The position numbers and the translations under genes are program-made. From Brevibacterium sp. HMSC07C04 (GTDB lineage: Bacteria; Actinomycetota; Actinomycetes; Actinomycetales; Brevibacteriaceae): a stretch of DNA of 64,000 bases. Within the stretch, counting starts at the first letter, position 1; each line of letters begins with the position of its first letter. The notes beneath the pieces are model-generated. The model saw nothing but the letters and a program-made list of their open reading frames with translations, ran no database searches and was not told the DNA's origin. The stretch is from positions 78,038 through 142,037 of the forward strand of contig NZ_KV823244.1 in the NCBI RefSeq assembly GCF_001815905.1, given 5' to 3'. Shown here in pieces: positions 1 through 64,000 of the stretch.

Positions 1-80
1 GCAACAGAAACTCCCGTCAGCAGTTGTTGCTAAGACGCAGAACCCGGCTCAAGGGTGTCGGGCCGTCCGCATATGGGTGG

Positions 81-150
81 GAACGATGTCGTGAGACATC
101 CGCAGGCCGATTCCCAGCGGCAGGGGTGAACGATGTCCTGAAACCAGACA
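81..150. repeat. Short direct repeats, possible end of an insertion element
   Basis: GAACGATGTC occurs at 81-90 and again at 128-137, 47 bp apart. The first copy also forms a small hairpin, GATGTC-gtga-GACATC, at 85-100. Repeated terminal motifs of this kind occur at the ends of some insertion elements, but no transposase is visible in the first 500 bp, so any parent element would lie left of the window. I see no gene in 1-251. Assignment to an element is inference. Confidence 0.4.
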
Positions 151-215
151 CCCTCGGCTCCTCGTTTCAGCCGCGGCCTTGAATACAAGCCGCGGCTGAA
201 ACGAGAAGCCGAGGG
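151..215. repeat. Long near-perfect inverted repeat (hairpin)
   Basis: Arms of 27 bp at 151-177 and 189-215 are reverse complements with a single difference, which would be a G-U pair in RNA; the loop is 11 nt. The stem is longer than a usual terminator and has no T-tract on either side. It lies about 37 nt downstream of the stop of the truncated minus-strand fragment at 252-429, so a terminator role is possible. An element end or recombination site is the alternative. Confidence 0.6.
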
Positions 216-251
216 GAGGATTACAGGTAAACTCAACCCCGGGCACCTCGG

Positions 252-429
252 TCAGTCTTCTTCGGTGAGCGTGAGCGAAAGCCAGTCGGCAATTTCGTTG
301 CGTAGCTGCTCATCAGTCGGCAGCGGGCCGAACAACATCAGCTTCAGCGTCTCGAGCCAATAGGTGAATCTGTAGTTCGCCGTGACGTATGCGCCCGAAG
401 AGTACCCGCTGGGGAAATCCGCGCTTGGA
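252..429 (-). pseudogene. C-terminal fragment of a small unknown protein (diverged copy of the gene at 7297-7578)
   Basis: The minus-strand reading gives about 58 residues that include FPSGYSSGAYVTANYRFTYW and GPLPTDEQLRNEIADWLS and end EED. These match the C-terminal two thirds of the intact 93-residue protein at 7297-7578, with scattered substitutions. The N-terminal third is missing: at about 430 the similarity jumps directly to the oxygenase fragment, whereas the intact copy has the rest of the gene plus a spacer there. Function unknown. It is a decayed duplicate, not a functional gene. Confidence 0.75.
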
Positions 430-450
430 CAGACACCTCCTCCGCGCCGC

Positions 451-642
451 TCACTGCGTTCCGATCAGGTGCGGGTAGTGGCGTTCGGCGACGTTCGGGT
501 GGTTGCGCAGGCGTGAGGCGAACGCGTTGTCGCCGTACACGGTGTGCAGCACGTCGAGCTCATCAATCGAAACCCCGCGGGCTTCCGATGCGAGTTCCGG
601 CGGCAGCTTTACAGCCGGAAGCTGTGCGCGCAGAGCCGTTGC
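451..642 (-). pseudogene. C-terminal fragment of a 2-oxoglutarate/Fe(II) oxygenase
   Basis: The last 58 or so residues, from AQLPAV to IGTQ, align without gaps to the C-terminus of the complete oxygenase at 7776-8780, with eight differences by eye. Similarity stops near 642. There the opposite strand becomes a recognisable relaxase sequence (residues AGFDLTFSPPESVSALW), so the fragment ends at a recombination joint. The catalytic HxD...H residues are absent and it cannot be active. Confidence 0.8.
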
Positions 643-3429
643 AGGGTTCGACTTGACGTTCTCCCCGCCCGAGTCGGTCAGCGCGCTCTGGAGCGTGGCC
701 GATGCGGGCACGCAAACGCTGATCGCGCAGATGCCGATCGTGGGCGTGATCGCCACAGTATTCGACCATTACGACAGCATAGCGGCAGACCCGCAACTAC
801 ATACGCACGTCGTGGTATCAAACAAGGCCCAGGGCGAGGATGGACGCTGGCGCACCCTCGACTCTCGCCGACTGCACAAGGCGGCTGTCGTTCTCTCGGA
901 GTTGGACAACGCCTTCGCCACCGACCACACCGCGCGGCTGCTCGGCGTGACCTGGACGGCGGTCGACCGTGGGAAAGACCGAAACACCGGGTGGGAGATC
1001 GAGGGCGTTCCGGCGGCGTTGATCGCGGAGTTCTCGCGTCGCACCACCGGAAGCATCGACGGAGTGGTGGGAATCGAGCAGGTCAAGAACCGGCCGATCG
1101 AGCAGTACGTCGCTGAGCACGGGCGGCGACCCTCAGCGGCGACGATTGCGAAGCTCCGGCAGCAGGCGGCCTTGGAAACGAGGCCCGAGAAAGAACTGCA
1201 CTCGCTGGCCGACTTCACCGCCGACTGGCGTGCGTGGGCCGAGGTCGTGCTCGGCGAGGACGCTCCCGCTTGGGCGCAGCATCTGCTCGACCGGGGTGTG
1301 ACCGAAGCCCGGCTACGTGCGGACGATCTCGAGCTGCAGCAGATCGAGGATCTCGCCTCCGTGGTGCTGATCGATGTGGCGAACTCGCGTGCAACCTGGA
1401 GGCGATGGAACCTGCATGCTGAGACGATATGGCAGCTCATGGGCGTCCGGTTCGCGACTCCCGACGACCGAGTCCGAGTGCTCGATCAGATCGTCGCGCA
1501 AGCGGAAGCCGAATCGCTCCGGATCACCCCGGACTACGACCGGGCCGTGCCAGCCCACTACATTGTTGGCGAGGGCAACAGGTTCCAGCCGGTCGATCAG
1601 ACCGCCTACTCGAGCCAAGACATCCTCGACGCCGAGCAGCGCCTACTCACGCACCGCCAGCGCATTGGCGGGCCAGCTCTGACGGTGCGGCTCGTCGCGC
1701 GGCATACCTTCCGCAAGATCCGGGGCGTCCAGCTCGACCCCGACCAGACCGTCGCCATCACCCGCATCGCCCGCTCCGGGCTCACCCTCGATATGCTCAT
1801 CGGCCCCGCAGGTTCCGGCAAAACCACCGCACTCCGCGCGCTCCATCACGTATGGACAGCAGCGCACGGGCGCGAATCAGTGATCGGCCTCGCACCGTCG
1901 GCGGCGGCCGCCGAAGTGCTGAGCGACTCGCTCGCTGTCCGGGCGGAGAACACCGCGAAAGTCCGCTACGAACACCACTACGGGCGCTGGAACCTCGCAA
2001 CCGGGCAGCTCGTGCTCGTTGATGTGTCCTCCCTCGCCGGAACCCTCGCGCTCAATCGCATCGCCGAGCACGCCGCCGCGGTCGGAGCCAAGGTCGTCCT
2101 CATCGGCGACTGGGCGCAACTCTCGGCGATGGAGACCGGCGGGGCGTTCGGGATGCTCGTCCGCCACCGCGATCAGGTTCCCGAACTCACTGATGTGCGG
2201 CGCTTCGCCAACGAGTGGGAGAAGACCGCCAGCCTCGGCCTGCGGCACGGAAACACGGATGCGCCCGACGAGTACCAGGCGCGGGGCAGGCTCCTCGACA
2301 GCGACGCCGAGACGATGCTCGATGCGATCTACGAGGCATGGCGCACCGACTGTGACGAGGGGCTGCGCACGCTGATGATCGCGGGCATAGGTGAGATGGT
2401 CGCCCAGCTCAACGAATGCGCCCGCGCTGACCTGATCGAAGCCGGACAAGTTGAGGCAGACGGCCTGCATCTGCACAATGGCACCACCGCAAGCGTCGGC
2501 GATCTCGCCGTCACCCGGCTCATCGACCGCCGCCTGAGCACCGGCAGGACGTGGGCCAAGAACAGTGACCGCTGGCAAGTTACCCGCCGCTACGACGACG
2601 GCTCGCTCGCTGTGCGACGCCTAGGGCGCGGCGACCAGCCTTATGGCAAGGCCCTCGTGTTGCCCGCGAAGTACGTACGTGAGGAACTCGAACTCGGCTA
2701 CGCCTCCACGGTTCACCGTGCCCAAGGAGCCCGCGTCGATACCGCGCATGCGCTCATTGACCCGAAGCGTCGTCGCGGGAACTGTTCTATGTGGCGATGA
2801 TGCGCGGCAAGCTCCGCAACCACGCCTACTTGATCGTGCCCGACGCACACGAAATCGAGGCGCATCTCGACCAACCCGAGCCACTGACCGAGACAGATCG
2901 GCTCGCCAAAGTACTCGCCTGAACCGACGCCGACCTCTCCGCCACCGAAACCTTGACGCTCGAGGTAGACCGTCACGCATCGCTGTCCACACTGCTCGCC
3001 GAGTACGACGTGCTCGCCCGCGAAGCACAGACCGACCGCGGGTCCACGCTACTAGATGTCGCACCGTTCCCCGACGACGTGGCCGACAACCTGTTCACCC
3101 GTCCCTATTACGAACGCCTCGAAGCCGTCCTCGCCCGACACGAGGCAACTGGTAATCACGCCGCCGTCGCTCTCACCGCGCTCGCACCGAGGCTCACGCC
3201 TGGCGAGGACCAGGCTGACCCCGCCGCGCAGCTCACCACCATGCTCGACCAAGCCACTCAGAAGCTCCGGCCCGGCAAGCGAGCCAGAGCGCGCGTCGCC
3301 GGACTCATTCCTACACCCGAAGAGCCGATCTTAGACGGCATGTGGGCCGCCCTCGCTCAGCGGCAGGAACTCATCGAGACTGCCGCGCGCCAACTCCTAC
3401 AGGACTCCGAGGACGGGGGAGACGCATGA
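638..3429 (+). pseudogene. traA: Decayed MobF-type conjugative relaxase/helicase (TraA/TrwC family)
   Basis: Intact members nick the transfer origin of a conjugative plasmid or ICE and unwind it. Visible here are the relaxase segments DLTFSPPESVSALW and FDHYDS...DPQLHTHVVV (metal-binding HTH), and the helicase Walker A GPAGSGKTT near 1800. The gene is broken in several ways. The N-terminus with the catalytic tyrosines is missing. The stretch between SALWSVAD and VGVIATVFDHYDS is far shorter than usual, implying an internal deletion. A frameshift near 2765 separates HALIDP from SRELFYVAMMRGKLRN. An in-frame TGA interrupts the reading at about 2919. The C-terminal part then runs to TGA at 3427-3429. 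It is a remnant of the element that probably brought in the neighbouring defence genes. Confidence 0.85.
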
Positions 3430-3640
3430 GTGGCTCAGCACGGGCGACCAAGTTCGCGACCCGAAGGGCGAGAGCGGTGGCAGGCGCACGCCGCCACCAT
3501 CGCGCTCTACAGGCACCGACACAACATCTCGGCCACTTCGCCATTAGGTGGCGACGAAGCTGAGACGACGACTATCGAGATTTCTGAACGCCGTGCGGCT
3601 CACAACGCACTTACTCGCCTCAGGCTGCTCGCCAGGCCAA
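3426..3640 (+). pseudogene. Frameshifted small gene formerly coupled to traA
   Basis: An ATG at 3426 overlaps the traA stop (ATGA) and reads MSGSARATKFAT. The reading then has to shift near 3465 to continue as GRERWQAHAATIALYRHRHN and on to SPLGGDEAETTTIEISERRAAHNAL. The two halves together look like one short protein of the kind that follows traA in actinobacterial mobile elements; that comparison is from memory. The 3' limit is approximate. No further gene is seen before the leader ORF at 3874. Confidence 0.45.
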
Positions 3641-3873
3641 CCGGGGCCGACCACGCAGCGCGAAGAGAGCCGACTGTCGGCGGCGGATTGCACTTGTCGT
3701 TGCAGAGTCGACGAGCGATGGCCCTTCGCGCGTATTGCTCGATCGCGCCGGACAGGAGGCCTGCTTCAGTTCGCCGGATCAAGGGAACGAGAGTCCGCAG
3801 TACGATAGACTTGAGGCTCTCGGGGACCGGCACGCGACTGGCGACCTGTGTACCGCCTAGAAGGAGAGAACTC

Positions 3874-3930
3874 ATGAAAGATTTGGCACCTAGCGGCTTC
3901 GATCCTGAAGCCGCTACCCGATCAACATGA
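3874..3930 (+). CDS. 18-residue leader ORF coupled to hamA
   Basis: A strong ribosome-binding site, AAGGAG at 3861-3866, lies 7 nt before ATG 3874. The ORF encodes MKDLAPSGFDPEAATRST and its TGA (3928-3930) overlaps the hamA ATG (3927) as ATGA. hamA has no ribosome-binding site of its own, so its translation probably depends on ribosomes finishing this ORF. A perfect hairpin lies inside the ORF (3891-3916). The frame is also open upstream for over 400 nt, so the alternative is that this is only the tail of a relic reading frame. A TACGAT at 3801-3806 could be a -10 element, but I see no convincing -35. Confidence 0.55.
   Translation: MKDLAPSGFDPEAATRST
3891..3916 (+). promoter_or_regulatory. 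Perfect hairpin inside the leader ORF, just before hamA
   Basis: TAGCGGCTTC at 3891-3900 and GAAGCCGCTA at 3907-3916 are exact reverse complements around a 6-nt loop. The stem covers codons 6 to 14 of the leader ORF and ends 10 nt before the hamA start. It could block hamA initiation unless an elongating ribosome opens it. There is no T-tract, so a terminator is less likely. Confidence 0.6.
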
Positions 3931-4811
3931 CAGGTAGTAACTCAACTCCCGCGACTGTTCTCGAACTTGTAGTCGAGCATGCTGATAAACTGCTGCCAGC
4001 CTCTGTGTTTTGTGCGGGATTCGAGGACGGGGCATGGCGGTCGGAGGATCTGAGCTTCGATCTTGTCGCTTGGGCTGCCGACTGGATTCTTCCAGCGAAA
4101 GAGTTAAGCGGATACAACCATGCGAACGGCGTGGCCCTGCTCGGCAAGGCGTTGAGCCGTGTCTATAAGACCATCGATTATGAGAAGCGCGGTGAGATTG
4201 GCGAATTACTTCTCCACATCATTCTGCGGAAGTTTTTCCTAAGCTCTCGACTCATCTCCAGGATCTATTTCAAGGATGCCGCAAACGATACCGTAAAGGG
4301 ATTCGACTGCGCACACGTAGTCGAGTCGTCTGATGGCGCCGATATCGAGCTTTGGCTTGGAGAATCGAAACTGTATGAGGACAGCTACAATGCAGCGACG
4401 GCAATCCATGACGAGCTCAAATTGCACTTGAGTCGAGACTACTTAAAGTACGAGTTTGCGGCGATCTCTGACAAGATCCCGCAAGATTATCCTCAGCGCG
4501 AGAAGTTAATCAAACTTCTTTCGCGCGAAACTTCGTTGGATCAAACGTTCAAGAGTGTCGTCGTTCCAATCTTTATCTCGTACGACAGCGACGCGGCGGG
4601 CGAACATTTGGAGAACACAGAGGCATACATTGCCGACCTCCAGGCGGAAGTGCAGTCCCACTGGGGCAGCCTGAGCAGAAGATACAGTAAATGGAAGCTT
4701 CCCCGGAAGATTCGAGCACATGTGATCTATTTCCCGATGAGTACTAAGTCCGCACTCACATCTGCATTCGATAGGAGGTTGAAGGGGTGGCAGTCAACTA
4801 CCAAGATTTAA
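3927..4811 (+). CDS. hamA: Hachiman anti-phage protein HamA (DUF1837, PD-(D/E)xK nuclease)
   Basis: The 294-residue protein has the features of the DUF1837/HamA nuclease. A helical segment with E90 and E93 (GEIGELLLHIIL) is followed by GFD (D127) and the ExK signature in LGESKLY (E146, K148), the order of a PD-(D/E)xK active site. In Hachiman systems HamA degrades DNA when released by its helicase partner, shutting down infected cells. It is followed by hamB with a 25-nt overlap, the usual two-gene layout. Translation is probably coupled to the leader ORF at 3874-3930. Base composition is visibly more AT-rich than the housekeeping genes, which fits horizontal acquisition. No frameshift or lost catalytic residue is apparent. 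Confidence 0.88.
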   Translation: MTGSNSTPATVLELVVEHADKLLPASVFCAGFEDGAWRSEDLSFDLVAWAADWILPAKELSGYNHANGVALLGKALSRVYKTIDYEKRGEIGELLLHIILRKFFLSSRLISRIYFKDAANDTVKGFDCAHVVESSDGADIELWLGESKLYEDSYNAATAIHDELKLHLSRDYLKYEFAAISDKIPQDYPQREKLIKLLSRETSLDQTFKSVVVPIFISYDSDAAGEHLENTEAYIADLQAEVQSHWGSLSRRYSKWKLPRKIRAHVIYFPMSTKSALTSAFDRRLKGWQSTTKI

Positions 4812-6928
4812 TTGCCCGCCTACACCAGTCAAATGCGGAACCGTTTCAGTTAATCGCGGACATCGCATCCTTCAGCGCAGTGCATGGTGTGGGTGGCGAG
4901 AGCACTGAACTCGTCATACGCGCGCTTGATCGTTTCGATCGTGACGGTGAATACGGCGAGATCCTCCGAAGCCTGATGATCCAACACGGACTCTACCCCT
5001 ACATCGTCGGCTATTCGAGCGGGGTCGCACTCAGAGACGCCGTCGTTATGGAGATGAACCGTCCGAATGCTAATCGGAAGACCATCTTCCACCGCATCCA
5101 ATCTCAGGTCTTCCATCGCTTAGTCGAGGGAGAGAACGTCATTCTCTCGGCGCCGACTAGCTTCGGCAAGAGCGTGGTGGTCGATGCACTCGTGGAGACT
5201 GGCAACTACCGGAACATCGTCGTGATTGTGCCTACCATTGCTCTTCTAGATGAGACTAGACGTAGGTTGTCGCGGTACGAGGGGTACAAGATTGTCACGC
5301 ACCCGAACCAGGATTTTGAAGACCGGAACATTCTGGTAATGACCCAGGAAAGGTTGCTCGCAGTCCCCACGCTTCCTAACGTCGATCTATTCTTCATTGA
5401 CGAGTTTTATAAGCTTGCCGATGAGAAAGATGGCCTCTTGGATCAAAGGTCATCTATTCTTAACCAAGCTTTTCTGAGACTTATTCGGACGGGAGCACAG
5501 TTCTACTTCGCCGGGCCGGTTGTTGAGGGTCTATCGGACTTGCTGCCCGAGAACTTTAAGGCGTCGTTCATACGTACGAACTTTTCAACTGTGGCCACCG
5601 ATACGATACGGATCGAAGCATCTAATGACGCCGAAAGAATTGCACGTACAGTGGATTTGGTCGGTGCAGAGTGCGAATCGACTCTTGTCTACTGCCAATC
5701 TCCTCAAAAAATTCGTAAGGTTCTCGAAGAGATCATCTCTCTAAGGAGCGTTGGTGTGCAGGCCGCTTCAGGTCTGCCGGAAGCGGCGGCATGGATTGAA
5801 GAGAACTATCACTTGGAATGGATAGTGGCCAAGGCGCTTCGCCTTGGAGTCGGGGTGCATCACGGCAGACTGCCTCGGTGGTTGGCTCAGCGGGTTGTCC
5901 AGGGATTTGAATCGGGCGATCTCGATGTGCTGATTTGTACCAACTCGCTTATAGAGGGTGTCAACACGCGTGCCAAACGAATCATCATCCTTGACCGCAA
6001 CATCGCAAACAGGGCGTACAACTACTTCACCTTTGCCAACATTAAGGGTCGTGTAGGTCGCATGTTCAAGCACTTCGTGGGACAGATATACCTTTTCCAT
6101 GATGAGCCGCGACGAGAGCTACCTAGCATTGACATTCCGGGTGTAACTCAGAGTGAGTCTGCTCCGGGATCGCTTCTCGTGCAGATCGAGGAAGAAGACT
6201 GGAGCGAGCAGACGAGAGATCGTCTGACGCCCGTCCTAGAGGATGCGCGCCTCGATGTGGAGGTCTTGCGCGAGGTTAAGGGGGTTGAGCCGGAGTCGAT
6301 AGCTCGGCTAGCTAACCACCTAAGGACGCTTCCTGTGTCCACGCTCCGGCAGCTTCAGTGGTCAACGTCTTACCCCAATTGGGAAGAGCTGAGCCTCGCT
6401 TGTCAACTGATCTGGGATTACATCGCGCCGGATTACCACGTGGGACATGGGGCCTATAGTGCGCGACAGCTCGCATTCAGAGTCAATCAAGCAGCCCTGG
6501 CGGAAGGGCGCATGAAAGATATCATTGCGAGCTTTGTTGATGACTCAAATGATGATCGTGGGACGGTAGATGACCGTATCGAGGCTGCGTTCGATTTTGT
6601 GAGGTACTGGCTCGACCACAACTTCCCAGCATCGTTGCGTGCACTCGGCGTGATCTCCGGCGCAGTGCTAAGAGAACGGGGCTTGAGCGCCGGTTCTTTC
6701 GATGGTTTTGCTGCACGGGTGGAGAACATGTTCTCTGCTCCTCACCTTGCAACTATTGAAGAGTATGGTCTTCCGCTTGAGGTGTCACGACAGCTTGTGC
6801 GAAGTCTGGGAGGCGCTCAGACGCTCGATGAGATGTTGCGCGCGATTACGTCAGTCGCGGCCCGGGACGTGTCTGCGTTGACGGCTTTCGAGGCATCGCT
6901 GCTGGAGGACTTTGTTGAGTCCCTGTAG
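4787..6928 (+). CDS. hamB: Hachiman anti-phage helicase HamB (superfamily 2)
   Basis: The 713-residue protein is an SF2 DExD/H-type helicase. Walker A is SAPTSFGKS (residues 121-129). Walker B reads FFIDEF (about 202-207) instead of the classical DEAD. The C-terminal RecA-like half has GVNTRAKRIIILD and the arginine-finger motif GRVGRM. HamB is thought to sense damaged or invading DNA and control the HamA nuclease. GTG 4787 is the start because AGGAGG (4773-4778) lies 8 nt upstream; the first 25 nt overlap hamA. The last 200 residues are unassigned. The pairing with a DUF1837 protein is what distinguishes it from a generic helicase. Confidence 0.88.
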   Translation: MAVNYQDLIARLHQSNAEPFQLIADIASFSAVHGVGGESTELVIRALDRFDRDGEYGEILRSLMIQHGLYPYIVGYSSGVALRDAVVMEMNRPNANRKTIFHRIQSQVFHRLVEGENVILSAPTSFGKSVVVDALVETGNYRNIVVIVPTIALLDETRRRLSRYEGYKIVTHPNQDFEDRNILVMTQERLLAVPTLPNVDLFFIDEFYKLADEKDGLLDQRSSILNQAFLRLIRTGAQFYFAGPVVEGLSDLLPENFKASFIRTNFSTVATDTIRIEASNDAERIARTVDLVGAECESTLVYCQSPQKIRKVLEEIISLRSVGVQAASGLPEAAAWIEENYHLEWIVAKALRLGVGVHHGRLPRWLAQRVVQGFESGDLDVLICTNSLIEGVNTRAKRIIILDRNIANRAYNYFTFANIKGRVGRMFKHFVGQIYLFHDEPRRELPSIDIPGVTQSESAPGSLLVQIEEEDWSEQTRDRLTPVLEDARLDVEVLREVKGVEPESIARLANHLRTLPVSTLRQLQWSTSYPNWEELSLACQLIWDYIAPDYHVGHGAYSARQLAFRVNQAALAEGRMKDIIASFVDDSNDDRGTVDDRIEAAFDFVRYWLDHNFPASLRALGVISGAVLRERGLSAGSFDGFAARVENMFSAPHLATIEEYGLPLEVSRQLVRSLGGAQTLDEMLRAITSVAARDVSALTAFEASLLEDFVESL

Positions 6929-6946
6929 CCTGTCGAGACTGCATGG

Positions 6947-7296
6947 TTACCTCGAAGCCCTGTGACTGCCATTTGTATACGTCCAAACAGTCATCCGGTG
7001 TACGTCGAAGCGTCGACAGGCCGAGACCATGCTCTCGCCATTAGCTCGGGCAGTTCTAATAGCGTCCACTCGGCTGTTAGTCAGCGGTGTTCTAGCTCGT
7101 CTCCTAGGGTTCACTACGACTACGGACTCGTCCTCAACGGCACCTCGCCGCTCATTGCCAGGACCGAGTTTCGCCTGCTGCCACGCAGAACCGAGCCGCT
7201 CGAACCTCTGCCAGGTGTTCGGCTTGAGTCCGCCCGCGTCCACGAGGTAGCCCTGAAACGAATATTCAGGGCGCACCCCGCGCCTGAAAATCCCGG
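6947..7296 (-). pseudogene. Possible recombinase remnant with a C-terminal helix-turn-helix
   Basis: A minus-strand reading ends with a segment containing LTNSRVDAIRTARANGES and then ACRRFDVHRMTVWTYTNG, which resembles the resolvase/invertase DNA-binding helix-turn-helix (about 6947-7105). The part before it, with GGLKPNTWQRFERLGSAWQQ, is not recognised. No serine-recombinase catalytic domain is present and no clear start codon or ribosome-binding site is seen, so I treat it as a fragment. It fills most of the 368-bp gap between hamB and the next gene. An intact small DNA-binding protein is the alternative. Confidence 0.35.
7250..7272 (-). terminator. Hairpin after the 93-residue unknown gene
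   Basis: GCCCTGAA (7250-7257) and TTCAGGGC (7265-7272) pair perfectly around a 7-nt loop. The hairpin lies about 25 nt beyond the stop codon of the minus-strand gene at 7297-7578. No T-tract follows, so terminator function is only suggested by position. Confidence 0.35.
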
Positions 7297-7578
7297 CTAG
7301 TCGTCTTCTTCGGACAGCGCGAACGACAGCCAATCCGCAATTTCGTCGCGCAGCTGCTCATCAGTTGGCAGGGGGCCGAACAACATCAGCTTCATCGTCT
7401 CGATCCAATAGGTGAATCTGCTGTTCGCCGCGACGTATGCACTCGATGAGTACCCGCTGGGAAACTCCTCGCTCGGGCACGTCAGCCAATGCACGTGCTG
7501 TGTCCGCGGGGTAGCTACCACGCGAAAGCGATGCCCCTCGACTTCGAGGTAGGTGGTGCGGCGTCTGCGGAGCTTCAT
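7297..7578 (-). CDS. Small conserved protein of unknown function (93 aa)
   Basis: The protein starts MKLRRRRTTYLEVEG and ends in an acidic tail SEEDD. It has no membrane segment, signal peptide or recognisable motif. A central block FPSGYSSSAYVAANSRFTYW and the block GPLPTDEQLRDEIADWLS are conserved in the truncated copy at 252-429, so selection has acted on this protein. It lies downstream of the oxygenase gene in both copies, separated here by about 200 bp that hold the 23-bp repeats. I do not recognise it. A role linked to the oxygenase is possible but only by neighbourhood. Confidence 0.6.
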   Translation of the reverse strand: MKLRRRRTTYLEVEGHRFRVVATPRTQHVHWLTCPSEEFPSGYSSSAYVAANSRFTYWIETMKLMLFGPLPTDEQLRDEIADWLSFALSEEDD

Positions 7579-7660
7579 GCATCTCGTTGTATCACGGGCG
7601 ACTTACAACCGACCCGCGCCCGAAATACGACTGCATCCCTATGCGTGAAGACGGCTAACC

Positions 7661-7752
7661 GCCGATTTATCGAGGAGATAACCGTCAACTTATCGGCTCT
7701 ATACCAGGCAATTTATCGGCCTATTAGCCGCCAATTTATCGCCTGGTGCCTG
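7661..7752. repeat. Four tandem 23-bp direct repeats (iteron-like)
   Basis: The core (A)TTATCG recurs at exactly 23-bp spacing: ATTTATCG at 7665-7672, ACTTATCG at 7688-7695, ATTTATCG at 7711-7718 and ATTTATCG at 7734-7741. Each 23-bp unit begins near GCCAATTTATCGGC and the first three end in a TA-rich stretch followed by CC. A weaker fifth unit may precede at 7638-7660. The array is AT-rich against its surroundings and lies in the part missing from the left-hand duplicate. Regular spacing of about two helical turns suggests protein binding on one DNA face, as in plasmid iterons or tandem operators. Confidence 0.7.
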
Positions 7753-7775
7753 AACAGGCACCTCCACATAACCCG

Positions 7776-8780
7776 TCACTGTGCTCCGACGAGGTGGGGG
7801 TAGTGTTTCTCGGTCACATTGGGGTGGCTGCGCAGGCGGGATGCGAAGGCATTGTCGCCGTAGACGGTGTGCAGGACATCGAGTTCGTCGACTGAAACGC
7901 CGCGCGCTTGAGATGCAAGTTCCGGCGGGAGGCTGACGGCAGGCAGCTGTGCGCTCAGTGCTGGGTTGTAGAAGAACGGCACTGAGATCCGGTCCTCACC
8001 GGGCTTGGTCGGCAGCACCCGGTGGAGGGTGGCCTTGAGGTAGCCGTCGGTGGCCACTTCCAGCAGTTTGCCGATGTTGACGACGAACGTGTTCTCAATC
8101 GGCTCGGCATCGATCCACCCATCAGCTGTCAGCACCTGCAGCCCTGAGGTCCCCGGCTGTGGATACAGCAGTGTGAGGGTGCCCGCATCGCGGTGTTCGC
8201 CCACACCCTGCGTGACGGAATCATCAACGGCAGCCGGGTAGTGGACGATCTTGATGAACGATTCGGGCTCATTCGCAAATGCGGGTGCGAAGTGGTCAGC
8301 CGGCTGCCCCAGGCTCAGCGCCCATTCGCGCAGCAGCTTGTCGCCGACCGCTGTGAGCTGTTCAAACCAGCTGTCGGTGATGGTTTTGAGCTCCGGAAGT
8401 GACTCCGGGTACTGATTGGGGCCACGCAGGTTGTCGTAGTCGTGTTCCGGTTCGGCAATGGCGGGACGATCAGCGCCGATGTCGATCTGTTCGCGCCAGT
8501 CGACAACACCTCGGGTGTGTTCACCGCCGGTGCGGGTGTACCCGCGGAAGTGCTTGGAATGTGTGTTCTCAATTGCGAGCTTCTCTTCTTCCGGCAGGTC
8601 GAAGAACTTCTGTGAGACCTCGAGAATCTGTGCGAAGTCCTCAGCGGGTATTCCGTGCCCGGTCAGGTAGAAGAACCCGATTTCGTGTGTGACCCGGCGC
8701 AGATCTTCACGAAACTGCTCGGCTGTTGCAGGATCGTCGGCCAGGCTGAGGTCGAGGATGGGAAGCTGCGTGGTGGTCAT
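7776..8780 (-). CDS. 2-oxoglutarate/Fe(II)-dependent oxygenase, isopenicillin N synthase family
   Basis: This 334-residue protein has the N-terminal DIOX_N segment (LPILDLSLAD...IGFFYLTGHGIP) and the catalytic 2OG-Fe(II) domain: HxD in GEHRDAGTLTLLY, the distal histidine in KATLHRVL and the RxS substrate/2OG arginine in DRISVPFF. Such enzymes hydroxylate or oxidise small molecules; the substrate cannot be deduced. ATG 8780 gives the normal family start (MTTTQLPILDLS), with a GAGG about 9 nt before it; the frame is open further upstream but without family similarity. Its C-terminal 58 residues are duplicated at 451-642. Confidence 0.85.
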   Translation of the reverse strand: MTTTQLPILDLSLADDPATAEQFREDLRRVTHEIGFFYLTGHGIPAEDFAQILEVSQKFFDLPEEEKLAIENTHSKHFRGYTRTGGEHTRGVVDWREQIDIGADRPAIAEPEHDYDNLRGPNQYPESLPELKTITDSWFEQLTAVGDKLLREWALSLGQPADHFAPAFANEPESFIKIVHYPAAVDDSVTQGVGEHRDAGTLTLLYPQPGTSGLQVLTADGWIDAEPIENTFVVNIGKLLEVATDGYLKATLHRVLPTKPGEDRISVPFFYNPALSAQLPAVSLPPELASQARGVSVDELDVLHTVYGDNAFASRLRSHPNVTEKHYPHLVGAQ

Positions 8781-8970
8781 GGGTTTGCCTCGGCAATCTG
8801 TATGTCGATTTCTGGTCATTGCCGACGCTAGACACTGACGAGGTGCCTGCCGCGGTTCCGCTGTCACGGCAAGAAAGATTCCGTCATCTTGGGGCCGATT
8901 CATGACGGTCTTTGACAGTGTGCGACGGCTTGCAACCGATCGAGCAGGCTTTGCCAGCACGACTCTTGAG

Positions 8971-9876
8971 TCAATTGCCGTGCCGTTCTAGGCCCAACTG
9001 CGGCAAGGCCACGTCTAAGATTTCCTCAGCCGGTGTGCTGACACACTCTGCTGCAGTGCGGCCGGTCGTGTCCAGATAGGTCTGCGCGATGCGGGTTCCT
9101 GCGGCATATCCGGCCCCGGTGGGCAGGCCCACCGGCGTAGAGCCGAACAAACGAGCGGTTGCGTCTCCTAGAACCCATGCGGCGAAGTCCTGCATGCCCG
9201 GCACTTCGAGCCCGTGGACCACACGCTGCAGCACCTCGTCGCTCGTCCTGGTCTCGTCAGCAACAAAGTGCGTATAGCCGCGGTCACCATAGGAGTGGGC
9301 GGCGAAAAGATCCGCAAGCCCTTCGGCTATGACGTGCTCCCCAACAGTGACTGTCTGTGGGTTCCACATGATGCCTCCAGGTGAGTAGCGGACGTTGTGG
9401 TGGAGTTCGTGAAGGGCTATCGCTTCCAGGCGGTTGAGGACTTCGTCGGTCGGCCAGAGCGTGATCGCGATGTATCCGCTGATCCCGCCAAAGGCTGACA
9501 GGCCTTTGAGCTCGTCCGTGAAGTGTCGGTTCGTTGGGTCACCAAGAACCAGCAGCGCAGTCACGTCGGGAATCCGCAGACTTGGGTTTGCAGCAGCCAG
9601 ATCGGCCGCACCCTGTGCCAGGGCCGCTTCGATGCGGTGCCATGCATCGGCCTTTTCCAGCCTGCACAGCGCATCGACCATTTGTTGGCGTGGGGTTTCC
9701 GGGCCAAAGCCGAAGTTCTGGCGGTGGACGGCAGCCAAGTCAAGTTCGCCGGGATTGAAAAAGTACATGCCGCTCATGGGTTCCCACAGTCGGCGGGCAG
9801 CTTCCTGCCATCTTTCGGGAGGGCAGTCCAGCATGGCGCGCATCTTGGCGGCACTGTCGATCATTGAGATTGTCAT
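8971..9876 (-). CDS. DUF2268-family putative zinc metalloprotease
   Basis: The 301-residue product carries HELHHNVRYSPGG (an HExxH-like H-E-L-H-H zinc site) followed by an EGLADLFA segment that could supply a third ligand, the arrangement of the DUF2268 predicted Zn-dependent proteases (YjaZ-like). No signal peptide or membrane segment is evident, so it is probably cytoplasmic. ATG 9876 was chosen because homology-like sequence begins there; the ribosome-binding site is weak and the frame stays open to about 10077. It runs in the same direction as the oxygenase gene, 190 bp upstream of it. Substrate unknown. Confidence 0.65.
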   Translation of the reverse strand: MTISMIDSAAKMRAMLDCPPERWQEAARRLWEPMSGMYFFNPGELDLAAVHRQNFGFGPETPRQQMVDALCRLEKADAWHRIEAALAQGAADLAAANPSLRIPDVTALLVLGDPTNRHFTDELKGLSAFGGISGYIAITLWPTDEVLNRLEAIALHELHHNVRYSPGGIMWNPQTVTVGEHVIAEGLADLFAAHSYGDRGYTHFVADETRTSDEVLQRVVHGLEVPGMQDFAAWVLGDATARLFGSTPVGLPTGAGYAAGTRIAQTYLDTTGRTAAECVSTPAEEILDVALPQLGLERHGN

Positions 9877-10356
9877 GCAGCTGACGCTAAAGCCTGACGT
9901 TGCGGCAGGGTCAACTGGGCGAGAAGATCCGCGCGATCGATCAGTACAGCTGTGCACCGATTCTGGTAAGGACTGCCTCTCATTGAACCAGATCTGAAAA
10001 CTGGTCGTGACATCAGTTGCAGAACAGTCGGTGAGCTGAATCGTCGGAAAGTACAGACCGTCTTTCACAAGGTCCAATCTAAGAAGTTTTAGGAGCTGCC
10101 GCCTGGAAGCCCGGTTCGAAGAACAGCAAGGTCGCCGCTGAGTATTCGCGAACCTGCGCCAATTACTCGCCCGACTGGGTGACTGTATTCAACCAGGGGT
10201 ACCTTCAGCCACCCTACTTAGTTGTGCGGGAATAAGAGATGGTCGCTGCTGTGTACCGCAGTCCTCTGTGCTCGTCCCTGACCACGTTGCTGTTTGCCAG
10301 TACAGATGCGAGTGGAATGTGCAAACTCGCCGCAGTTCGTAGTCTGGCTGTGCTCT
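9877..10356. other. 480-bp gap with only fragmentary coding signs
   Basis: No intact gene is supported here. The plus strand at 10083-10235 reads like the end of a protein, listed separately. The segment next to 10356 borders the IS481 transposase and should contain that element's end, but I could not match terminal inverted repeats. Confidence 0.5.
10083..10235 (+). pseudogene. Possible C-terminal gene fragment
   Basis: The plus-strand frame after a stop at 10080 reads about 50 residues, including AAWKPGSKNSKVAAEYSRTC and NYSPDWVTVFNQGYLQPPY, to TAA at 10233-10235. The composition (Trp, Tyr, Asn, Cys) is protein-like rather than the Arg/Ala/Pro-rich look of shadow frames. There is no start codon or ribosome-binding site. 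It may be a truncated gene cut by an earlier insertion. Family not recognised. Confidence 0.25.
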
Positions 10357-11343
10357 CTAATTGTACTGACCGGGTACGTTGGTCAAGCGTGAGAAGGGCG
10401 GCTGGTTCCCGCAAGCGGTGTGGGGCCGGTGGTGGTTGTAGTAGTGCAGCCAGCCGTCGAGTTCTCCGCGGCGTTCGGTCTCGCTGGTGTAGCAGCGGGC
10501 GTAGGCCCAGCCGTCGGCCAGGGTGCGGTGGAAGCGTTCGATCTTCCCGTTGGTCTGCGGCCGATAGGGCCTGGTGCGCTTGTGCCGGATGCCGAGCTCG
10601 TGGCAGGTGTCTCGCCACAGGTGTGAGCGGTACGCGCCGCCGTTGTCGGACAGGACCCGCTCAACGGTCACCCCGCGTGCGTTGAACCACTCGACGGCCC
10701 GAACGAGGACCGCGGTGGCGGTGAGGGCGGTTTCGTCGTCGTGGATCTCGGCGTAGGCGACGCGGGAATGGTCGTCGATGACGGTGTGGACGTAGGCCTT
10801 GCCCATCAACGGGTCGCTGTACTTGTTCTTGGGCTTGCCCGGGGTGGCGGCGCGGTTCTTCTCGCCCTGCTGGCGGCCGACGTAGCGCCAGCCGCCGCCG
10901 TCGGGGATGTTGCCGAGCTTCTTCACGTCGACGTGCAGCATCGCCCCGGGGTGGCCGTGCTCGTAGCGGCGGACCGGCTCCCCGGTTGTCCGGTCGACAT
11001 GCGAAAGCCGGTTCAGGTGCGCGTCGACGAGGATCCGGTGAACCGTCGACGGAGCGATCCCCAGCCGGCAAGCGAGCTGCACGGGTCCTTCTCGAAGACG
11101 GAGACGGAGCTGGATGCAGCGCTTCGTCGTCTTCGCGTTGGTCTTGTTCGGCGAGTGATGCGGCCGTGACGAGCGGTCCTGCATCGACTGGCCGGCGCGA
11201 TAGCGGTCGGCCCAGCGCTTCACAGTGGGCCAGGAAACCTGGAACCGGGCGGCGACCTCGCTGATCGGCCAGCCCTGGTCGACCACGAGCTGGCCGACGA
11301 TCAAGCGGTGGCGCGGGGTCAGTGCTGCGTTGGCGTGGAGCAA
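10357..11343 (-). CDS. IS481-family transposase
   Basis: The 328-residue protein has an N-terminal winged helix-turn-helix pair (SEVAARFQVSWPTVKRWADR) and an integrase-fold DDE domain: first Asp in MLHVDVKKLGNI, second in VLSDNGGAYRS, and the Glu in NGKIERFHRTLADG. This matches IS481 transposases, which move a single-gene element by cut-and-paste-like transposition. The reading frame is intact and full length, so it may still be active. The start is TTG 11343, with AAGGGG upstream. Confidence 0.93.
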   Translation of the reverse strand: MLHANAALTPRHRLIVGQLVVDQGWPISEVAARFQVSWPTVKRWADRYRAGQSMQDRSSRPHHSPNKTNAKTTKRCIQLRLRLREGPVQLACRLGIAPSTVHRILVDAHLNRLSHVDRTTGEPVRRYEHGHPGAMLHVDVKKLGNIPDGGGWRYVGRQQGEKNRAATPGKPKNKYSDPLMGKAYVHTVIDDHSRVAYAEIHDDETALTATAVLVRAVEWFNARGVTVERVLSDNGGAYRSHLWRDTCHELGIRHKRTRPYRPQTNGKIERFHRTLADGWAYARCYTSETERRGELDGWLHYYNHHRPHTACGNQPPFSRLTNVPGQYN

Positions 11344-11400
11344 GAGCGTCCCCTTGGAATAGACGGAGGGGGCCGATAGCTCGACCCCCTCACGGTTGTT
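10357..11400 (-). mobile_element. IS481-family insertion sequence (ends not resolved)
   Basis: A complete IS481-type transposase gene occupies nearly all of this segment. I compared the flanks near 10350-10380 and 11345-11410 and did not find convincing terminal inverted repeats or a target duplication, so the limits are a minimum and an approximation. It separates the defence and oxygenase region from the EamA/LysR cluster. Confidence 0.6.
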
Positions 11401-11429
11401 AGCGTGGGTTCCTCTGTGGACCGCTGGCC

Positions 11430-12083
11430 CTAGGCCAGACCCTTTGCCAGCTCGATGGCGGTGAAGTGATGTACGGCGCTGGGCTGCTCGAGCTCGTCGA
11501 GCACCGCTAGGGCCAGGTCCGCAGGGGTGATCCGCGACGTGCCATCGTGGTTGATGAGGAGCGTGTCACCGCTACGGCGATAGGCGCCGGTTCCCTGTCC
11601 GGGCTCGAAGACTGCCGACGGACTCAGATAGATCCAGTTCTGGTTCGGATGTTCGGTACACGCGTTGAACTGGTCGAGGCTGGCCAACGCGACGTCACGC
11701 CACTGGGTCGGCACGAAGGCGGGGTCGTCCAGGACGAGCAACTCTCGATCGTGAGGTGAGCGCAAGGGCGCTGCTCCTCCCACGACCAAGACCCGGACCC
11801 CCGCGACGGCGGCGTGGTCGAGGACACGGCTGGTCAGCGGAGCCACACGGCTTTCGTCGCCGGGGGCCATGCGCACGGTGAGCACGACGGCGTCTGCGTC
11901 GTTCAGGACGGGCTGCAAGGGTGCCTCGAGGTCTGTCAGATCGAGACGAGTGACGGTGGTATGCGGGTCGTTGGTCTCCTGTGGGTTCCGCGATACGGCA
12001 GTGACGTGGTGGCCGCGGCGTGTGGCCTCCTGCGCGATCGCTGCGCCGGCCATGCCGGTGGCTCCGAGAACCGTGATGTTCAT
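11430..12083 (-). CDS. NAD(P)-binding atypical SDR / NmrA-like protein
   Basis: The 217-residue protein opens with MNITVLGATGMAGAAIAQEA, the glycine-rich dinucleotide-binding loop (GATGxxG) of the NAD(P)H-binding Rossmann family. RRGHHVTAVSRNP and RLDLTD follow as in atypical short-chain dehydrogenases. A family tyrosine/lysine active site is not obvious, so it may be a reductase or a redox sensor. ATG 12083 overlaps the stop of the upstream transporter gene (ATGA), giving a two-gene operon translated together. Confidence 0.8.
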   Translation of the reverse strand: MNITVLGATGMAGAAIAQEATRRGHHVTAVSRNPQETNDPHTTVTRLDLTDLEAPLQPVLNDADAVVLTVRMAPGDESRVAPLTSRVLDHAAVAGVRVLVVGGAAPLRSPHDRELLVLDDPAFVPTQWRDVALASLDQFNACTEHPNQNWIYLSPSAVFEPGQGTGAYRRSGDTLLINHDGTSRITPADLALAVLDELEQPSAVHHFTAIELAKGLA

Positions 12084-12979
12084 GAATTGTCCTTTCGACG
12101 ATGGGTGGGTGCGGGGAGCTGGCCACAGACCATGGCGGCCAGGGCGATCGCGAAGCCGAGGTACTGCTCGGCTCCGAGGTGTTCGTGCGCGATCAGGACG
12201 CCGAGCAGGGCGGCGACCAACGGCGAGAGAAGTCCCAGGAGGGCTGTGGACGTGACGGGCAGGCGTCGGATGCCGGTGAACCAGAGGCTGTAAGAGATTA
12301 GTGCCCCGACCAGGCCGAGCCAGGCGTACCCAAGCCAGCCACGACCGGAAATCACTGCCGGTGGCCCCTCCACCAGCAGCGCCGGGATCGCCAGCAGAAG
12401 GCCGGCGGCCGTCAGCTGCCAACCGGCCAATGCGATGGGCGAGACACCTTGGGGGAGCTTCCACTTCTTGGTCAGGACCACGCCCGTGGCCATGGCCCCT
12501 GTGCCACCGAGTCCTGCAGCCACACCCACCGGGTCCAGGGCGGCGCTCGGCCCAAGGACCACGAGAGCCACTCCCACGACACCCACGACACCCCATCCCA
12601 GGCGCCAGCCGGAGAGTTGCTCGTGGAGGACAGCCACGGCCAGCAGGGCAACGATGATGGGCTGCACCGCACCCAGCGTGGCCGCGACCCCGCCCGGAAG
12701 ACGCTGCGCCGACAAGAACAGCAGGGGGAAGAACGCGGCCATGTTCAGACCGCCCAACACGAAGCTCTTCCACCACCACGAGCCGCGCGGCAGCTGCCTC
12801 GACAGGCCCACCGCGATGATCCCTGCCGGCAGCGTCCTCATGAACGCGGCGAACAAGGGGTGTCCGGCTGGGAGGAGGTGGGTGGTCACGATGTACGTTG
12901 TCCCCCACGTAGCGGGGGCCAGCGCCGTCAGACAGGTCCACAGCAACGAACTGCGGGCCCCATGGGAAGAAGTGTTCAT
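12080..12979 (-). CDS. EamA-family (DMT superfamily) membrane transporter
   Basis: The 299-residue protein has about ten hydrophobic segments in two repeated halves, for example LFAAFMRTLPAGIIAVGLS, GVAATLGAVQPIIVALLAV and STALLGLLSPLVAALLGVL, the DMT/EamA export fold. Such proteins usually export metabolites or amino acids; the substrate is unknown. ATG 12979 gives a start just before the first membrane helix. It is transcribed divergently from the lysR gene and coupled to the following NAD(P)-binding gene, so LysR control of both is likely. Confidence 0.85.
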   Translation of the reverse strand: MNTSSHGARSSLLWTCLTALAPATWGTTYIVTTHLLPAGHPLFAAFMRTLPAGIIAVGLSRQLPRGSWWWKSFVLGGLNMAAFFPLLFLSAQRLPGGVAATLGAVQPIIVALLAVAVLHEQLSGWRLGWGVVGVVGVALVVLGPSAALDPVGVAAGLGGTGAMATGVVLTKKWKLPQGVSPIALAGWQLTAAGLLLAIPALLVEGPPAVISGRGWLGYAWLGLVGALISYSLWFTGIRRLPVTSTALLGLLSPLVAALLGVLIAHEHLGAEQYLGFAIALAAMVCGQLPAPTHRRKDNS

Positions 12980-13019
12980 AGATCCATTGTCAGTCGCCCA
13001 CCAGCGGTGAGTCCAACAC

Positions 13020-13049
13020 ATTGTTCTCACTCAAACAATGACCTACAAT
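13020..13049 (+). promoter_or_regulatory. lysR promoter with overlapping palindromic operator
   Basis: TTGTTC (13021-13026), 17 nt, then TACAAT (13044-13049) form a good promoter pointing at lysR. The perfect inverted repeat ATTGTT-N8-AACAAT (13020-13039) overlaps the -35 box and is a natural site for autoregulation. The site also lies in the divergent region of the EamA operon. Confidence 0.55.
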
Positions 13050-13058
13050 CATGGTTTA

Positions 13059-13952
13059 GTGGAACTCCAACAGCTCAGGTACGTCGTGGCGATCGCCGAG
13101 GAGCGCAACTTCACGCGAGCAGCAGAACGCTGCTTCGTCGTGCAATCAGCACTGAGCCACCAGATCAAGGCCCTCGAACAGGAACTCGGCACGGCACTGT
13201 TCGTGCGCTCATCCCGTCGGGTGGAGCTGACCGCCGCCGGCGAAGCCTTCCTCACGGAAGCACGCGCCAGCCTCGCAGCCGCCGACCGTGCCGTGGCGGT
13301 CGCTGCCGAGGCCGTGGGCCAGGTCCGCGGAAGCCTATCGGTAGGTGTCATCCCGACGGTCACAGCCGTCAGCGTGCCCGACATCATCGCGGCCTTCCAC
13401 GCCAGCCATCCCCACGTGGACCTCACCGTGCGGGGCGGGGGAAGCAATGAGTTCATGCGCGACCTCGGCAACGGGAGACTCGACGTGGCCTTTCTCGGCA
13501 TGGACGCCGACGTCGCCCCAGCGTCCGGACTCGCCGCGCACGAGATCGCCCGAGGGCGTCTCGTCGCCGTCATGGCGTCACAACACCGGCTAGCGCACAC
13601 GGGCACCCTGGCCCTGGCTGACTTGGTCGACGAGACGTTCATCGACTTCCCGGCCGGGTCACCAGGCAGACTCCAAGGCGATCGGGCATTCGCTGCCGCA
13701 GGCCTTCAGCGCCGCGTGGGCTTCGAGGCGATGTCGACCGAGTTCATGCTCGCCCTCGTCGAACGTGGGTTGGGCGTCTGCCTGCTGCCCGTCGAATGTG
13801 TGCCGGCTAACCCAGCGCTGCGAGCAGTTCCCGTGGCCGATGGACCCTGCCGGGCCGAGTACGTCGCGTGGGGCTCTTTCAATCCGAGCCCCGCGTCTCG
13901 GGCGTTCATCGAACAGGTCAAGGAATCAATCGCCCTGCACATGGTCGGCTGA
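13059..13952 (+). CDS. LysR-family transcriptional regulator
   Basis: The N-terminus VELQQLRYVVAIAEERNFTR is the classical LysR start, followed by the winged helix-turn-helix AAERCFVVQSALSHQIKALE and a type 2 periplasmic-binding-protein effector domain (297 aa in all). GTG 13059 is chosen over ATG 13038 because LysR proteins begin at this Met-Glu-Leu block and because the -10 box at 13044-13049 lies downstream of ATG 13038. The message would then be nearly leaderless. The divergent EamA and NAD(P)-binding genes are the probable targets. Confidence 0.88.
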   Translation: MELQQLRYVVAIAEERNFTRAAERCFVVQSALSHQIKALEQELGTALFVRSSRRVELTAAGEAFLTEARASLAAADRAVAVAAEAVGQVRGSLSVGVIPTVTAVSVPDIIAAFHASHPHVDLTVRGGGSNEFMRDLGNGRLDVAFLGMDADVAPASGLAAHEIARGRLVAVMASQHRLAHTGTLALADLVDETFIDFPAGSPGRLQGDRAFAAAGLQRRVGFEAMSTEFMLALVERGLGVCLLPVECVPANPALRAVPVADGPCRAEYVAWGSFNPSPASRAFIEQVKESIALHMVG

Positions 13953-14153
13953 TGCCGGTCCCATCGATCAACGTCTCCGGTCCGTACATCTAATGAGCTG
14001 TCGGTAATGAGGCTTATCGTTCCGATACACAACGCAAGAGCCCGTTCTGCTGCTATTCATTATCAGTCAGTTGGGCTGGTTAAATGATCTTGCCGGTGTT
14101 ATCTGCTTGGTAGGGTCGCATTAATGTTGGCAGTCTCTGACTGAGGAGTGCTG

Positions 14154-14996
14154 ATGCACACAGCCTGCGTTGACGGACAAAGATTGATCGTTGCCATCGA
14201 GTATGCGCGGTTGAGCGCTGGTGAACGAGAGGAGCTCCGTGGACGTTTATCCTGCCCCGACCATGCATGTGCTGCTCCGGTCCACTTCCGCTCTCGCAGT
14301 GTCGATGGCAGGCCGCCCCTTTTCTACTCCAATGAGCATGCCCCGTTCTGCACCGAAAAATCTCCGGAAACCAAACAGGCCGTCTTTGAAGGCGAAAAGA
14401 GGGAAGATGAAGCGATCTGGAACGATGCCAGCGAACTCGTGCTCCGTCTTGACGGCCCCAAAGCCGATAGAGCCTCCGTCATTGACGGAATAGGACCAAC
14501 GGTGACGCAACGGGGGCGCAGACACAATCCCCGGCGCGGGGAACGTCATACGCATGCGAGTTCTATCGGTCTGCGGCCGCTTTTGCGTCGACTGCGAGAT
14601 GACCCATCATTTCGCGCGTCGACAATGCCATTGACTCTATCGGACAAAACCCAGAGCAGCATCCAAGAAGCCTGCACCCATGTGTCTCACTACGTTCATC
14701 GGTTTGGCAAACGTGTTGTTGTGTGGGGTCCGGTTGTCGCGGCACAAAACGGCTGGATTAACAGCGGCTATCGGGAAGAGGAGCTTCCTGCCGTACTGGT
14801 ACGCGAAAAGTTCATTGCCGAAGTCCTCGGGCGAGTGTACTTAAAGAAATTTGCTGATCTCAATCCTGGCGACCGCGGCTCATTCCACTTCATCGTCGAG
14901 GGTGTTTTCAGGATGACGAAACACGATACGCCCTGGGTGACCCTTGAAAGTCCGAACCATCTTGCGCTTCTGCCCGACCCGCCCGCCGGAGGCTAG
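14154..14996 (+). CDS. Unknown protein with a Cys/His-rich N-terminal motif
   Basis: ATG 14154 follows GAGGAG (14143-14148), a good ribosome-binding site; the protein is 280 residues. Around residues 35-75 there is SCPDHACAAPVHF, then FYSNEHAPFC, a CxxxxC...HxxxC pattern that could bind zinc and vaguely recalls the N-terminus of CoiA-like competence proteins. The rest, with VHRFGKRVVVWGPVVAAQNG and GSFHFIVEGVFRMTKH, is not recognised. No membrane segment is seen. It stands alone between lysR and the tetR operon, with about 200 bp of gene-free DNA on either side. Function unknown. Confidence 0.6.
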   Translation: MHTACVDGQRLIVAIEYARLSAGEREELRGRLSCPDHACAAPVHFRSRSVDGRPPLFYSNEHAPFCTEKSPETKQAVFEGEKREDEAIWNDASELVLRLDGPKADRASVIDGIGPTVTQRGRRHNPRRGERHTHASSIGLRPLLRRLRDDPSFRASTMPLTLSDKTQSSIQEACTHVSHYVHRFGKRVVVWGPVVAAQNGWINSGYREEELPAVLVREKFIAEVLGRVYLKKFADLNPGDRGSFHFIVEGVFRMTKHDTPWVTLESPNHLALLPDPPAGG

Positions 14997-15131
14997 TGGG
15001 TTAAACCAGTGCCAGGAAAACCTAGAAATCCTGGTTTGTTTATCCCGTCTTGGCGGCTGTGCTCCGATCTTCTCTCTATGAGGCACGGTGGCATGCCCTT
15101 GCTTCTGATGCTGAAAGTCGCATTGCCTAGG

Positions 15132-15183
15132 TTGTAGAACGAGGCCGTGAGTCTATACTGAACGTGTTCAGTGAACATGTTCA
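15132..15183 (+). promoter_or_regulatory. tetR promoter with two tandem palindromic operators
   Basis: TTGTAG (15132-15137), 16 nt, TATACT (15154-15159) form a strong promoter. Immediately downstream lie two copies of a 12-bp palindrome, TGAACGTGTTCA (15159-15170) and TGAACATGTTCA (15172-15183), 13 bp apart. They overlap the transcription start and adjoin the ribosome-binding site, a layout for autorepression by the TetR protein encoded next. Confidence 0.75.
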
Positions 15184-15194
15184 GGGAGGTTTAG

Positions 15195-15788
15195 TTGGCT
15201 GGTGTTCGCACTTCGGCGCGCAATGAAACCCGCCGCGCGGTGTTAGACGCAGCGGATCGTCTGTTCCATGAACGGAGGTTCCAGGCGACAACTGTGCGCG
15301 ACATCGCTCGGAATGCGGGCGTGAGTACCGGAACGGTCATGTCTGTCGGTGACAAAGAAGCCCTGCTCGTAGAGCTCTTCGACGGTCTTATTGCGGAACG
15401 TCAAGCCCATGCTGATGCGCAGAACTATGCCGCCGATGTCCGCTGCGGCGCAGACGCAGTCGCCGTGGTCGAGCCGTTCGCGGCGCTGTTCGAGGAGCGC
15501 CGCAGCCTCGCCCAGGCCTATGCCTCGGTCCTCGTCAGTGGACGACACGCATCCGTGGTCTTCACAGACCTCGCACAGAGATTGACCGCGGTGTTCCAGC
15601 AGGTCATAACAGTCTGCGGGTGCTCAAATGCGGCTGAAGCAGTCAAACGCGCCGAAGCACTTCACGCTGCCTACATCGGCAGCCTATTCATATGGGCTGC
15701 AACGCCTGAAACCTCCGCACAGCAGTTCTTGACTCAGCTGCGCGACATCTTCGCGGCAATCTGTCCACATACAGGAGGCAACTCATGA
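15195..15788 (+). CDS. TetR-family transcriptional regulator
   Basis: The 197-residue protein has the TetR N-terminal helix-turn-helix (NETRRAVLDAADRLFHERRF, then TTVRDIARNAGVSTGTVM) and a variable helical C-terminal ligand domain. Start TTG 15195 follows GGGAGG (15184-15189). The two palindromes directly upstream are probably its operators. It overlaps the DoxX-like gene by 4 nt, so both are one operon and the membrane protein is its likely regulated partner. Ligand unknown. Confidence 0.9.
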   Translation: MAGVRTSARNETRRAVLDAADRLFHERRFQATTVRDIARNAGVSTGTVMSVGDKEALLVELFDGLIAERQAHADAQNYAADVRCGADAVAVVEPFAALFEERRSLAQAYASVLVSGRHASVVFTDLAQRLTAVFQQVITVCGCSNAAEAVKRAEALHAAYIGSLFIWAATPETSAQQFLTQLRDIFAAICPHTGGNS

Positions 15789-16141
15789 CCCTGATCCCAA
15801 CGTCCTGGATGCTGCCGACGCTTCTGGCCGCTGTCCTCCTTGGGGATGTCGCCCTGTCGATCAAGCCAGTCCGATTCATCCGCGACTGTCTTCACAGCGT
15901 TAACTTCCCCGAAAACTGGTGGTGGTCGCTGCTTGTGATCAAGGTGCTCGCTGCCGGTGGCCTCATTGCGGGAATATGGGTGCCCGGGCTTGCTTTCGCG
16001 GCCAACGCCGGGGTCATCGCCTACTTCCTCTGCGCTGCCGTGGGGCACATCCGAGCAAAAGCCACCGGCGCAGCCTTTTGGATCAACTGCCTGGGGATGC
16101 TGGTGCTGTCCTGCGTCACTCTGGCATTGAGCTTTCTATAG
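15785..16141 (+). CDS. DoxX-like small membrane protein
   Basis: The 118-residue protein has four hydrophobic helices, including WWWSLLVIKVLAAGGLIAGI and VPGLAFAANAGVIAYFLCAA, in the DoxX/DoxX-like arrangement; KVLAAGGLIAGIWVPGLAF is typical of that family. Its biochemical role is unclear. The start ATGA overlaps the tetR stop, implying translational coupling and control by that repressor. Confidence 0.8.
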   Translation: MTLIPTSWMLPTLLAAVLLGDVALSIKPVRFIRDCLHSVNFPENWWWSLLVIKVLAAGGLIAGIWVPGLAFAANAGVIAYFLCAAVGHIRAKATGAAFWINCLGMLVLSCVTLALSFL

Positions 16142-16214
16142 ACACGGTCGACCAGTCTCGGCGCACGCAGGCTCAGCAACAACAGGCTGTTCTGATGATC
16201 CACAGGCAGAACAC

Positions 16215-16754
16215 TCAGACCTTGTCCGGGATGGTGGAATACACCGCCAGATCGCGGACCTCGCCGCGAAGGATCTCTCCATTGCGGCGCATGCCCTCAA
16301 ACCTGAAGCCGGCTTTCTCTGCAACCCTCCGGGATGCGGCGTTGTCGGGGTGGACGCATATTTCAACCCGCTGTGCACCGCGCGCAAAGGCAAAATCGGT
16401 CACAAGTCGCACTGCTGCCGTCATGAATCCCTGCCCGCGTGCCCACGGGGCGGTCATATATCCCAAAGACACATAATGAGCGCCGTGGGCACGCAAATTG
16501 ACCTGCCCTAAAAAGCGATCAGAGTGCTCTGTTCCCGGGGCCGTTATGACCCACGATGGTTCCGGTGGGTTCGTGCACCAGTCAAGCGCCATGTCGCGGG
16601 TGTATTGATGTGGCACCTGCGTCCATTCGACAACCGCAGGGTCCTGGCAGGCTGCGAAAAGATTGTCCGCATCACCCTGCCGGAATCCGCGGAGAACCAC
16701 GCCGCCGCCGGACAGTTTTCCAGAGCCGAGAAAACGACTTGCGCCAGGTGCCAT
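16215..16754 (-). CDS. GNAT-family N-acetyltransferase (RimJ/RimL type)
   Basis: The 179-residue protein shows the GNAT acetyl-CoA site as YMTAPWARGQGFMTAAVRLV (R/QxxGxG/A-like ARGQGF) and the C-terminal RVEICVHPDNAASRRVAEKA block with GFRFEGMRR, typical of RimJ/RimL-like enzymes that acetylate amino termini or small molecules. The target is unknown. ATG 16754 overlaps the stop of the upstream DUF3097 gene by one nucleotide (TGATG), so they form an operon. Confidence 0.85.
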   Translation of the reverse strand: MAPGASRFLGSGKLSGGGVVLRGFRQGDADNLFAACQDPAVVEWTQVPHQYTRDMALDWCTNPPEPSWVITAPGTEHSDRFLGQVNLRAHGAHYVSLGYMTAPWARGQGFMTAAVRLVTDFAFARGAQRVEICVHPDNAASRRVAEKAGFRFEGMRRNGEILRGEVRDLAVYSTIPDKV

Positions 16755-17602
16755 CAGTGCCTGCCGACTGTCACAAAGTCAATGAGCTCTTCCACCCGGC
16801 CCGACAGCGTCCAGTCGACATCCCCAATGGATTTCACTGAGCCGAGAATCCGCTGCCACGCTCGGGCGGAGTCACGGTGGTCTTCGTGCGGCCAGCCGAT
16901 TCTGCGCAGAACCCCGAGCTTCCAATCTTCTCCGCGCGGCACCTGCGGCCATTCGGCAATCCCAACCACAGACGGCTTCACGGCCTGCCAAATGTCGACG
17001 TACGGGTGGCCAGTGACCCTCACGTGCTCCGCCCACGGCTGGCTGGCAACCTCGCTGACAATCCGCGTTTCCTTCGTGCCTTCGATCAGGTGATCAGCAA
17101 GAACCCCCACCCGGTGCTGTGCATCCGGCTGGAACTCGACCAGCGCCTCCATGAGGTCATCGAGACCTCCCAGAGGTTCGACGACAACACCTTCGATCCG
17201 CAGGTCGTCACCCCAGATCTTCTCGACCAGCTCCGCATCGTGCTTTCCCTCAACCCAAATCCGGCTGCCCCTGGCAACCCGGGCTTTGGTCTGCACGGCT
17301 CTGCTTCCCGAGGCGGTGCGGCCGGGCTGCTTCTGCATTGCCGGGCGGGGGCGCACGAGTTCGACCGGTTTGCCTTCAAGCAGATAGCCGAAGCCCAAGG
17401 GGAAGGCCTGTGTGCGGCCGCGACGATCCTCCAGGTGGACGAGAAAACCGCCGTTGGTCTTCTCCAGCTTCACCACGGCGCCGACATAGCCGGTCTGAAC
17501 CTCTTCCACAACCATTCCGCGCTTGATTTCAACCCGCTGGGTCTTGGGTCGTTGGTGGGTACGGCCAGAGGAGAGGACATCGCGTCCATAGCGATCAGAC
17601 AT
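16754..17602 (-). CDS. DUF3097-family protein
   Basis: The 282-residue protein starts MSDRYGRDVL at ATG 17602 and contains RGMVVEEVQTGYVGAVVKLE, an IWVEGKHDAELVEKIWGDDL segment (Toprim-like EGxxDxEL pattern) and RVTGHPYVDIWQAVKPSVVG, features of the actinobacterial DUF3097 family. This family normally lies near hemW and hrcA; hrcA is divergent here, and the gene on the other side is a GNAT enzyme instead. Function is unknown; the Toprim-like glutamate and aspartate suggest nucleic-acid or nucleotide chemistry, by inference only. Confidence 0.8.
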   Translation of the reverse strand: MSDRYGRDVLSSGRTHQRPKTQRVEIKRGMVVEEVQTGYVGAVVKLEKTNGGFLVHLEDRRGRTQAFPLGFGYLLEGKPVELVRPRPAMQKQPGRTASGSRAVQTKARVARGSRIWVEGKHDAELVEKIWGDDLRIEGVVVEPLGGLDDLMEALVEFQPDAQHRVGVLADHLIEGTKETRIVSEVASQPWAEHVRVTGHPYVDIWQAVKPSVVGIAEWPQVPRGEDWKLGVLRRIGWPHEDHRDSARAWQRILGSVKSIGDVDWTLSGRVEELIDFVTVGRH

Positions 17603-17738
17603 GAGAACCACGATAGCCCTGCGCCGGTGTCGCACAGAACATAGCGCGCCGTGGTGTTGCTCGCAGTGTACTGCTCGCAGAACCGGTGCTGAACCAGTCC
17701 CAAAGGCAACCGACGCCAGCCCCAGAAGCAGCAGGCGT

Positions 17739-17793
17739 TTGTATAGACGTGCCCGCATCATTAGAATTGGCACTCTAAGAGTGAGAGTGCCAA
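17739..17793 (+). promoter_or_regulatory. hrcA promoter and CIRCE operator
   Basis: TTGTAT (17739-17744), 17 nt, TAGAAT (17762-17767) form the promoter. TTGGCACTC (17767-17775), a 9-nt spacer and GAGTGCCAA (17785-17793) form a perfect CIRCE inverted repeat overlapping the transcription start. CIRCE is the binding site of HrcA, which is encoded next, so hrcA-dnaJ is autorepressed and released on heat stress. Confidence 0.9.
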
Positions 17794-17849
17794 AAGCGAG
17801 CGCCCGATGTGCCCCGTGCAGGGCAGGGCGCGGATGGGAGCGATTCGGG

Positions 17850-18854
17850 ATGAACGACGAGCGGCGCAGCAGAGTTCTGCGGGCGATCGTCGAAGACTAT
17901 GTGGCCACCAATGAGCCCGTCGGCTCCAAAGCCCTGGTCGAACGCCACAAGCTCGGCGTTTCCTCGGCAACCATCCGCAACGACATGGCCGCCCTCGAAC
18001 AAGAAGGCCTCATTGCGCAGCCGCACACCTCAGCCGGCCGTATCCCCACCGATGCGGGATACCGGGCATTCGTCGACCGCATTGACGATGTCAAACCCTT
18101 GTCCAGCGCAGAGAAACGGGCAATCTCCCAGATTCTCTCAAGCACGCAGAGCATTGACGACACTCTCGCCCAGACCGTCCGCCTGCTGTCGCGGCTGACG
18201 CACCAAGTAGCCCTCATCCAGTATCCGGTGCGCACCCAGACCACCATTCGGCGCGTGGAACTCGTTCAGCTGAGCCCAGAGCGCATCCTCGTCATCCTCA
18301 TCACCGACACCGGCGAAGTCGAACAGCGGATAGTCGAAGCACTCGACCCGATTGACGAAGACGATGTCCGCGGTATGCGCCGAGCCTTCAATGAGGCGTT
18401 GGAAGACACGCGGCTGGATGCCCTCGAAGACACCCTCAGTGCACTCGCAGTGCCCGTATCACTGGCCCAGACGGCAACCGCAATCGCCGAACGTCTGGTT
18501 GAACTGGCCCGCAGCAAACGTCAGGACCGGCTCATCATGGCCGGGGCTGCAAACCTGGCTCGCGCCGGCAGTGAGTTCGGCACCCACATGGGTCCGCTGC
18601 TTGAGGCAATAGAAGAACAGGTTGTGCTTCTGAAACTGCTGGCAGATATGCAGGCCGACGGCATTGCCGTGCAGATCGGCAGCGAAAACCGCTTTGAGGC
18701 GCTGGCAGGGGCGTCGCTCATCGCAACCGGCTACGGAACAGAAGACACAACGGCCTCACTGGCAGTGCTCGGTCCCACCCGCATGGACTATCCCACCACC
18801 ATGGCAGCCGTCAGAGCCGTGGCGAAATACGTATCGACCATTCTGTCGGACTGA
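17850..18854 (+). CDS. hrcA: Heat-inducible transcription repressor HrcA
   Basis: The 334-residue repressor begins MNDERRSRVLRAIVEDYVAT with the winged helix-turn-helix (LGVSSATIRNDMAALEQEGL), followed by SAGRIPTDAGYRAFVD, a strong HrcA signature, and a GAF-like C-terminal domain. It binds CIRCE and represses chaperone genes; its activity depends on GroEL in studied bacteria. ATG 17850 gives the family N-terminus. The CIRCE element 57 bp upstream and dnaJ 87 bp downstream complete a standard stress operon. Confidence 0.96.
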   Translation: MNDERRSRVLRAIVEDYVATNEPVGSKALVERHKLGVSSATIRNDMAALEQEGLIAQPHTSAGRIPTDAGYRAFVDRIDDVKPLSSAEKRAISQILSSTQSIDDTLAQTVRLLSRLTHQVALIQYPVRTQTTIRRVELVQLSPERILVILITDTGEVEQRIVEALDPIDEDDVRGMRRAFNEALEDTRLDALEDTLSALAVPVSLAQTATAIAERLVELARSKRQDRLIMAGAANLARAGSEFGTHMGPLLEAIEEQVVLLKLLADMQADGIAVQIGSENRFEALAGASLIATGYGTEDTTASLAVLGPTRMDYPTTMAAVRAVAKYVSTILSD

Positions 18855-18941
18855 CCGGCTGACTGACCTGACCAATGACTTAATGACAGCACCCCCGAAT
18901 CCCCGACCTTGTGCAGACGCATCTGAACGAAAGAAGAAGCA

Positions 18942-20054
18942 GTGAGCGATCACTACGAAACACTGGGCGTTGAACGAGACGCTTCCGCTGAAGACATCAA
19001 AAAGGCATACCGGAAGCTCGCCCGGAAGCACCACCCGGACGTCAACCCCGGCCACGAAGACGAATTCAAAAAAGTCTCCGTCGCCTACGAAACACTGTCC
19101 GATCCGGACAAGCGACGCCAGTACGACATGGGTGGATCCACCGCTGGCGCTGGCGCTGGCGGCTTCGGCGGTTTCTCCGACCTTTTCGACACCTTCTTCG
19201 GCGGGGGAGGACCACGCCGTTCAGGCCCGCCGAATCAGCGTGTGCGCCCCGGTCGCGACGCCCTCGTGGAACTCACGATCGACCTCGAAACCGCTGTCTT
19301 CGGCGGAAAAGAAGACATCCGCGTGCAGACGGCAGTCACGTGTGAAACCTGCCACGGCGGCGGTGCGCGCGAAGGCACCAAACCCGAAACCTGCGGGCTG
19401 TGCCACGGTGCGGGCACCATTTCGACCGTTCAGCGGACCATCCTGGGTGACATGCGCACCCAACAGGTGTGCAGCAACTGCTCTGGCTACGGCGATGTCA
19501 TCAAAGATCCGTGCAACAGCTGCGGTGGCGAAGGCCGCGTGCGCGAAGAGAAGACTCTGTCAGTCAAAATTCCGGCAGGCGTGCACGACGGCACCCGCAT
19601 CCTGCTGTCCGGCCACGGAGAAGTCGGCCCCGGCGGCGGTCCCGCCGGTGACCTCCACATCGAAGTCACCGTCCGCGAACACGATGTGTTCACTCGCGAC
19701 GGCGACAATCTGCGCGCCGAACTGTCCGTGCCCATGACCACAGCGGCACTCGGCAGCACCGTGACACTCGAAACCTTTGACGGTCCGCGCGAACTGACCA
19801 TCGAACCGGGAACACAGACCGGCACGGTCGAAACCCTGGCAGGGCTCGGTGCGGGCCGCCTGCGCCGAGAAACCCGCGGCGACCTGCTGGTGACGGTCGT
19901 CGTGCAGACGCCCACCAAGCTCACCGGCGAACAGAAGAAGCTCCTCCAGCAGCTCTCAGAAATGCGCGGCGAAGACACCGTTGAGCACGGCCTGGAGACG
20001 AAGTCCAAGAGCGCCTTCAGCCGCTTCCGCGAAAGGTTCGCCCACAAGTCGTGA
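18942..20054 (+). CDS. dnaJ: Chaperone protein DnaJ (type I, Hsp40)
   Basis: The 370-residue cochaperone has the J domain (residues 1-62, HPD at 31-33), a Gly/Phe-rich linker (about 64-95), four zinc-finger CxxC repeats (C134/137, C151/154, C177/180, C191/194) and the C-terminal substrate domains. It stimulates DnaK ATPase and binds unfolded protein. Start is GTG 18942. Being behind hrcA rather than dnaK, it corresponds to the second actinobacterial DnaJ (often called DnaJ2). rsmE overlaps its stop. Confidence 0.96.
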
Positions 20055-20824
20055 CGCTTCCGGTCTTCTACACTGACGCCCCGCTGTCAGAGGTTCGCCC
20101 CGGGCAGCGCGTGCCGATTACGGGACAGGCGCTGCACCACGCCGTGACCGTACGCCGGATGAAGGCCGGGGAAGCGCTCGAACTCACCGACGGGGCCGGT
20201 CTGCGGGTTCGCGGAGTTCTTGAATCGGCTTCTAAAGAAGCCGCCGTTCTCGCCGCCGACGAGGTGGAGCACGAGCAGCCGCCCACACCGCGGCTGGGTC
20301 TGATCCAGGCTTTGGCTAAGGGCGACCGCGATCTGGCGGCAGTTGAAACCGCGGTGGAAGTCGGCGTCGACGTCGTCGTGCCGTGGCAAGCACAGCGCTC
20401 AATCGTCCAGTGGAAAGGTGCGAAAGCGGCCAAAGCACACGACAAGTGGGCCAATCTCATCCAGGCCGCCTCACTCCAGTCCCGCCGCGTGAACTTTCCG
20501 AAACTCGAGCAGCTGAGCTCCACCTCGTTCGCGGCCCAGAAGGCCCGCGAAGGCGCTCTCGTCATCGTCTTGCACGAAGCCGGAACCCGGCCCTTTGTGC
20601 AGACCCTGCGCAGTGAACTCAGCAGGCGAACAGTCGAAGAGATCTACGTGGTCGTGGGCCCCGAAGGCGGCATAGCCGATGCTGAACGCCAGCAGATGGA
20701 AGAAGCCGGAGCCCTCACCGCGGTGCTCGGTCCCACGGTTCTGCGGGCCTCTTCGGCCGGGCCGATCGCACTGGCCCTGACCCAACAGGAACTGGGCCGT
20801 TGGGGACCGGCGGACAACGGCTAG
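20051..20824 (+). CDS. rsmE: 16S rRNA (uracil-1498-N3)-methyltransferase RsmE
   Basis: This 257-residue SPOUT-class methyltransferase modifies U1498 of 16S rRNA using S-adenosylmethionine. The N-terminal PUA-like part has [20 protein letters not shown]. The SPOUT knot shows [13 protein letters not shown] and [18 protein letters not shown], both signatures of RsmE. GTG 20051 overlaps the dnaJ stop by 4 nt. The position behind dnaJ is conserved in actinobacteria. Confidence 0.94.
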
Positions 20825-20858
20825 GCTGGTAGAAGACAACTGAGGAAAGGAAGCTCTC

Positions 20859-21809
20859 CTGGACACTGACCAGAGCACCGCACTGTCCGTTCCCGAATCC
20901 GTTAACCTCATCGCACTGTACGGGCCGCAGGACCAGAACCTGCGGACAGTCGAAAAGCTGTTCCCGGACGTGAAGATCCACGTTCGCCAGCGCACCATTC
21001 AGCTGACCGGCGATCCCACGAGCGTGGCACGCGTGACCGAAGTGTTCGGCCACATGCGCAAAATCATCGCCAGCGGAGGCCGCCTGGACCCAGAAGCCGT
21101 GTCCCGCGTGGCGGGAATGCTCGACGACGGACAGGACTCGGCAAAGGTCATGACCGACAACATTCTCTCGACTCGCGGCAAGACCGTGCGGCCCAAAACG
21201 TACGGCCAACATGAATACGTCACGTCGATCCGCGAAAACACCATCACCTTCGGAATCGGCCCGGCCGGCACCGGCAAAACCTACTTGGCGATAGCCATGG
21301 CCGTGCGCGCCCTGCAGAATCAGGAAGTCTCCCGCATCATCCTCGCCCGCCCGGCGGTCGAAGCCGGTGAGAAGCTTGGATTTCTGCCCGGCACCCTTGA
21401 TGAGAAGATCGACCCGTACGTACGGCCCCTGTACGATGCGCTGCACGACATGATCGAGGCCGAGCGCATCTCCTCGCTGCTGGACCAGGGCATCATCGAA
21501 GTGGCCCCACTGGCATACATGCGCGGCCGAACGCTCAACGACGCGTTCATCATCCTCGACGAAGCTCAGAACACCACGCCTGAACAGATGAAGATGTTCC
21601 TCACCCGCTTGGGCTTCAATTCCCGCATGGTCGTCACCGGTGACACCAGCCAGATCGACCTGCCCGGCGGGACGAACTCCGGACTCAACGTGGTCCAGTC
21701 CATTCTGGGCAATGTCGAGGACATCAGATTCCACCGTTTGACCGCCAAGGACGTCGTCCGCCACTCACTCGTGACGAAAATCGTCCAGGCGTATGAAGAA
21801 TGGGCGTAG
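20859..21809 (+). CDS. phoH: PhoH-family ATPase (probable CTG start)
   Basis: From the start used here the protein has 316 residues. The N-terminal part (PESVNLIALYGPQDQNLRT, FPDVKIHVRQ) matches the usual PhoH start region, then comes Walker A GIGPAGTGKT (about 132-141) and Walker B FIILDEAQNTT. In-frame TGA at 20841-20843 limits the 5' end, and no ATG, GTG or TTG lies between it and GTG 20970, which would delete the conserved first 37 residues. CTG 20859, with AAAGGA at 20847-20852 six nucleotides upstream, is the best start. PhoH proteins are ATPases tied to RNA metabolism; this gene sits next to ybeY as usual. Confidence 0.85.
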   Translation: MDTDQSTALSVPESVNLIALYGPQDQNLRTVEKLFPDVKIHVRQRTIQLTGDPTSVARVTEVFGHMRKIIASGGRLDPEAVSRVAGMLDDGQDSAKVMTDNILSTRGKTVRPKTYGQHEYVTSIRENTITFGIGPAGTGKTYLAIAMAVRALQNQEVSRIILARPAVEAGEKLGFLPGTLDEKIDPYVRPLYDALHDMIEAERISSLLDQGIIEVAPLAYMRGRTLNDAFIILDEAQNTTPEQMKMFLTRLGFNSRMVVTGDTSQIDLPGGTNSGLNVVQSILGNVEDIRFHRLTAKDVVRHSLVTKIVQAYEEWA

Positions 21810-21822
21810 AGCAGCACCGGCA

Positions 21823-22299
21823 ATGAGCATTGAAATCCACAACGAAACACCTGCGGCCATCGACCTTGAGGCGGTGCGCGGCATAGCGGCCCTCACTCTT
21901 GAACAGCTGCAGATCCACCCGGACGTCGAACTGTCCATCCAGTTCATCGACACTGAGCAGATGAGCCAGCTGCACGTTCAGTGGATGAATCTCGAAGGTC
22001 CCACCGACGTCATGTCCTTCCCAATGGACGAACTGCAGCCGGGCGCTCAGTCCGGCATGCTCGGCGATATCGTCATCTGCCCCGATGTTGCCCAGAGTCA
22101 AGCTGAGGCCAACGGCCACAGCCAAGCTGACGAAATCCAGCTGCTCACCGTCCACGGGGTGCTGCACCTGGCCGGCTACGACCACGAAACCCCCGAAGAA
22201 AAACAGGACATGTTCGGCAAACAGGCCGATGTCCTCCGCGCCTGGTTCGCTCGAACCGAACCGGGCCGAACCCATCTGCCGATCCCTACGGAGTCATAA
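21823..22299 (+). CDS. ybeY: Endoribonuclease YbeY (16S rRNA maturation)
   Basis: The 158-residue protein carries the zinc-binding signature HGVLHLAGYDH near residue 113, which defines the YbeY/UPF0054 endoribonucleases needed for 16S rRNA 3'-end maturation and ribosome quality control. ATG 21823 (MSIEIHNE) is the family-like start; an upstream ATG at 21793 lies inside phoH and would add residues not seen in the family. The next gene begins directly at its stop. Confidence 0.94.
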   Translation: MSIEIHNETPAAIDLEAVRGIAALTLEQLQIHPDVELSIQFIDTEQMSQLHVQWMNLEGPTDVMSFPMDELQPGAQSGMLGDIVICPDVAQSQAEANGHSQADEIQLLTVHGVLHLAGYDHETPEEKQDMFGKQADVLRAWFARTEPGRTHLPIPTES

Positions 22300-23559
22300 G
22301 TGGACATAGCCGTGGACTTTATGCTGGCGCTGCTGAGCCTGACGCTTGCGGCGGTGCTCGCCGCGGCTGACGCCGCGTTCTCCACCGTCAGCCACCACCA
22401 GGTTGAGGAAGCCGCTGAAGACGGCAAGCGCACAGCCCCGCAGGCCCAGCGGATCCTGAACGACCTGCCCACGCACATCAACGTGCTGACCTTTGTGCGG
22501 CAGCTGTTCGAAACCGCCGCCGTCGTATTCACCCTGCTGGGCTTTACCGGCTTCATCGACAGCCTGCCGACAGCGCTGATCGTGACAGCCCTGACATCGG
22601 CCGTTGCCGTGTTCGTGATCGCAGGCGTGTCGCCCAGGACAATCGGGCGGCGCAAAAACCTGACGGTGGTGCTCGCCTCCGCGCCGCTGGTGTCCGGCCT
22701 GCGCCAAGCGCTCGGCCCGGTGGCCCGCGTTCTTGTGTGGCTGGGCAATATGCTCACACCGGCGAAAGTGTTCCGCGACGGTCCGTTTGTGACCGAAGAA
22801 CAGCTGCGCGACCTCGTGGACCGTGCCAGTGCCGGAAACATCATCGAAGACGATGAACGAGACATGATCGAAAGCGTCTTCAACCTGGGCGACACCCGGG
22901 CGTACAAGGTCATGGTGCCCCGGCCCGATCTTGTGTACCTGCGGTCCGAGAGCACGCTCGAACACGCCATGACCGTGTTCTTGCGCTCGGGCTTTTCGCG
23001 CATCCCCGTTGTGGGCAAGGACCTCGATGACGTCCGCGGCATCGTCTTCCTCAAAGACGTCGCCCGCCGCCTGCACACCCACCCGGACGATCGCGACCAG
23101 CTGGCTCTCGACATCGCCCGCCCCGTGACCTTTGTGCCCGATACGAAGACCGTGGATTCGCTTCTGCGCTTTATGCAGCTCGAAGCCACGCACATGGTCG
23201 TCATCGTCGACGAATACGGCGGCACCGCCGGGCTGGTCACCATTGAGGACATCGTCGAAGAGATCGTCGGCGAAATCGCCGATGAGTACGACAGGGACGA
23301 AGACGAAATCGTTCCGCTTGACGGTGGGGCTGTGCGCGTTGCCACGCGCACAGACATCGAAGATGTTGCAGAGTACTTTGACGTGCGGATCGAAGATGAG
23401 GACGTCACCACCGTCGGCGGTCTCCTCGCCAGCGAACTCGGCGAAGTTCCCATCGCCGGCTCCGAAGCCGTCATCAGCGGGCTGCGGCTGGTAGCCGAGC
23501 CCGGCCAGGGTCGCCGCCACCGCATCAGTCACGTCATCATCACCCGGGAGGAAGAATGA
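22300..23559 (+). CDS. CNNM/CorC-HlyC family membrane protein with CBS pair
   Basis: The 419-residue protein begins at GTG 22300 directly after ybeY. It has an N-terminal DUF21/CNNM membrane domain with about four hydrophobic segments, two CBS domains (including YKVMVPRPDLVYLR and HMVVIVDEYGGTAGLVTIED) and a C-terminal CorC_HlyC domain. Family members transport or regulate magnesium or cobalt; older names call them haemolysins. Its place between ybeY and era is conserved in many actinobacteria. Specific ion unknown. Confidence 0.9.
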   Translation: MDIAVDFMLALLSLTLAAVLAAADAAFSTVSHHQVEEAAEDGKRTAPQAQRILNDLPTHINVLTFVRQLFETAAVVFTLLGFTGFIDSLPTALIVTALTSAVAVFVIAGVSPRTIGRRKNLTVVLASAPLVSGLRQALGPVARVLVWLGNMLTPAKVFRDGPFVTEEQLRDLVDRASAGNIIEDDERDMIESVFNLGDTRAYKVMVPRPDLVYLRSESTLEHAMTVFLRSGFSRIPVVGKDLDDVRGIVFLKDVARRLHTHPDDRDQLALDIARPVTFVPDTKTVDSLLRFMQLEATHMVVIVDEYGGTAGLVTIEDIVEEIVGEIADEYDRDEDEIVPLDGGAVRVATRTDIEDVAEYFDVRIEDEDVTTVGGLLASELGEVPIAGSEAVISGLRLVAEPGQGRRHRISHVIITREEE

Positions 23560-24491
23560 GTCTGTTCCGCGAAGTTCCTGATGACTTCCGCGCAGGTTTC
23601 GCCTGCTTTGTCGGCCGCCCCAACGCGGGAAAGTCGACCCTGACGAATGCTCTGGTCGGCACGAAGATTGCCATCACATCGTCAAAGCCGCAGACTACGC
23701 GTCACACCATCCGCGGGATCGTCCACCGGGACAACCACCAGCTGGTACTCGTTGACACTCCCGGCCTGCACCGTCCGCGCACTCTGCTGGGCTCGCGCCT
23801 GAACGACCTGGTGGCCGACACGCTGCGCAGCGTCGACGTCATCGCCCTGTGCATCCCAGCAGACGAAAAGATCGGTCCCGGGGATCGCTATATTGCCGAA
23901 CAGCTGGCAGATTCCAGGGGCTCAACACCTGTTGTCTGCATAGTCACAAAAGCCGACAAGGTCGACCGCGCCGGGCTTGTGGAGGCACTGACCGCAGCTG
24001 GTGACCTCATGGACTTCGCCGACATCGTTCCGGTCTCCGCCATCGATGACTTCCAGGTCAACACGGTCGACGAGGTGCTCGCCAAGCACCTGCCGCTGAG
24101 CCCTCCGCTGTACCCTGACGGGGACATCACGGACGAACCCGAGCGGGTGCTCATTGCCGAGTTCGTCCGCGAAGCCGCGCTCGAGGACATTCGCGACGAA
24201 CTGCCGCACTCCCTGACAGTGCAGGTTGAGGAGATCCGACCCCGTGAAGACAGGCCGGAAGACCGCCCCCTCATGGAGGTCTACGTCAACATGTACGTGG
24301 AGCGGCAGAGTCAGAAGGCCATCATCATCGGCCGAGGCGGATCCCGCCTCAAAGAGGTCGGTCGCCGAGCTCGGCAGCACATCGAGGGCATTCTCGGAAC
24401 GCCGGTCTATCTAGACCTGCACGTGAAGGTCGCCAAAGACTGGCAGCGGGACCCGCGGGCACTTGGGCGCTTGGGCTTCGATTTCGAATAG
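23556..24491 (+). CDS. era: GTPase Era
   Basis: The 311-residue GTPase has G1 GRPNAGKST, a threonine-rich switch I (SSKPQTTRH), G3 VDTPGLH, G4 TKAD and a C-terminal KH RNA-binding domain with IIIGRGGSRLKEVGRRARQ. Era binds the 3' end of 16S rRNA and assists 30S assembly, functionally linked to YbeY two genes upstream. ATG 23556 overlaps the preceding stop by 4 nt, so the genes from phoH to era are probably one transcript. Confidence 0.97.
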   Translation: MSLFREVPDDFRAGFACFVGRPNAGKSTLTNALVGTKIAITSSKPQTTRHTIRGIVHRDNHQLVLVDTPGLHRPRTLLGSRLNDLVADTLRSVDVIALCIPADEKIGPGDRYIAEQLADSRGSTPVVCIVTKADKVDRAGLVEALTAAGDLMDFADIVPVSAIDDFQVNTVDEVLAKHLPLSPPLYPDGDITDEPERVLIAEFVREAALEDIRDELPHSLTVQVEEIRPREDRPEDRPLMEVYVNMYVERQSQKAIIIGRGGSRLKEVGRRARQHIEGILGTPVYLDLHVKVAKDWQRDPRALGRLGFDFE

Positions 24492-24564
24492 GGGGAGTGC
24501 CACTGCAAGAGGGCGCACGGGCTGACGTCCGCGGTGTTTGCCGCACCGGGCTACACTTGCCCGC

Positions 24565-25611
24565 GTGACTCAAGCCGTTCATCTCACCGACCGTGATCCC
24601 CGCGTCAACCGCGACGAACTCCTCGGCGACTTCGTTCCACCTCCACAGTTTGAAGGTGTGTCCTTCGACAGCTACCGGCCGGACCCGGCACAGCCGTCTC
24701 AATCTCAGGCGCGTGACAGCCTGCAGGCCTTTGCGAACACGGGCCGAGGCGGGGGAGGGCTGTTCAAAAAGCTCTTCGGCAAGGGCGGAAAGCCAGCCGA
24801 GAAGGGCATCTACCTGGACGGCGGATACGGGGTGGGCAAAACGCACCTGCTGGCGTCAGCGTGGCACGCGTCGGACAAGCCCGCAGCATTCGGCACTTTT
24901 GTTGAGTACACCAACCTCATCGGCGCTCTGGGCTTTCCGACGGCAAAGGCCGAGCTGGAGAAGATGAAGCTCGTCTGCATTGACGAGTTCGAACTCGATG
25001 ATCCCGGCGACACCGTCATGATGTCGCGCCTGATGCGCGAACTGACCGACGCCGGCACGAAGATCGTCGCAACGTCCAACACCCTGCCCGGCGCGTTGGG
25101 GCAGGGGCGTTTCGCGGCACAGGACTTCCTGCGCGAAATCCAGGCGCTGTCGAATCAGTTCAACGTGCTGCGCATTGACGGAGAGGACTACCGTCACCGC
25201 GAGATCACCCAACCGCCAGCGCCCTTGAGCGAAGATGAACTCAAAACTGCTGAAGATCGTCTGCTGCGCAGTGGTCGGACGCTTGCAGCAGATGACTTCG
25301 CCGGCCTCGTTGAGCATCTGCAGCGAATCCACCCGTCGAAGTACCGCAGGCTCATTGACGGTGTTCAGTTCGCGGCGTGGAGGCAGGTCGAACCGATCGG
25401 CAACGAAGGTGTCGCACTGCGCTTTGTGGCGCTGGTGGACCGACTCTACGACGCAGACATCGGGATCGTGAACTCCGGCATTCGCCTGGACCAGATCTTC
25501 TCCGAGGAAATGCTGGGCGGAGGCTACCGAAAGAAGTACATGCGCTGTCTTTCGCGCATGACGGCACTGTCGTCGAAGTCGGCTCAGGGGGCTGATCAGG
25601 TCGGCAGCTGA
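24565..25611 (+). CDS. zapE: Cell division protein ZapE (AFG1-like ATPase)
   Basis: The 348-residue AAA ATPase shows Walker A DGGYGVGKTHLL (about 85-97) and Walker B LVCIDEFELDD, with DTVMMSRLMREL after it, the pattern of the AFG1/ZapE family, which acts on the FtsZ ring in E. coli and on mitochondrial proteins in eukaryotes. GTG 24565 has no ribosome-binding site, but a -10-like TACACT (24552-24557) ends 7 nt before it, suggesting a leaderless message. A hairpin follows the stop. Confidence 0.9.
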   Translation: MTQAVHLTDRDPRVNRDELLGDFVPPPQFEGVSFDSYRPDPAQPSQSQARDSLQAFANTGRGGGGLFKKLFGKGGKPAEKGIYLDGGYGVGKTHLLASAWHASDKPAAFGTFVEYTNLIGALGFPTAKAELEKMKLVCIDEFELDDPGDTVMMSRLMRELTDAGTKIVATSNTLPGALGQGRFAAQDFLREIQALSNQFNVLRIDGEDYRHREITQPPAPLSEDELKTAEDRLLRSGRTLAADDFAGLVEHLQRIHPSKYRRLIDGVQFAAWRQVEPIGNEGVALRFVALVDRLYDADIGIVNSGIRLDQIFSEEMLGGGYRKKYMRCLSRMTALSSKSAQGADQVGS

Positions 25612-25637
25612 CCGACTTTCCGCGTTCGTGCAGGGCG

Positions 25638-25673
25638 ATCGGCGCGTGGTGACGAGCGTCACTGTGCGCCGAT
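25638..25673 (+). terminator. Hairpin between zapE and the tRNA cluster
   Basis: Sixteen consecutive pairs (three G-U) form between 25638-25653 and 25658-25673 around a 4-nt loop. The sequence TTTGGCTTT follows, so the T-tract is imperfect. It lies 26 nt after the zapE stop and is its probable terminator. Confidence 0.6.
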
Positions 25674-25702
25674 TTGGCTTTGGGGCAAAGGGTGTGTAAA
25701 GT
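25674..25702 (+). promoter_or_regulatory. Promoter of the tRNA cluster
   Basis: TTGGCT (25674-25679), 17 nt, then TAAAGT (25697-25702) lie 46 bp before tRNA-Gly. The -35 box begins directly after the zapE hairpin. Confidence 0.55.
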
Positions 25703-25748
25703 TTAGTTCTGTTGCACGGCGCGAAGGAAAACTTCACAAGTGCACTGC

Positions 25749-25821
25749 GCGGATGTGGCTCAGTTGGTAGAGCATCACCTTGCCAAGGTGAGGGTCGCGG
25801 GTTCGAGTCCCGTCATCCGCT
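25749..25821 (+). tRNA. tRNA-Gly (GCC)
   Basis: The acceptor stem GCGGATG pairs with CATCCGC (25814-25820), discriminator T. The anticodon stem-loop CACCT-TGCCAAG-GTG region puts GCC at 25782-25784. The T-arm GGGTTCGAGTCCC is standard. CCA is not encoded. Confidence 0.97.
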
Positions 25822-25850
25822 CTGGTTCGCCAGATATGGCGGTCGCCTCT

Positions 25851-25921
25851 GGTGGCGTGGCCGAGAGGCGAGGCAGCGGCCTGCAAAGCCGTATACACGG
25901 GTTCGAATCCCGTCGCCACCT
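25851..25921 (+). tRNA. tRNA-Cys (GCA)
   Basis: The acceptor stem GGTGGCG pairs with CGCCACC (25914-25920) and the discriminator is T, the identity base for cysteine. The loop CTGCAAA gives anticodon GCA. The T-arm GGGTTCGAATCCC is standard. CCA is not encoded. Confidence 0.97.
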
Positions 25922-25933
25922 CGAACAGGGCTG

Positions 25934-26005
25934 GCGCGATTGGCGCAGCGGTAGCGCGCTTCCTTCACACGGAAGAGGTCACTGGTTCGATCCCAGTATC
26001 GCGCA
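25934..26005 (+). tRNA. tRNA-Val (CAC)
   Basis: The acceptor stem GCGCGAT pairs with ATCGCGC (25998-26004), discriminator A. The anticodon stem CTTCC/GGAAG encloses loop TTCACAC, giving anticodon CAC for GUG. It differs from the tRNA at 26041-26112 at only two positions, both in this loop. Confidence 0.96.
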
Positions 26006-26040
26006 CGGAGTTCGCTCTACAACTGAATAGCCTTAAACAG

Positions 26041-26112
26041 GCGCGATTGGCGCAGCGGTAGCGCGCTTCCCTGACACGGAAGAGGTCACTGGTTCGATCC
26101 CAGTATCGCGCA
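26041..26112 (+). tRNA. tRNA-Val (GAC)
   Basis: The acceptor stem GCGCGAT pairs with ATCGCGC (26105-26111), discriminator A. The anticodon stem CTTCC/GGAAG encloses loop CTGACAC, giving anticodon GAC for GUC/GUU. It ends the cluster and is followed after 6 nt by a strong terminator. Confidence 0.96.
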
Positions 26113-26118
26113 CAGACA

Positions 26119-26147
26119 GCCGGGGTTAAAGCCCCGGCTTTTTCTTT
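26119..26147 (+). terminator. Rho-independent terminator of the tRNA cluster
   Basis: GCCGGGG (26119-26125) pairs with CCCCGGC (26132-26138) around a 6-nt loop and is followed by TTTTTCTTT (26139-26147). Confidence 0.92.
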
Positions 26148-26229
26148 GCAAACACGGGAAATCCGCGCGCTTCGGACAGTGGTGCTTAGGGATCCTGTCG
26201 GACTCACCGGTCCGAGCGGGAAAGCACAG

Positions 26230-26258
26230 ACGCGGGGCAAAACGATTCTGCCCCGCGT
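26230..26258 (-). terminator. Hairpin after the minus-strand DUF4352-like gene
   Basis: ACGCGGGGCA (26230-26239) and TGCCCCGCGT (26249-26258) pair perfectly. On the minus strand it lies 14 nt after the stop of the gene at 26273-27103. The T-tract is weak. Confidence 0.6.
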
Positions 26259-26272
26259 TGCTGTCTGCGTCG

Positions 26273-27103
26273 TTACTTTACGGCGACGAACACCTTGTCT
26301 CCGAACAGTCCGGGAGCGACGGCCAGTACGCCCTCATCTGCACTGTCGGCGGGAACAGAGAAGGCAATGTTGCCTGTGATAGAAGCTCCCTCGTACAGGG
26401 TGGTCGTCGAATCGAGCTCATCCGGTGCGACAACGAGCGTGTCATAAGAGTCGACCGTGGTGCCGCTGGCGGTCACGTATTCGATGATCTCGAAAGGCAT
26501 GGCTCCGTCCGGGTTGGTGCCGGTGTATTTGATCGTTACGTTTGCGAGGATATAAACCTCACCTTTGGGTGCAGGTTCGTTGAACTCGTTTTCGGACGCG
26601 ATGGCCTTGTTGGCGTTGAGGTTCACGCTGTTGACCTTGACCGTCCACTCATCGGTCGAGACCGTGCTGCCCAGCGGGTGCGGGTTGGTGCGGGTGCCCT
26701 CTTCGTCGGATTCTTCAGCCTCGAGGGCATCGTCAGCTGAGGTCGGCTTTTCAACAGGCGCCGAGACTGAGGTGTCGTCGGAGAAGGCACCGCCAACCGC
26801 TGTTGCAACCACGGCGATGAAAACGATGAAGCCGATGATGGTGCCGATAATGGAGATGATGAGGCCGGCCAGGCCGAAGCCCTTCTTCTTGTCCTTCAGG
26901 CACAGGGCAACAATGCTCAAGATGAAGGCAGTCGGCAGGAGAATCCAACCGACGATCAGCGCGAAGGGAATGCACGCGAAAATGAAGCCGACCACGGCGG
27001 CGATGAAGCCGATTAGGCCGATCGTATTGTTTTCCTTCGCCGGGGGTGTGGGGGCAGGGGCATACCGGGGCGCTGCGGGGCCGGGTGCATAGGGTACGTT
27101 CAA
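26273..27103 (-). CDS. Membrane-anchored DUF4190/DUF4352-like protein
   Basis: The 276-residue product has a short proline-rich N-terminal tail (YAPGPAAPRYAPAPTPPAKE), two or three hydrophobic segments (GLIGFIAAVVGFIFACIPFA, then GLIISIIGTIIGFIVFIAVV), an acidic linker rich in Glu/Asp/Ser, and a C-terminal extracytoplasmic beta domain (WTVKVNSVNL, KGEVYILANVTIKYTG) of the DUF4352/immunoglobulin-like kind. This is the usual build of actinobacterial surface-exposed proteins of unknown role. TTG 27103, with GAAAGG before it, is the likely start. It shares its layout with the divergent gene at 27511-28674. Confidence 0.75.
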   Translation of the reverse strand: MNVPYAPGPAAPRYAPAPTPPAKENNTIGLIGFIAAVVGFIFACIPFALIVGWILLPTAFILSIVALCLKDKKKGFGLAGLIISIIGTIIGFIVFIAVVATAVGGAFSDDTSVSAPVEKPTSADDALEAEESDEEGTRTNPHPLGSTVSTDEWTVKVNSVNLNANKAIASENEFNEPAPKGEVYILANVTIKYTGTNPDGAMPFEIIEYVTASGTTVDSYDTLVVAPDELDSTTTLYEGASITGNIAFSVPADSADEGVLAVAPGLFGDKVFVAVK

Positions 27104-27510
27104 GTCTTCATGCCTTTCGGGTAGAGCGCATTGAGGACAGGCCCAAAGGCATCTGTCTGCGTGCATAGTACCCAGAAAATTAGTACCAAGGGCCTAGGCG
27201 CGCAGAGTTTAGAAAATAGGTCCGGGTGACCGCCAGCTGGGTGCGAATCCCCGAGTTGTCAGTGAGGATACGCGGCTGCGTATCGGCAGCTTCTGTCGAA
27301 GTCTCACGGGTGAAGAATGGGCCGTAGTGCTCAACTGGGAATTGCTCCTCGTGCCTGCTGGTGCGACGAACGCATCACGACGGTGCCCCACGTGGGTATG
27401 ATCTGCTCTGGAAATCCTGGGTCCGTTTGGCGCTATGCTGATGAGGTCCTGAAAGTTCGATGAAAATCGTTCTCGAATGAAACGCCCGACTATAAACGTA
27501 AGGAAGCCCT
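27104..27510. other. Divergent intergenic region between two related membrane-protein genes
   Basis: This 407-bp stretch holds the two divergent 5' regions. TATAAA near 27487 lies just before the ribosome-binding site AAGGAAG (27501-27507) of the plus-strand gene and may be part of its promoter, but no matching -35 is clear. I see no further gene, RNA or repeat. Confidence 0.4.
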
Positions 27511-28674
27511 ATGAGCGATACCCCTTCAGGTCAGAACGACTCCAACCCGCAGAACGGTTCCAACGGGGCCAACCCAGACCCGTCAGGCAGCAGCGTCGGA
27601 AACCCCAGTCAGGGCGACTACAGCCAGGGCAATTACGACGGATCCAACGGGGCAAACCCCGACCCGTCAGGAAGCAGCACCGGAAACTCCGGCCAGGGCG
27701 ACTACAGCCAGGGCAATTACGGACAGGGCGACTACGGAAACCAGTACTCGCAGGCTGACTTCGGCAACAGCCAGCCTCAGACGGCCCAGCAGCCTGTCGG
27801 CAGCCAGGGTGATTTCGCGGACTACCAGCAGAGCCCGCAGGCCTATGACGCCAACAATATGTACGGTGCCGCCGGTACCGCCGGTTCAACCGAGAAGAAC
27901 AGCCTCGGCGTCATCTCGCTGGTTTCAGGTGTTGTGGGCTTCGTTGTCTCGCTTGCGGGCATCGTCGCGATCGTCACGGGCTTTATGAGCCTCAAAGCGG
28001 TCAAGAACGGACAGGCAAACAACAGGGGCATGGGCCTGACCGGACTTATTCTGGGCTTCGTGACCACCGCGCTCGGCCTGATCGGCATTGTGGTTCTCAT
28101 CATCATGATGGCTGTCGGCATCGGATCCGAAAGCAACACTGCTTCGCCGAGCAGCCCCAGCGGTGAGACCCAAGCCCCGGCTGCTCCCGGGGACGACGAC
28201 GAAGCTGGAGCGGACTCCGCACCCGAGGGCGAAGGTGCTAAAGGCGGCGACTTCGATGCAGAGATCGACAAGGCCACCAAGATCGGCACATTCAAGGACA
28301 TTGAGATTCATGCGCTGATCACCAGCGGCAAAGCTGCAGACACCGTCAGCCCCCAGACGTTCGCCAATCGTGAAGTTCTCGTCATCAAGTACTTCATGAA
28401 GAACGTCTCGGACAAGCCACTGAAGCCCGGCACGGGCAGGGTCCAATGCTTCGCCGACGGCGCCGACTGCTCGAGTTCAGTTTATGGACAGGTCGGGGAC
28501 AGGGAGATGTCGAGCCCGATCTCCGACTTCGGCAAGAACCCGATCAAGCCTGACGAGGTCGAAGAGTTCTACACTGCACAGGCGATTGAGCCGAAGGCAG
28601 CAGAAAAAGCTGAAATCACACTGCTCATGACCAGTGAGGACTACCGCGACCGGCAGTCCTTCAAGATCAAGTGA
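27511..28674 (+). CDS. Membrane-anchored DUF4190-like protein with a Gly/Asn/Gln/Tyr-rich repeat tail
   Basis: The 387-residue protein starts with about 125 residues of low complexity (Gly, Ser, Asn, Gln, Asp, Tyr), including a duplicated 28-residue unit with QGDYSQGNY and ANPDPSGSS. Two hydrophobic segments follow (GVISLVSGVVGFVVSLAGIV; LTGLILGFVTTALGLIGIVV) with the DUF4190 pattern GFMSLKAVKNGQANNRGMGL, then an acidic linker and a C-terminal domain that probably lies outside the membrane. Function unknown; the layout parallels the divergent gene at 26273-27103. ATG 27511 follows AAGGAAG. A strong hairpin follows the stop. Confidence 0.75.
   Translation: MSDTPSGQNDSNPQNGSNGANPDPSGSSVGNPSQGDYSQGNYDGSNGANPDPSGSSTGNSGQGDYSQGNYGQGDYGNQYSQADFGNSQPQTAQQPVGSQGDFADYQQSPQAYDANNMYGAAGTAGSTEKNSLGVISLVSGVVGFVVSLAGIVAIVTGFMSLKAVKNGQANNRGMGLTGLILGFVTTALGLIGIVVLIIMMAVGIGSESNTASPSSPSGETQAPAAPGDDDEAGADSAPEGEGAKGGDFDAEIDKATKIGTFKDIEIHALITSGKAADTVSPQTFANREVLVIKYFMKNVSDKPLKPGTGRVQCFADGADCSSSVYGQVGDREMSSPISDFGKNPIKPDEVEEFYTAQAIEPKAAEKAEITLLMTSEDYRDRQSFKIK
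27559..27721 (+). repeat. In-gene tandem duplication (79-bp units, 84-bp period)
   Basis: 27559-27637 and 27643-27721 are near copies separated by 5 bp, giving a period of 28 codons. Differences are mostly at third positions, so the duplication is not very recent. It encodes the repeated unit in the low-complexity N-terminal tail. Confidence 0.85.
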
Positions 28675-28699
28675 CACCAGCCGAAGCACGGTGATAGGC

Positions 28700-28730
28700 G
28701 CGGGGCGGGAACACTGTGTTCCCGCCCCGC
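28700..28730 (+). terminator. Strong GC-rich hairpin after the DUF4190-like gene
   Basis: A 14-bp perfect stem (28700-28713 with 28717-28730) with a 3-nt loop lies 26 nt after the stop codon. It is followed by TTCGCTCGTC, so the T-tract is poor. Confidence 0.7.
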
Positions 28731-28872
28731 TTCGCTCGTCATCGGGCAGATCACTCACTCAGTGCCCCCGCGCTGCGGCCGAGTTTCCCAATCGAGTGCC
28801 GATCAGCAACGAGACCCTCGCTGCCAGCGGGTACAGTAGAAGCGCTGAAACGACCACGTATAAGGAGAAGCC

Positions 28873-30876
28873 GTGTCTGACACGCTGACCGTCGCCGGAG
28901 AAGAAATTCCCTACACCGAAGGGATGACGAGCACCGAGCTCTTTGCATCCGACCCGACGACAGTGGCTGTTTGGATCAACGGCGCGTCGTGCGACCTGCA
29001 TCGTCAGCTGCAGCCCGGTGATGTTGTTGAGCCCATCAGCATCAGCAGCGAAGAAGGACTGAACATTCTTCGCCACTCCACCGCACACGTTGTTGCCCAG
29101 GCCGTGCAGGAGCTGTTCCCCGGCACCAAACTGGGCATCGGCCCCTACATCACCGACGGCTTCTACTACGACTTTCAAGTCGAAGAGCCGTTCACACCGC
29201 AGGACCTCAAAGCCATTGAAAAGCGCTGTCAGCGGATTGTGAAAGAAGGCCAGACCTTCCACCGAGTCGAAGTCAGCGACGACGAAGCCCGCAGCCGCCT
29301 GGCAGACGAACCCTTCAAACTCGAACTCGTCGAAGACAAGGGCAAGGGCGCTGAAGGCGCGAGCGTCGAAGTCGGCGGCGGCCAGCTGACCATCTACGAA
29401 AACCGCAGCCGCAAGGGCGACATCGTATGGGAAGACCTCTGCCGGGGACCCCATCTGCCGTCAACCAAGCTCATCGGCAACGGCTTTGCGGTCACCAAAT
29501 CCTCCGCTGCCTACTGGCGGGGCGATCAGTCCAATGCGAGCCTGCAGCGCGTCTACGGAACCGCCTGGCCCTCCAAAGACGAACTGCGCGCATACCAGGA
29601 GCGCATTGCAGAAGCTGAACGGCGCGACCACCGCAAACTCGGAGCGGAGCTCGACCTGTTCTCCTTCCCGGACGAACTCGGCTCGGGCCTGCCGGTATTC
29701 CACCCCAAGGGCGGCGTCATCAAAAGGGTCATGGAGGACTACGTCCGCCAGCGCCACATCGAAGAGGGCTTCGAGTACGTGGGCACCCCGCACATCTCAA
29801 AAGAAGCGCTGTACTACACCTCGGGCCACTTGCCGTACTACGGCGAGAACATGTTTCCGCCGTTCACCGTCGACAAGCACATCGCCGAGGACGGTACCGT
29901 CACCCACGAGGGCACTGACTATCGCCTGAAGGCGATGAACTGCCCCATGCACAACCTCATCTACCGTTCCCGCGGGCGCTCCTACCGCGATCTCCCGCTG
30001 CGGCTGTTCGAGTTCGGCACGGTGTACCGCGACGAACCGTCCGGTGTGATCCACGGTCTCACGCGCGTGCGCGGCTTCGCCCAGGACGATTCGCACTCCT
30101 ACGTTGCAGAAGAGGACGCGGCGGCTGAAATCAAGCACCTGCTGGACTTCATGCTGTCGCTGCTGCGGGATTTCGGCCTGGACGACTTCTACCTCGAACT
30201 GTCCACTCGCGAAGTCGACGGTGCGAAGAAGGACAAGTTCATCGGCACGGACGAACAGTGGGAGATCGCGACAAGCACCCTGCGCGAAGTCGCCGAAGCC
30301 ACGGGACTTGAGCTTGTTCCGGACCCGGGCGGTGCCGCTTTCTACGGCCCAAAGATCTCCGTGCAGGCCCGTGACGCCATCGGCCGCACCTGGCAGATGT
30401 CGACAGTCCAGATGGACTTCAACCAGCCGGAGCGATTCGACCTCGAATACAGCGCCTCAGACGGCACGCGCCGCCGCCCCGTCATGATCCACTCGGCCAA
30501 GTTCGGTTCGATTGAGCGCTTCATCGGCGTGCTCACCGAGCACTACGCGGGCGCGTTCCCCGTGTGGCTCTCACCGGTGCAGGCGGTGCTCGTCCCGGTG
30601 GCCGATGAATTCGACGACTACTGCTGGGACATTGCCCAAAAGCTCAAGGCCAGGGGAGTGCGCGTCGAAGTCGACACCTCCGATGACCGCTTCCCCAAGA
30701 AGATCCGCAACGCTTCGAAGTCCAAGGTCCCCTACACGCTCATTGCAGGCGGCGAAGACCGTGACGCGGGTGCGGTGTCCTTCCGCTTCCGCGACGGCAG
30801 TCAGGACAACGGCGTGCAGGTAGACGAAGCCGTAGAGCGGATCGTCAAGGCCATTGAAGATCGGGCGCAGGTCTGA
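28873..30876 (+). CDS. thrS: Threonyl-tRNA synthetase
   Basis: The 667-residue class II synthetase has an N-terminal TGS domain (about 1-60), the editing domain with [11 protein letters not shown], and the catalytic core with [10 protein letters not shown] and DDSHSYV (zinc ligands Cys and His), then the anticodon domain ([10 protein letters not shown]-like [14 protein letters not shown]). It charges tRNA-Thr. GTG 28873 follows AAGGAGA. Its TGA overlaps the next ATG. thrS-HIT-pgsA is a conserved actinobacterial block. Confidence 0.98.
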
Positions 30877-31457
30877 TGACGGGCATTCCCGAACCTGAAG
30901 CGGCTGCCGGCTTTCCCGGCGAACCCGATGGGCTGCAGAGACTGTGGACTCCCCATCGCTTCGTCTACGTCGGCGGCGAAGACAAGCCCGCCGACTCAAG
31001 CGAGCAGTCCTGCCCGTTCTGTGCCGCACCTGAGCGCAGCGACGAAGACGGTCTCATCGTGGCTCGCGGAGAACACGCCTTCGTCATCCTGAACCTGTAC
31101 CCGTACAATCCGGGCCACGTGCTCGTGTGTCCGTACCGCCATGTTGCCGACTACACGGACCTGACACCCGCGGAAACCGTTGAAGTCGCGCAGATGTCGC
31201 AGAAGATGATGCGCGTGATCCGGGCGGTGTCCTCGCCGCACGGCTTCAACTTGGGTATGAACCAGGGTGCGGTCGCCGGTGCGGGGATTGCCGCTCATCT
31301 GCACCAGCACATCGTGCCGCGGTGGGGCGGGGATGCAAACTTCTTCCCGATCATCGCCGAGACTAAGGCGCTGCCGCTGGTCCACGGGCAGGTGCAGAAG
31401 CTCTACAGCGAAGAATGGAACCGGCAGGAACCCCATAACGGCGATGCTCACCTCTAA
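30876..31457 (+). CDS. HIT-family hydrolase/phosphorylase
   Basis: The 193-residue protein has the histidine triad HLHQHIVPRW near residue 147 and FCAAPERSDEDGLIVARGEH with AFVILNLYPYNPGHVLVCPY, the usual HIT-fold blocks. Homologues next to pgsA in mycobacteria are diadenosine tetraphosphate phosphorylases; whether this one is cannot be told from sequence alone. ATG 30876 shares one base with the thrS stop (TGATG). Confidence 0.9.
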   Translation: MTGIPEPEAAAGFPGEPDGLQRLWTPHRFVYVGGEDKPADSSEQSCPFCAAPERSDEDGLIVARGEHAFVILNLYPYNPGHVLVCPYRHVADYTDLTPAETVEVAQMSQKMMRVIRAVSSPHGFNLGMNQGAVAGAGIAAHLHQHIVPRWGGDANFFPIIAETKALPLVHGQVQKLYSEEWNRQEPHNGDAHL

Positions 31458-32058
31458 GCTCCGAGGTGCGGTCGAAGTCTGCACGCGACCAGTTGCGGCT
31501 GTACTCGGCCGATTGGGGCTTACGCCTAACGCGATCACGGTGATCGGGACCGTTGGCACCGCAGTGTCGGCTGCCGTCCTGTACCCGCTGCAGCACTACC
31601 TTCTGGGTACTCTCGCGGTGACGTTCTTTGTTCTGTTCGACATGCTCGACGGGACACTCGCCCGACTCCGCGGCACCACCAGCAGGTGGGGCGCCTTTCT
31701 CGATTCGACACTGGATCGGATTGCCGACGGGGCGGTGTTCGGCAGCCTGGCCGCCGCAGCTTTTCTGAGCGGCCGGGCGGCCGCGGGAGGACTGGCTCTG
31801 TCGGCTTTGGTCTTCGCGTTCACGGTCTCGTACACCCGCGCCCGAGGTGAGGCTGTCGGAGGCGATGGGTCCGGAGGGCTGATGGAGCGCACGGAGCGTT
31901 TGATCGTGGTGCTCGTCGCCGCCGGTTGTGTCGGCCTCGGGGCGCCGTATAGTGTGCTCACTAGCGCACTTGCACTGGTTGCCGCCGGTGCCCTTGTGAC
32001 TGTTTTTCAGAGAATGCGCTCGGTTTTCCTGAGCGTGAAATCGGAGGACACGGTATGA
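31444..32058 (+). CDS. pgsA: CDP-alcohol phosphatidyltransferase (probable phosphatidylinositol phosphate synthase)
   Basis: The 204-residue membrane enzyme carries the CDP-alcohol motif in LDGTLARLRGTTSRWGAF followed by LDSTLDR (D-G-x2-A-R-x8-G-x3-D-x3-D). Several hydrophobic helices surround it. Its position after thrS and a HIT gene is that of mycobacterial pgsA1, which joins CDP-diacylglycerol to inositol phosphate. ATG 31444 lies 14 nt inside the HIT gene. The acyltransferase and mannosyltransferase genes that usually follow are missing here. A phosphatidylglycerophosphate synthase is the alternative. Confidence 0.85.
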   Translation: MLTSKLRGAVEVCTRPVAAVLGRLGLTPNAITVIGTVGTAVSAAVLYPLQHYLLGTLAVTFFVLFDMLDGTLARLRGTTSRWGAFLDSTLDRIADGAVFGSLAAAAFLSGRAAAGGLALSALVFAFTVSYTRARGEAVGGDGSGGLMERTERLIVVLVAAGCVGLGAPYSVLTSALALVAAGALVTVFQRMRSVFLSVKSEDTV

Positions 32059-32552
32059 AGGTCCGCACGGCTGCCCGCGTGGTGCTTCTCAATGCTGAAG
32101 ACGAAGTGTTCATGCTCCAGTGCCGCGACCTGGGGGATCATTCGCGACGCTACTGGTTCACCGTAGGCGGCGGAGCTGAACTGGGGGAGACCTCGAAGCA
32201 GACTGCGGCCCGGGAACTCGCCGAAGAGACCGGCATTGAATGTGAACCGTCTGATCTTCTGGGCCCCTTGGCCACGTGCCGTGTGTCCATCCAGTTCTCA
32301 ACCGGTGTGCTGGTGCAGGACGAGGTGTACTTCGGCATGCGCTTCACCGAGGACATTGATCTTGACGAAGCTATGTGGAGTGATAGGGAAAAGGCCGCCA
32401 TCACGGGTGCACGCTGGTGGTCAAAAGAGGAAGTCGAGAAGTCTTCCGAGGTGATCTACCCGCCCGAACTGCCTTTCCTCATCGACCTTGTCTGTGTGGG
32501 CGTGGAGCCCGTATCGCCGTTGCCCCTGAACGGTCCCGGCGGCGCGGAGTAG
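32055..32552 (+). CDS. NUDIX hydrolase
   Basis: The 165-residue protein has a complete Nudix box, GGAELGETSKQTAARELAEE followed by TGI (GxxxxxExxxxxxxREUxEExGU), preceded by RYWFTVGGG. It hydrolyses a nucleoside diphosphate derivative, substrate unknown. ATG 32055 overlaps the pgsA stop by 4 nt, so it belongs to the thrS operon. A Nudix gene in this place is also found in mycobacteria. Confidence 0.92.
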   Translation: MKVRTAARVVLLNAEDEVFMLQCRDLGDHSRRYWFTVGGGAELGETSKQTAARELAEETGIECEPSDLLGPLATCRVSIQFSTGVLVQDEVYFGMRFTEDIDLDEAMWSDREKAAITGARWWSKEEVEKSSEVIYPPELPFLIDLVCVGVEPVSPLPLNGPGGAE

Positions 32553-32626
32553 ACGGCCGGCCGCTTTGCCCCGGTGGTGGTCTTACAATGTAGATCGGAC
32601 ATCAATCGAACGCGAGGAGAGATTTC

Positions 32627-33382
32627 GTGGCAGGTCACTCAAAATGGGCTACGACTAAACACAAAAAGGCCGCTATTGACGCAAAGCGCGGCAAACTCTT
32701 CGCGAAGCTGGTTAAAAACATCGAAGTCGCGGCACGCGCCGGCGGTCCCGACGTCGAAGGCAACCCCACCCTGTTCGATGCGATTCAGAAGGCCAAGAAG
32801 AACTCCGTTCCGGCTGACAACATCGAACGCGCAGTCAAGCGCGGCGGCGGTCTCGACGGCGACGGCGTCGAATATTTCCCCATCACCTACGAAGCCTACG
32901 GGCCTGGCGGCGTTGGCCTGCTCATCGAGTGCTTGACCGACAACAAGAACCGCGCCGCCTCTGACGTCCGCGTTGCGGTCAGCCGCAACAACGGCAACCT
33001 GGCCGACCCCGGTTCGGTCGCCTTCAACTTTGCGCGCAAGGGCGTCGTCGTGGTCAAGCAGTCTGCGGCTGATGACATGGCGATCCTCGAAGCCACAATG
33101 GACGCAGGTGCCGAAGAGGTCAAAGACCAGGGCGAAACCTGGGAGGTGATCTCGGAGGCCACCGATCTGGTGCCCGTCCGATCTGCCCTCCAGGAAGCCG
33201 GCATTGACTACGACAGCGCTGACCTTGCCTTCGTCCCGAACGTCGAAGTTCCGCTGTCGGTCGAAGACGCACGCAAGCTTGCCGCGCTCGTCGATGCGAT
33301 CGAAGACCTCGACGACGTGCAGAACATCTACGACAACGCTGACATCTCCGACGACACAGCGGCTGCCCTAGCCGAAGACTGA
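32627..33382 (+). CDS. yebC: YebC/PmpR-family protein
   Basis: The 251-residue protein begins [20 protein letters not shown], the invariant YebC signature, and has the three-domain family length. YebC proteins act as transcription regulators or, for one branch, as ribosome-associated factors that help translate proline stretches. GTG 32627 follows GAGGAGAG. A TACAAT at 32585-32590 may be its -10. It leads the ruv genes, as in most bacteria. Confidence 0.95.
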
Positions 33383-33383
33383 C

Positions 33384-33986
33384 ATGCGTGTCCTCGGCGT
33401 CGATCCCGGGCTGACCCGCTGCGGTATCGGGGTCATCGACTCCGGGCGCGCATCCCGGCCGTCGCTCGTGGCAGTCGACGTCATTCGCACCGACGCCTAC
33501 GGAGCGTCAGATGTCAGGCTGGGCCTGATTGCGGATGCCTTCGACCGCTTTCTCGACGACTGCAGGCCGGACATCGTTGCAATCGAGCGGCCGTTTGCGC
33601 GTTCGGACGTTTCGACGATTATGGGAACAGCGCAGGCTTCCGGGCTCACCATGGGCCTTGCGGCTCGTCGCGGAATCCCGGTGGCCATGCACACCCCATC
33701 GGAAATCAAAAAAGCTGTTTCCGGCAACGGGCGAGCGGATAAGAAGCAGGTGACGAGCATGGTCACCCGGATTCTCAGACTCAACGCTCCTCCCAAGCCC
33801 GCCGATGCCGCAGACGCCCTGGCAGTCGCCATCTGCCACCTGTGGCGCGGGGCGGTGGGAGCGCAGTCGACCCCCGGTTCGACAAAGGACGTTCTGGCCC
33901 GGCGGGCGCAGGGTCTGCAGGGTTCGGGCATGACAAAGGCGCAGGAACAGTGGGCCGCGGCGATTCGGACCGCCAAATCACGCTGA
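33384..33986 (+). CDS. ruvC: Crossover junction endodeoxyribonuclease RuvC
   Basis: The 200-residue Holliday junction resolvase starts [19 protein letters not shown] with the first catalytic Asp in GVDPG. VAIERPF holds the Glu and the C-terminal [12 protein letters not shown] holds the last acidic pair, so all RNase H-fold catalytic positions are present. The start lies 1 nt after the yebC stop. It cuts junctions moved by RuvAB, encoded next. Confidence 0.97.
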
Positions 33987-34038
33987 CGAAGTGGCATACT
34001 GTTTTCGCACACCTGTTCTAAAACTCTGAGGGTTTTTG

Positions 34039-34638
34039 TTGATCAGCTTTATTCAGGGAAGCGTTGAATCGATCCACGCTGACTCCGTTGTCGTCCTCAC
34101 CCACGGGATTGGGCGCAAAGTCTTTGTCAGCCCGTCGCTTCTGAGCGGCGTTCGGCACGGTCAAGAGGTCGGCATTCACACGGAGCTCGTTGTTCGTGAA
34201 GACGCGCTGACGCTGTTCGGCTTTTCCTCCCGTGATGAACGAGACACCTTCGTTGCCCTGCAGTCGGCATCGGGTGTTGGCCCCAAGCTGGCCATGGCGG
34301 TGCTGGCGGTCCTCACCCCCGGCGAGCTCGCCGCCGCGGTAGAAGACGGAGACACCAAGGCCCTTACGCGCGTACCGGGTGTTGGGCCGAAGGTCGCCGG
34401 ACGCCTGGTGCTGGAGCTGTCCGGAAAGATCACGGTCACGCCGACGGGTGCGGGCTCTGCTCCACGGGCTGCTGGCAAACAGTCGATCATCGCAGAAGTC
34501 GTGCAGGCGCTTATCGGCCTGGGATGGAAAGAGGCAAACGTCCAACCTGTTGTGGAAGCGGCGGCTGAAGACGATGCCAACAGCGATGTCAGCAGCCTGC
34601 TCAAAGCCAGCCTGCGCACTCTCGGGAAGAAGCGATGA
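34039..34638 (+). CDS. ruvA: Holliday junction branch migration protein RuvA
   Basis: The 199-residue protein has the N-terminal OB fold ([20 protein letters not shown]), the two helix-hairpin-helix motifs ([40 protein letters not shown]) and the C-terminal RuvB-binding domain ([19 protein letters not shown]). It tetramerises on junctions and loads RuvB. TTG 34039 best fits the family start and lies 6 nt after GAGGG; TTG 34036 is directly adjacent and cannot be excluded. ruvB overlaps its stop. Confidence 0.96.
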
Positions 34639-35705
34639 GCGACGGCTACGAAATCGACTTCGGCGGCGACGAACCGACGCCGGCCGAACTTGAACGGCTC
34701 ATGAGCGCCGGCGCCGGTTCGGATGAGCGCGCAGCCGAAGCCGCCCTTCGCCCCAAGGGCCTGGATGACTTCACGGGACAGCCCCAGGTTCGCGAGCAGC
34801 TGTCTCTTGTGCTCGATGCAGCGCGAGCTCGCGGCAAGGCTCCCGATCACGTGCTGCTCTCCGGGCCGCCGGGCTTGGGCAAGACAACGCTGGCGATGAT
34901 TATCGCCCACGAAATGAACTCGCAGATCCGCATCACTTCGGGTCCTGCTGTGCAGCACGCGGGGGATCTCGCCGCGATCCTGTCCTCGCTCGAAGAAGGC
35001 GAGGTGCTCTTCATCGACGAAGTGCACCGAATGGCCCGTGCCGCCGAAGAAATGCTGTACGTGGCCATGGAGGACTTCCGGGTCGACGTCATTGTGGGCA
35101 AAGGCCCCGGCGCCACCGCGATTCCGCTGGACCTTCCGCCGTTCACTATGGTCGGTGCGACTACTCGCAGCGGTCTGCTTCCCGCGCCCCTGCGCGACCG
35201 GTTCGGCTTCACGGGCCACCTGGACTTCTATTCGCCGCAAGACCTGCTCATTGTTCTGCGCAGATCAGCGCGCATGCTCGGCATCGAAGCCGATTCTGAA
35301 GGGCTGGCAGAAATCGCCGGACGCTCTCGCGGCACTCCGCGCATTGCCAATCGCCTGCTGCGGCGCGTACGCGACTGGGCCCAGGTGCGCGGAAGCGGCG
35401 TCATCGATCTGCACGCTTCCCAGTCGGCCCTGGAAGTCTACGAGGTCGACAGTCGCGGTCTCGACCGCCTGGACCGCGCGGTGCTCGACACACTCTGTCG
35501 TCGTTTCGGCGGGGGACCGGTGGGTCTGCAGACCCTCGCGGTGTCAGTCGGCGAAGAATCCGAAACGGTCGAAGAGGTCGCCGAACCGTTCCTCGTGCGC
35601 GAAGGCCTGCTGTCGCGCACCCCGCGCGGCCGAATAGCAACCGCGGAAGGGTGGGAGCACATCGGCCTCACCCCGCCCGAGGGTGCTTTTTCTCAAATGT
35701 TCTGA
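34635..35705 (+). CDS. ruvB: Holliday junction branch migration ATPase RuvB
   Basis: The 356-residue AAA+ motor has [20 protein letters not shown], Walker [14 protein letters not shown], Walker [11 protein letters not shown], sensor [18 protein letters not shown] and the winged-helix C-terminus ending [12 protein letters not shown]. It drives branch migration with RuvA. ATGA overlap with ruvA indicates coupling. Confidence 0.98.
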
Positions 35706-35810
35706 GAAGGCCTGCCAACAGGGGCGCTCGACGACGGTTTTCGGAGTGATTGACGTCGACGGTAGAATATCCGAGGTTTGTTCTGACCCCATAAGCGAAA
35801 GAGGTTTCCG

Positions 35811-36245
35811 GTGAACCCCAATGTCCTCATTATGCTCGCCCTCGGCGCGCTGCTGATCTTTATGATGGTCAGCTCCCGCCGCAAGCAGAAGGCCCACCAG
35901 GAGCAGATCGCCCGCGGTCTCGTACCCGGTGCACGCATCATGACCGGTGCCGGAATCTTCGGCACCGTCGTCTCGGTTGACGAAGAGACCAACCAGGTGA
36001 CAATCGAATCCGGCCCCGGAACCCAGCTCATCATCCACCGTCGGTCCATCGGCCATATCGAAGCGAACGAACCGGCAGCACCTGCGGAGCAGAGTTCCCA
36101 TCAGGGACCCATTCAGCGTGACGACGCCGATGAATCGCCGCTGAAGAACTCCGAACCCAGCATCACCGACGCCGAACTCGACGCTCACAACGAAGCCAAG
36201 CGCGCAAAGGGCGACGACGCCGACAGCTCAGACGACACCAAGTAA
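35811..36245 (+). CDS. yajC: Preprotein translocase auxiliary subunit YajC
   Basis: The 144-residue protein has one N-terminal membrane helix (VLIMLALGALLIFMMVSSRR), the YajC motif RKQKAHQEQIARGLVPGARI and TGAGIFGTVVSVDEE. A charged acidic tail of about 55 residues is longer than in E. coli but common in actinobacteria. It joins SecD and SecF in the translocon accessory complex. GTG 35811 follows AAAGAGG. A possible -10 TAGAAT lies at 35763-35768. Confidence 0.92.
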   Translation: MNPNVLIMLALGALLIFMMVSSRRKQKAHQEQIARGLVPGARIMTGAGIFGTVVSVDEETNQVTIESGPGTQLIIHRRSIGHIEANEPAAPAEQSSHQGPIQRDDADESPLKNSEPSITDAELDAHNEAKRAKGDDADSSDDTK

Positions 36246-36265
36246 CACCAACCAGAAAGCAGACC

Positions 36266-38191
36266 GTGTCCGCTTCAGATAAAAAAGCTCGCCCCGGACG
36301 CAGCTTCGCAGTGCTTGGGGTCTTCTCAGCACTGCTGGCTGGCCTGGTTGCCCTGGGGGCCGTGTTCTCCTCGGCAACCTGGGCCCCGAAGCTCGCCCTC
36401 GACCTCGAAGGCGGCACCTCGATCATCCTGGAACCCCAGATCAAAGATCAGCAGGTGACCAAAGAACAGCTGGAACAGGCAGTCGAGATCATCCGACAGC
36501 GCGTCGACTCCACGGGCGTGTCGGAAGCTGAGATCTCCACTCAGGGCGACCGCAACATCGTCGTGAACCTGCCGGGCAACCCTGACGAAAAGACCCGAGA
36601 CCTCGTCCGCTCATCAGCTCAGCTGTCCTTCCGCCGCGTAGCCTTCGTCGGCCCGCCCGAATCCGCTGCTGCTCAGGAAAAGCAGCAGAAAGAACAAGAG
36701 GATTCACAGAAGAAGAAATCCGACGAGCTGTCCGAAGAAGACCAGAAGCGGATTGAGGACCTAATCGGAGATCAGGAAGGTGAGCAGCAGGACGGTGAAG
36801 CGCCCCAGGGCGGCGGAACCGCATCCGCTCCGGCTGATGGCGAAGACGCCAAGAAGCCCGCTGAAGAATCGCCCTCTGCCGAGCCCAAAGGCACAGAGGG
36901 CAAAGATGACGACGGCAAGCGTCCCCGCTTTGACCCGATGACCGACAACAGCTGGCAGTCGCAGAAGGTGATGAAGGAATTCACCGAGCTCGACTGCACC
37001 GATCCGGCCAACCGCACAGGCGGCAAGCAAACCCCGGCTGACGAAGTCGTCGTTGAATGTGCGCAAGACGGATCGGCCAAATTCGTGCTCGGCCCGGTTG
37101 AGCTTTCCGGTGAACACGTCAAAGACGCTTCCTACGGCTTCGAAACCTCGTCGTCGGGTCAGCAGACCAACCGCCTGGCCGTCACTATGGAGTTCGACGA
37201 CGTCGGCCGCAAAGTGTTCGGCGAAATCACGCAGACAATCACCGGCCTGCAGCAGCCGTACAACCAGTTCGCAATCGAACTCGACGGGCTCGTGCTCTCA
37301 GCACCGGCATCGCAGTCAGCTGTCACCGACGGTCGGGCGCAGATCACCGGAAGCTTCTCTGAAGAAGAAGCCCAGACGCTGTCGAACCAGCTCAAGAACG
37401 GTGCCCTGCCGATTTCCTTCCAGGTGCAGTCCGAAGAGCAGATCTCGCCCACCCTCGGTGCTGACTACCTGCAGAAGGGTCTCATCGCAGGCGCAATCGG
37501 CCTGCTGCTCGTGGTCCTGTACTCGGTGCTGCAGTACCGCGCGCTGTCGACTGTGACAATCGCCAGCCTCGTGGCGGCGGGAATCCTCACCTACCTCCTG
37601 CTGCTGTTCGCATCCTGGCGCTACGGCTACCGCCTGTCGTTGGCCGGTCTGGCCGGCATCATCATCGGCATCGGCATGACGGCAGACTCGTTCATCGTCT
37701 ACTTTGAGCGCATCCGAGACGAGATCCGCGACGGCCGTCGTCTGACGTCTGCCGTCGAAGTCGGCTGGGTGCGCGCCCGCCAGACAATCTACGCCTCGAA
37801 GGCAGTCAACATGCTGGCGGCGGTCATTCTGTACATCCTCGCCGTCGGTTCGGTGCGCGGCTTCGCCTTCACACTGGGGCTTACGGTGATCGTCGACGTC
37901 ATCATCGTCGTGTTCTTCACCCACCCGATGCTGCAGCTGTTGGCACGGACGAAGTTCTTCGGTGAAGGCCACCCGATGTCCGGTATGGATCCACGTCAGC
38001 TGGGCGTCAAGCCGGCCGCCTACCGCGGTGCCATGGGCCTTGACCTCGAAAAAGCGCGACAGAAGACCACCGGACGCTCCGCCGAGGAAGCTCAGCGGCG
38101 AGAAGGTGCGCGCAGGCGCCGGGAGCGCGACACATCGTCATCGCTTGCCGCACGCAAAGCCGCAGCCGCCGAACAGGCAGGAGAAGACTGA
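36266..38191 (+). CDS. secD: Protein translocase subunit SecD
   Basis: The 641-residue subunit has TM1 (about 13-34), the family start of the first extracytoplasmic domain LALDLEGGTSIIL, and five more helices from about 405 to 555 (GLIAGAIGLLLVVLYSVLQY; AGIIIGIGMTADSFIVYFER). A low-complexity acidic insert of about 85 residues (roughly 133-218, rich in Glu, Gln, Asp, Lys, Ser) interrupts the first extracytoplasmic domain. With SecF it pulls translocating proteins using the proton motive force. GTG 36266 follows AAAGCAGA-like sequence. secF overlaps by one base. Confidence 0.96.
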   Translation: MSASDKKARPGRSFAVLGVFSALLAGLVALGAVFSSATWAPKLALDLEGGTSIILEPQIKDQQVTKEQLEQAVEIIRQRVDSTGVSEAEISTQGDRNIVVNLPGNPDEKTRDLVRSSAQLSFRRVAFVGPPESAAAQEKQQKEQEDSQKKKSDELSEEDQKRIEDLIGDQEGEQQDGEAPQGGGTASAPADGEDAKKPAEESPSAEPKGTEGKDDDGKRPRFDPMTDNSWQSQKVMKEFTELDCTDPANRTGGKQTPADEVVVECAQDGSAKFVLGPVELSGEHVKDASYGFETSSSGQQTNRLAVTMEFDDVGRKVFGEITQTITGLQQPYNQFAIELDGLVLSAPASQSAVTDGRAQITGSFSEEEAQTLSNQLKNGALPISFQVQSEEQISPTLGADYLQKGLIAGAIGLLLVVLYSVLQYRALSTVTIASLVAAGILTYLLLLFASWRYGYRLSLAGLAGIIIGIGMTADSFIVYFERIRDEIRDGRRLTSAVEVGWVRARQTIYASKAVNMLAAVILYILAVGSVRGFAFTLGLTVIVDVIIVVFFTHPMLQLLARTKFFGEGHPMSGMDPRQLGVKPAAYRGAMGLDLEKARQKTTGRSAEEAQRREGARRRRERDTSSSLAARKAAAAEQAGED

Positions 38192-39210
38192 TGAAGAAGT
38201 TCTTTGATTTCGGCAACAAGCTGCACTCGGGCGAAGTTTCGATCCCGTTCGTGCGCAAAGGCAAGCTGTGGTTGGGTCTTGCCGCCCTTCTGACGGTCCT
38301 GTCGCTGCTGGTTCCCGTTGTCCGCGGTGCAGCCGGCGCCGAGCCGTTCAACCTGGGCATCGCCTTCACCGGCGGTTCGGAATTCCAGGTCGACCACGTT
38401 GACTCCTCAGCTGAAGCGCAGGCCAACAAGGCCGTCAACGACGCGGTGCCCGGTGCCGAACCGCGCACGGTGCCGACGTCGAACGACTCGCTGAAGATCG
38501 AAACGCGCCAGCTCAATGATGACGAAATGCAGAAAGTGCGCGATTCGCTCATTGAGTCCTTCGAAGTCAGCCCCGAGAACGTCACCTCGAACTTCGTCGG
38601 TCCGCTGTGGGGGCAGAACATCACCAAGAAGATGACGCTCGCACTAGTCATCTATGTTGGTCTTGCGCTCATCATCATGGCGCTGTACTTCCGGACCTTC
38701 AAGATGTCGCTGGCTGCGATTGTCGGCCTGTTCTTCGTCATGGTGCTCACCACCGGCATCTACGCGGCAACGGGCTTTGAGATCACTCCCGAGGCGATCA
38801 TCGGCTTCCTTACGGTGCTTTCGTTCTCGCTGTACGACACGGTGGTGGTCTTCGACAAGATCCGCGAGACCACGAAGGACTTTGAGAAGAACCGCAAGCA
38901 GACGTTCTCATCGCTTGTCGAACTCGGCGTCAACCAGACCACTGTCCGGTCGATCAACACGACCGCCATCGGCGCGCTGCCGATCGGTGCGATTCTGTTC
39001 ATCGGCGTGTTCCTCCTGGGAGCGGGAACTCTCACTGACATCGCCCTGTCGCTGTTCGTCGGCACGATCGTCGCCACAGTTTCGACGCTGTTCGTGGCCT
39101 CGCCCCTATACGCGGTTCTGCGCAGGACAGAGCACAAAGTCCGACAGCAGGAGCGCCTGGTGGAGACTGCTGCAGAAGCCGGAAGCGAAAAGGAGCGCGT
39201 CGCTTCGTGA
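38191..39210 (+). CDS. secF: Protein translocase subunit SecF
   Basis: The 339-residue subunit has one N-terminal helix (LWLGLAALLTVLSLLVPVVR), the FTGGSEFQV block, and a five-helix membrane core with IIGFLTVLSFSLYDTVVVFD and NTTAIGALPIGAILFIGVFL, all SecF signatures. ATG 38191 shares a base with the secD TGA. A perfect hairpin downstream (39241-39283) likely ends the yajC-secD-secF transcript. Confidence 0.96.
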   Translation: MKKFFDFGNKLHSGEVSIPFVRKGKLWLGLAALLTVLSLLVPVVRGAAGAEPFNLGIAFTGGSEFQVDHVDSSAEAQANKAVNDAVPGAEPRTVPTSNDSLKIETRQLNDDEMQKVRDSLIESFEVSPENVTSNFVGPLWGQNITKKMTLALVIYVGLALIIMALYFRTFKMSLAAIVGLFFVMVLTTGIYAATGFEITPEAIIGFLTVLSFSLYDTVVVFDKIRETTKDFEKNRKQTFSSLVELGVNQTTVRSINTTAIGALPIGAILFIGVFLLGAGTLTDIALSLFVGTIVATVSTLFVASPLYAVLRRTEHKVRQQERLVETAAEAGSEKERVAS

Positions 39211-39240
39211 CGCGCTGAACCGGCGGCTCGTGTTCTGACC

Positions 39241-39283
39241 CCGAAGGTGCTTCCCCGCGCGTACAATGGGGAAGCACCTTCGG
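39241..39283 (+). terminator. Perfect 16-bp hairpin between secF and rel, with a -10-like box in its loop
   Basis: 39241-39256 and 39268-39283 are exact reverse complements around an 11-nt loop. The sequence CGTTTCAG follows, a weak T-tract. The loop contains TACAAT (39262-39267), which could be the -10 of rel, whose ATG is at 39300. No -35 is clear. Confidence 0.7.
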
Positions 39284-39299
39284 CGTTTCAGAGGGGAAG

Positions 39300-41606
39300 A
39301 TGACTCAACAGCCACACTCAGGTTCCGGTCGACGCGGACTCAGCCGTCGCTTTGCTTTTTGGACGGCGCGCGCACAGAACAGTCCGCAGACGCCGAAAGT
39401 CCTGGCGCCGCTGCTGCAGATCGTCAAAGAGAACCATCCGAAGCTCGACACGGACGTGATCCTTCGGGCCTACCGCCTGGCAGACAAGGCCCACAAGGGG
39501 CAGATGCGCCGAAGCGGCGATCCCTACATCACACATCCGGTGGCGGTCGCGACTATCCTCGCTGAAATCGGCATGCCGCCCATTACGCTTGCGGCTGCGC
39601 TGCTGCACGACGTCGTCGAAGACACGGACTATTCACTTGACTATGTTCGCGAAGAGTTCGGGAACGAAATCGCCGTCATGGTCGACGGCGTGACAAAACT
39701 CGACAAAATCGAGTACGGACAGGCCGCGCAGGCTGAGACGGTGCGCAAGATGGTCATCGCGATGTCGCGCGATATTCGAGTGCTCGTCATCAAGCTGGCC
39801 GACCGGCTGCACAATGCCCGCACGTGGAAGTACGTATCGGCAGAATCTTCGTCCCGCAAAGCCCGTGAGACCCTCGACATCTATGCTCCGCTGGCTCACC
39901 GCCTGGGTATGAACACCATCAAGTGGGAACTGGAGGACCTGTCCTTCCAGGCGCTGTACCCCAAGGTGTATTCGGAGGTCGTGCGTCTCGTGGCCGAGCG
40001 CACACCCGAACGCGACAAGTACCTGGGCATCGTCGCCAAAGAGCTCGGCGCAGAACTTGCCGAGGCGAACATCGACGCCGACATCACCGGAAGACCCAAG
40101 CACTACTATTCGGTCTATCAGAAGATGGTCGTCCGCGGCCACGACTTCGAAGACATCTATGACCTTGTGGGCGTTCGCGTGCTGGTTGAAACAGTCCGCG
40201 AGTGCTATGCCGTGCTCGGCCTTGTCCACTCTCACTGGAGCCCCGTCACCGGACGCTTCAAGGACTACATTGCGATGCCGAAGTTCAACATGTACCAAAG
40301 CCTGCACACGACGGTCATCGGGCCGTACGGCAAACCTGTTGAGATTCAGATTCGCACCCGCGAAATGCACCGCCGCGCAGAGTTCGGCGTTGCGGCCCAC
40401 TGGAAGTACAAGAACAGGGGCGGCAACGCCTCGACTCTGGGCACTGCCGGTGCCCGCACCGCTAAAGTCGGCGACGGCGGGGAAGTCGATCAGGTCGCGT
40501 GGCTTCGCCAGCTGATGGACTGGCAGAAGGACGTCCAGGACCCCGATGAATTCCTCGACAGCCTGCGCTATCAGGTCAGTGCGCAGGACGTCTACGCTTT
40601 CACTCCCAAGGGCGACATCGTGTCCCTGCCATCCGGGGCAACCCCGGTGGACTTCGCGTACACGGTGCACACCGAGGTGGGACACAAGACAATCGGCGCG
40701 CGCGTCAACGGCCGTCTGCTTCCGCTGGATACCCCGCTGAGCAATGGCGATGTCGTCGAAGTGCTGACTTCAAAGGACGAAAACGCGGGCCCCAGCCGCG
40801 ACTGGCTGACCTTTGTGGCTTCGGCCCGAGCGCGCAACAAGATCCGCCAGTGGTTCTCCAAGGAGCGCCGAGAAGAGGCCATTGAAACCGGCCGCGAACA
40901 GCTGGCCCGAGCCATGCGCCGGCACCACCTGTCTGCCGAACGGCTCATGAGCAGCGAAGCGCTCGAAGCCGTCACCACCGGACAGCACTATGACAATGTC
41001 TCCGCCCTCTACGCCGCCATCGGCAACGGAACCATCTCTGCCGCCCACGTGGTCGACCTGCTGGCTCGCGAAGTCGAAAACGACAGTGAGGATGCCGAAG
41101 AGACCACAGCCATCCCGCTGTCGAATGCTTCTGGCCGGTCCCGCGGACACCATTCGTCGACCGCGGGTGTGCGGGTGAAGGGTGTGGACGACATCCTCAT
41201 CAAACTCGCACGGTGCTGCACTCCCGTGCCCGGTGACGAGATCATCGGCTGGGTCACCCGGGGTGACGGGGTTTCGGTGCACAGGCAGGACTGCCGCAAC
41301 GTGGCTCAGCTGAAGGCCTCGCCCGAGCGGATCATTGACGTCGAATGGGTGGCCGACGCTCGCGGTGTCTACTTGGTGCAGATTCAGGTTGAAGCACTCG
41401 ACCGAGCGGGTCTGCTGTCGGATATCACCAAGGTGCTCACCGACAATCACGTCAACATCCTGTCGGCAACGATCGCCACGTCGAAAGCACGCGTTGCCCA
41501 GTCGCGCTTCGTCTTCGAAATGGGGGACTCGGGCCATCTGGACACGGTTCTCAAGGCGGTGCGCAAAGTCGATGGTGTGTTCGACGTCTATCGCATCACC
41601 GGCTGA
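39300..41606 (+). CDS. rel: Bifunctional (p)ppGpp synthetase/hydrolase Rel
   Basis: The 768-residue protein has the HD hydrolase domain (LLHDVVEDT near 101-109, with SGDPYITHPVAVATIL before it), the synthetase domain (GRPKHYYSVYQKM, then RFKDYIAMPKFNMYQSLHTT), a TGS domain (VYAFTPKGDIVSLPSGATPV) and a C-terminal ACT domain. An intact HDxxED implies both synthesis and hydrolysis of the stringent alarmone, as in the single Rel of most Gram-positive bacteria. ATG 39300 follows AGGGGAAG. The gene after it is convergent. Confidence 0.97.
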   Translation: MTQQPHSGSGRRGLSRRFAFWTARAQNSPQTPKVLAPLLQIVKENHPKLDTDVILRAYRLADKAHKGQMRRSGDPYITHPVAVATILAEIGMPPITLAAALLHDVVEDTDYSLDYVREEFGNEIAVMVDGVTKLDKIEYGQAAQAETVRKMVIAMSRDIRVLVIKLADRLHNARTWKYVSAESSSRKARETLDIYAPLAHRLGMNTIKWELEDLSFQALYPKVYSEVVRLVAERTPERDKYLGIVAKELGAELAEANIDADITGRPKHYYSVYQKMVVRGHDFEDIYDLVGVRVLVETVRECYAVLGLVHSHWSPVTGRFKDYIAMPKFNMYQSLHTTVIGPYGKPVEIQIRTREMHRRAEFGVAAHWKYKNRGGNASTLGTAGARTAKVGDGGEVDQVAWLRQLMDWQKDVQDPDEFLDSLRYQVSAQDVYAFTPKGDIVSLPSGATPVDFAYTVHTEVGHKTIGARVNGRLLPLDTPLSNGDVVEVLTSKDENAGPSRDWLTFVASARARNKIRQWFSKERREEAIETGREQLARAMRRHHLSAERLMSSEALEAVTTGQHYDNVSALYAAIGNGTISAAHVVDLLAREVENDSEDAEETTAIPLSNASGRSRGHHSSTAGVRVKGVDDILIKLARCCTPVPGDEIIGWVTRGDGVSVHRQDCRNVAQLKASPERIIDVEWVADARGVYLVQIQVEALDRAGLLSDITKVLTDNHVNILSATIATSKARVAQSRFVFEMGDSGHLDTVLKAVRKVDGVFDVYRITG

Positions 41607-41668
41607 TAGCCGCGGTCACCGGCCACCGCTGGTGGCCGCGGGGCGACTGCCGAAACCGCCTGCGCAGG

Positions 41669-42238
41669 TCACAGCCCCGTGTGCGAGGCGGGATCGACCG
41701 AGCGCAGAAGTCTGCGGATTTCAACAACCCCGGGACGACGAAAGGAGTCTTCGGCCAATGCTGCCAGGGCTCTGCGCTGCTGCGGGGCGGTCGGTGCAAG
41801 AACGGCGCGGGCAGCCCGTCTGCGCCGAGTGAGGTCCTCGATCGGCAGAACGCAGTCGACAACCAGGTCGAACAGCGTTTTGAGCGGTTCGGTCAGGCGA
41901 CACTCACCCAACTGGCGATACTCCTCGCGGCTGAGACTGCGCTCCCACACCGCGGTGCCTTCGGGGGCTCTGCGCACGCGGCGCCGGCTCAGAGTCGTGA
42001 CGTCCAACAGCGCCGGAGCCTGCGCTGTGCCCCACCACACCCAGTGCGCCGCAGCGTGTGAAAAGGCGGTGCCGTGCACGGGCGGGGCTCCCAGAGCTGC
42101 CGCGCGCAGCGCAGGGGTCAGCACCGCGCCCGATCGAATCCACGCGGTGTCAGTCAGCTGTATCAGCAGGCCATCGCGCCTGAGCGAATACAGTTGGAGT
42201 GCGCTCAGCGGATGCCCGGTGCGAATGATCGTGTCCAT
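41669..42238 (-). CDS. AbiEi-antitoxin-like protein of unknown function
   Basis: The 189-residue protein starts MDTIIRTGHPLSALQLYSLR and contains a winged-helix-like N-terminus (LRRDGLLIQLTDTAWIRSGA), GTAFSHAAAHWVWWGTAQAP and ECRLTEPLKTLFDLVVDC. The layout resembles the transcriptional regulator-like AbiEi antitoxins of actinobacteria, but no toxin partner lies beside it, so this is a weak assignment. ATG 42238. It is transcribed toward rel. Confidence 0.55.
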   Translation of the reverse strand: MDTIIRTGHPLSALQLYSLRRDGLLIQLTDTAWIRSGAVLTPALRAAALGAPPVHGTAFSHAAAHWVWWGTAQAPALLDVTTLSRRRVRRAPEGTAVWERSLSREEYRQLGECRLTEPLKTLFDLVVDCVLPIEDLTRRRRAARAVLAPTAPQQRRALAALAEDSFRRPGVVEIRRLLRSVDPASHTGL

Positions 42239-42275
42239 GCATCCACTTTCTGAGGTCAGCGCCGACGAAACAAGA

Positions 42276-42309
42276 GGCCCCCGAAAGCTGTGGATAACTT
42301 CCGGGGGCC
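42276..42309 (-). terminator. Terminator of the DUF349 gene
   Basis: GGCCCCCG at 42276-42283 and CGGGGGCC at 42302-42309 are the core of a 12-bp stem with one mismatch and a 10-nt loop. On the minus strand it lies 16 nt after the DUF349 stop and is followed by TCTTGTTTCG. The loop carries TTATCCACA, a DnaA-box-like sequence. Confidence 0.7.
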
Positions 42310-42325
42310 GTCAGCCGTTTAGCGG

Positions 42326-43669
42326 TCAGCTGAAGTCAGCAGCTGTGCGGCGCAGCTGATCGAGCCACTGCTCCTTGGTGGCCAGCTCTTCGCGCAGTTC
42401 TGCGGCCGTGGCAGAATCGCCGGCGGCTTCTGCCTTGTCGGCCTCGTCCTTCAGCTGGGCGGTCTGCTGCTCCAGCTGGGCGAGCATGCCCGAGGCGCGG
42501 TCCTGCTTGTCTGGGTCGGTGCGCTTCCATTCGGCGTGTTCTGCCTGGTCGATTGCGCGTTCGACTTCGCGCAGTCCGCTTTCCATGCGGCTGATGTCAG
42601 CCCGGGGGACAGGACCGGCTTCTTCCCACTTGTCCTGAATGGTGCGCAGCTGCTGCTTGGCCTTCTTGTGGTCTTCAACCGGCAGAAGCGCCTGCGCTTG
42701 GGCCAGCAGCTCCTCTTTCACCTGGAGGTTTCCGCGGTATTCTTCGTCGCGCTCGGCTTGATCAGCGCTGCGCGCACCGAAGAACGTGTCCTGGGCGGCG
42801 CGGAAGCGCTCCCACAGTTTGTCGTCGTCCTTGCGCTGGGCGCGCGGTGAGGCCTTCCACTGGTTCATGAGTTCGCGGAAGCGGCTGCTGGTTTCGCGCC
42901 ACGCGGTCGAATCAGCGAGCTGTTCGGCTTCTTCGACGATCTTCTCTTTGATCTTCTTGCCTTCAGCGCTGCGCTTGTCGAGTTCGGCGAAGAACTCGCG
43001 GCGCATCTTTTCGAAGGTTCCGCGCGCTGATTTGAAGCGGTCCCACAGTTCTGTGTCCTGTGCGCGGGGAATGCGTGGGAAGCTCCTTTGGATCTCCTTC
43101 CATTCGTCGAAGAGTTCGCTCATCTTCGCCGAGGTGTTCTTCCAGTGGATGCTGCCGGGCGCCTGGGCAATGAGCCCTTCTGCACGCTCAATGACGCTCA
43201 CGCGCTTCTTCACGCCTTCTTCGCGTGCTTTCTCGTGATCTGCGGCCTGGTCTTTCGCAGCGTCCTCCGCGCGCTTCTCGAGTGCGTCGAGGCGCTCCTT
43301 GAGCCCTTCGACGTCGCCGACAACACGGGCCTCTTCAAGGTCGGTTCGCGCCTTTGCCGCCGAGCGGATGATGTCCTCCGCCTTCGTGCCGGCGGCCAAG
43401 CGCTCTTCCAACAGGTCAACCGCTGAGGCGTGTTCGAGGAACCTGCGCGCGTAGAACTCAAGCGCCTGCTCTTTCGAGGCCGACGGGTACTGGCCGACTG
43501 CGACTTCGCCTTTGGAGGTTGTCAGGTACACATTGCCTTCGTCATCTGCGCGTCCGCAGTTCATTGCCGCAATGAGCGCCTGCGAGCTCGGCTGAGCGGG
43601 GGCTGCGGCGGCTGGGCGAGGAGCCGGCTTGGGGGCGGGGCGCGGTTTGGGAGCGGGTGAGTCGGTCAT
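42326..43669 (-). CDS. DUF349 coiled-coil repeat protein
   Basis: The 447-residue protein has a Pro/Ala/Lys-rich N-terminus (about 1-30), a small domain with GNVYLTTSKGEVAVGQYPS, and then at least four alpha-helical DUF349 repeats marked by conserved tryptophans (SIHWKNTSAKMSELFDEWKE, LWDRFKSARGTFEKMRREFF, LWERFRAAQDTFFGARSADQ). It is highly charged, probably coiled coil and cytoplasmic. The family is widespread next to rel in actinobacteria; its function is not established. ATG 43669. Confidence 0.9.
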   Translation of the reverse strand: MTDSPAPKPRPAPKPAPRPAAAAPAQPSSQALIAAMNCGRADDEGNVYLTTSKGEVAVGQYPSASKEQALEFYARRFLEHASAVDLLEERLAAGTKAEDIIRSAAKARTDLEEARVVGDVEGLKERLDALEKRAEDAAKDQAADHEKAREEGVKKRVSVIERAEGLIAQAPGSIHWKNTSAKMSELFDEWKEIQRSFPRIPRAQDTELWDRFKSARGTFEKMRREFFAELDKRSAEGKKIKEKIVEEAEQLADSTAWRETSSRFRELMNQWKASPRAQRKDDDKLWERFRAAQDTFFGARSADQAERDEEYRGNLQVKEELLAQAQALLPVEDHKKAKQQLRTIQDKWEEAGPVPRADISRMESGLREVERAIDQAEHAEWKRTDPDKQDRASGMLAQLEQQTAQLKDEADKAEAAGDSATAAELREELATKEQWLDQLRRTAADFS

Positions 43670-43889
43670 CGTCTGCCTTCGGGTTGTCTGTCGGACGGCG
43701 CCTGCGGCGCGAAACACTGCCAGCATAGCGATTCTTCCGTTTTTCTGTTCGAATGCGGCGGCCTGTTCGGCAGCCGGGGCGCCGTTTTCCCTCCTGTTCT
43801 TCTGCGCCGGGCGGCTTAAGCGCGGGCCGAAAGCGGCGGGGCTGGACCCGCTGTGCGCCGTGTCGGCGACGGTCATTAGACTGTCGGCT

Positions 43890-44540
43890 ATGCGCATCCT
43901 CAATTCAGAGGCCCCTTTTCTAGGCGTCAACTGCTATGCCGCCGCCGCGGACACAGGCGGCGAATGCGTGCTTTTCGACGCCGGTTTCGGAAACACGGAT
44001 GCTCTTGCAGAGGGACTGAAGCAGCACGGGCTGACCCCCGTGGCTGTTCTTCTGACTCACGGCCACATCGATCACGTTTTGGGTCTGCCCGACTACCGGC
44101 GGCACTGGGATGTTCCGGTGTGGCTGCACGAGGCCGACGTCTACCGGCTGGATGATCCCGCGGCGACCATGTCCGCGCAGTTCCAGCCCATGCTTGCCGA
44201 CGTTCTGCACGGCTGGGAGCCACCGGAGGTCGAGCTATTTGTCGATGGTCGTGAATGGGAGCTTGCCGGTCTGCGCATCGCGGCCCACCATCTTCCCGGC
44301 CACACGGAGGGCTCTACCGTGTTCTGCGTCACAGATGACTCTGACGCGGTCTACTTCAGCGGTGATGTTCTGTTCGCCGGATCCATCGGCCGGACTGATC
44401 TTCCCGGGGGAGACCACGCCACGATGGAGGCGTCCCTGTCGAAGCTGCGCACCTTCACCCCAGCGCCGGTCTATCCCGGACACGGTCCCAGCACTGAACT
44501 GGCCCGCGAAATCGCTGCCAACCCGTTTCTTGTCGGCTGA
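43890..44540 (+). CDS. Metallo-beta-lactamase-fold hydrolase (glyoxalase II-like)
   Basis: The 216-residue protein has the dinuclear metal site THGHIDH, a later histidine in HHLPGHTEGS, the aspartate in YFSGDVLFAGSIGRTDLPGG and PGHGP, as in glyoxalase II-like MBL hydrolases. Substrate unknown. ATG 43890 has no ribosome-binding site; TAGACT (43877-43882) ends 7 nt before it, so the message is probably leaderless. It precedes hisS by 47 bp. Confidence 0.9.
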   Translation: MRILNSEAPFLGVNCYAAAADTGGECVLFDAGFGNTDALAEGLKQHGLTPVAVLLTHGHIDHVLGLPDYRRHWDVPVWLHEADVYRLDDPAATMSAQFQPMLADVLHGWEPPEVELFVDGREWELAGLRIAAHHLPGHTEGSTVFCVTDDSDAVYFSGDVLFAGSIGRTDLPGGDHATMEASLSKLRTFTPAPVYPGHGPSTELAREIAANPFLVG

Positions 44541-44587
44541 GCCCGATCCACCTTTTTCGAACCACGGATCTTTCAAGGAGCACTGTC

Positions 44588-45931
44588 ATGTCCAAAGCCG
44601 CAAAGCTCTCGGGTTTCCCCGAATGGCTTCCGCAGGACCGGATCATTGAGGAGCGCGTCCTCGATCTGCTCAAACACACCTTTGAGCTCAACGGATTCGC
44701 CGCCGTGAACGTGCGCGCTGTCGAACCGCTGTCGATCCTCGCCAAAGACGGTGAAATCGACAAAGAGATCTTCACCCTCGGCAGGTTGCACTCGGAGGGC
44801 AGGGAGCGCAACCCGCTGGGTCTGCACTTCGACCTCACAGTGCCGACCGCCCGCTACGTTCTGGAAAACGCCGGCCACCTGAACTTTCCGTTCAAGCGCT
44901 ACTCCATCCAGCCGGTGTGGCGCGGTGAACGTCCGCAGGACGGGCGGTTCCGCGAATTCATCCAGGCCGACATCGACGTCATCGGGGACGAAGTTCTCGC
45001 CGACCACTTCGAAGTCGAGATCCCGCTGGTCATGGTGCAGGCGTTTGACGCGCTGCGCGAATTGGGCGTACCGGAAGCGGGAATTGTCGCCAACAACCGC
45101 AAACTCCTCGAAGGCTTTGCCCGTGGGCTCGGCTTGGAGGATGTCACCTCGGTTCTGCGCGCTATCGACAAACTCGACAAGATCGGACTGGAAAAGGTCG
45201 AGGAACTGCTGATCGAAACCGCTGGCGCTGATCACGTCCAGGCCAAGCAGTGCCTGCGTCTGGCCGAAATCGAATCTGCAAGTTCGGATTTTGCCGAAGA
45301 CGTCATCGCCCTCGGTGTGGAGCACCCGCTGCTGGACGAGGGGATCGCCACCCTTGTCACCCTTCTCGACTCTGCGAATCGTCTACGCCCCGGAGCCGTC
45401 AAAGCGCAGCTGAAAATCGCTCGCGGTCTCGACTACTACACGGGAACCGTGTACGAAACCTTCCTCAAGGGCCACGAATCTCTGGGCTCGGTCGCCTCCG
45501 GCGGTCGCTATGACGCACTGGCCAAGACTGACAAGAAGGTCTACCCCGGCGTGGGCATGTCGCTGGGGGTTTCCCGGCTCATGTCCCGGCTCGTCGGCGC
45601 CAACCGGACACTCACCGCAACTCGCGGCGTGCCGACCGCAGTTCTCGTCGCAGTCACCGCAGAAGACCAGAGACCGGAAGCCGACCAGATCGCCGCGGCA
45701 CTGCGCAGCAGGGGCATACCGGTCGATGTCTCACCGTCGGCTGACAAGTTCGGCAAGCAGATCCGCTACGCAGAACGCCGTGGGATTCCATTCGTGTGGT
45801 TCCCTTCGGCCGAAACCGGCAGCGAAGTCAAAGACATTCGGACAGGCGAACAGGTTTCTGCTGACCCGGACCTGTGGGCACCGCCAGAAGACGACATCTG
45901 GCCGCGCGTGCTGCGCGTCGACGCTGAGTGA
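44588..45931 (+). CDS. hisS: Histidyl-tRNA synthetase
   Basis: The 447-residue class II enzyme has LHFDLTVPTARYVLEN (motif 1/2 area), RYSIQPVWRGERPQDGRFRE (motif 2), the histidine-A motifs LKIARGLDYYTGTVYET and GGRYDAL, and the C-terminal anticodon domain. ATG 44588 follows AAGGAG (44575-44580). Pairing hisS with an MBL gene upstream and aspS downstream is a common order. Confidence 0.97.
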   Translation: MSKAAKLSGFPEWLPQDRIIEERVLDLLKHTFELNGFAAVNVRAVEPLSILAKDGEIDKEIFTLGRLHSEGRERNPLGLHFDLTVPTARYVLENAGHLNFPFKRYSIQPVWRGERPQDGRFREFIQADIDVIGDEVLADHFEVEIPLVMVQAFDALRELGVPEAGIVANNRKLLEGFARGLGLEDVTSVLRAIDKLDKIGLEKVEELLIETAGADHVQAKQCLRLAEIESASSDFAEDVIALGVEHPLLDEGIATLVTLLDSANRLRPGAVKAQLKIARGLDYYTGTVYETFLKGHESLGSVASGGRYDALAKTDKKVYPGVGMSLGVSRLMSRLVGANRTLTATRGVPTAVLVAVTAEDQRPEADQIAAALRSRGIPVDVSPSADKFGKQIRYAERRGIPFVWFPSAETGSEVKDIRTGEQVSADPDLWAPPEDDIWPRVLRVDAE

Positions 45932-45997
45932 GCCCACTGCCGTGACGGCTAAACTGAACACAGACACCCTCGAAACAAACCCCAAGGAGACCGCGCA

Positions 45998-47779
45998 GTG
46001 CTGAGAACCCGCGAAGCAGGATCCCTGCGTCTGACCGACAAAGGTCAGACCGTCACCCTCACCGGATGGGTCGATCGGCGCCGTGACCACGGCGGTGTGG
46101 CATTCATCGACCTCCGCGATGCCTCGGGCATTGTGCAGGTGGTCGTCCGCGAAGACGTTGCCGACCGCCTGCGCAGTGAATCCGTCATCAAAGTGACAGG
46201 AACCGTCGAAGCGCGCCCGGAAGGCAACGCCAACCCGCAGCTGCCCACCGGTGACATCGAAGTGGTCGACACCCAGGTCGAACTGCTCAGCCTGGCAGAA
46301 GCCCTTCCGTTCCAGGTTTCCGACCACGCCGAAGACTCAGGCCAGGTGGGCGAAGAAACCCGCCTGCGCTACCGCTACCTCGACCTGCGCCGTTCCGAGC
46401 AGGCAAAGCGAATACGCCTGCGCTCCAACGCCAACCGCGCGGCTCGCCGCGTGCTGGATCACCACGGCTTCATCGAAGTCGAAACCCCCACGCTCACCCG
46501 CTCCACCCCTGAAGGTGCGCGCGACTTCCTCGTGCCGGCCCGCCTCAAGCCCGGTTCCTGGTACGCCCTGCCGCAGTCTCCGCAGCTGTTCAAGCAGCTG
46601 CTTCAGGTCGGCGGCATCGAGAAGTACTACCAGATTGCCCGGTGCTACCGCGACGAAGACTTCCGCGCTGATCGCCAGCCGGAATTCACACAGCTGGACA
46701 TCGAAGCGTCCTTTGTCGAACAGGAAGACGTCATCGCCATCGCCGAAGACATCCTGCGCGAAGTGTGGGCTCTTATCGATGTGGAACTGCCCGCCTCAAT
46801 TCCGCACATGACCTACCACGAGGCCATGGCCCGCTACGGTTCGGACAAACCGGACCTGCGCTTCGACCTCGAACTGACCGAACTGACAGAATTCTTCAAG
46901 GACACGCCGTTCCGTGTGTTCCAGGCTCCCTACGTCGGCGCTGTCGTCTACCCGGGCGGTGCTTCGCTGCCGCGCCGTCAGCTGGATGCCTGGCAGGAAT
47001 GGGCCAAGCAGCACGGTGCGAAGGGGCTGGCCTATGTGCTCATCGGCGAGGACGGCGAACTCGGCGGTCCCGTCGCCAAGAACCTGTCGGAGACCGAACG
47101 CGCTGGCCTGCAGGAGGCAGTCGGGGCGTCGGGCGGCGACGCAATCTTCTTTGCCGCCGGCGAAAAGGGCGCATCGCGGGCCCTGCTGGGGGCTGCGCGC
47201 GGTGAAATCGCCGAACGCACCGGCCTGATCAAAGACGGTGACTGGGCCTTCGTCTGGATTGTCGACGCCCCCATGTTCGAATCAGCCGAAGAGGCCGAAG
47301 CCGCCGGCGACGTCGCTGTCGGCAGCGGAAAGTGGACGGCCGTTCACCACGCCTTCACAGCACCCAAGCCCGAACACCTCGACACGTTCGACCAGGACCC
47401 CGCTTCGGCTCTGACAAACGCCTACGACATCGTGTGCAACGGCAACGAAATCGGCGGCGGATCGATCCGCATCCACCGTCGCGACGTGCAGGAGCGCGTT
47501 TTCAAAGTCATGGGGCTGGACGAACAAGAAGCGCAGGAGAAGTTCGGATTCCTGCTCGAGGCATTCAGCTACGGCGCGCCCCCGCACGGCGGCATCGCCT
47601 TCGGATGGGACCGCATTGTGGCCCTGCTGGCGGGCACCGATTCGATTCGCGACGTCATCGCCTTCCCGAAGACCGGTGCGGGCTTCGACCCGCTGACGGC
47701 TGCACCAGCGCCGATCACCGCTCAGCAGCGCAAGGACGCCGGCGTTGACGCAGGGCCGAAGGAATCAAAGGACGCCTGA
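45998..47779 (+). CDS. aspS: Aspartyl-tRNA synthetase
   Basis: The 593-residue class II enzyme has the N-terminal OB-fold ([20 protein letters not shown]), motif 2 with [20 protein letters not shown], the GAD insertion domain and motif 3 ([15 protein letters not shown]). Bacterial length and GAD domain are normal. Whether it also charges tRNA-Asn cannot be decided here. GTG 45998 lies behind AAGGAGA. rarA starts directly at its stop. Confidence 0.97.
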
Positions 47780-49204
47780 TTGGCTGACCTGTTCTCCGCG
47801 GAGCCCGAACCGCAAGACGGTTCGGGCTCCGCGTCTGCTCTCGACCCGCTGGCGGTGCGCATGCGCCCGCGGACAATGGACGAAATAGCAGGGCAGAAGC
47901 ACCTCACCTATCCGGGGTCCCCGCTGCAGCAGCTGGCCACCTCGCAGGCCGGTTCAAAGGCCGGCCCCAGCTCCGTCATCCTGTTCGGCCCGCCGGGGGT
48001 CGGCAAGACCACAATCGCCCACGTGGTGTCACACGCCCCAGACCGTTCTTTTGTCGAACTCTCAGCCATTTCGGCAACTGTCAAGGACGTGCGCCAGGTC
48101 ATCGAAACCGCGCGCAATGATCGCGACCTCTACGGGCGCACAACAGTCCTCTTCCTCGATGAGATCCACCGATTCACAAAAGCCCAGCAGGACGCACTGC
48201 TGCCGGCGGTGGAGAACCGGCTTGTGGTGCTGGTTGCCGCGACAACCGAGAACCCGTCCTTTTCCGTTATCGCCCCGCTCGTTTCGCGATCGCTGGTGTT
48301 GCAGCTCGAACCGCTGGCAGAAGACGACATCCGCGCACTTATTGACCGCGCTCTGCACTCACCGCGCGGTCTGGCCGACGGCTACAAACTTCAGAACGAA
48401 GCCCTCGAGCACATTGTGCAGACCGCGTCCGGTGACGCACGCAAGTCACTGACCGTCCTCGAGGCCGCCGCAGGCATCGCAGAGGCTCGCGCAGATGCCG
48501 GAACTCCGGTGATCACAGAAGCTGAGGTCCGCGAAGCCGCCAATGAAGCCCGCGTGCGCTATGACCGCGCGGGGGACCAGCACTACGACGTCGTCTCGGC
48601 GTTCATAAAGTCGATTCGCGGCTCCGACCCCGATGCCGCGCTGCACTATCTTGCGCGCATGATCTCGGCGGGGGAGGACCCGCGGTTCATCTGCCGCAGA
48701 ATAGTGATCTCCGCATCCGAAGACATCGGCATGGCTGACCCGCAGGCACTCACGGTGGCAGTGTCAGCACAGACTGCGGTTGAGCGGATCGGCATGCCAG
48801 AAGGACGCATACCCATGGCGCAGGCAGTTGTCTACCTGGCCTGCGCGCCGAAGTCGAACGCATCCTACCGAGCAATCGGGGAAGCGCTGGCCGACATCAA
48901 GAAGGGCAGCTTCGGCGAAGTTCCCAAACCGCTGCGCGATGCCCACTATCCCGGTGCAAAAGCACTCGGTCACGGCGTCGACTACCGCTACTCACACGAC
49001 TACCCGTTCTCAGTTTCACCGCAGGAGTACATGCCCGAACCGCTGCGCGGCAGGCGCTACTACCGGCCCACCGGCAACGGCGCAGAGCGCTCCATGGAGG
49101 ACCGTCTGATTGCCCTCGAACAGCTGCGCAGCGGAAGATCGCCCCGCACGGCCGACGCTGAAACGGGTGAGCCGGCACAGGCAGAAGGCGAACAGGAAGA
49201 CTGA
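47780..49204 (+). CDS. rarA: Replication-associated recombination protein A (RarA/MgsA)
   Basis: The 474-residue AAA+ ATPase has LAVRMRPRTMDEIAGQKHL, Walker A FGPPGVGKTT, Walker B VLFLDEIHRFTKAQQD, sensor AATTENPSFSV and the C-terminal MgsA tetramerisation domain (GSDPDAALHYLARMISAGED, IVISASEDIGMADP). It acts at stalled replication forks. TTG 47780 follows the aspS TGA without a gap; AAAGGA upstream supports it. Confidence 0.95.
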   Translation: MADLFSAEPEPQDGSGSASALDPLAVRMRPRTMDEIAGQKHLTYPGSPLQQLATSQAGSKAGPSSVILFGPPGVGKTTIAHVVSHAPDRSFVELSAISATVKDVRQVIETARNDRDLYGRTTVLFLDEIHRFTKAQQDALLPAVENRLVVLVAATTENPSFSVIAPLVSRSLVLQLEPLAEDDIRALIDRALHSPRGLADGYKLQNEALEHIVQTASGDARKSLTVLEAAAGIAEARADAGTPVITEAEVREAANEARVRYDRAGDQHYDVVSAFIKSIRGSDPDAALHYLARMISAGEDPRFICRRIVISASEDIGMADPQALTVAVSAQTAVERIGMPEGRIPMAQAVVYLACAPKSNASYRAIGEALADIKKGSFGEVPKPLRDAHYPGAKALGHGVDYRYSHDYPFSVSPQEYMPEPLRGRRYYRPTGNGAERSMEDRLIALEQLRSGRSPRTADAETGEPAQAEGEQED

Positions 49205-49316
49205 CAGCGGCACCTCGTCAGAGGAGTGTGGGCGCTGACACGCCAACCCGCGTTGTGTCGCGGGAGGCGAATGAACTAAGATTGGTCGCTGTTGTGCCTC
49301 ATATGAATAGGCGGTC

Positions 49317-49363
49317 GTGATCATTCGACCTCGCGATGATCACCTCTTTCCCACAGGGGGAAA
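49317..49363 (+). promoter_or_regulatory. Two consecutive hairpins in the rpsD leader
   Basis: GTGATCAT (49317-49324) pairs with ATGATCAC (49336-49343), and TTTCCC (49347-49352) pairs with GGGAAA (49358-49363). Both lie in the 224-bp gap before rpsD. S4 represses its own message in several bacteria through leader structure, so these may be an autoregulatory element. Position is the only support. Confidence 0.35.
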
Positions 49364-49428
49364 CAACAGCTTCTGATCCGACCGAGGCATGTCGGCCGAA
49401 GCACAATACTCTGAAATGAAAGGTGAAC

Positions 49429-50052
49429 ATGGCTCCGTCACGTTCACGCCGACAGGTCCGCCTGTCGCGCGCTCTCGGCATCCCGCTGACACCGAAGGCT
49501 GAAAAGTACTTCGAACGCCGTCCCTACGCTCCCGGTGAGCACGGCCGTGCTCGTCGCCGCAACGACAGCGACTACTCGGTCCGCCTGAAGGAAAAGCAGC
49601 GCCTCCGCGCTCAGTACGGCATCCGCGAAGCTCAGATGCTCAACCTCTTCAAAGAAGCAGCCCGCACCCCCGGTCTGACCGGTGAAACGCTGGTCGAGCT
49701 GCTTGAAATGCGCCTGGACGCCCTCGTCCTGCGCGCCGGATTCGCACGCACCATCGCGCAGGCACGCCAGTTCGTCGTTCACCGTCACATCATGGTGGAC
49801 AACCAGCTGGTCGACCGCCCTTCCTACCGCGTCAAGCCGGGTCAGATGATCCGCGTACGCGAACGTTCGGTCAGCATGGACCCGTTCCAGGTTGCCGCTG
49901 CCGGTGCACACCGCGACGTTCTTCCGACCGTTCCCGGCTACCTGACCGTGAACCTTGAGGCTCTGCAGGCCACTCTGGCCCGCCGCCCCAAGCGCGAAGA
50001 AGTTCCCGTCACCTGTGACGTCCAGATGGTCGTCGAGTACTACTCGCGCTGA
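49429..50052 (+). CDS. rpsD: 30S ribosomal protein S4, cysteine-free form
   Basis: The 207-residue protein has the S4 N-terminal domain (RLSRALGIPLTPKAEKYFER, RPYAPGEHGR) and the S4 RNA-binding domain (MRLDALVLRAGFARTIAQAR, VHRHIMVDNQLVDRPSYRVK). The zinc-binding cysteines of the zinc-dependent form are absent from the N-terminus; the only cysteine is near the C-terminus (VTCDVQ). ATG 49429 is preferred over GTG 49423. It stands alone, away from the rpsM-rpsK-rpoA operon, as is usual in Micrococcales. A strong terminator follows. Confidence 0.96.
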   Translation: MAPSRSRRQVRLSRALGIPLTPKAEKYFERRPYAPGEHGRARRRNDSDYSVRLKEKQRLRAQYGIREAQMLNLFKEAARTPGLTGETLVELLEMRLDALVLRAGFARTIAQARQFVVHRHIMVDNQLVDRPSYRVKPGQMIRVRERSVSMDPFQVAAAGAHRDVLPTVPGYLTVNLEALQATLARRPKREEVPVTCDVQMVVEYYSR

Positions 50053-50062
50053 TCTGCTGATT

Positions 50063-50106
50063 CAAGTGCCCGGGCCGTGTCGGCCCGGGCACTTGTTGTT
50101 TGTCTG
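50063..50106 (+). terminator. Rho-independent terminator of rpsD
   Basis: A perfect 14-bp stem (50063-50076 with 50082-50095) and 5-nt loop are followed by TTGTTTGTCTG. It lies 10 nt after the rpsD stop. Confidence 0.92.
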
Positions 50107-50174
50107 TGCACTAGACTCGACAGCGCACGTATCCTGCCTTGCAGGCTGCAGACACCCGAATGGAAAGGCCCGGA

Positions 50175-52828
<2,654 letters not shown>

Positions 52829-52832
<4 letters not shown>

Positions 52833-53305
52833 CGTTTCGACGGGGAAGACGAGTCGCGGTTGATGTCGGTACGGTGCGCGTGGGGGTCGCCGCGTGCGAT
52901 CCCGACGGCATTCTCGCAAGTCCCGTCGGGACCCTGTATCGGCGCGAAGGGGATGACACGGTGCTGAGGCAGTTTGCGCAGCTCATCGAAGAGTACGAGC
53001 CGATCGAGATCATCAGCGGCAAACCCACCTCGCTCGACGGAAAACAGCGGGCCTCAGCGCACAAGGCACTGGCATTCACCGAAGCGCTGTCCCGTGCCGC
53101 CCGTATGCCGATCAAACTCATGGACGAACGCTTCTCCACTTCGCAGGCGCACGCACAGTTGGCCGAAGCGGGGCGGAATTCAAAGCAGCGCCGCGAAATC
53201 GTCGACGCACAGGCCGCTGTCATCATCCTGCAGAGCGCACTCGAATATGAGCGCGCCAACGGGCCGCTGGCAGAATCGGTCGGTGCTGTGGAAGGGCAAG
53301 CATGA
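52829..53305 (+). CDS. ruvX: Holliday junction resolvase-like protein RuvX/YqgF
   Basis: The 158-residue protein has the RNase H-fold start VAVDVGTVRVGVAACDPDGI, the KPTSLDGKQ block and the conserved MDERFSTSQAHA and VDAQAAVIILQ. The family is implicated in 16S rRNA 5' processing and possibly DNA junction resolution. GTG 52829 overlaps the alaS TGA by 4 nt; alaS-ruvX-mltG-aroE is a conserved operon order. Confidence 0.94.
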
Positions 53306-54435
53306 ACAGCCTCGCGGAGGAATTCGACGCGGTCCCGATGACCCGGGCCGAACGCAGGGCGAAAGAGCGGCGCAGGAAGTTCCGCAGGCGGCGCATGGTG
53401 GCGATTTTCGTCGTCGCCACACTCCTGCTCGGCGGCGGCGCCGTTGTCGGCCTGCTCTCGACAAAGAACTCTCTGGGCAATGTGTTTCTCAGCCGGGGAG
53501 ACTACGAGGGCGAAGGAAAAGAAGAAGTCAAGGTCACGATCGCGCCTGGAACATCTGCCCGCCAGGTTGCCAACCAGTTGGTTGAAGAGGGGGTCATCAA
53601 AGCCGCTGGCCCGTTCCTTAAGCAGATCGAGGAACGCAACATCGTCATTCAGACCGGAACGTTCACCATGCGCCGCGAAATGAGCGCCCAGGCTGCCGCA
53701 GACGTCCTCGAGCAAGCCGACGCGGCCAACAAGATCACGCTGGCCGAAGGCAACACCATCGATGACCTCAAAAAGAAGCTCGGAGAACACGAATTCTCTG
53801 AATCCGAGATCAACGCGGCACTTGACGACAAAAAGCCGAAGGACTACGGACTCGAAGTCGACGCACCCAGCCTCGAAGGCTACCTGCACCCGGCGACTTA
53901 CGAAATCCACGGTGACACGACGCCGGAAAAGCTCGTGCAGTCTATGGTTGACGGCACGAAGAACATGCTCAACGAGCAGGCCATCACCAATGATGATGCG
54001 AACTACTTCATGACGCTGGCCAGCCTGATCGAGATCGAAGCAACCGGCGACCCCGAAGTCCGCGCCAAGGTCGCCCGGGTGTTCATCAACCGCCTGTCCA
54101 AGGACTCCGAAACCGATGGCTATCTGCAGTCAGACGCAACCGTGGCCTATATCTTCGGGGCCCGCCAAGACCTCACGACAACGCCGGAGCAGCGCAAATC
54201 CGACAACCCCTACAACACCTACAAGCACAAGGGTCTGCCGCCCGGTCCCGTGAACTCCCCGTCTGACGGTGCCTTTGCCGCGGCGAAGAATCCGGCGGAG
54301 GGCAAATGGGAGTACTTCGTGGCGACTGATCCCGACAAGGGGGAAGTGAAGTTCGCCGAAACCTATTCGGAGCATGAAAAGAACGTCGAGGAGTATCAGA
54401 AGTGGCTTAGGGAGCACCGCGAGAAAAATGGCTGA
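53302..54435 (+). CDS. mltG: Endolytic murein transglycosylase MltG
   Basis: The 377-residue protein has a positively charged cytoplasmic N-terminus, one membrane helix (about 33-53, MVAIFVVATLLLGGGAVVGL) and the extracytoplasmic YceG domain with LAEGNTIDDL, the catalytic region MTLASLIEIEATGDPEVRAK, VFINRLS and YLQSDATVAYIFG. It cuts nascent glycan strands and may end peptidoglycan polymerisation. The family glutamate is present in SLIEIEA. ATG 53302 overlaps ruvX by 4 nt. Confidence 0.95.
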   Translation: MNSLAEEFDAVPMTRAERRAKERRRKFRRRRMVAIFVVATLLLGGGAVVGLLSTKNSLGNVFLSRGDYEGEGKEEVKVTIAPGTSARQVANQLVEEGVIKAAGPFLKQIEERNIVIQTGTFTMRREMSAQAAADVLEQADAANKITLAEGNTIDDLKKKLGEHEFSESEINAALDDKKPKDYGLEVDAPSLEGYLHPATYEIHGDTTPEKLVQSMVDGTKNMLNEQAITNDDANYFMTLASLIEIEATGDPEVRAKVARVFINRLSKDSETDGYLQSDATVAYIFGARQDLTTTPEQRKSDNPYNTYKHKGLPPGPVNSPSDGAFAAAKNPAEGKWEYFVATDPDKGEVKFAETYSEHEKNVEEYQKWLREHREKNG

Positions 54436-55273
54436 CGCACGGCTTGCTGTACTCGGTTCGCCGATAGACCACTCGCAGTCACCGGCGCTGCACGTCGCTG
54501 CCTATCGCACCCTGGGGCTGGACTGGGAATACGGGCGTTTCGAGGTGGCCGAGGCCGAGCTCGCCTCGTTTCTCGACGCGCACGACGACTGGGCGGGCTT
54601 TTCTCTGACGATGCCGCTGAAGACGGAACTTGTTCGCCTGGCCGATGAGCGCGGGTGGGCCGTCGACGACACCGCACGGCTGACCGGCGGCGCAAACACG
54701 TGGGTCAACGGCCCGGTGCCCGGCGTTTACAACACCGACGTGCACGGCATTGAACAGGCTCTGCGCGAAGCCGGGGCGAATGTGTCACGCTGCGCGGTTC
54801 TCGGCAGCGGAGCCACAGCGAAGTCTGCCGTGTTGGCTGCCGCGCGGCTTGGAGCACAGCACATTGAGATCTTCGCCCGATCGCAGCACAAGGCCCGAAC
54901 ACTCGCCGACTTCGCTCAGTCGCTCGGGGCGCGGACGGGGACAGCGGCACTTGGGCAGCTCCAGCTGGACGACTGGTCGACAGTCCTGTCGACTCTGCCC
55001 TCGCAAGTTCTGACGGAGGATTCGCTCCGACTGCCAGCGCACTGCACAACAGCGGTTTTCGAAGCGGGCTATGCCCCCGGGGGCTTTTCCCTCGCCACAG
55101 CCGCCGCCGAGCGCGGGGGCACGGCGATACCGGGTCAGCGCATGCTCATCCACCAGGCCATCCGCCAGATTGAGCTGTTCGGCATCGCCCGGGCAGCGCT
55201 GACCGGCACGTTTGACGCCGAGACCGTCACCAGTCTGGAGAAGACGATGACGAAGGAGGCACAGGCACTGTGA
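54428..55273 (+). CDS. aroE: Shikimate dehydrogenase
   Basis: The 281-residue enzyme reduces 3-dehydroshikimate with NADPH. The N-terminal substrate domain has LGSPIDHSQSPALHVAAYR and FSLTMPLKTELVRL (the lysine of the family motif), then GGANTWV and, in the Rossmann half, AVLGSGATAKSAVLAAARLG. ATG 54428 overlaps mltG by 8 nt. Together with aroC, aroK and aroB downstream it supplies much of the shikimate pathway. Confidence 0.94.
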   Translation: MADARLAVLGSPIDHSQSPALHVAAYRTLGLDWEYGRFEVAEAELASFLDAHDDWAGFSLTMPLKTELVRLADERGWAVDDTARLTGGANTWVNGPVPGVYNTDVHGIEQALREAGANVSRCAVLGSGATAKSAVLAAARLGAQHIEIFARSQHKARTLADFAQSLGARTGTAALGQLQLDDWSTVLSTLPSQVLTEDSLRLPAHCTTAVFEAGYAPGGFSLATAAAERGGTAIPGQRMLIHQAIRQIELFGIARAALTGTFDAETVTSLEKTMTKEAQAL

Positions 55274-56019
55274 ATGACACTCTGACGCTTGGGTTGGCTC
55301 TGCTCATATGCTCGGCTCTCAGTGTCGGAACGAGCTATGTCATCCGCTTTCGCTTTGCCGAAATCATCCACGACGAAGCCGGACTGCGCCTGCTGATCGG
55401 CCAGACGACCTGGCCGCACAAACCGCCGCGGTTCCTCGCGGTGGTGTTTACGGCTGTTGCCTTTGTCCTCGCGTGGCTGGCTGCTTTCATGTCCCCGGTC
55501 GTCTTCGGCAATGAACTGGGCACTCTCTTTCCCGTATCCGCCCTGTCACTTCTTGCAGGAGCCACCGGGTGGCTGTTTTGGATTGACAGCAGAATCCACC
55601 GTCTGCCGGACAGACTCGTGCTTCCGTTGGGCGCAGCGATGTTCCTTGTCACCGCCATCGGTCTGGTTGTGGGCTATTTCGAAACGGTCAAGGCCGCGCA
55701 GACAGCCGGTGTTCGCGGGCTGATCGGCGCAGTGATCGTCGTTGCCGTCTTCGGGATCCTCAACCTCGCAGCACGTGTGGGCCGCTGGGAGACGATCGGC
55801 TTGGGCGATGTGAAGCTCGGCGCGCTCATCGGTCTGGCCGTCGGCATGGTCAGCCTGTGGGGACTCGCTGTGGTGCTTGTGGTCGCCAACGCATCAGCGC
55901 TCGTGTACTGGATCAACACCAAGTTCATCAAGCGCACCAAGATCACCCACATCGCGTTCGGCCCGCATCTTCTCATCGGCACGTGGACTGCCGTCCTGCT
56001 GACGCCGCTGGCTTTGTAG
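55270..56019 (+). CDS. A24-family prepilin peptidase (peptidase domain only)
   Basis: The 249-residue membrane protein has about seven hydrophobic helices. The catalytic aspartates of type IV prepilin peptidases appear in [16 protein letters not shown] and in [15 protein letters not shown]. The N-terminal methyltransferase domain of PilD is absent, as in many actinobacterial versions found between aroE and aroC. It would process Tad or type IV pilin-like proteins encoded elsewhere. GTG 55270 overlaps aroE by 4 nt. Confidence 0.9.
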
Positions 56020-56029
56020 ACTGTGGAGA

Positions 56030-57214
56030 ATGTTGAGATGGTTGACCGCCGGTGAATCGCACGGCGAAGCTCTGACGGGCATTATCGAAGGCCTGCCCTC
56101 CCACGTTCCCGTGACATCGGAAATGATCTCCAACGCGCTGGCCAGGCGGCGTCTGGGCTACGGGCGCGGGGCGCGGATGAAGTTTGAAGCTGACGCCGTT
56201 CGGGTGCTCGGAGGCGTTGTCCACGGCCGCAGCCTCGGTTCGCCGATTGCAATTGAGGTCGGCAACACCGAATGGCCCAAGTGGGAAAAGGTCATGAGCC
56301 CCGATCCCGTCGACCCCGCTGAGCTCGAAGGTCAGGCGCGGGCACAGGCCCTCACGCGCCCTCGCCCGGGACACGCTGACCTGGTGGGCATGGAGAAGTA
56401 CCGGTTTGACGAAGCCCGGCCCATCCTCGAGCGTGCATCTGCCCGCGAAACCGCCATGCGCGTTGCTCTGGGCGCCGTTGCGCAGTCGTTTCTTGCCGAA
56501 CTGGGCATCACGCTGGTTTCGCACACCGTGTCGCTTGGGCCGGTCGAAGGATCGCGCGCTGCGGCACGGCCGACGGCCGCTGATGTCGAAGCTCTCGATG
56601 CGGATCCCATGCGGTGTTTTGACCAGGAATTGTCAGCCCGCATGGTCGCTGAGGTTGATGACGCCAAAAAGTCAGGAGACACCCTGGGCGGCGTGGTCGA
56701 GGTCATCGCGTACGGACTGCCGGTCGGTCTGGGCTCGCACGTGCACTGGGACCGTCGCATTGACTCCAGGCTGGCAGGGGCCCTCATGGGCATTCAGGCC
56801 ATCAAGGGCGTCGAGGTCGGCGACGGCTTCGAAACCGCTCGCCGCCGCGGATCGCAGGCGCACGACGAGATCGGCCTCGACGGCGACAAAGCCGTACGCG
56901 CAAGCAACCGCGCCGGCGGCACCGAGGGCGGTATGACGACCGGCGAACCTCTTGCAGTGCGGGCGGCCATGAAGCCGATCGCCACTGTGCCGCGCGCCCT
57001 GGGCACAATCGACGTGCAGAAGCGAGAAACAGCCAAGGCACACCATCAGCGCTCAGACGTCTGTGCCGTTCCAGCCGCGGGTGTTGTTGCCGAAGCCATG
57101 GTGGCGCTCGTCATCGCCGAAAGCGTGACCGAAAAGTTCGGTGGGGACTCCCTCGAGGAGACCAAGCGCAACCTTGACGCCTACGTGGCCCAGCTGAACT
57201 TCCCAACGACATGA
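56030..57214 (+). CDS. aroC: Chorismate synthase
   Basis: The 394-residue flavoenzyme starts [17 protein letters not shown], the first chorismate synthase signature. RHGDADL-like [14 protein letters not shown] and the third signature [20 protein letters not shown] are also present. It converts EPSP to chorismate. TAGACT (56017-56022, overlapping the preceding stop) ends 7 nt before ATG 56030, so a leaderless start is likely in addition to readthrough. aroK overlaps its end. Confidence 0.97.
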
Positions 57215-57843
57215 CCGAACGGCCGCTGCCACGACCGACCCCGCCTGTCGATCCCGTCCCGGCGGCCGGAGCGCGCATTGTCATGGTCGGCCCTCCCGCG
57301 GCCGGAAAGTCAACAATCGGGCGGCTGATCGCCGAGCGGCTCGGCGTGCCCTTTGTGGACACCGATCATCGGATTGCCGATCTCTACGGCCCGATCCCGC
57401 AGATCTTCGCAGAACGCGGCGAAGACCGATTCCGGGAATACGAACGTGCTGTTGTGCGCCGCGAGCTGCGGCGTCTGCTCGAGCGGCCGGGAGTCGTCTC
57501 ACTTGGCGGCGGAGCTGTGCTCAACCCGGGTACGAGGGCTCAGCTGAAACACCCCGCGATCAAGACGATCGCTATTGAGATCGACAGCACCACCGCCGTG
57601 CAGCGCCTGGGCGGTTCCAAAAGGCCCCTGCTGGATGACAGTGATGATCCCGCAGCGCGCTGGCAGCGAGTCTTCGACGAACGGCGAAGCCTTTACGAAG
57701 AAGCCGCAACGGCAGTCATTCAGGCCGATGATGGCCCGCCGTCTACGGCGGTCAACCGCATCGTCGGGATCATCACCGGTCTCCAGCGGGCCGAAGAATA
57801 CGAAAAATTCCGTGAAAGCAGCCAGGAACAGGAGTTTCAGTGA
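57211..57843 (+). CDS. aroK: Shikimate kinase
   Basis: The 210-residue kinase has Walker [21 protein letters not shown], the [11 protein letters not shown] shikimate-binding aspartates, [14 protein letters not shown] and LGGGAVLNP. It phosphorylates shikimate with ATP. An N-terminal proline-rich extension of about 20 residues precedes the core. ATG 57211 overlaps aroC by 4 nt. Confidence 0.95.
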
Positions 57844-58943
57844 CAGAAGCAGTCGTGCCGGTCAGCGCCGGGGGGGACTACGACGTTGTGATCGGGCACA
57901 AGCTCATGCACCGACTGCCGGAGCTCATCGGCGGTCGTGCGCAGAAAGTGCTCGTGATCTATCCGCGAGCTCTGCGGACGACGGGGGATCTGGTCCGCGA
58001 TGACCTGCAGGCGGCAGGCTACGAGGCCCTTGCCGCAGAAATCCCCGATGCCGAAGAAGCCAAGCACGGCCGGGTGGCCGAATTCTGCTGGAAGATCCTC
58101 GGCCAGTCTGACTTCACCCGCACTGATGTCATCGTCAATGTGGGAGGGGGAGCGGTGACCGATTTGGGGGGCTTCGTGGCCGCCACGTGGCTGCGCGGAA
58201 TCCGCTATATCAACATCCCCACGACCGTGCTCGGCATGGTCGATGCCGCCGTCGGAGGCAAAACCGGCATCAACACCGAGGAGGGCAAGAACCTGGTCGG
58301 CGCTTTTCACGCGCCGGCAGGCGTCCTGTGTGATCTTGAAACACTCGCCACACTGCCGCCGAATGAGCTCTTCACCGGCTTGGCCGAAAGTGTGAAGTGC
58401 GGTTTCATTGCCGACCCCGAAATCCTTGACCTCATCGAAAATACACCCAAGGATTCACTCACAGATCCCGCATCGCCGGAGCTGTTTGAGATCATTCGCC
58501 GTTCCATCGCGGTGAAGGCAGACATTGTCAGCGAGGATTTTCAGGAATCTGGCAAGCGTGAGTTCCTCAACTTCGGGCACACCCTCGGTCACGCCATCGA
58601 ACGCCTGGAACGCTACCAGTGGCGCCACGGGGCCGCTGTGGCCGTCGGCATGATGTTCGCCGCAGAACTGTCGGTTCTCACCAAGAACCTGTCGGAAGAA
58701 AACGTCACCCGGCTGCGCACCGTTCTTGAGCACCTGGGTCTGCCGACCGGCTACCGCGGCGACAAGTGGCCGCAGCTGCTGGACACAATGCGCAGGGACA
58801 AGAAGGCTCGCGGCTCTCTCCTGCGATTCATCGTCCTGGAGGACATCGGGCGTCCAGCTGTTCTTGAAGCAGCGGACACATCGCTGCCGTTCAGCGCCTA
58901 CACCGCAATCGGAACGGATTCGCCCGTCACGCGGCTGAGCTGA
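57840..58943 (+). CDS. aroB: 3-dehydroquinate synthase
   Basis: The 367-residue NAD-dependent enzyme has NVGGGAVTDLGGFVAATWLR, IPTTVLGMVDAAVGGKTGIN and KREFLNFGHTLGHAIERLER with the metal-binding residues (E in GLAESVKCGFI, H in NFGHTLGHA). It forms the first ring of the shikimate pathway. GTG 57840 overlaps aroK by 4 nt. efp follows after 52 bp. Confidence 0.97.
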   Translation: MTEAVVPVSAGGDYDVVIGHKLMHRLPELIGGRAQKVLVIYPRALRTTGDLVRDDLQAAGYEALAAEIPDAEEAKHGRVAEFCWKILGQSDFTRTDVIVNVGGGAVTDLGGFVAATWLRGIRYINIPTTVLGMVDAAVGGKTGINTEEGKNLVGAFHAPAGVLCDLETLATLPPNELFTGLAESVKCGFIADPEILDLIENTPKDSLTDPASPELFEIIRRSIAVKADIVSEDFQESGKREFLNFGHTLGHAIERLERYQWRHGAAVAVGMMFAAELSVLTKNLSEENVTRLRTVLEHLGLPTGYRGDKWPQLLDTMRRDKKARGSLLRFIVLEDIGRPAVLEAADTSLPFSAYTAIGTDSPVTRLS

Positions 58944-58995
58944 GCACTGATACAATCGACGGGGTTTTCGGCCATTCATCGGATGAAGGAGAAAC

Positions 58996-59559
58996 GTGGC
59001 AACGACGAATGATCTGAAGAACGGCATGGTGCTGGTTCTCGACAACGAACTGTGGCAGGTGCTTGAGTTTCTGCACGTCAAGCCCGGCAAGGGCCCGGCC
59101 TTCGTCCGCTCTAAGATCAAAAACGTTCTGTCTGGAAAGATCGTCGACCGCACGTTCAACGCGGGCACCAAGGTTGAGACCGCCACGGTCGATCGCCGGG
59201 ACATGCAGTACCTGTACAACGACGGCACCGACTACGTCTTCATGGACGAAAAGGACTACGACCAGGTCTCCATCGGTCCTGAACTCGTTGGCGACGCCGC
59301 GAACTTCATGCTGGAAAACCAGTCGCTGCAGATCGCTTTCCACGACGGCAGCCCGCTGTACGTGGAACTTCCGCCGATCGTCGAACTCACGATTACACAC
59401 ACCGAACCCGGTCTGCAGGGCGACCGCTCCTCTGGCGGCACCAAACCCGCAACCCTGGAAACCGGATACGAAATCCAGGTTCCGCTTTTCCTCGAAGAGG
59501 GCACCGCTGTGCGCGTCGACACCCGCTCCGGTGAGTACCTCGGGCGCGTTCGCGATTGA
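58996..59559 (+). CDS. efp: Elongation factor P
   Basis: The 187-residue factor has the KOW-like N-terminal domain with [18 protein letters not shown], where the lysine of PGKG occupies the tip that is modified in some bacteria, and the OB domain ending [13 protein letters not shown]. It rescues ribosomes at polyproline. GTG 58996 follows AAGGAGA. TACAAT at 58951-58956 may be the -10. nusB overlaps its stop. Confidence 0.96.
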
Positions 59560-60035
59560 GCGCCCGCAGTCGCGCCCGCCGCAGGGCGCTTGAACTTCTC
59601 TTTGAAGCCGGAGAGCGCAAGCTGGATGAAAACGAGCTCATCCAGCTGCGCTCCGGTGACCCCGAATACCCCATGAAGGAATACGCCGTCGAGATCGTGC
59701 GCGGTGTTGTCGAACACCGCACCGCCATCGACGCCACTCTGCGGGAGTATTCGGAATGGAACGTCGACCAGCTGCCGAAGGTCGATATCGCTCTGCTGCG
59801 CATGGGCCTGTGGGAAGTTCTCTACAATGACGAACTCGACGATCCCGTTGCGATTGACGAAACCGTCAGCCTCGCTGCCGCCTACTCGACCGATGATTCA
59901 CCGGCCTTCATCAACGCGCTGCTTGACCGTGTGAGCAAAGAGGGCAAGAAGGACCGCAGCACTCCAGACCAGGCTGTGCAGCAGCCGCAGCCGGAATCAG
60001 CACAGTCCGACGAAGGCTCAGCCGAACAGGACTGA
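59556..60035 (+). CDS. nusB: Transcription antitermination factor NusB
   Basis: The 159-residue protein starts [20 protein letters not shown], the NusB arginine-rich start, and contains [20 protein letters not shown] and [20 protein letters not shown]. The acidic Gln/Ser-rich tail is variable. It acts with NusE on rRNA antitermination. TTG 59556 overlaps the efp TGA by 4 nt. Confidence 0.95.
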
Positions 60036-60065
60036 ACCGGTTCGGCTATGCTGATGAAAATCGCT

Positions 60066-60100
60066 CCTTTAATGACCGTCCAGTGAGGCGGGGAAGGGGG
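60066..60100 (+). promoter_or_regulatory. PyrR-binding leader element overlapping the pyrR ribosome-binding site
   Basis: CCTTTAATGACCGTCCAG then TGAGGCGGGGAAGGGGG resembles the actinobacterial PyrR-binding loop, in which TCCAGNGAGGC is the conserved core. The last G-rich part is also the ribosome-binding site of pyrR (ATG 60105). PyrR bound with UMP would hide it, favouring translational repression over attenuation. A -10-like TATGCT lies at 60047-60052, and an inverted repeat AGCCGAAC/GTTCGGCT (60020-60047) precedes it. Confidence 0.7.
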
Positions 60101-60104
60101 ACTG

Positions 60105-60665
60105 ATGCGCACAGCCGAAGTTTTCGACGCGAGTGAGATCTCGCGTGCGCTGACACGCATTGCCCACGAAATTCTCGAATCCAACAAGGGTGCCGATGGC
60201 CTCCTGCTCCTTGGCGTTCCAACCCGCGGTGTGCCTTTGGCGCAGCGACTGGCCCAGCGGATCGCCGCGATCGAACCCGGTGTGAGTTCAGACAGGATCG
60301 TCGGAAGCATTGACGCGACGATGCACCGGGACGACCTCAACACCGGCAGGCTCCGCCCAGCGCTGCCCACTCAGCTGCCCGAAAGCGGAATCGACGGACG
60401 TACCGTCGTCCTGGTCGATGATGTTCTCTACTCGGGGCGCACCGTGCGCGCAGCACTCGATGCGCTGCACGACTACGGACGCCCGCAGGCGGTCCGCTTG
60501 GCTGTTCTCGTTGATCGCGGGCACCGTCAGCTGCCCATCCGCGCTGATTTTGTCGGCAAGAACCTGCCGACCTCTGCCGAAGAGCGCGTCGCGGTGTCGC
60601 TGTCAGAAACCGACGACGCCTGCGACCGGGTCATCATCACCTCCCCAGAACGAGGTGAGGGGTGA
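60105..60665 (+). CDS. pyrR: Pyrimidine operon regulator PyrR / uracil phosphoribosyltransferase-like
   Basis: The 186-residue protein has the PRPP-binding loop [20 protein letters not shown] and [12 protein letters not shown], with the conserved [20 protein letters not shown] region. PyrR binds pyr mRNA when UMP is high and represses the operon. ATG 60105. The leader element directly upstream is its likely RNA target. pyrB overlaps by one base. Confidence 0.96.
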
Positions 60666-61645
60666 TGCGCCACCTTCTTGGCACCTCGGGCCTGGGCAAG
60701 GCCAATGCGGTCGACCTGCTCGACATTGCCGAAGCCATGACCGTTTCCGGTGGGCAGGCGGTCAAGAAGCTGCCCGCCCTGCGGGGGCGCACAGTTGTCA
60801 ATCTGTTCTTTGAAGACTCCACCCGAACGCGCATTTCCTTTGAGGCCGCCGCCAAGCGCCTGAGTGCGGACGTCATCAACTTCTCCGCCAAAGGCTCTTC
60901 GGTTTCCAAGGGCGAAAGCCTCCAAGACACCGTCCAGACGCTCGGCGCCATGGGCATTGATGCGATCGTCATCCGCCACCCCGGGTCCGGAACACCGCAC
61001 TTCCTGGCCGGCAGCGAATGGACGGACGCGCATATTCTCAACGCCGGCGACGGTATGCACGAACACCCCACACAAGCACTGCTGGACGCCTTCACCCTGC
61101 GCCGCATACTGTCTGACGAACCTGTTTCCGGGCCCTCTGAGACCAGCTTCGGCAAGGACCTGGCCGGTATGCGAGTGGCAATCGTGGGCGATGTTCTGCA
61201 CTCCCGCGTAGCCCGCTCAAATGTGCATCTGCTGGAGACCCTGGGGGCTTCTGTCGTTCTCATCGCTCCGCCCACCCTGCTGCCGTGGGGAGTGGAAAGC
61301 TGGCCGTGTGAAATCCGCTATGACTTCGATACCGCCCTTGAAGAGTTCGACTTCGACGCCGTCATGATGCTGAGAGTCCAGCGCGAGCGCATGCATCAGG
61401 CGTTCTTCCCCGGCCCGCGCGAATACACGCGGCTGTGGGGCCTCACCGAGGAGCGCTACCGCAGACTGCCTGAAGCTGCCGCAATACTGCACCCCGGACC
61501 TATGAACCGCGGTTTTGAAATCTGTGCGGCCGCAGCCGATTCGCCCCGCGCCGCTGTCCTCGGACAGGTGGAGAACGGCGTCTACGTGCGCATGGCTGCG
61601 CTCTATCGTCTTTTGACCGGTCGCACTTCGGAGGACATGCAATGA
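60665..61645 (+). CDS. pyrB: Aspartate carbamoyltransferase catalytic subunit
   Basis: The 326-residue enzyme joins carbamoyl phosphate and aspartate. [17 protein letters not shown] is the carbamoyl-phosphate motif, with [15 protein letters not shown] and [11 protein letters not shown] further on. ATG 60665 ([10 protein letters not shown]) fits the family; GTG 60662 one codon earlier is possible. No pyrI regulatory subunit is present, as expected for a Gram-positive. Confidence 0.96.
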
Positions 61646-62946
61646 CATCGCTGCTCATCACCAACGCTCAGCTGCCCGACGGCAGCACCGGCTCGATTGC
61701 GGTGCGCGACGGCCGGATCGTCGAATCTGTCGAGGCTGGCGACACCACGATCGACGCGACGGGGCTGGTGGCCCTGCCGGGCCTGGTCGACATGCACGTC
61801 CACCTGCGCGAACCCGGAAAAGAAGACGCCGAGACAGTTGCCACTGGTTCGGCCTCGGCCGCTCGGGGCGGCTTCACCGCAGTCAACGCCATGGCGAACA
61901 CACAGCCGGTTGCTGACACCGCCGGTGTTGTCGAGCAGGTGTGGCACCTGGGCCGCGAGGTGGGGCTGACGGAAGTCGCGCCGATCGGAGCGGTCACGGT
62001 CGGACAGGAGGGCACCCAGCTGGCAGAGCTCGGTGCGATGGCGGCCAGCGCCGCGCAGGTGCGCGTCTTCTCCGATGACGGTCTGTGTGTCCACGACCCG
62101 CTTCTCATGCGTCGCGCCCTCGAGTACGTCAAAACCTTCGACGGCATCATCGCCCAGCACGCGCAGGACCCTCGCCTGACCGAGGGCGCCCAGATGAACG
62201 AGGGCACGATCTCAGCAAAGCTCGGCCTGCCGGGCTGGCCCGCCGTTGCCGAAGAGTCGATCATCGCCCGTGACATTCTTCTGGCCGAACACGTGGATTC
62301 GCGCCTGCACGTGTGCCACCTGTCGACTGCAGGTTCCGTGGACCTCGTGCGCTGGGCGAAATCCCGCGGTGTCCGAGTCACGGCCGAGGTCACACCGCAC
62401 CACCTGATGCTCACCGACGAACTCGTCGAAACCTTCGACCCTGTATACAAGGTCAATCCGCCGCTTCGCACTCGCCGCGATGTCGAAGCCGTCCGCGAAG
62501 GGCTGGCCGACGGCACGATCGACATCGTCGCCACCGACCACGCACCCCACCCGGCCGAACACAAGTGCTGCGAATGGTCGGCTGCGGCCATGGGCATGGT
62601 CGGCATGGAATCGGCTCTGCCGATCGTGGTCGAGGCCATGCGCGACTACGACTTCGGCTGGGCCGATATCGCCCGCGTCATGAGTTCGAATCCGGCGGCT
62701 ATCGCCGGGCACACAGAACACGGTTCCCTCGAGGTCGGAACGGGTGCGAACATCATTCTGGTCGACCCGAGCTCACCCGGTGTGATCGAACCCGACACCC
62801 ATGCAACCAAGGGCCGCAACAACCCCTTCCGCGGTCTGGAGATCAACACGCGCGTCGTCCACACCGTCCTGTACGGCACACACATCGTCGAAGACGGTTC
62901 GATCGTGCGCAAACACGAACTTCGGGAGGGCTCGTGGATCGCCTGA
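61642..62946 (+). CDS. pyrC: Dihydroorotase
   Basis: The 434-residue amidohydrolase has [18 protein letters not shown] (metal ligands HxH), [15 protein letters not shown] and [19 protein letters not shown] with the catalytic Asp. It closes carbamoyl aspartate to dihydroorotate. This is the class I (PyrC/AllB-like) Gram-positive type. ATG 61642 overlaps pyrB by 4 nt. Confidence 0.96.
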
Positions 62947-63416
62947 TCCCCGTCCTCGTCCTCGCTGCAGTCGCGGTGGCCGTCCTGCTGCTCATGCGCT
63001 GGGGGTGGAAGGCCAGACAGAATCGCCAGGCGGACATCCCGGCCCCGCAATCGGCCGAGCCCACCGACAGCGGCTATGATGGCTACTACATTGCCACCAC
63101 CTTCGCCGACCAGCACCTCGAGAGGATCAGCGTCCACGGCCTCGGCGTGCGCACGGGCGCTGGGCTCGACATCCAGGATGACGGTGTTGTCTTCAGCCTC
63201 GACGGCCGTACGCCCTTTCGGATTCCCGCCGAAGACATCGTGGATGTGTTCTTCGGCTCGGGCATGATCGGCAAGTTTGTAGAGAAAGACGGAATCGTCA
63301 TCATCCGCTGGAACCTCGGTGACCACGAAGTCGACACCGGCTTCCGCCCAAGGGAACACAGCGCTAAGAAGACCATCGCCGCAGAAATCGAGATACTCAG
63401 AGGTAGGAGACGATGA
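62934..63416 (+). CDS. Single-pass membrane protein with PH-like domain
   Basis: The 160-residue protein has an N-terminal helix (about 4-23, [20 protein letters not shown]), a short linker and a beta-rich domain (RISVHGLGVRTGAGLDIQDD, PFRIPAEDIVDVFFGSGMIG, HEVDTGFRPREHSAK) with a PH-like look. It is usually found between pyrC and carA in actinobacteria; its function is unknown. GTG 62934 follows GGGAGGG and lies 13 nt inside pyrC; the stop overlaps carA. Confidence 0.75.
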   Translation: MDRLIPVLVLAAVAVAVLLLMRWGWKARQNRQADIPAPQSAEPTDSGYDGYYIATTFADQHLERISVHGLGVRTGAGLDIQDDGVVFSLDGRTPFRIPAEDIVDVFFGSGMIGKFVEKDGIVIIRWNLGDHEVDTGFRPREHSAKKTIAAEIEILRGRRR

Positions 63417-64000
63417 GCCTGCGCACACAGCCGGCCCGGCTTGTTCTGGAAGACGGCACGCACTACACGGGATACGCGTTCGGCGCCCTGGGGACAACGG
63501 TTGGCGAGGCGGTCTTCACCACCGCTATGACCGGCTACCAGGAGACCCTGACGGACCCCTCGTATCACCGGCAGATCGTGATTCACACGTTCCCCCACAT
63601 CGGCAATGTCGGGGTCAACAGCGAAGACAGCGAATCGGGCCGGTACTGGGCCGCCGGGGTCGTCGTCCGCGACCCTTCTCGGATCACGTCGAACTGGCGT
63701 GCCGAAGGCGACTACGAAGAGCATCTTAAATCGATTGGGCTCGTGGGAATCTGCGACGTCGACACTCGCGCACTCACACTGCACCTGCGCGACAAGGGCG
63801 CCATGCGTATGGGAGTCTTCTCCGGCGATGACGCTCAGAAGTCCCTGGATGAGCTGCTTGAGATCGTCCGCCGGGCCCCGCAGATGCAGGGCGCGGACCT
63901 CGCCTCGGAAGTCACCTGCCAGGAGCCGTACACCGTTCCCGCGGAAGGCGAGAAGCGCTTCTCGGTTGTCGCCTACGACCTCGGTGTGAAGAAGACAACG
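63413..64000 (+). CDS. carA: Carbamoyl-phosphate synthase small subunit (partial, cut by window end)
   Basis: The first 196 residues are visible: LVLEDGTHYTGYAFGALGTT, VFTTAMTGYQETLTDPSYH and ICDVDTRALTLHLRDKGAM are the N-terminal CarA domain, which couples glutamine amidotransfer to carbamoyl phosphate synthesis. The class I amidotransferase domain with the catalytic Cys lies beyond the window. ATG 63413 overlaps the preceding gene by 4 nt, continuing the pyr operon. Confidence 0.97.
   Translation, partial: MSLRTQPARLVLEDGTHYTGYAFGALGTTVGEAVFTTAMTGYQETLTDPSYHRQIVIHTFPHIGNVGVNSEDSESGRYWAAGVVVRDPSRITSNWRAEGDYEEHLKSIGLVGICDVDTRALTLHLRDKGAMRMGVFSGDDAQKSLDELLEIVRRAPQMQGADLASEVTCQEPYTVPAEGEKRFSVVAYDLGVKKTT

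What the first reader, a model, noticed from the sequence alone, without database searches (positions are those of the whole stretch)
3927..6928. Intact Hachiman (hamA-hamB) defence locus inside conjugative-element debris
hamA keeps the D...ExK nuclease residues and hamB its helicase motifs, while the relaxase gene directly upstream is truncated, frameshifted and carries a stop. Selection has apparently kept the defence genes while the carrier decayed. HamB has IDEF in place of the usual DEAD-type box. Hachiman itself is a described system; the family assignment is from known DUF1837 plus helicase pairing.
Basis: partly seen in the sequence, partly recalled or inferred. Interest (0 to 1): 0.72.

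Follow-up and report, generated by a model that had tools for sequence, protein, structure and literature searches.

The report
Intact Hachiman genes beside dead relaxase
A Brevibacterium genome carries a complete two-gene anti-virus system of a known type next to the broken remains of a gene for DNA transfer, and related bacteria often keep different anti-virus systems in that same spot.

Summary
hamA (3927-4811) and hamB (4787-6928) are intact, overlap by 25 nt, and match Hachiman models decisively. HamA keeps D127 and G-E146-x-K148; its predicted fold matches solved HamA. Upstream lies one MobF-type relaxase gene with its 5' end missing, a frameshift and two stops.

Three readings change. 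(1) The IDEF box is normal: DEFYK is in 85 of 85 relatives (the scan favoured it). This is the short-HamB form, nearest to E. coli AbpB among solved structures, with an unfused, active-looking HamA: a known kind. (2) 'Selection kept the defence genes while the carrier decayed' is not shown: 0 against 3 ORF-breaking lesions in equal lengths gives p = 0.125, and the remnant shows no excess amino-acid change. (3) The place may not be accidental. Two other Brevibacterium genomes have hamAB directly behind an intact relaxase of another lineage, and other relatives hold CBASS, SIR2-HerA, Gabija, Mokosh, LmuB or RmrA-type genes there. A defence-cargo slot is the most novel reading; the statistics are weak. 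No function was tested.

The parts
3927..4811 (+). hamA, 294 aa, DUF1837/HamA nuclease; D127, E146, K148 present
4787..6928 (+). hamB, 713 aa, SF2 (Ski2/Hel308-like) helicase, short AbpB-like form; overlaps hamA by 25 nt
629..3624 (+). remnant of a MobF/TrwC relaxase-helicase gene: 5' end missing, 29-residue in-frame gap, frame change near 2761-2767, stops at 2920 and 3427
3874..3930 (+). possible 18-codon leader ORF behind an AAGGAGAG sequence; its stop overlaps the hamA start (ATGA). In the two Brevibacterium relatives the short ORFs end 10 nt before hamA and are unlike it; may be chance
255..636 (+). left bracket: imperfect copies of two stretches from the right (177 nt at 86%, 214 nt at 77%), lying next to the start of the relaxase remnant
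7303..7961 (+). right bracket: the corresponding copies at 7303-7479 and 7748-7961, within or at the ends of a 93-aa ORF and a 2OG-Fe(II) oxygenase gene

Best explanation
This is a complete Hachiman locus of the short-HamB, unfused-HamA form, held as cargo at the 3' end of a MobF relaxase gene that has since broken. Shown by sequence and predicted structure: both genes are open, the nuclease and helicase residues are present, and both folds match solved Hachiman proteins. Inferred from published work on relatives: HamB binds HamA and holds it in check; damaged DNA or ssDNA ends made during phage replication engage the HamB motor; ATP hydrolysis activates HamA, which degrades phage and host DNA (abortive infection). 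Also inferred: hamAB arrived as a lower-GC cassette placed behind a relaxase and stayed when the relaxase decayed, recently and by a route not resolved here.
For: Models. Solved relatives: HamB best match AbpB 8zue_B 303.6 bits, long HamB 8vx9_B 39.8 bits; HamB model (pLDDT 88.4) to 8zue_B TM 0.81 by query length, E 9.2e-29; HamA model (pLDDT 88.2) to 8zue_A Z 21.6, 8vx9_A Z 15.8. D/E/K in 77 of 77 unfused HamA, all three in 0 of 8 fused ones. Mechanism from passages of PMC12278908 and PMC10732053. Same gene order, lengths and 25-nt overlap in two other Brevibacterium genomes behind an open 1185-aa relaxase gene. hamAB GC 0.51-0.54 in window and W7.2 against 0.65-0.71 for their relaxases.
Against: No activity was tested. 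HamA found no solved chain by sequence even at E 10; the link is by profile and fold. The nearest solved complex, AbpAB, has a dead HamA domain and a separate Cap4 nuclease (passages), so it is an imperfect guide to this form. Expression is unknown.
Confidence: 0.85

Rival explanations
1. The locus is a fossil in the making: the reading frames are still open only because loss of function was recent, and the pair is silent or unselected.
For: Lesion counts do not separate hamAB from the relaxase (0 against 3, p = 0.125); the relaxase decay looks recent.
Against: The active-site and helicase motif residues checked are kept, and 67-72% identity to relatives with mostly third-position change shows a history of purifying selection.
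Confidence: 0.15
2. It is an AbpAB system rather than Hachiman in the narrow sense.
For: HamB is far closer to AbpB (303.6 bits, 729 aa) than to the long HamB of E. coli (39.8 bits, 1174 aa).
Against: AbpA's defining N-terminal Cap4 nuclease is absent (HamA is 294 aa; PF14130 did not hit), and the HamA active site, broken in all 8 fused forms examined, is present.
Confidence: 0.05

Closest known systems
Hachiman HamAB (E. coli, PDB 8vx9/8vxy; PMC12278908)
   Same: DUF1837 HamA with D-GExK nuclease residues, Ski2-like SF2 helicase HamB, two-gene locus, matching predicted folds
   Different: HamB is 713 aa against 1174 aa; motif II reads DEFY where the paper gives DEGH; HamB sequence similarity is weak (39.8 bits)
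AbpAB (E. coli, PDB 8zue; PMC10732053)
   Same: HamB of nearly the same length with IDEFYK box; best solved relative of both proteins by fold
   Different: AbpA carries an N-terminal Cap4 nuclease and a dead HamA domain; here HamA is unfused and keeps its active site
HamMAB, protease-HamA Hachiman (PMC12799240)
   Same: HamA-HamB core
   Different: No trypsin-like domain on HamA here, and the D-GExK motif is present
hamAB of Brevibacterium sp. W7.2 and S111 (loci L067/L021, L068/L022)
   Same: 72% (HamA) and 67-68% (HamB) identity, same lengths, same 25-nt overlap, directly behind a MobF relaxase gene
   Different: Their relaxase gene is open and of another lineage (about 50% to the first piece of the window's remnant, against 63-65% for L055-L059). 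The two loci are near-copies of each other (relaxase 95%), so they count as one case

Membership tests
Hachiman | HamA with DUF1837 domain (PF08878) | tested here: met
   E 2.3e-47, 162.2 bits against a cut-off of 25
Hachiman | D ... GExK nuclease residues in HamA | tested here: met
   D127, G145-E146-S-K148
Hachiman | HamA fold with restriction-endonuclease-like core | tested here: met
   Z 15.8 to 8vx9_A and 21.6 to 8zue_A; next FokI at Z 5.3, which alone would be weak
Hachiman | HamB SF2 helicase with intact motifs | tested here: met
   HamB1 model E 8e-211; motifs; fold match
Hachiman | adjacent hamA-hamB pair | tested here: met
   25-nt overlap, same strand
Hachiman | HamA-HamB complex that degrades DNA on damage sensing and blocks phage | not testable with these tools
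   needs a bench test
AbpAB | Cap4 nuclease fused to the N-terminus of the HamA domain | tested here: not met
   294 aa, only PF08878 above cut-off; PF14130 found in the four Cap4-fused proteins scanned (L063, L064, L065, L141)
AbpAB | AbpB-type short HamB | tested here: met
   303.6 bits to 8zue_B
HamMAB (protease-HamA Hachiman) | trypsin-like domain on HamA | tested here: not met
   no such Pfam hit
MobF/TrwC relaxase (upstream remnant) | TrwC relaxase domain joined to RecD-like helicase | tested here: met
   PF08751 E 9.1e-42 and PF13604 E 3.8e-50, on a broken gene

The most novel reading that the evidence does not exclude
The 3' end of this MobF relaxase family is a defence-cargo slot across the bacterial order: different immune systems, Hachiman among them, are exchanged behind the relaxase independently of relaxase lineage. 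The window shows one slot whose carrier gene has died.
Probability: 0.4. Interest if true: 0.55.

Novelty: new member of a known kind. Interest (0 to 1): 0.33.

Why it matters
As a Hachiman locus it is one more member of a well-described family. It is a useful member, because the short-HamB form with an active-looking, unfused HamA is the natural comparison for AbpAB, whose dead HamA domain PMC12278908 calls enigmatic (passage). If the relaxase-linked slot holds up, it gives a simple address for finding immune systems, including unknown ones, in these bacteria, and a case in which to watch cargo outlive its carrier.

Tried and rejected
Sequence search of HamA against solved structures found nothing; the fold search replaced it. 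dN/dS of hamAB against W7.2 could not be computed because silent sites are saturated (pS 0.80-0.83), so only codon-position differences are used. No similarity was found between window and W7.2 in the relaxase-hamA spacer or just downstream of hamB, so no insertion boundary or shared site could be defined. A conserved leader ORF before hamA was considered and dropped: the relatives examined do not share it (17 loci). I considered that the direct repeats at 255-636 and 7303-7961 mark a clean insertion; they are only 77-86% alike and the left copy lacks an internal stretch, so I do not claim it. Of four paper searches, 12 and 80 returned mostly unrelated papers.

Weak points of the slot claim. 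The first set of loci gave the idea. The ten proteins scanned one by one and were picked by eye. In the first set the 5' table lists Old, AriA, BovA and GajA with one member each; I took these as one OLD-like protein (only L173 resembles the GajA of L195), but up to 4 loci are possible, or 6 with mad3. I left methyltransferases (up to 7 members) and mad3 (2) out of the second 5' count, and mad3 (4 members, first set) and the DprA-like genes (4 and 7 members) out of the 3' counts. With stricter 5' counts the contrast fades: first set 6 of 22 against 4 of 18, p 0.50; second set 10 of 20 against 6 of 20, p 0.17, and against 11 of 20 with methyltransferases, p 0.74.

Full report
Observation. hamA (3927-4811, 294 aa) and hamB (4787-6928, 713 aa) are open and overlap by 25 nt. 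PADLOC gives HamA2 E 3.6e-88 and HamB1 E 8e-211. Pfam gives HamA PF08878 E 2.3e-47 for the first, and DEAD E 1.9e-11 plus Helicase_C E 5.3e-08 for the second. No NCBIfam model listed reached its cut-off for either.

Structure. HamA was modelled from 48 sequences (pLDDT 88.2). Foldseek's 3 hits with E at most 0.001 were 8zue_A, 8vxy_A and 8vx9_A, all Hachiman or AbpA chains. VIA-align gives Z 21.6, 13.5 and 15.8 for these, then FokI at 5.3. HamB was modelled from 29 sequences (pLDDT 88.4); best match 8zue_B with query TM 0.81, followed by polymerase theta helicase, Hel308 and long HamB chains.

Which Hachiman. By sequence the nearest solved HamB is AbpB (8zue_B, 303.6 bits), not the long HamB (39.8 bits). 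One scan of genome contigs with a six-sequence alignment gave 253 relatives, best 80 kept. With five loci from plasmids and phages and the window, 86 loci were examined. L145 has no hamA on its contig, and L104's split hamB was left out of the HamB alignment. D127, E146 and K148 are all present in 77 of 77 HamA that I classed as unfused (by length; L108 and L126, which have extra N-terminal length, showed only HamA in Pfam), and not all present in any of 8 fused ones. Among the 8, L143 and L144 have identical HamB. Seven fused forms group together on the HamB tree, with L145, whose hamA is unknown; of these, L063, L064, L065 and L141 were scanned and carry Cap4. The eighth, L146 (Colwellia), sits on another branch and has a trypsin-like domain. 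Loss of the HamA motif in protease fusions and in AbpA is already in print (passages of PMC12799240; PMC12278908). HamB DEFYK is in 85 of 85, but one of the two scan patterns contained IDEFY, so this is partly by construction. The nearest HamB rows are two Brevibacterium (67-68%), then Mycolicibacterium (48%) and Arthrobacter (46-47%).

Rarity. Of 149 related genomes, 76 had some helicase match to HamB, but only the own genome, G052 and G043 matched over the full length. A HamA profile hit 8 of 297 genomes of the order at E 1e-10. The patchy spread fits horizontal gain.

Organism. The window lies on contig C16 of a 2.47-Mb genome. Same-genus genomes G052 and G043 have contigs whose lengths equal those of Brevibacterium sp. 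W7.2 and S111, so the genus is Brevibacterium by that inference.

Carrier. The upstream gene is a MobF/TrwC relaxase-helicase. Of six open Brevibacterium relaxases compared, L055-L059 are nearest to its first piece (63-65%; 53-55% for the second), L021 is at 50% and 38%. Lesions: match begins at residue 138, 29-residue in-frame gap, frame change near 2761-2767, stops at 2920 and 3427, DVSS at helicase motif II. The left end lies next to partial copies of sequence found to the right of hamAB. C16 has no PF00589 integrase or TraG-D_C hit; the same genome has an open relaxase gene and an integrase on C27, another integrase on C23, and a TraG-like protein on C51.

Selection. Codon-position differences between the window and W7.2 are 0.22/0.15/0.59 (hamA) and 0.27/0.17/0.63 (hamB): purifying selection over that divergence. 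The remnant's dN/dS against L055, L057, L058 and L059 is 0.19-0.27, against 0.13-0.34 for four intact pairs; against the distant W7.2 relaxase it is 0.38 and 0.65, with no intact control pair computed at that distance. Three ORF-breaking lesions against none in equal lengths gives p = 0.125.

The slot. In W7.2 and S111, near-copies of each other at this locus, hamA starts 162 nt after the stop of an open 1185-aa relaxase gene. That relaxase is about 50% identical to the window's remnant, while hamAB is 67-72% identical, and hamAB has a lower GC than either relaxase. So hamAB and relaxase have different histories. In G046 a 77% relaxase is followed by a DprA-like gene with no hamAB between. Of 85 hamAB loci, 4 hold a match to these relaxases: the two Brevibacterium, Microbacterium dauci (72%, tail to tail with hamAB, L140), and a 31% match to the helicase part in a Rhodovastum plasmid (L062).

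First set: 24 Brevibacterium relaxase loci including the window (L153 dropped, contig end). ORFs of at least 200 aa within 6 kb of the 3' end (83 ORFs, 143 kb) matched 144 PADLOC families at E 1e-15, about 34 of them HamA or HamB models by my count; those within 6 kb of the 5' end at 20 loci (87 ORFs, 114 kb) matched 6. Named systems on the 3' side: Hachiman at 3 loci, CBASS E1-E2 (L151), PDC-M68B/ABC-3C (L154), SIR2-HerA (L156), Ppl-like (L162): 7 of 24. On the 5' side I count 1 of 20, but the table would allow up to 4. Six loci look empty between relaxase and the far-side markers (my reading).

Second set: 20 near-complete relaxases from 15 genomes of other genera, taken in order of score (Brevibacterium rows skipped; at least six further usable rows were not taken). 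3' side: 65 ORFs, 118 kb, 221 families; 5' side: 79 ORFs, 113 kb, 76 families. 3' loci with a system: L185 (PDC-S53), L186, L187, L203 (CBASS), L195 (Gabija), L198 (LmuB), L199 (RmrA), L202 (MkoA), and L188 and L189 by similarity to L199's RmrA: 10 of 20. 5' side, from the 25 families shown and without methyltransferases and mad3: at least 4 of 20 (HerA/SIR2, BrxL, SduA, GajB). Fisher one-sided p is 0.048, and 0.011 pooled after merging near-duplicates (16 of 42 against 5 of 38), but with fuller 5' counts it rises to 0.08-0.19 pooled. These are exploratory figures; loci are related and choices were made by eye. One further asymmetry needs no PADLOC: a DprA-like gene is among the 3' ORFs at 4 loci of the first set and 7 of the second, and among none of the 79 5' ORFs of the second set.

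Print. Searches listed no paper whose title or abstract start describes a defence slot behind this relaxase family; a Brevibacterium mobilome paper, seen in passages only, does not use the word relaxase (PMC6579920). The library lacks most subscription journals.

Mechanism. [quoted passage not shown] AbpAB is triggered by phage ssDNA-binding protein on ssDNA or by replication damage (PMC10732053, passages). I infer the same for this pair.

Verdict. An ordinary, probably working Hachiman locus in an informative place.

Noticed in passing
L140 5048-12426 (Microbacterium dauci): A different Hachiman pair (HamB 39% to the window's) lies tail to tail with a MobF relaxase 72% identical to that of Brevibacterium W7.2: apparently an independent placement at the same end of the gene.
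   Followed up: partly
L146 4484-5938 (Colwellia): Trypsin-like domain fused to a HamA domain without its active site, on a separate branch from the Cap4-fused forms.
   Followed up: partly
window 255-636 and 7303-7961: Imperfect direct repeats bracket the relaxase-hamAB stretch; two stretches that overlap by a few nt on the left are about 270 nt apart on the right.
   Followed up: partly
window 151-215; also L023 about 19610-19990, just left of the window: 27-nt arms, 96% complementary, 11 nt apart at 151-215. A separate stretch left of the window matches many scattered places in five related genomes, like a dispersed repeat; whether the two belong together was not tested.
   Followed up: no
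window 10357-11343, - strand: Open IS481-family transposase gene.
   Followed up: no
G003 C1:829228-851855: A relaxase gene of the same family is split in two pieces about 19 kb apart.
   Followed up: no
L061 4401-5579, L188 1839-3038, L189 3804-4982: HTH proteins recur close behind the relaxase; L061's has an IrrE-like domain, and those of L188 and L189 resemble a protein of L199 that matches RmrA models.
   Followed up: partly
L022 5466-6434, L147 4373-5377, L157, L158, and seven loci of L188-L198: A DprA-like gene recurs on the 3' side of the relaxase; the same number of ORFs matches ShosA and PsyrA models, which may only reflect the DprA domain. It and a 126-aa gene without Pfam hit mark the far side of several slots.
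   Followed up: partly
L205-L224 (5' sides, second set): Methyltransferase-like ORFs, up to 7 of 79, some matching DruM2 cytosine methylase models, recur upstream of the relaxase, possibly part of the element's backbone.
   Followed up: no
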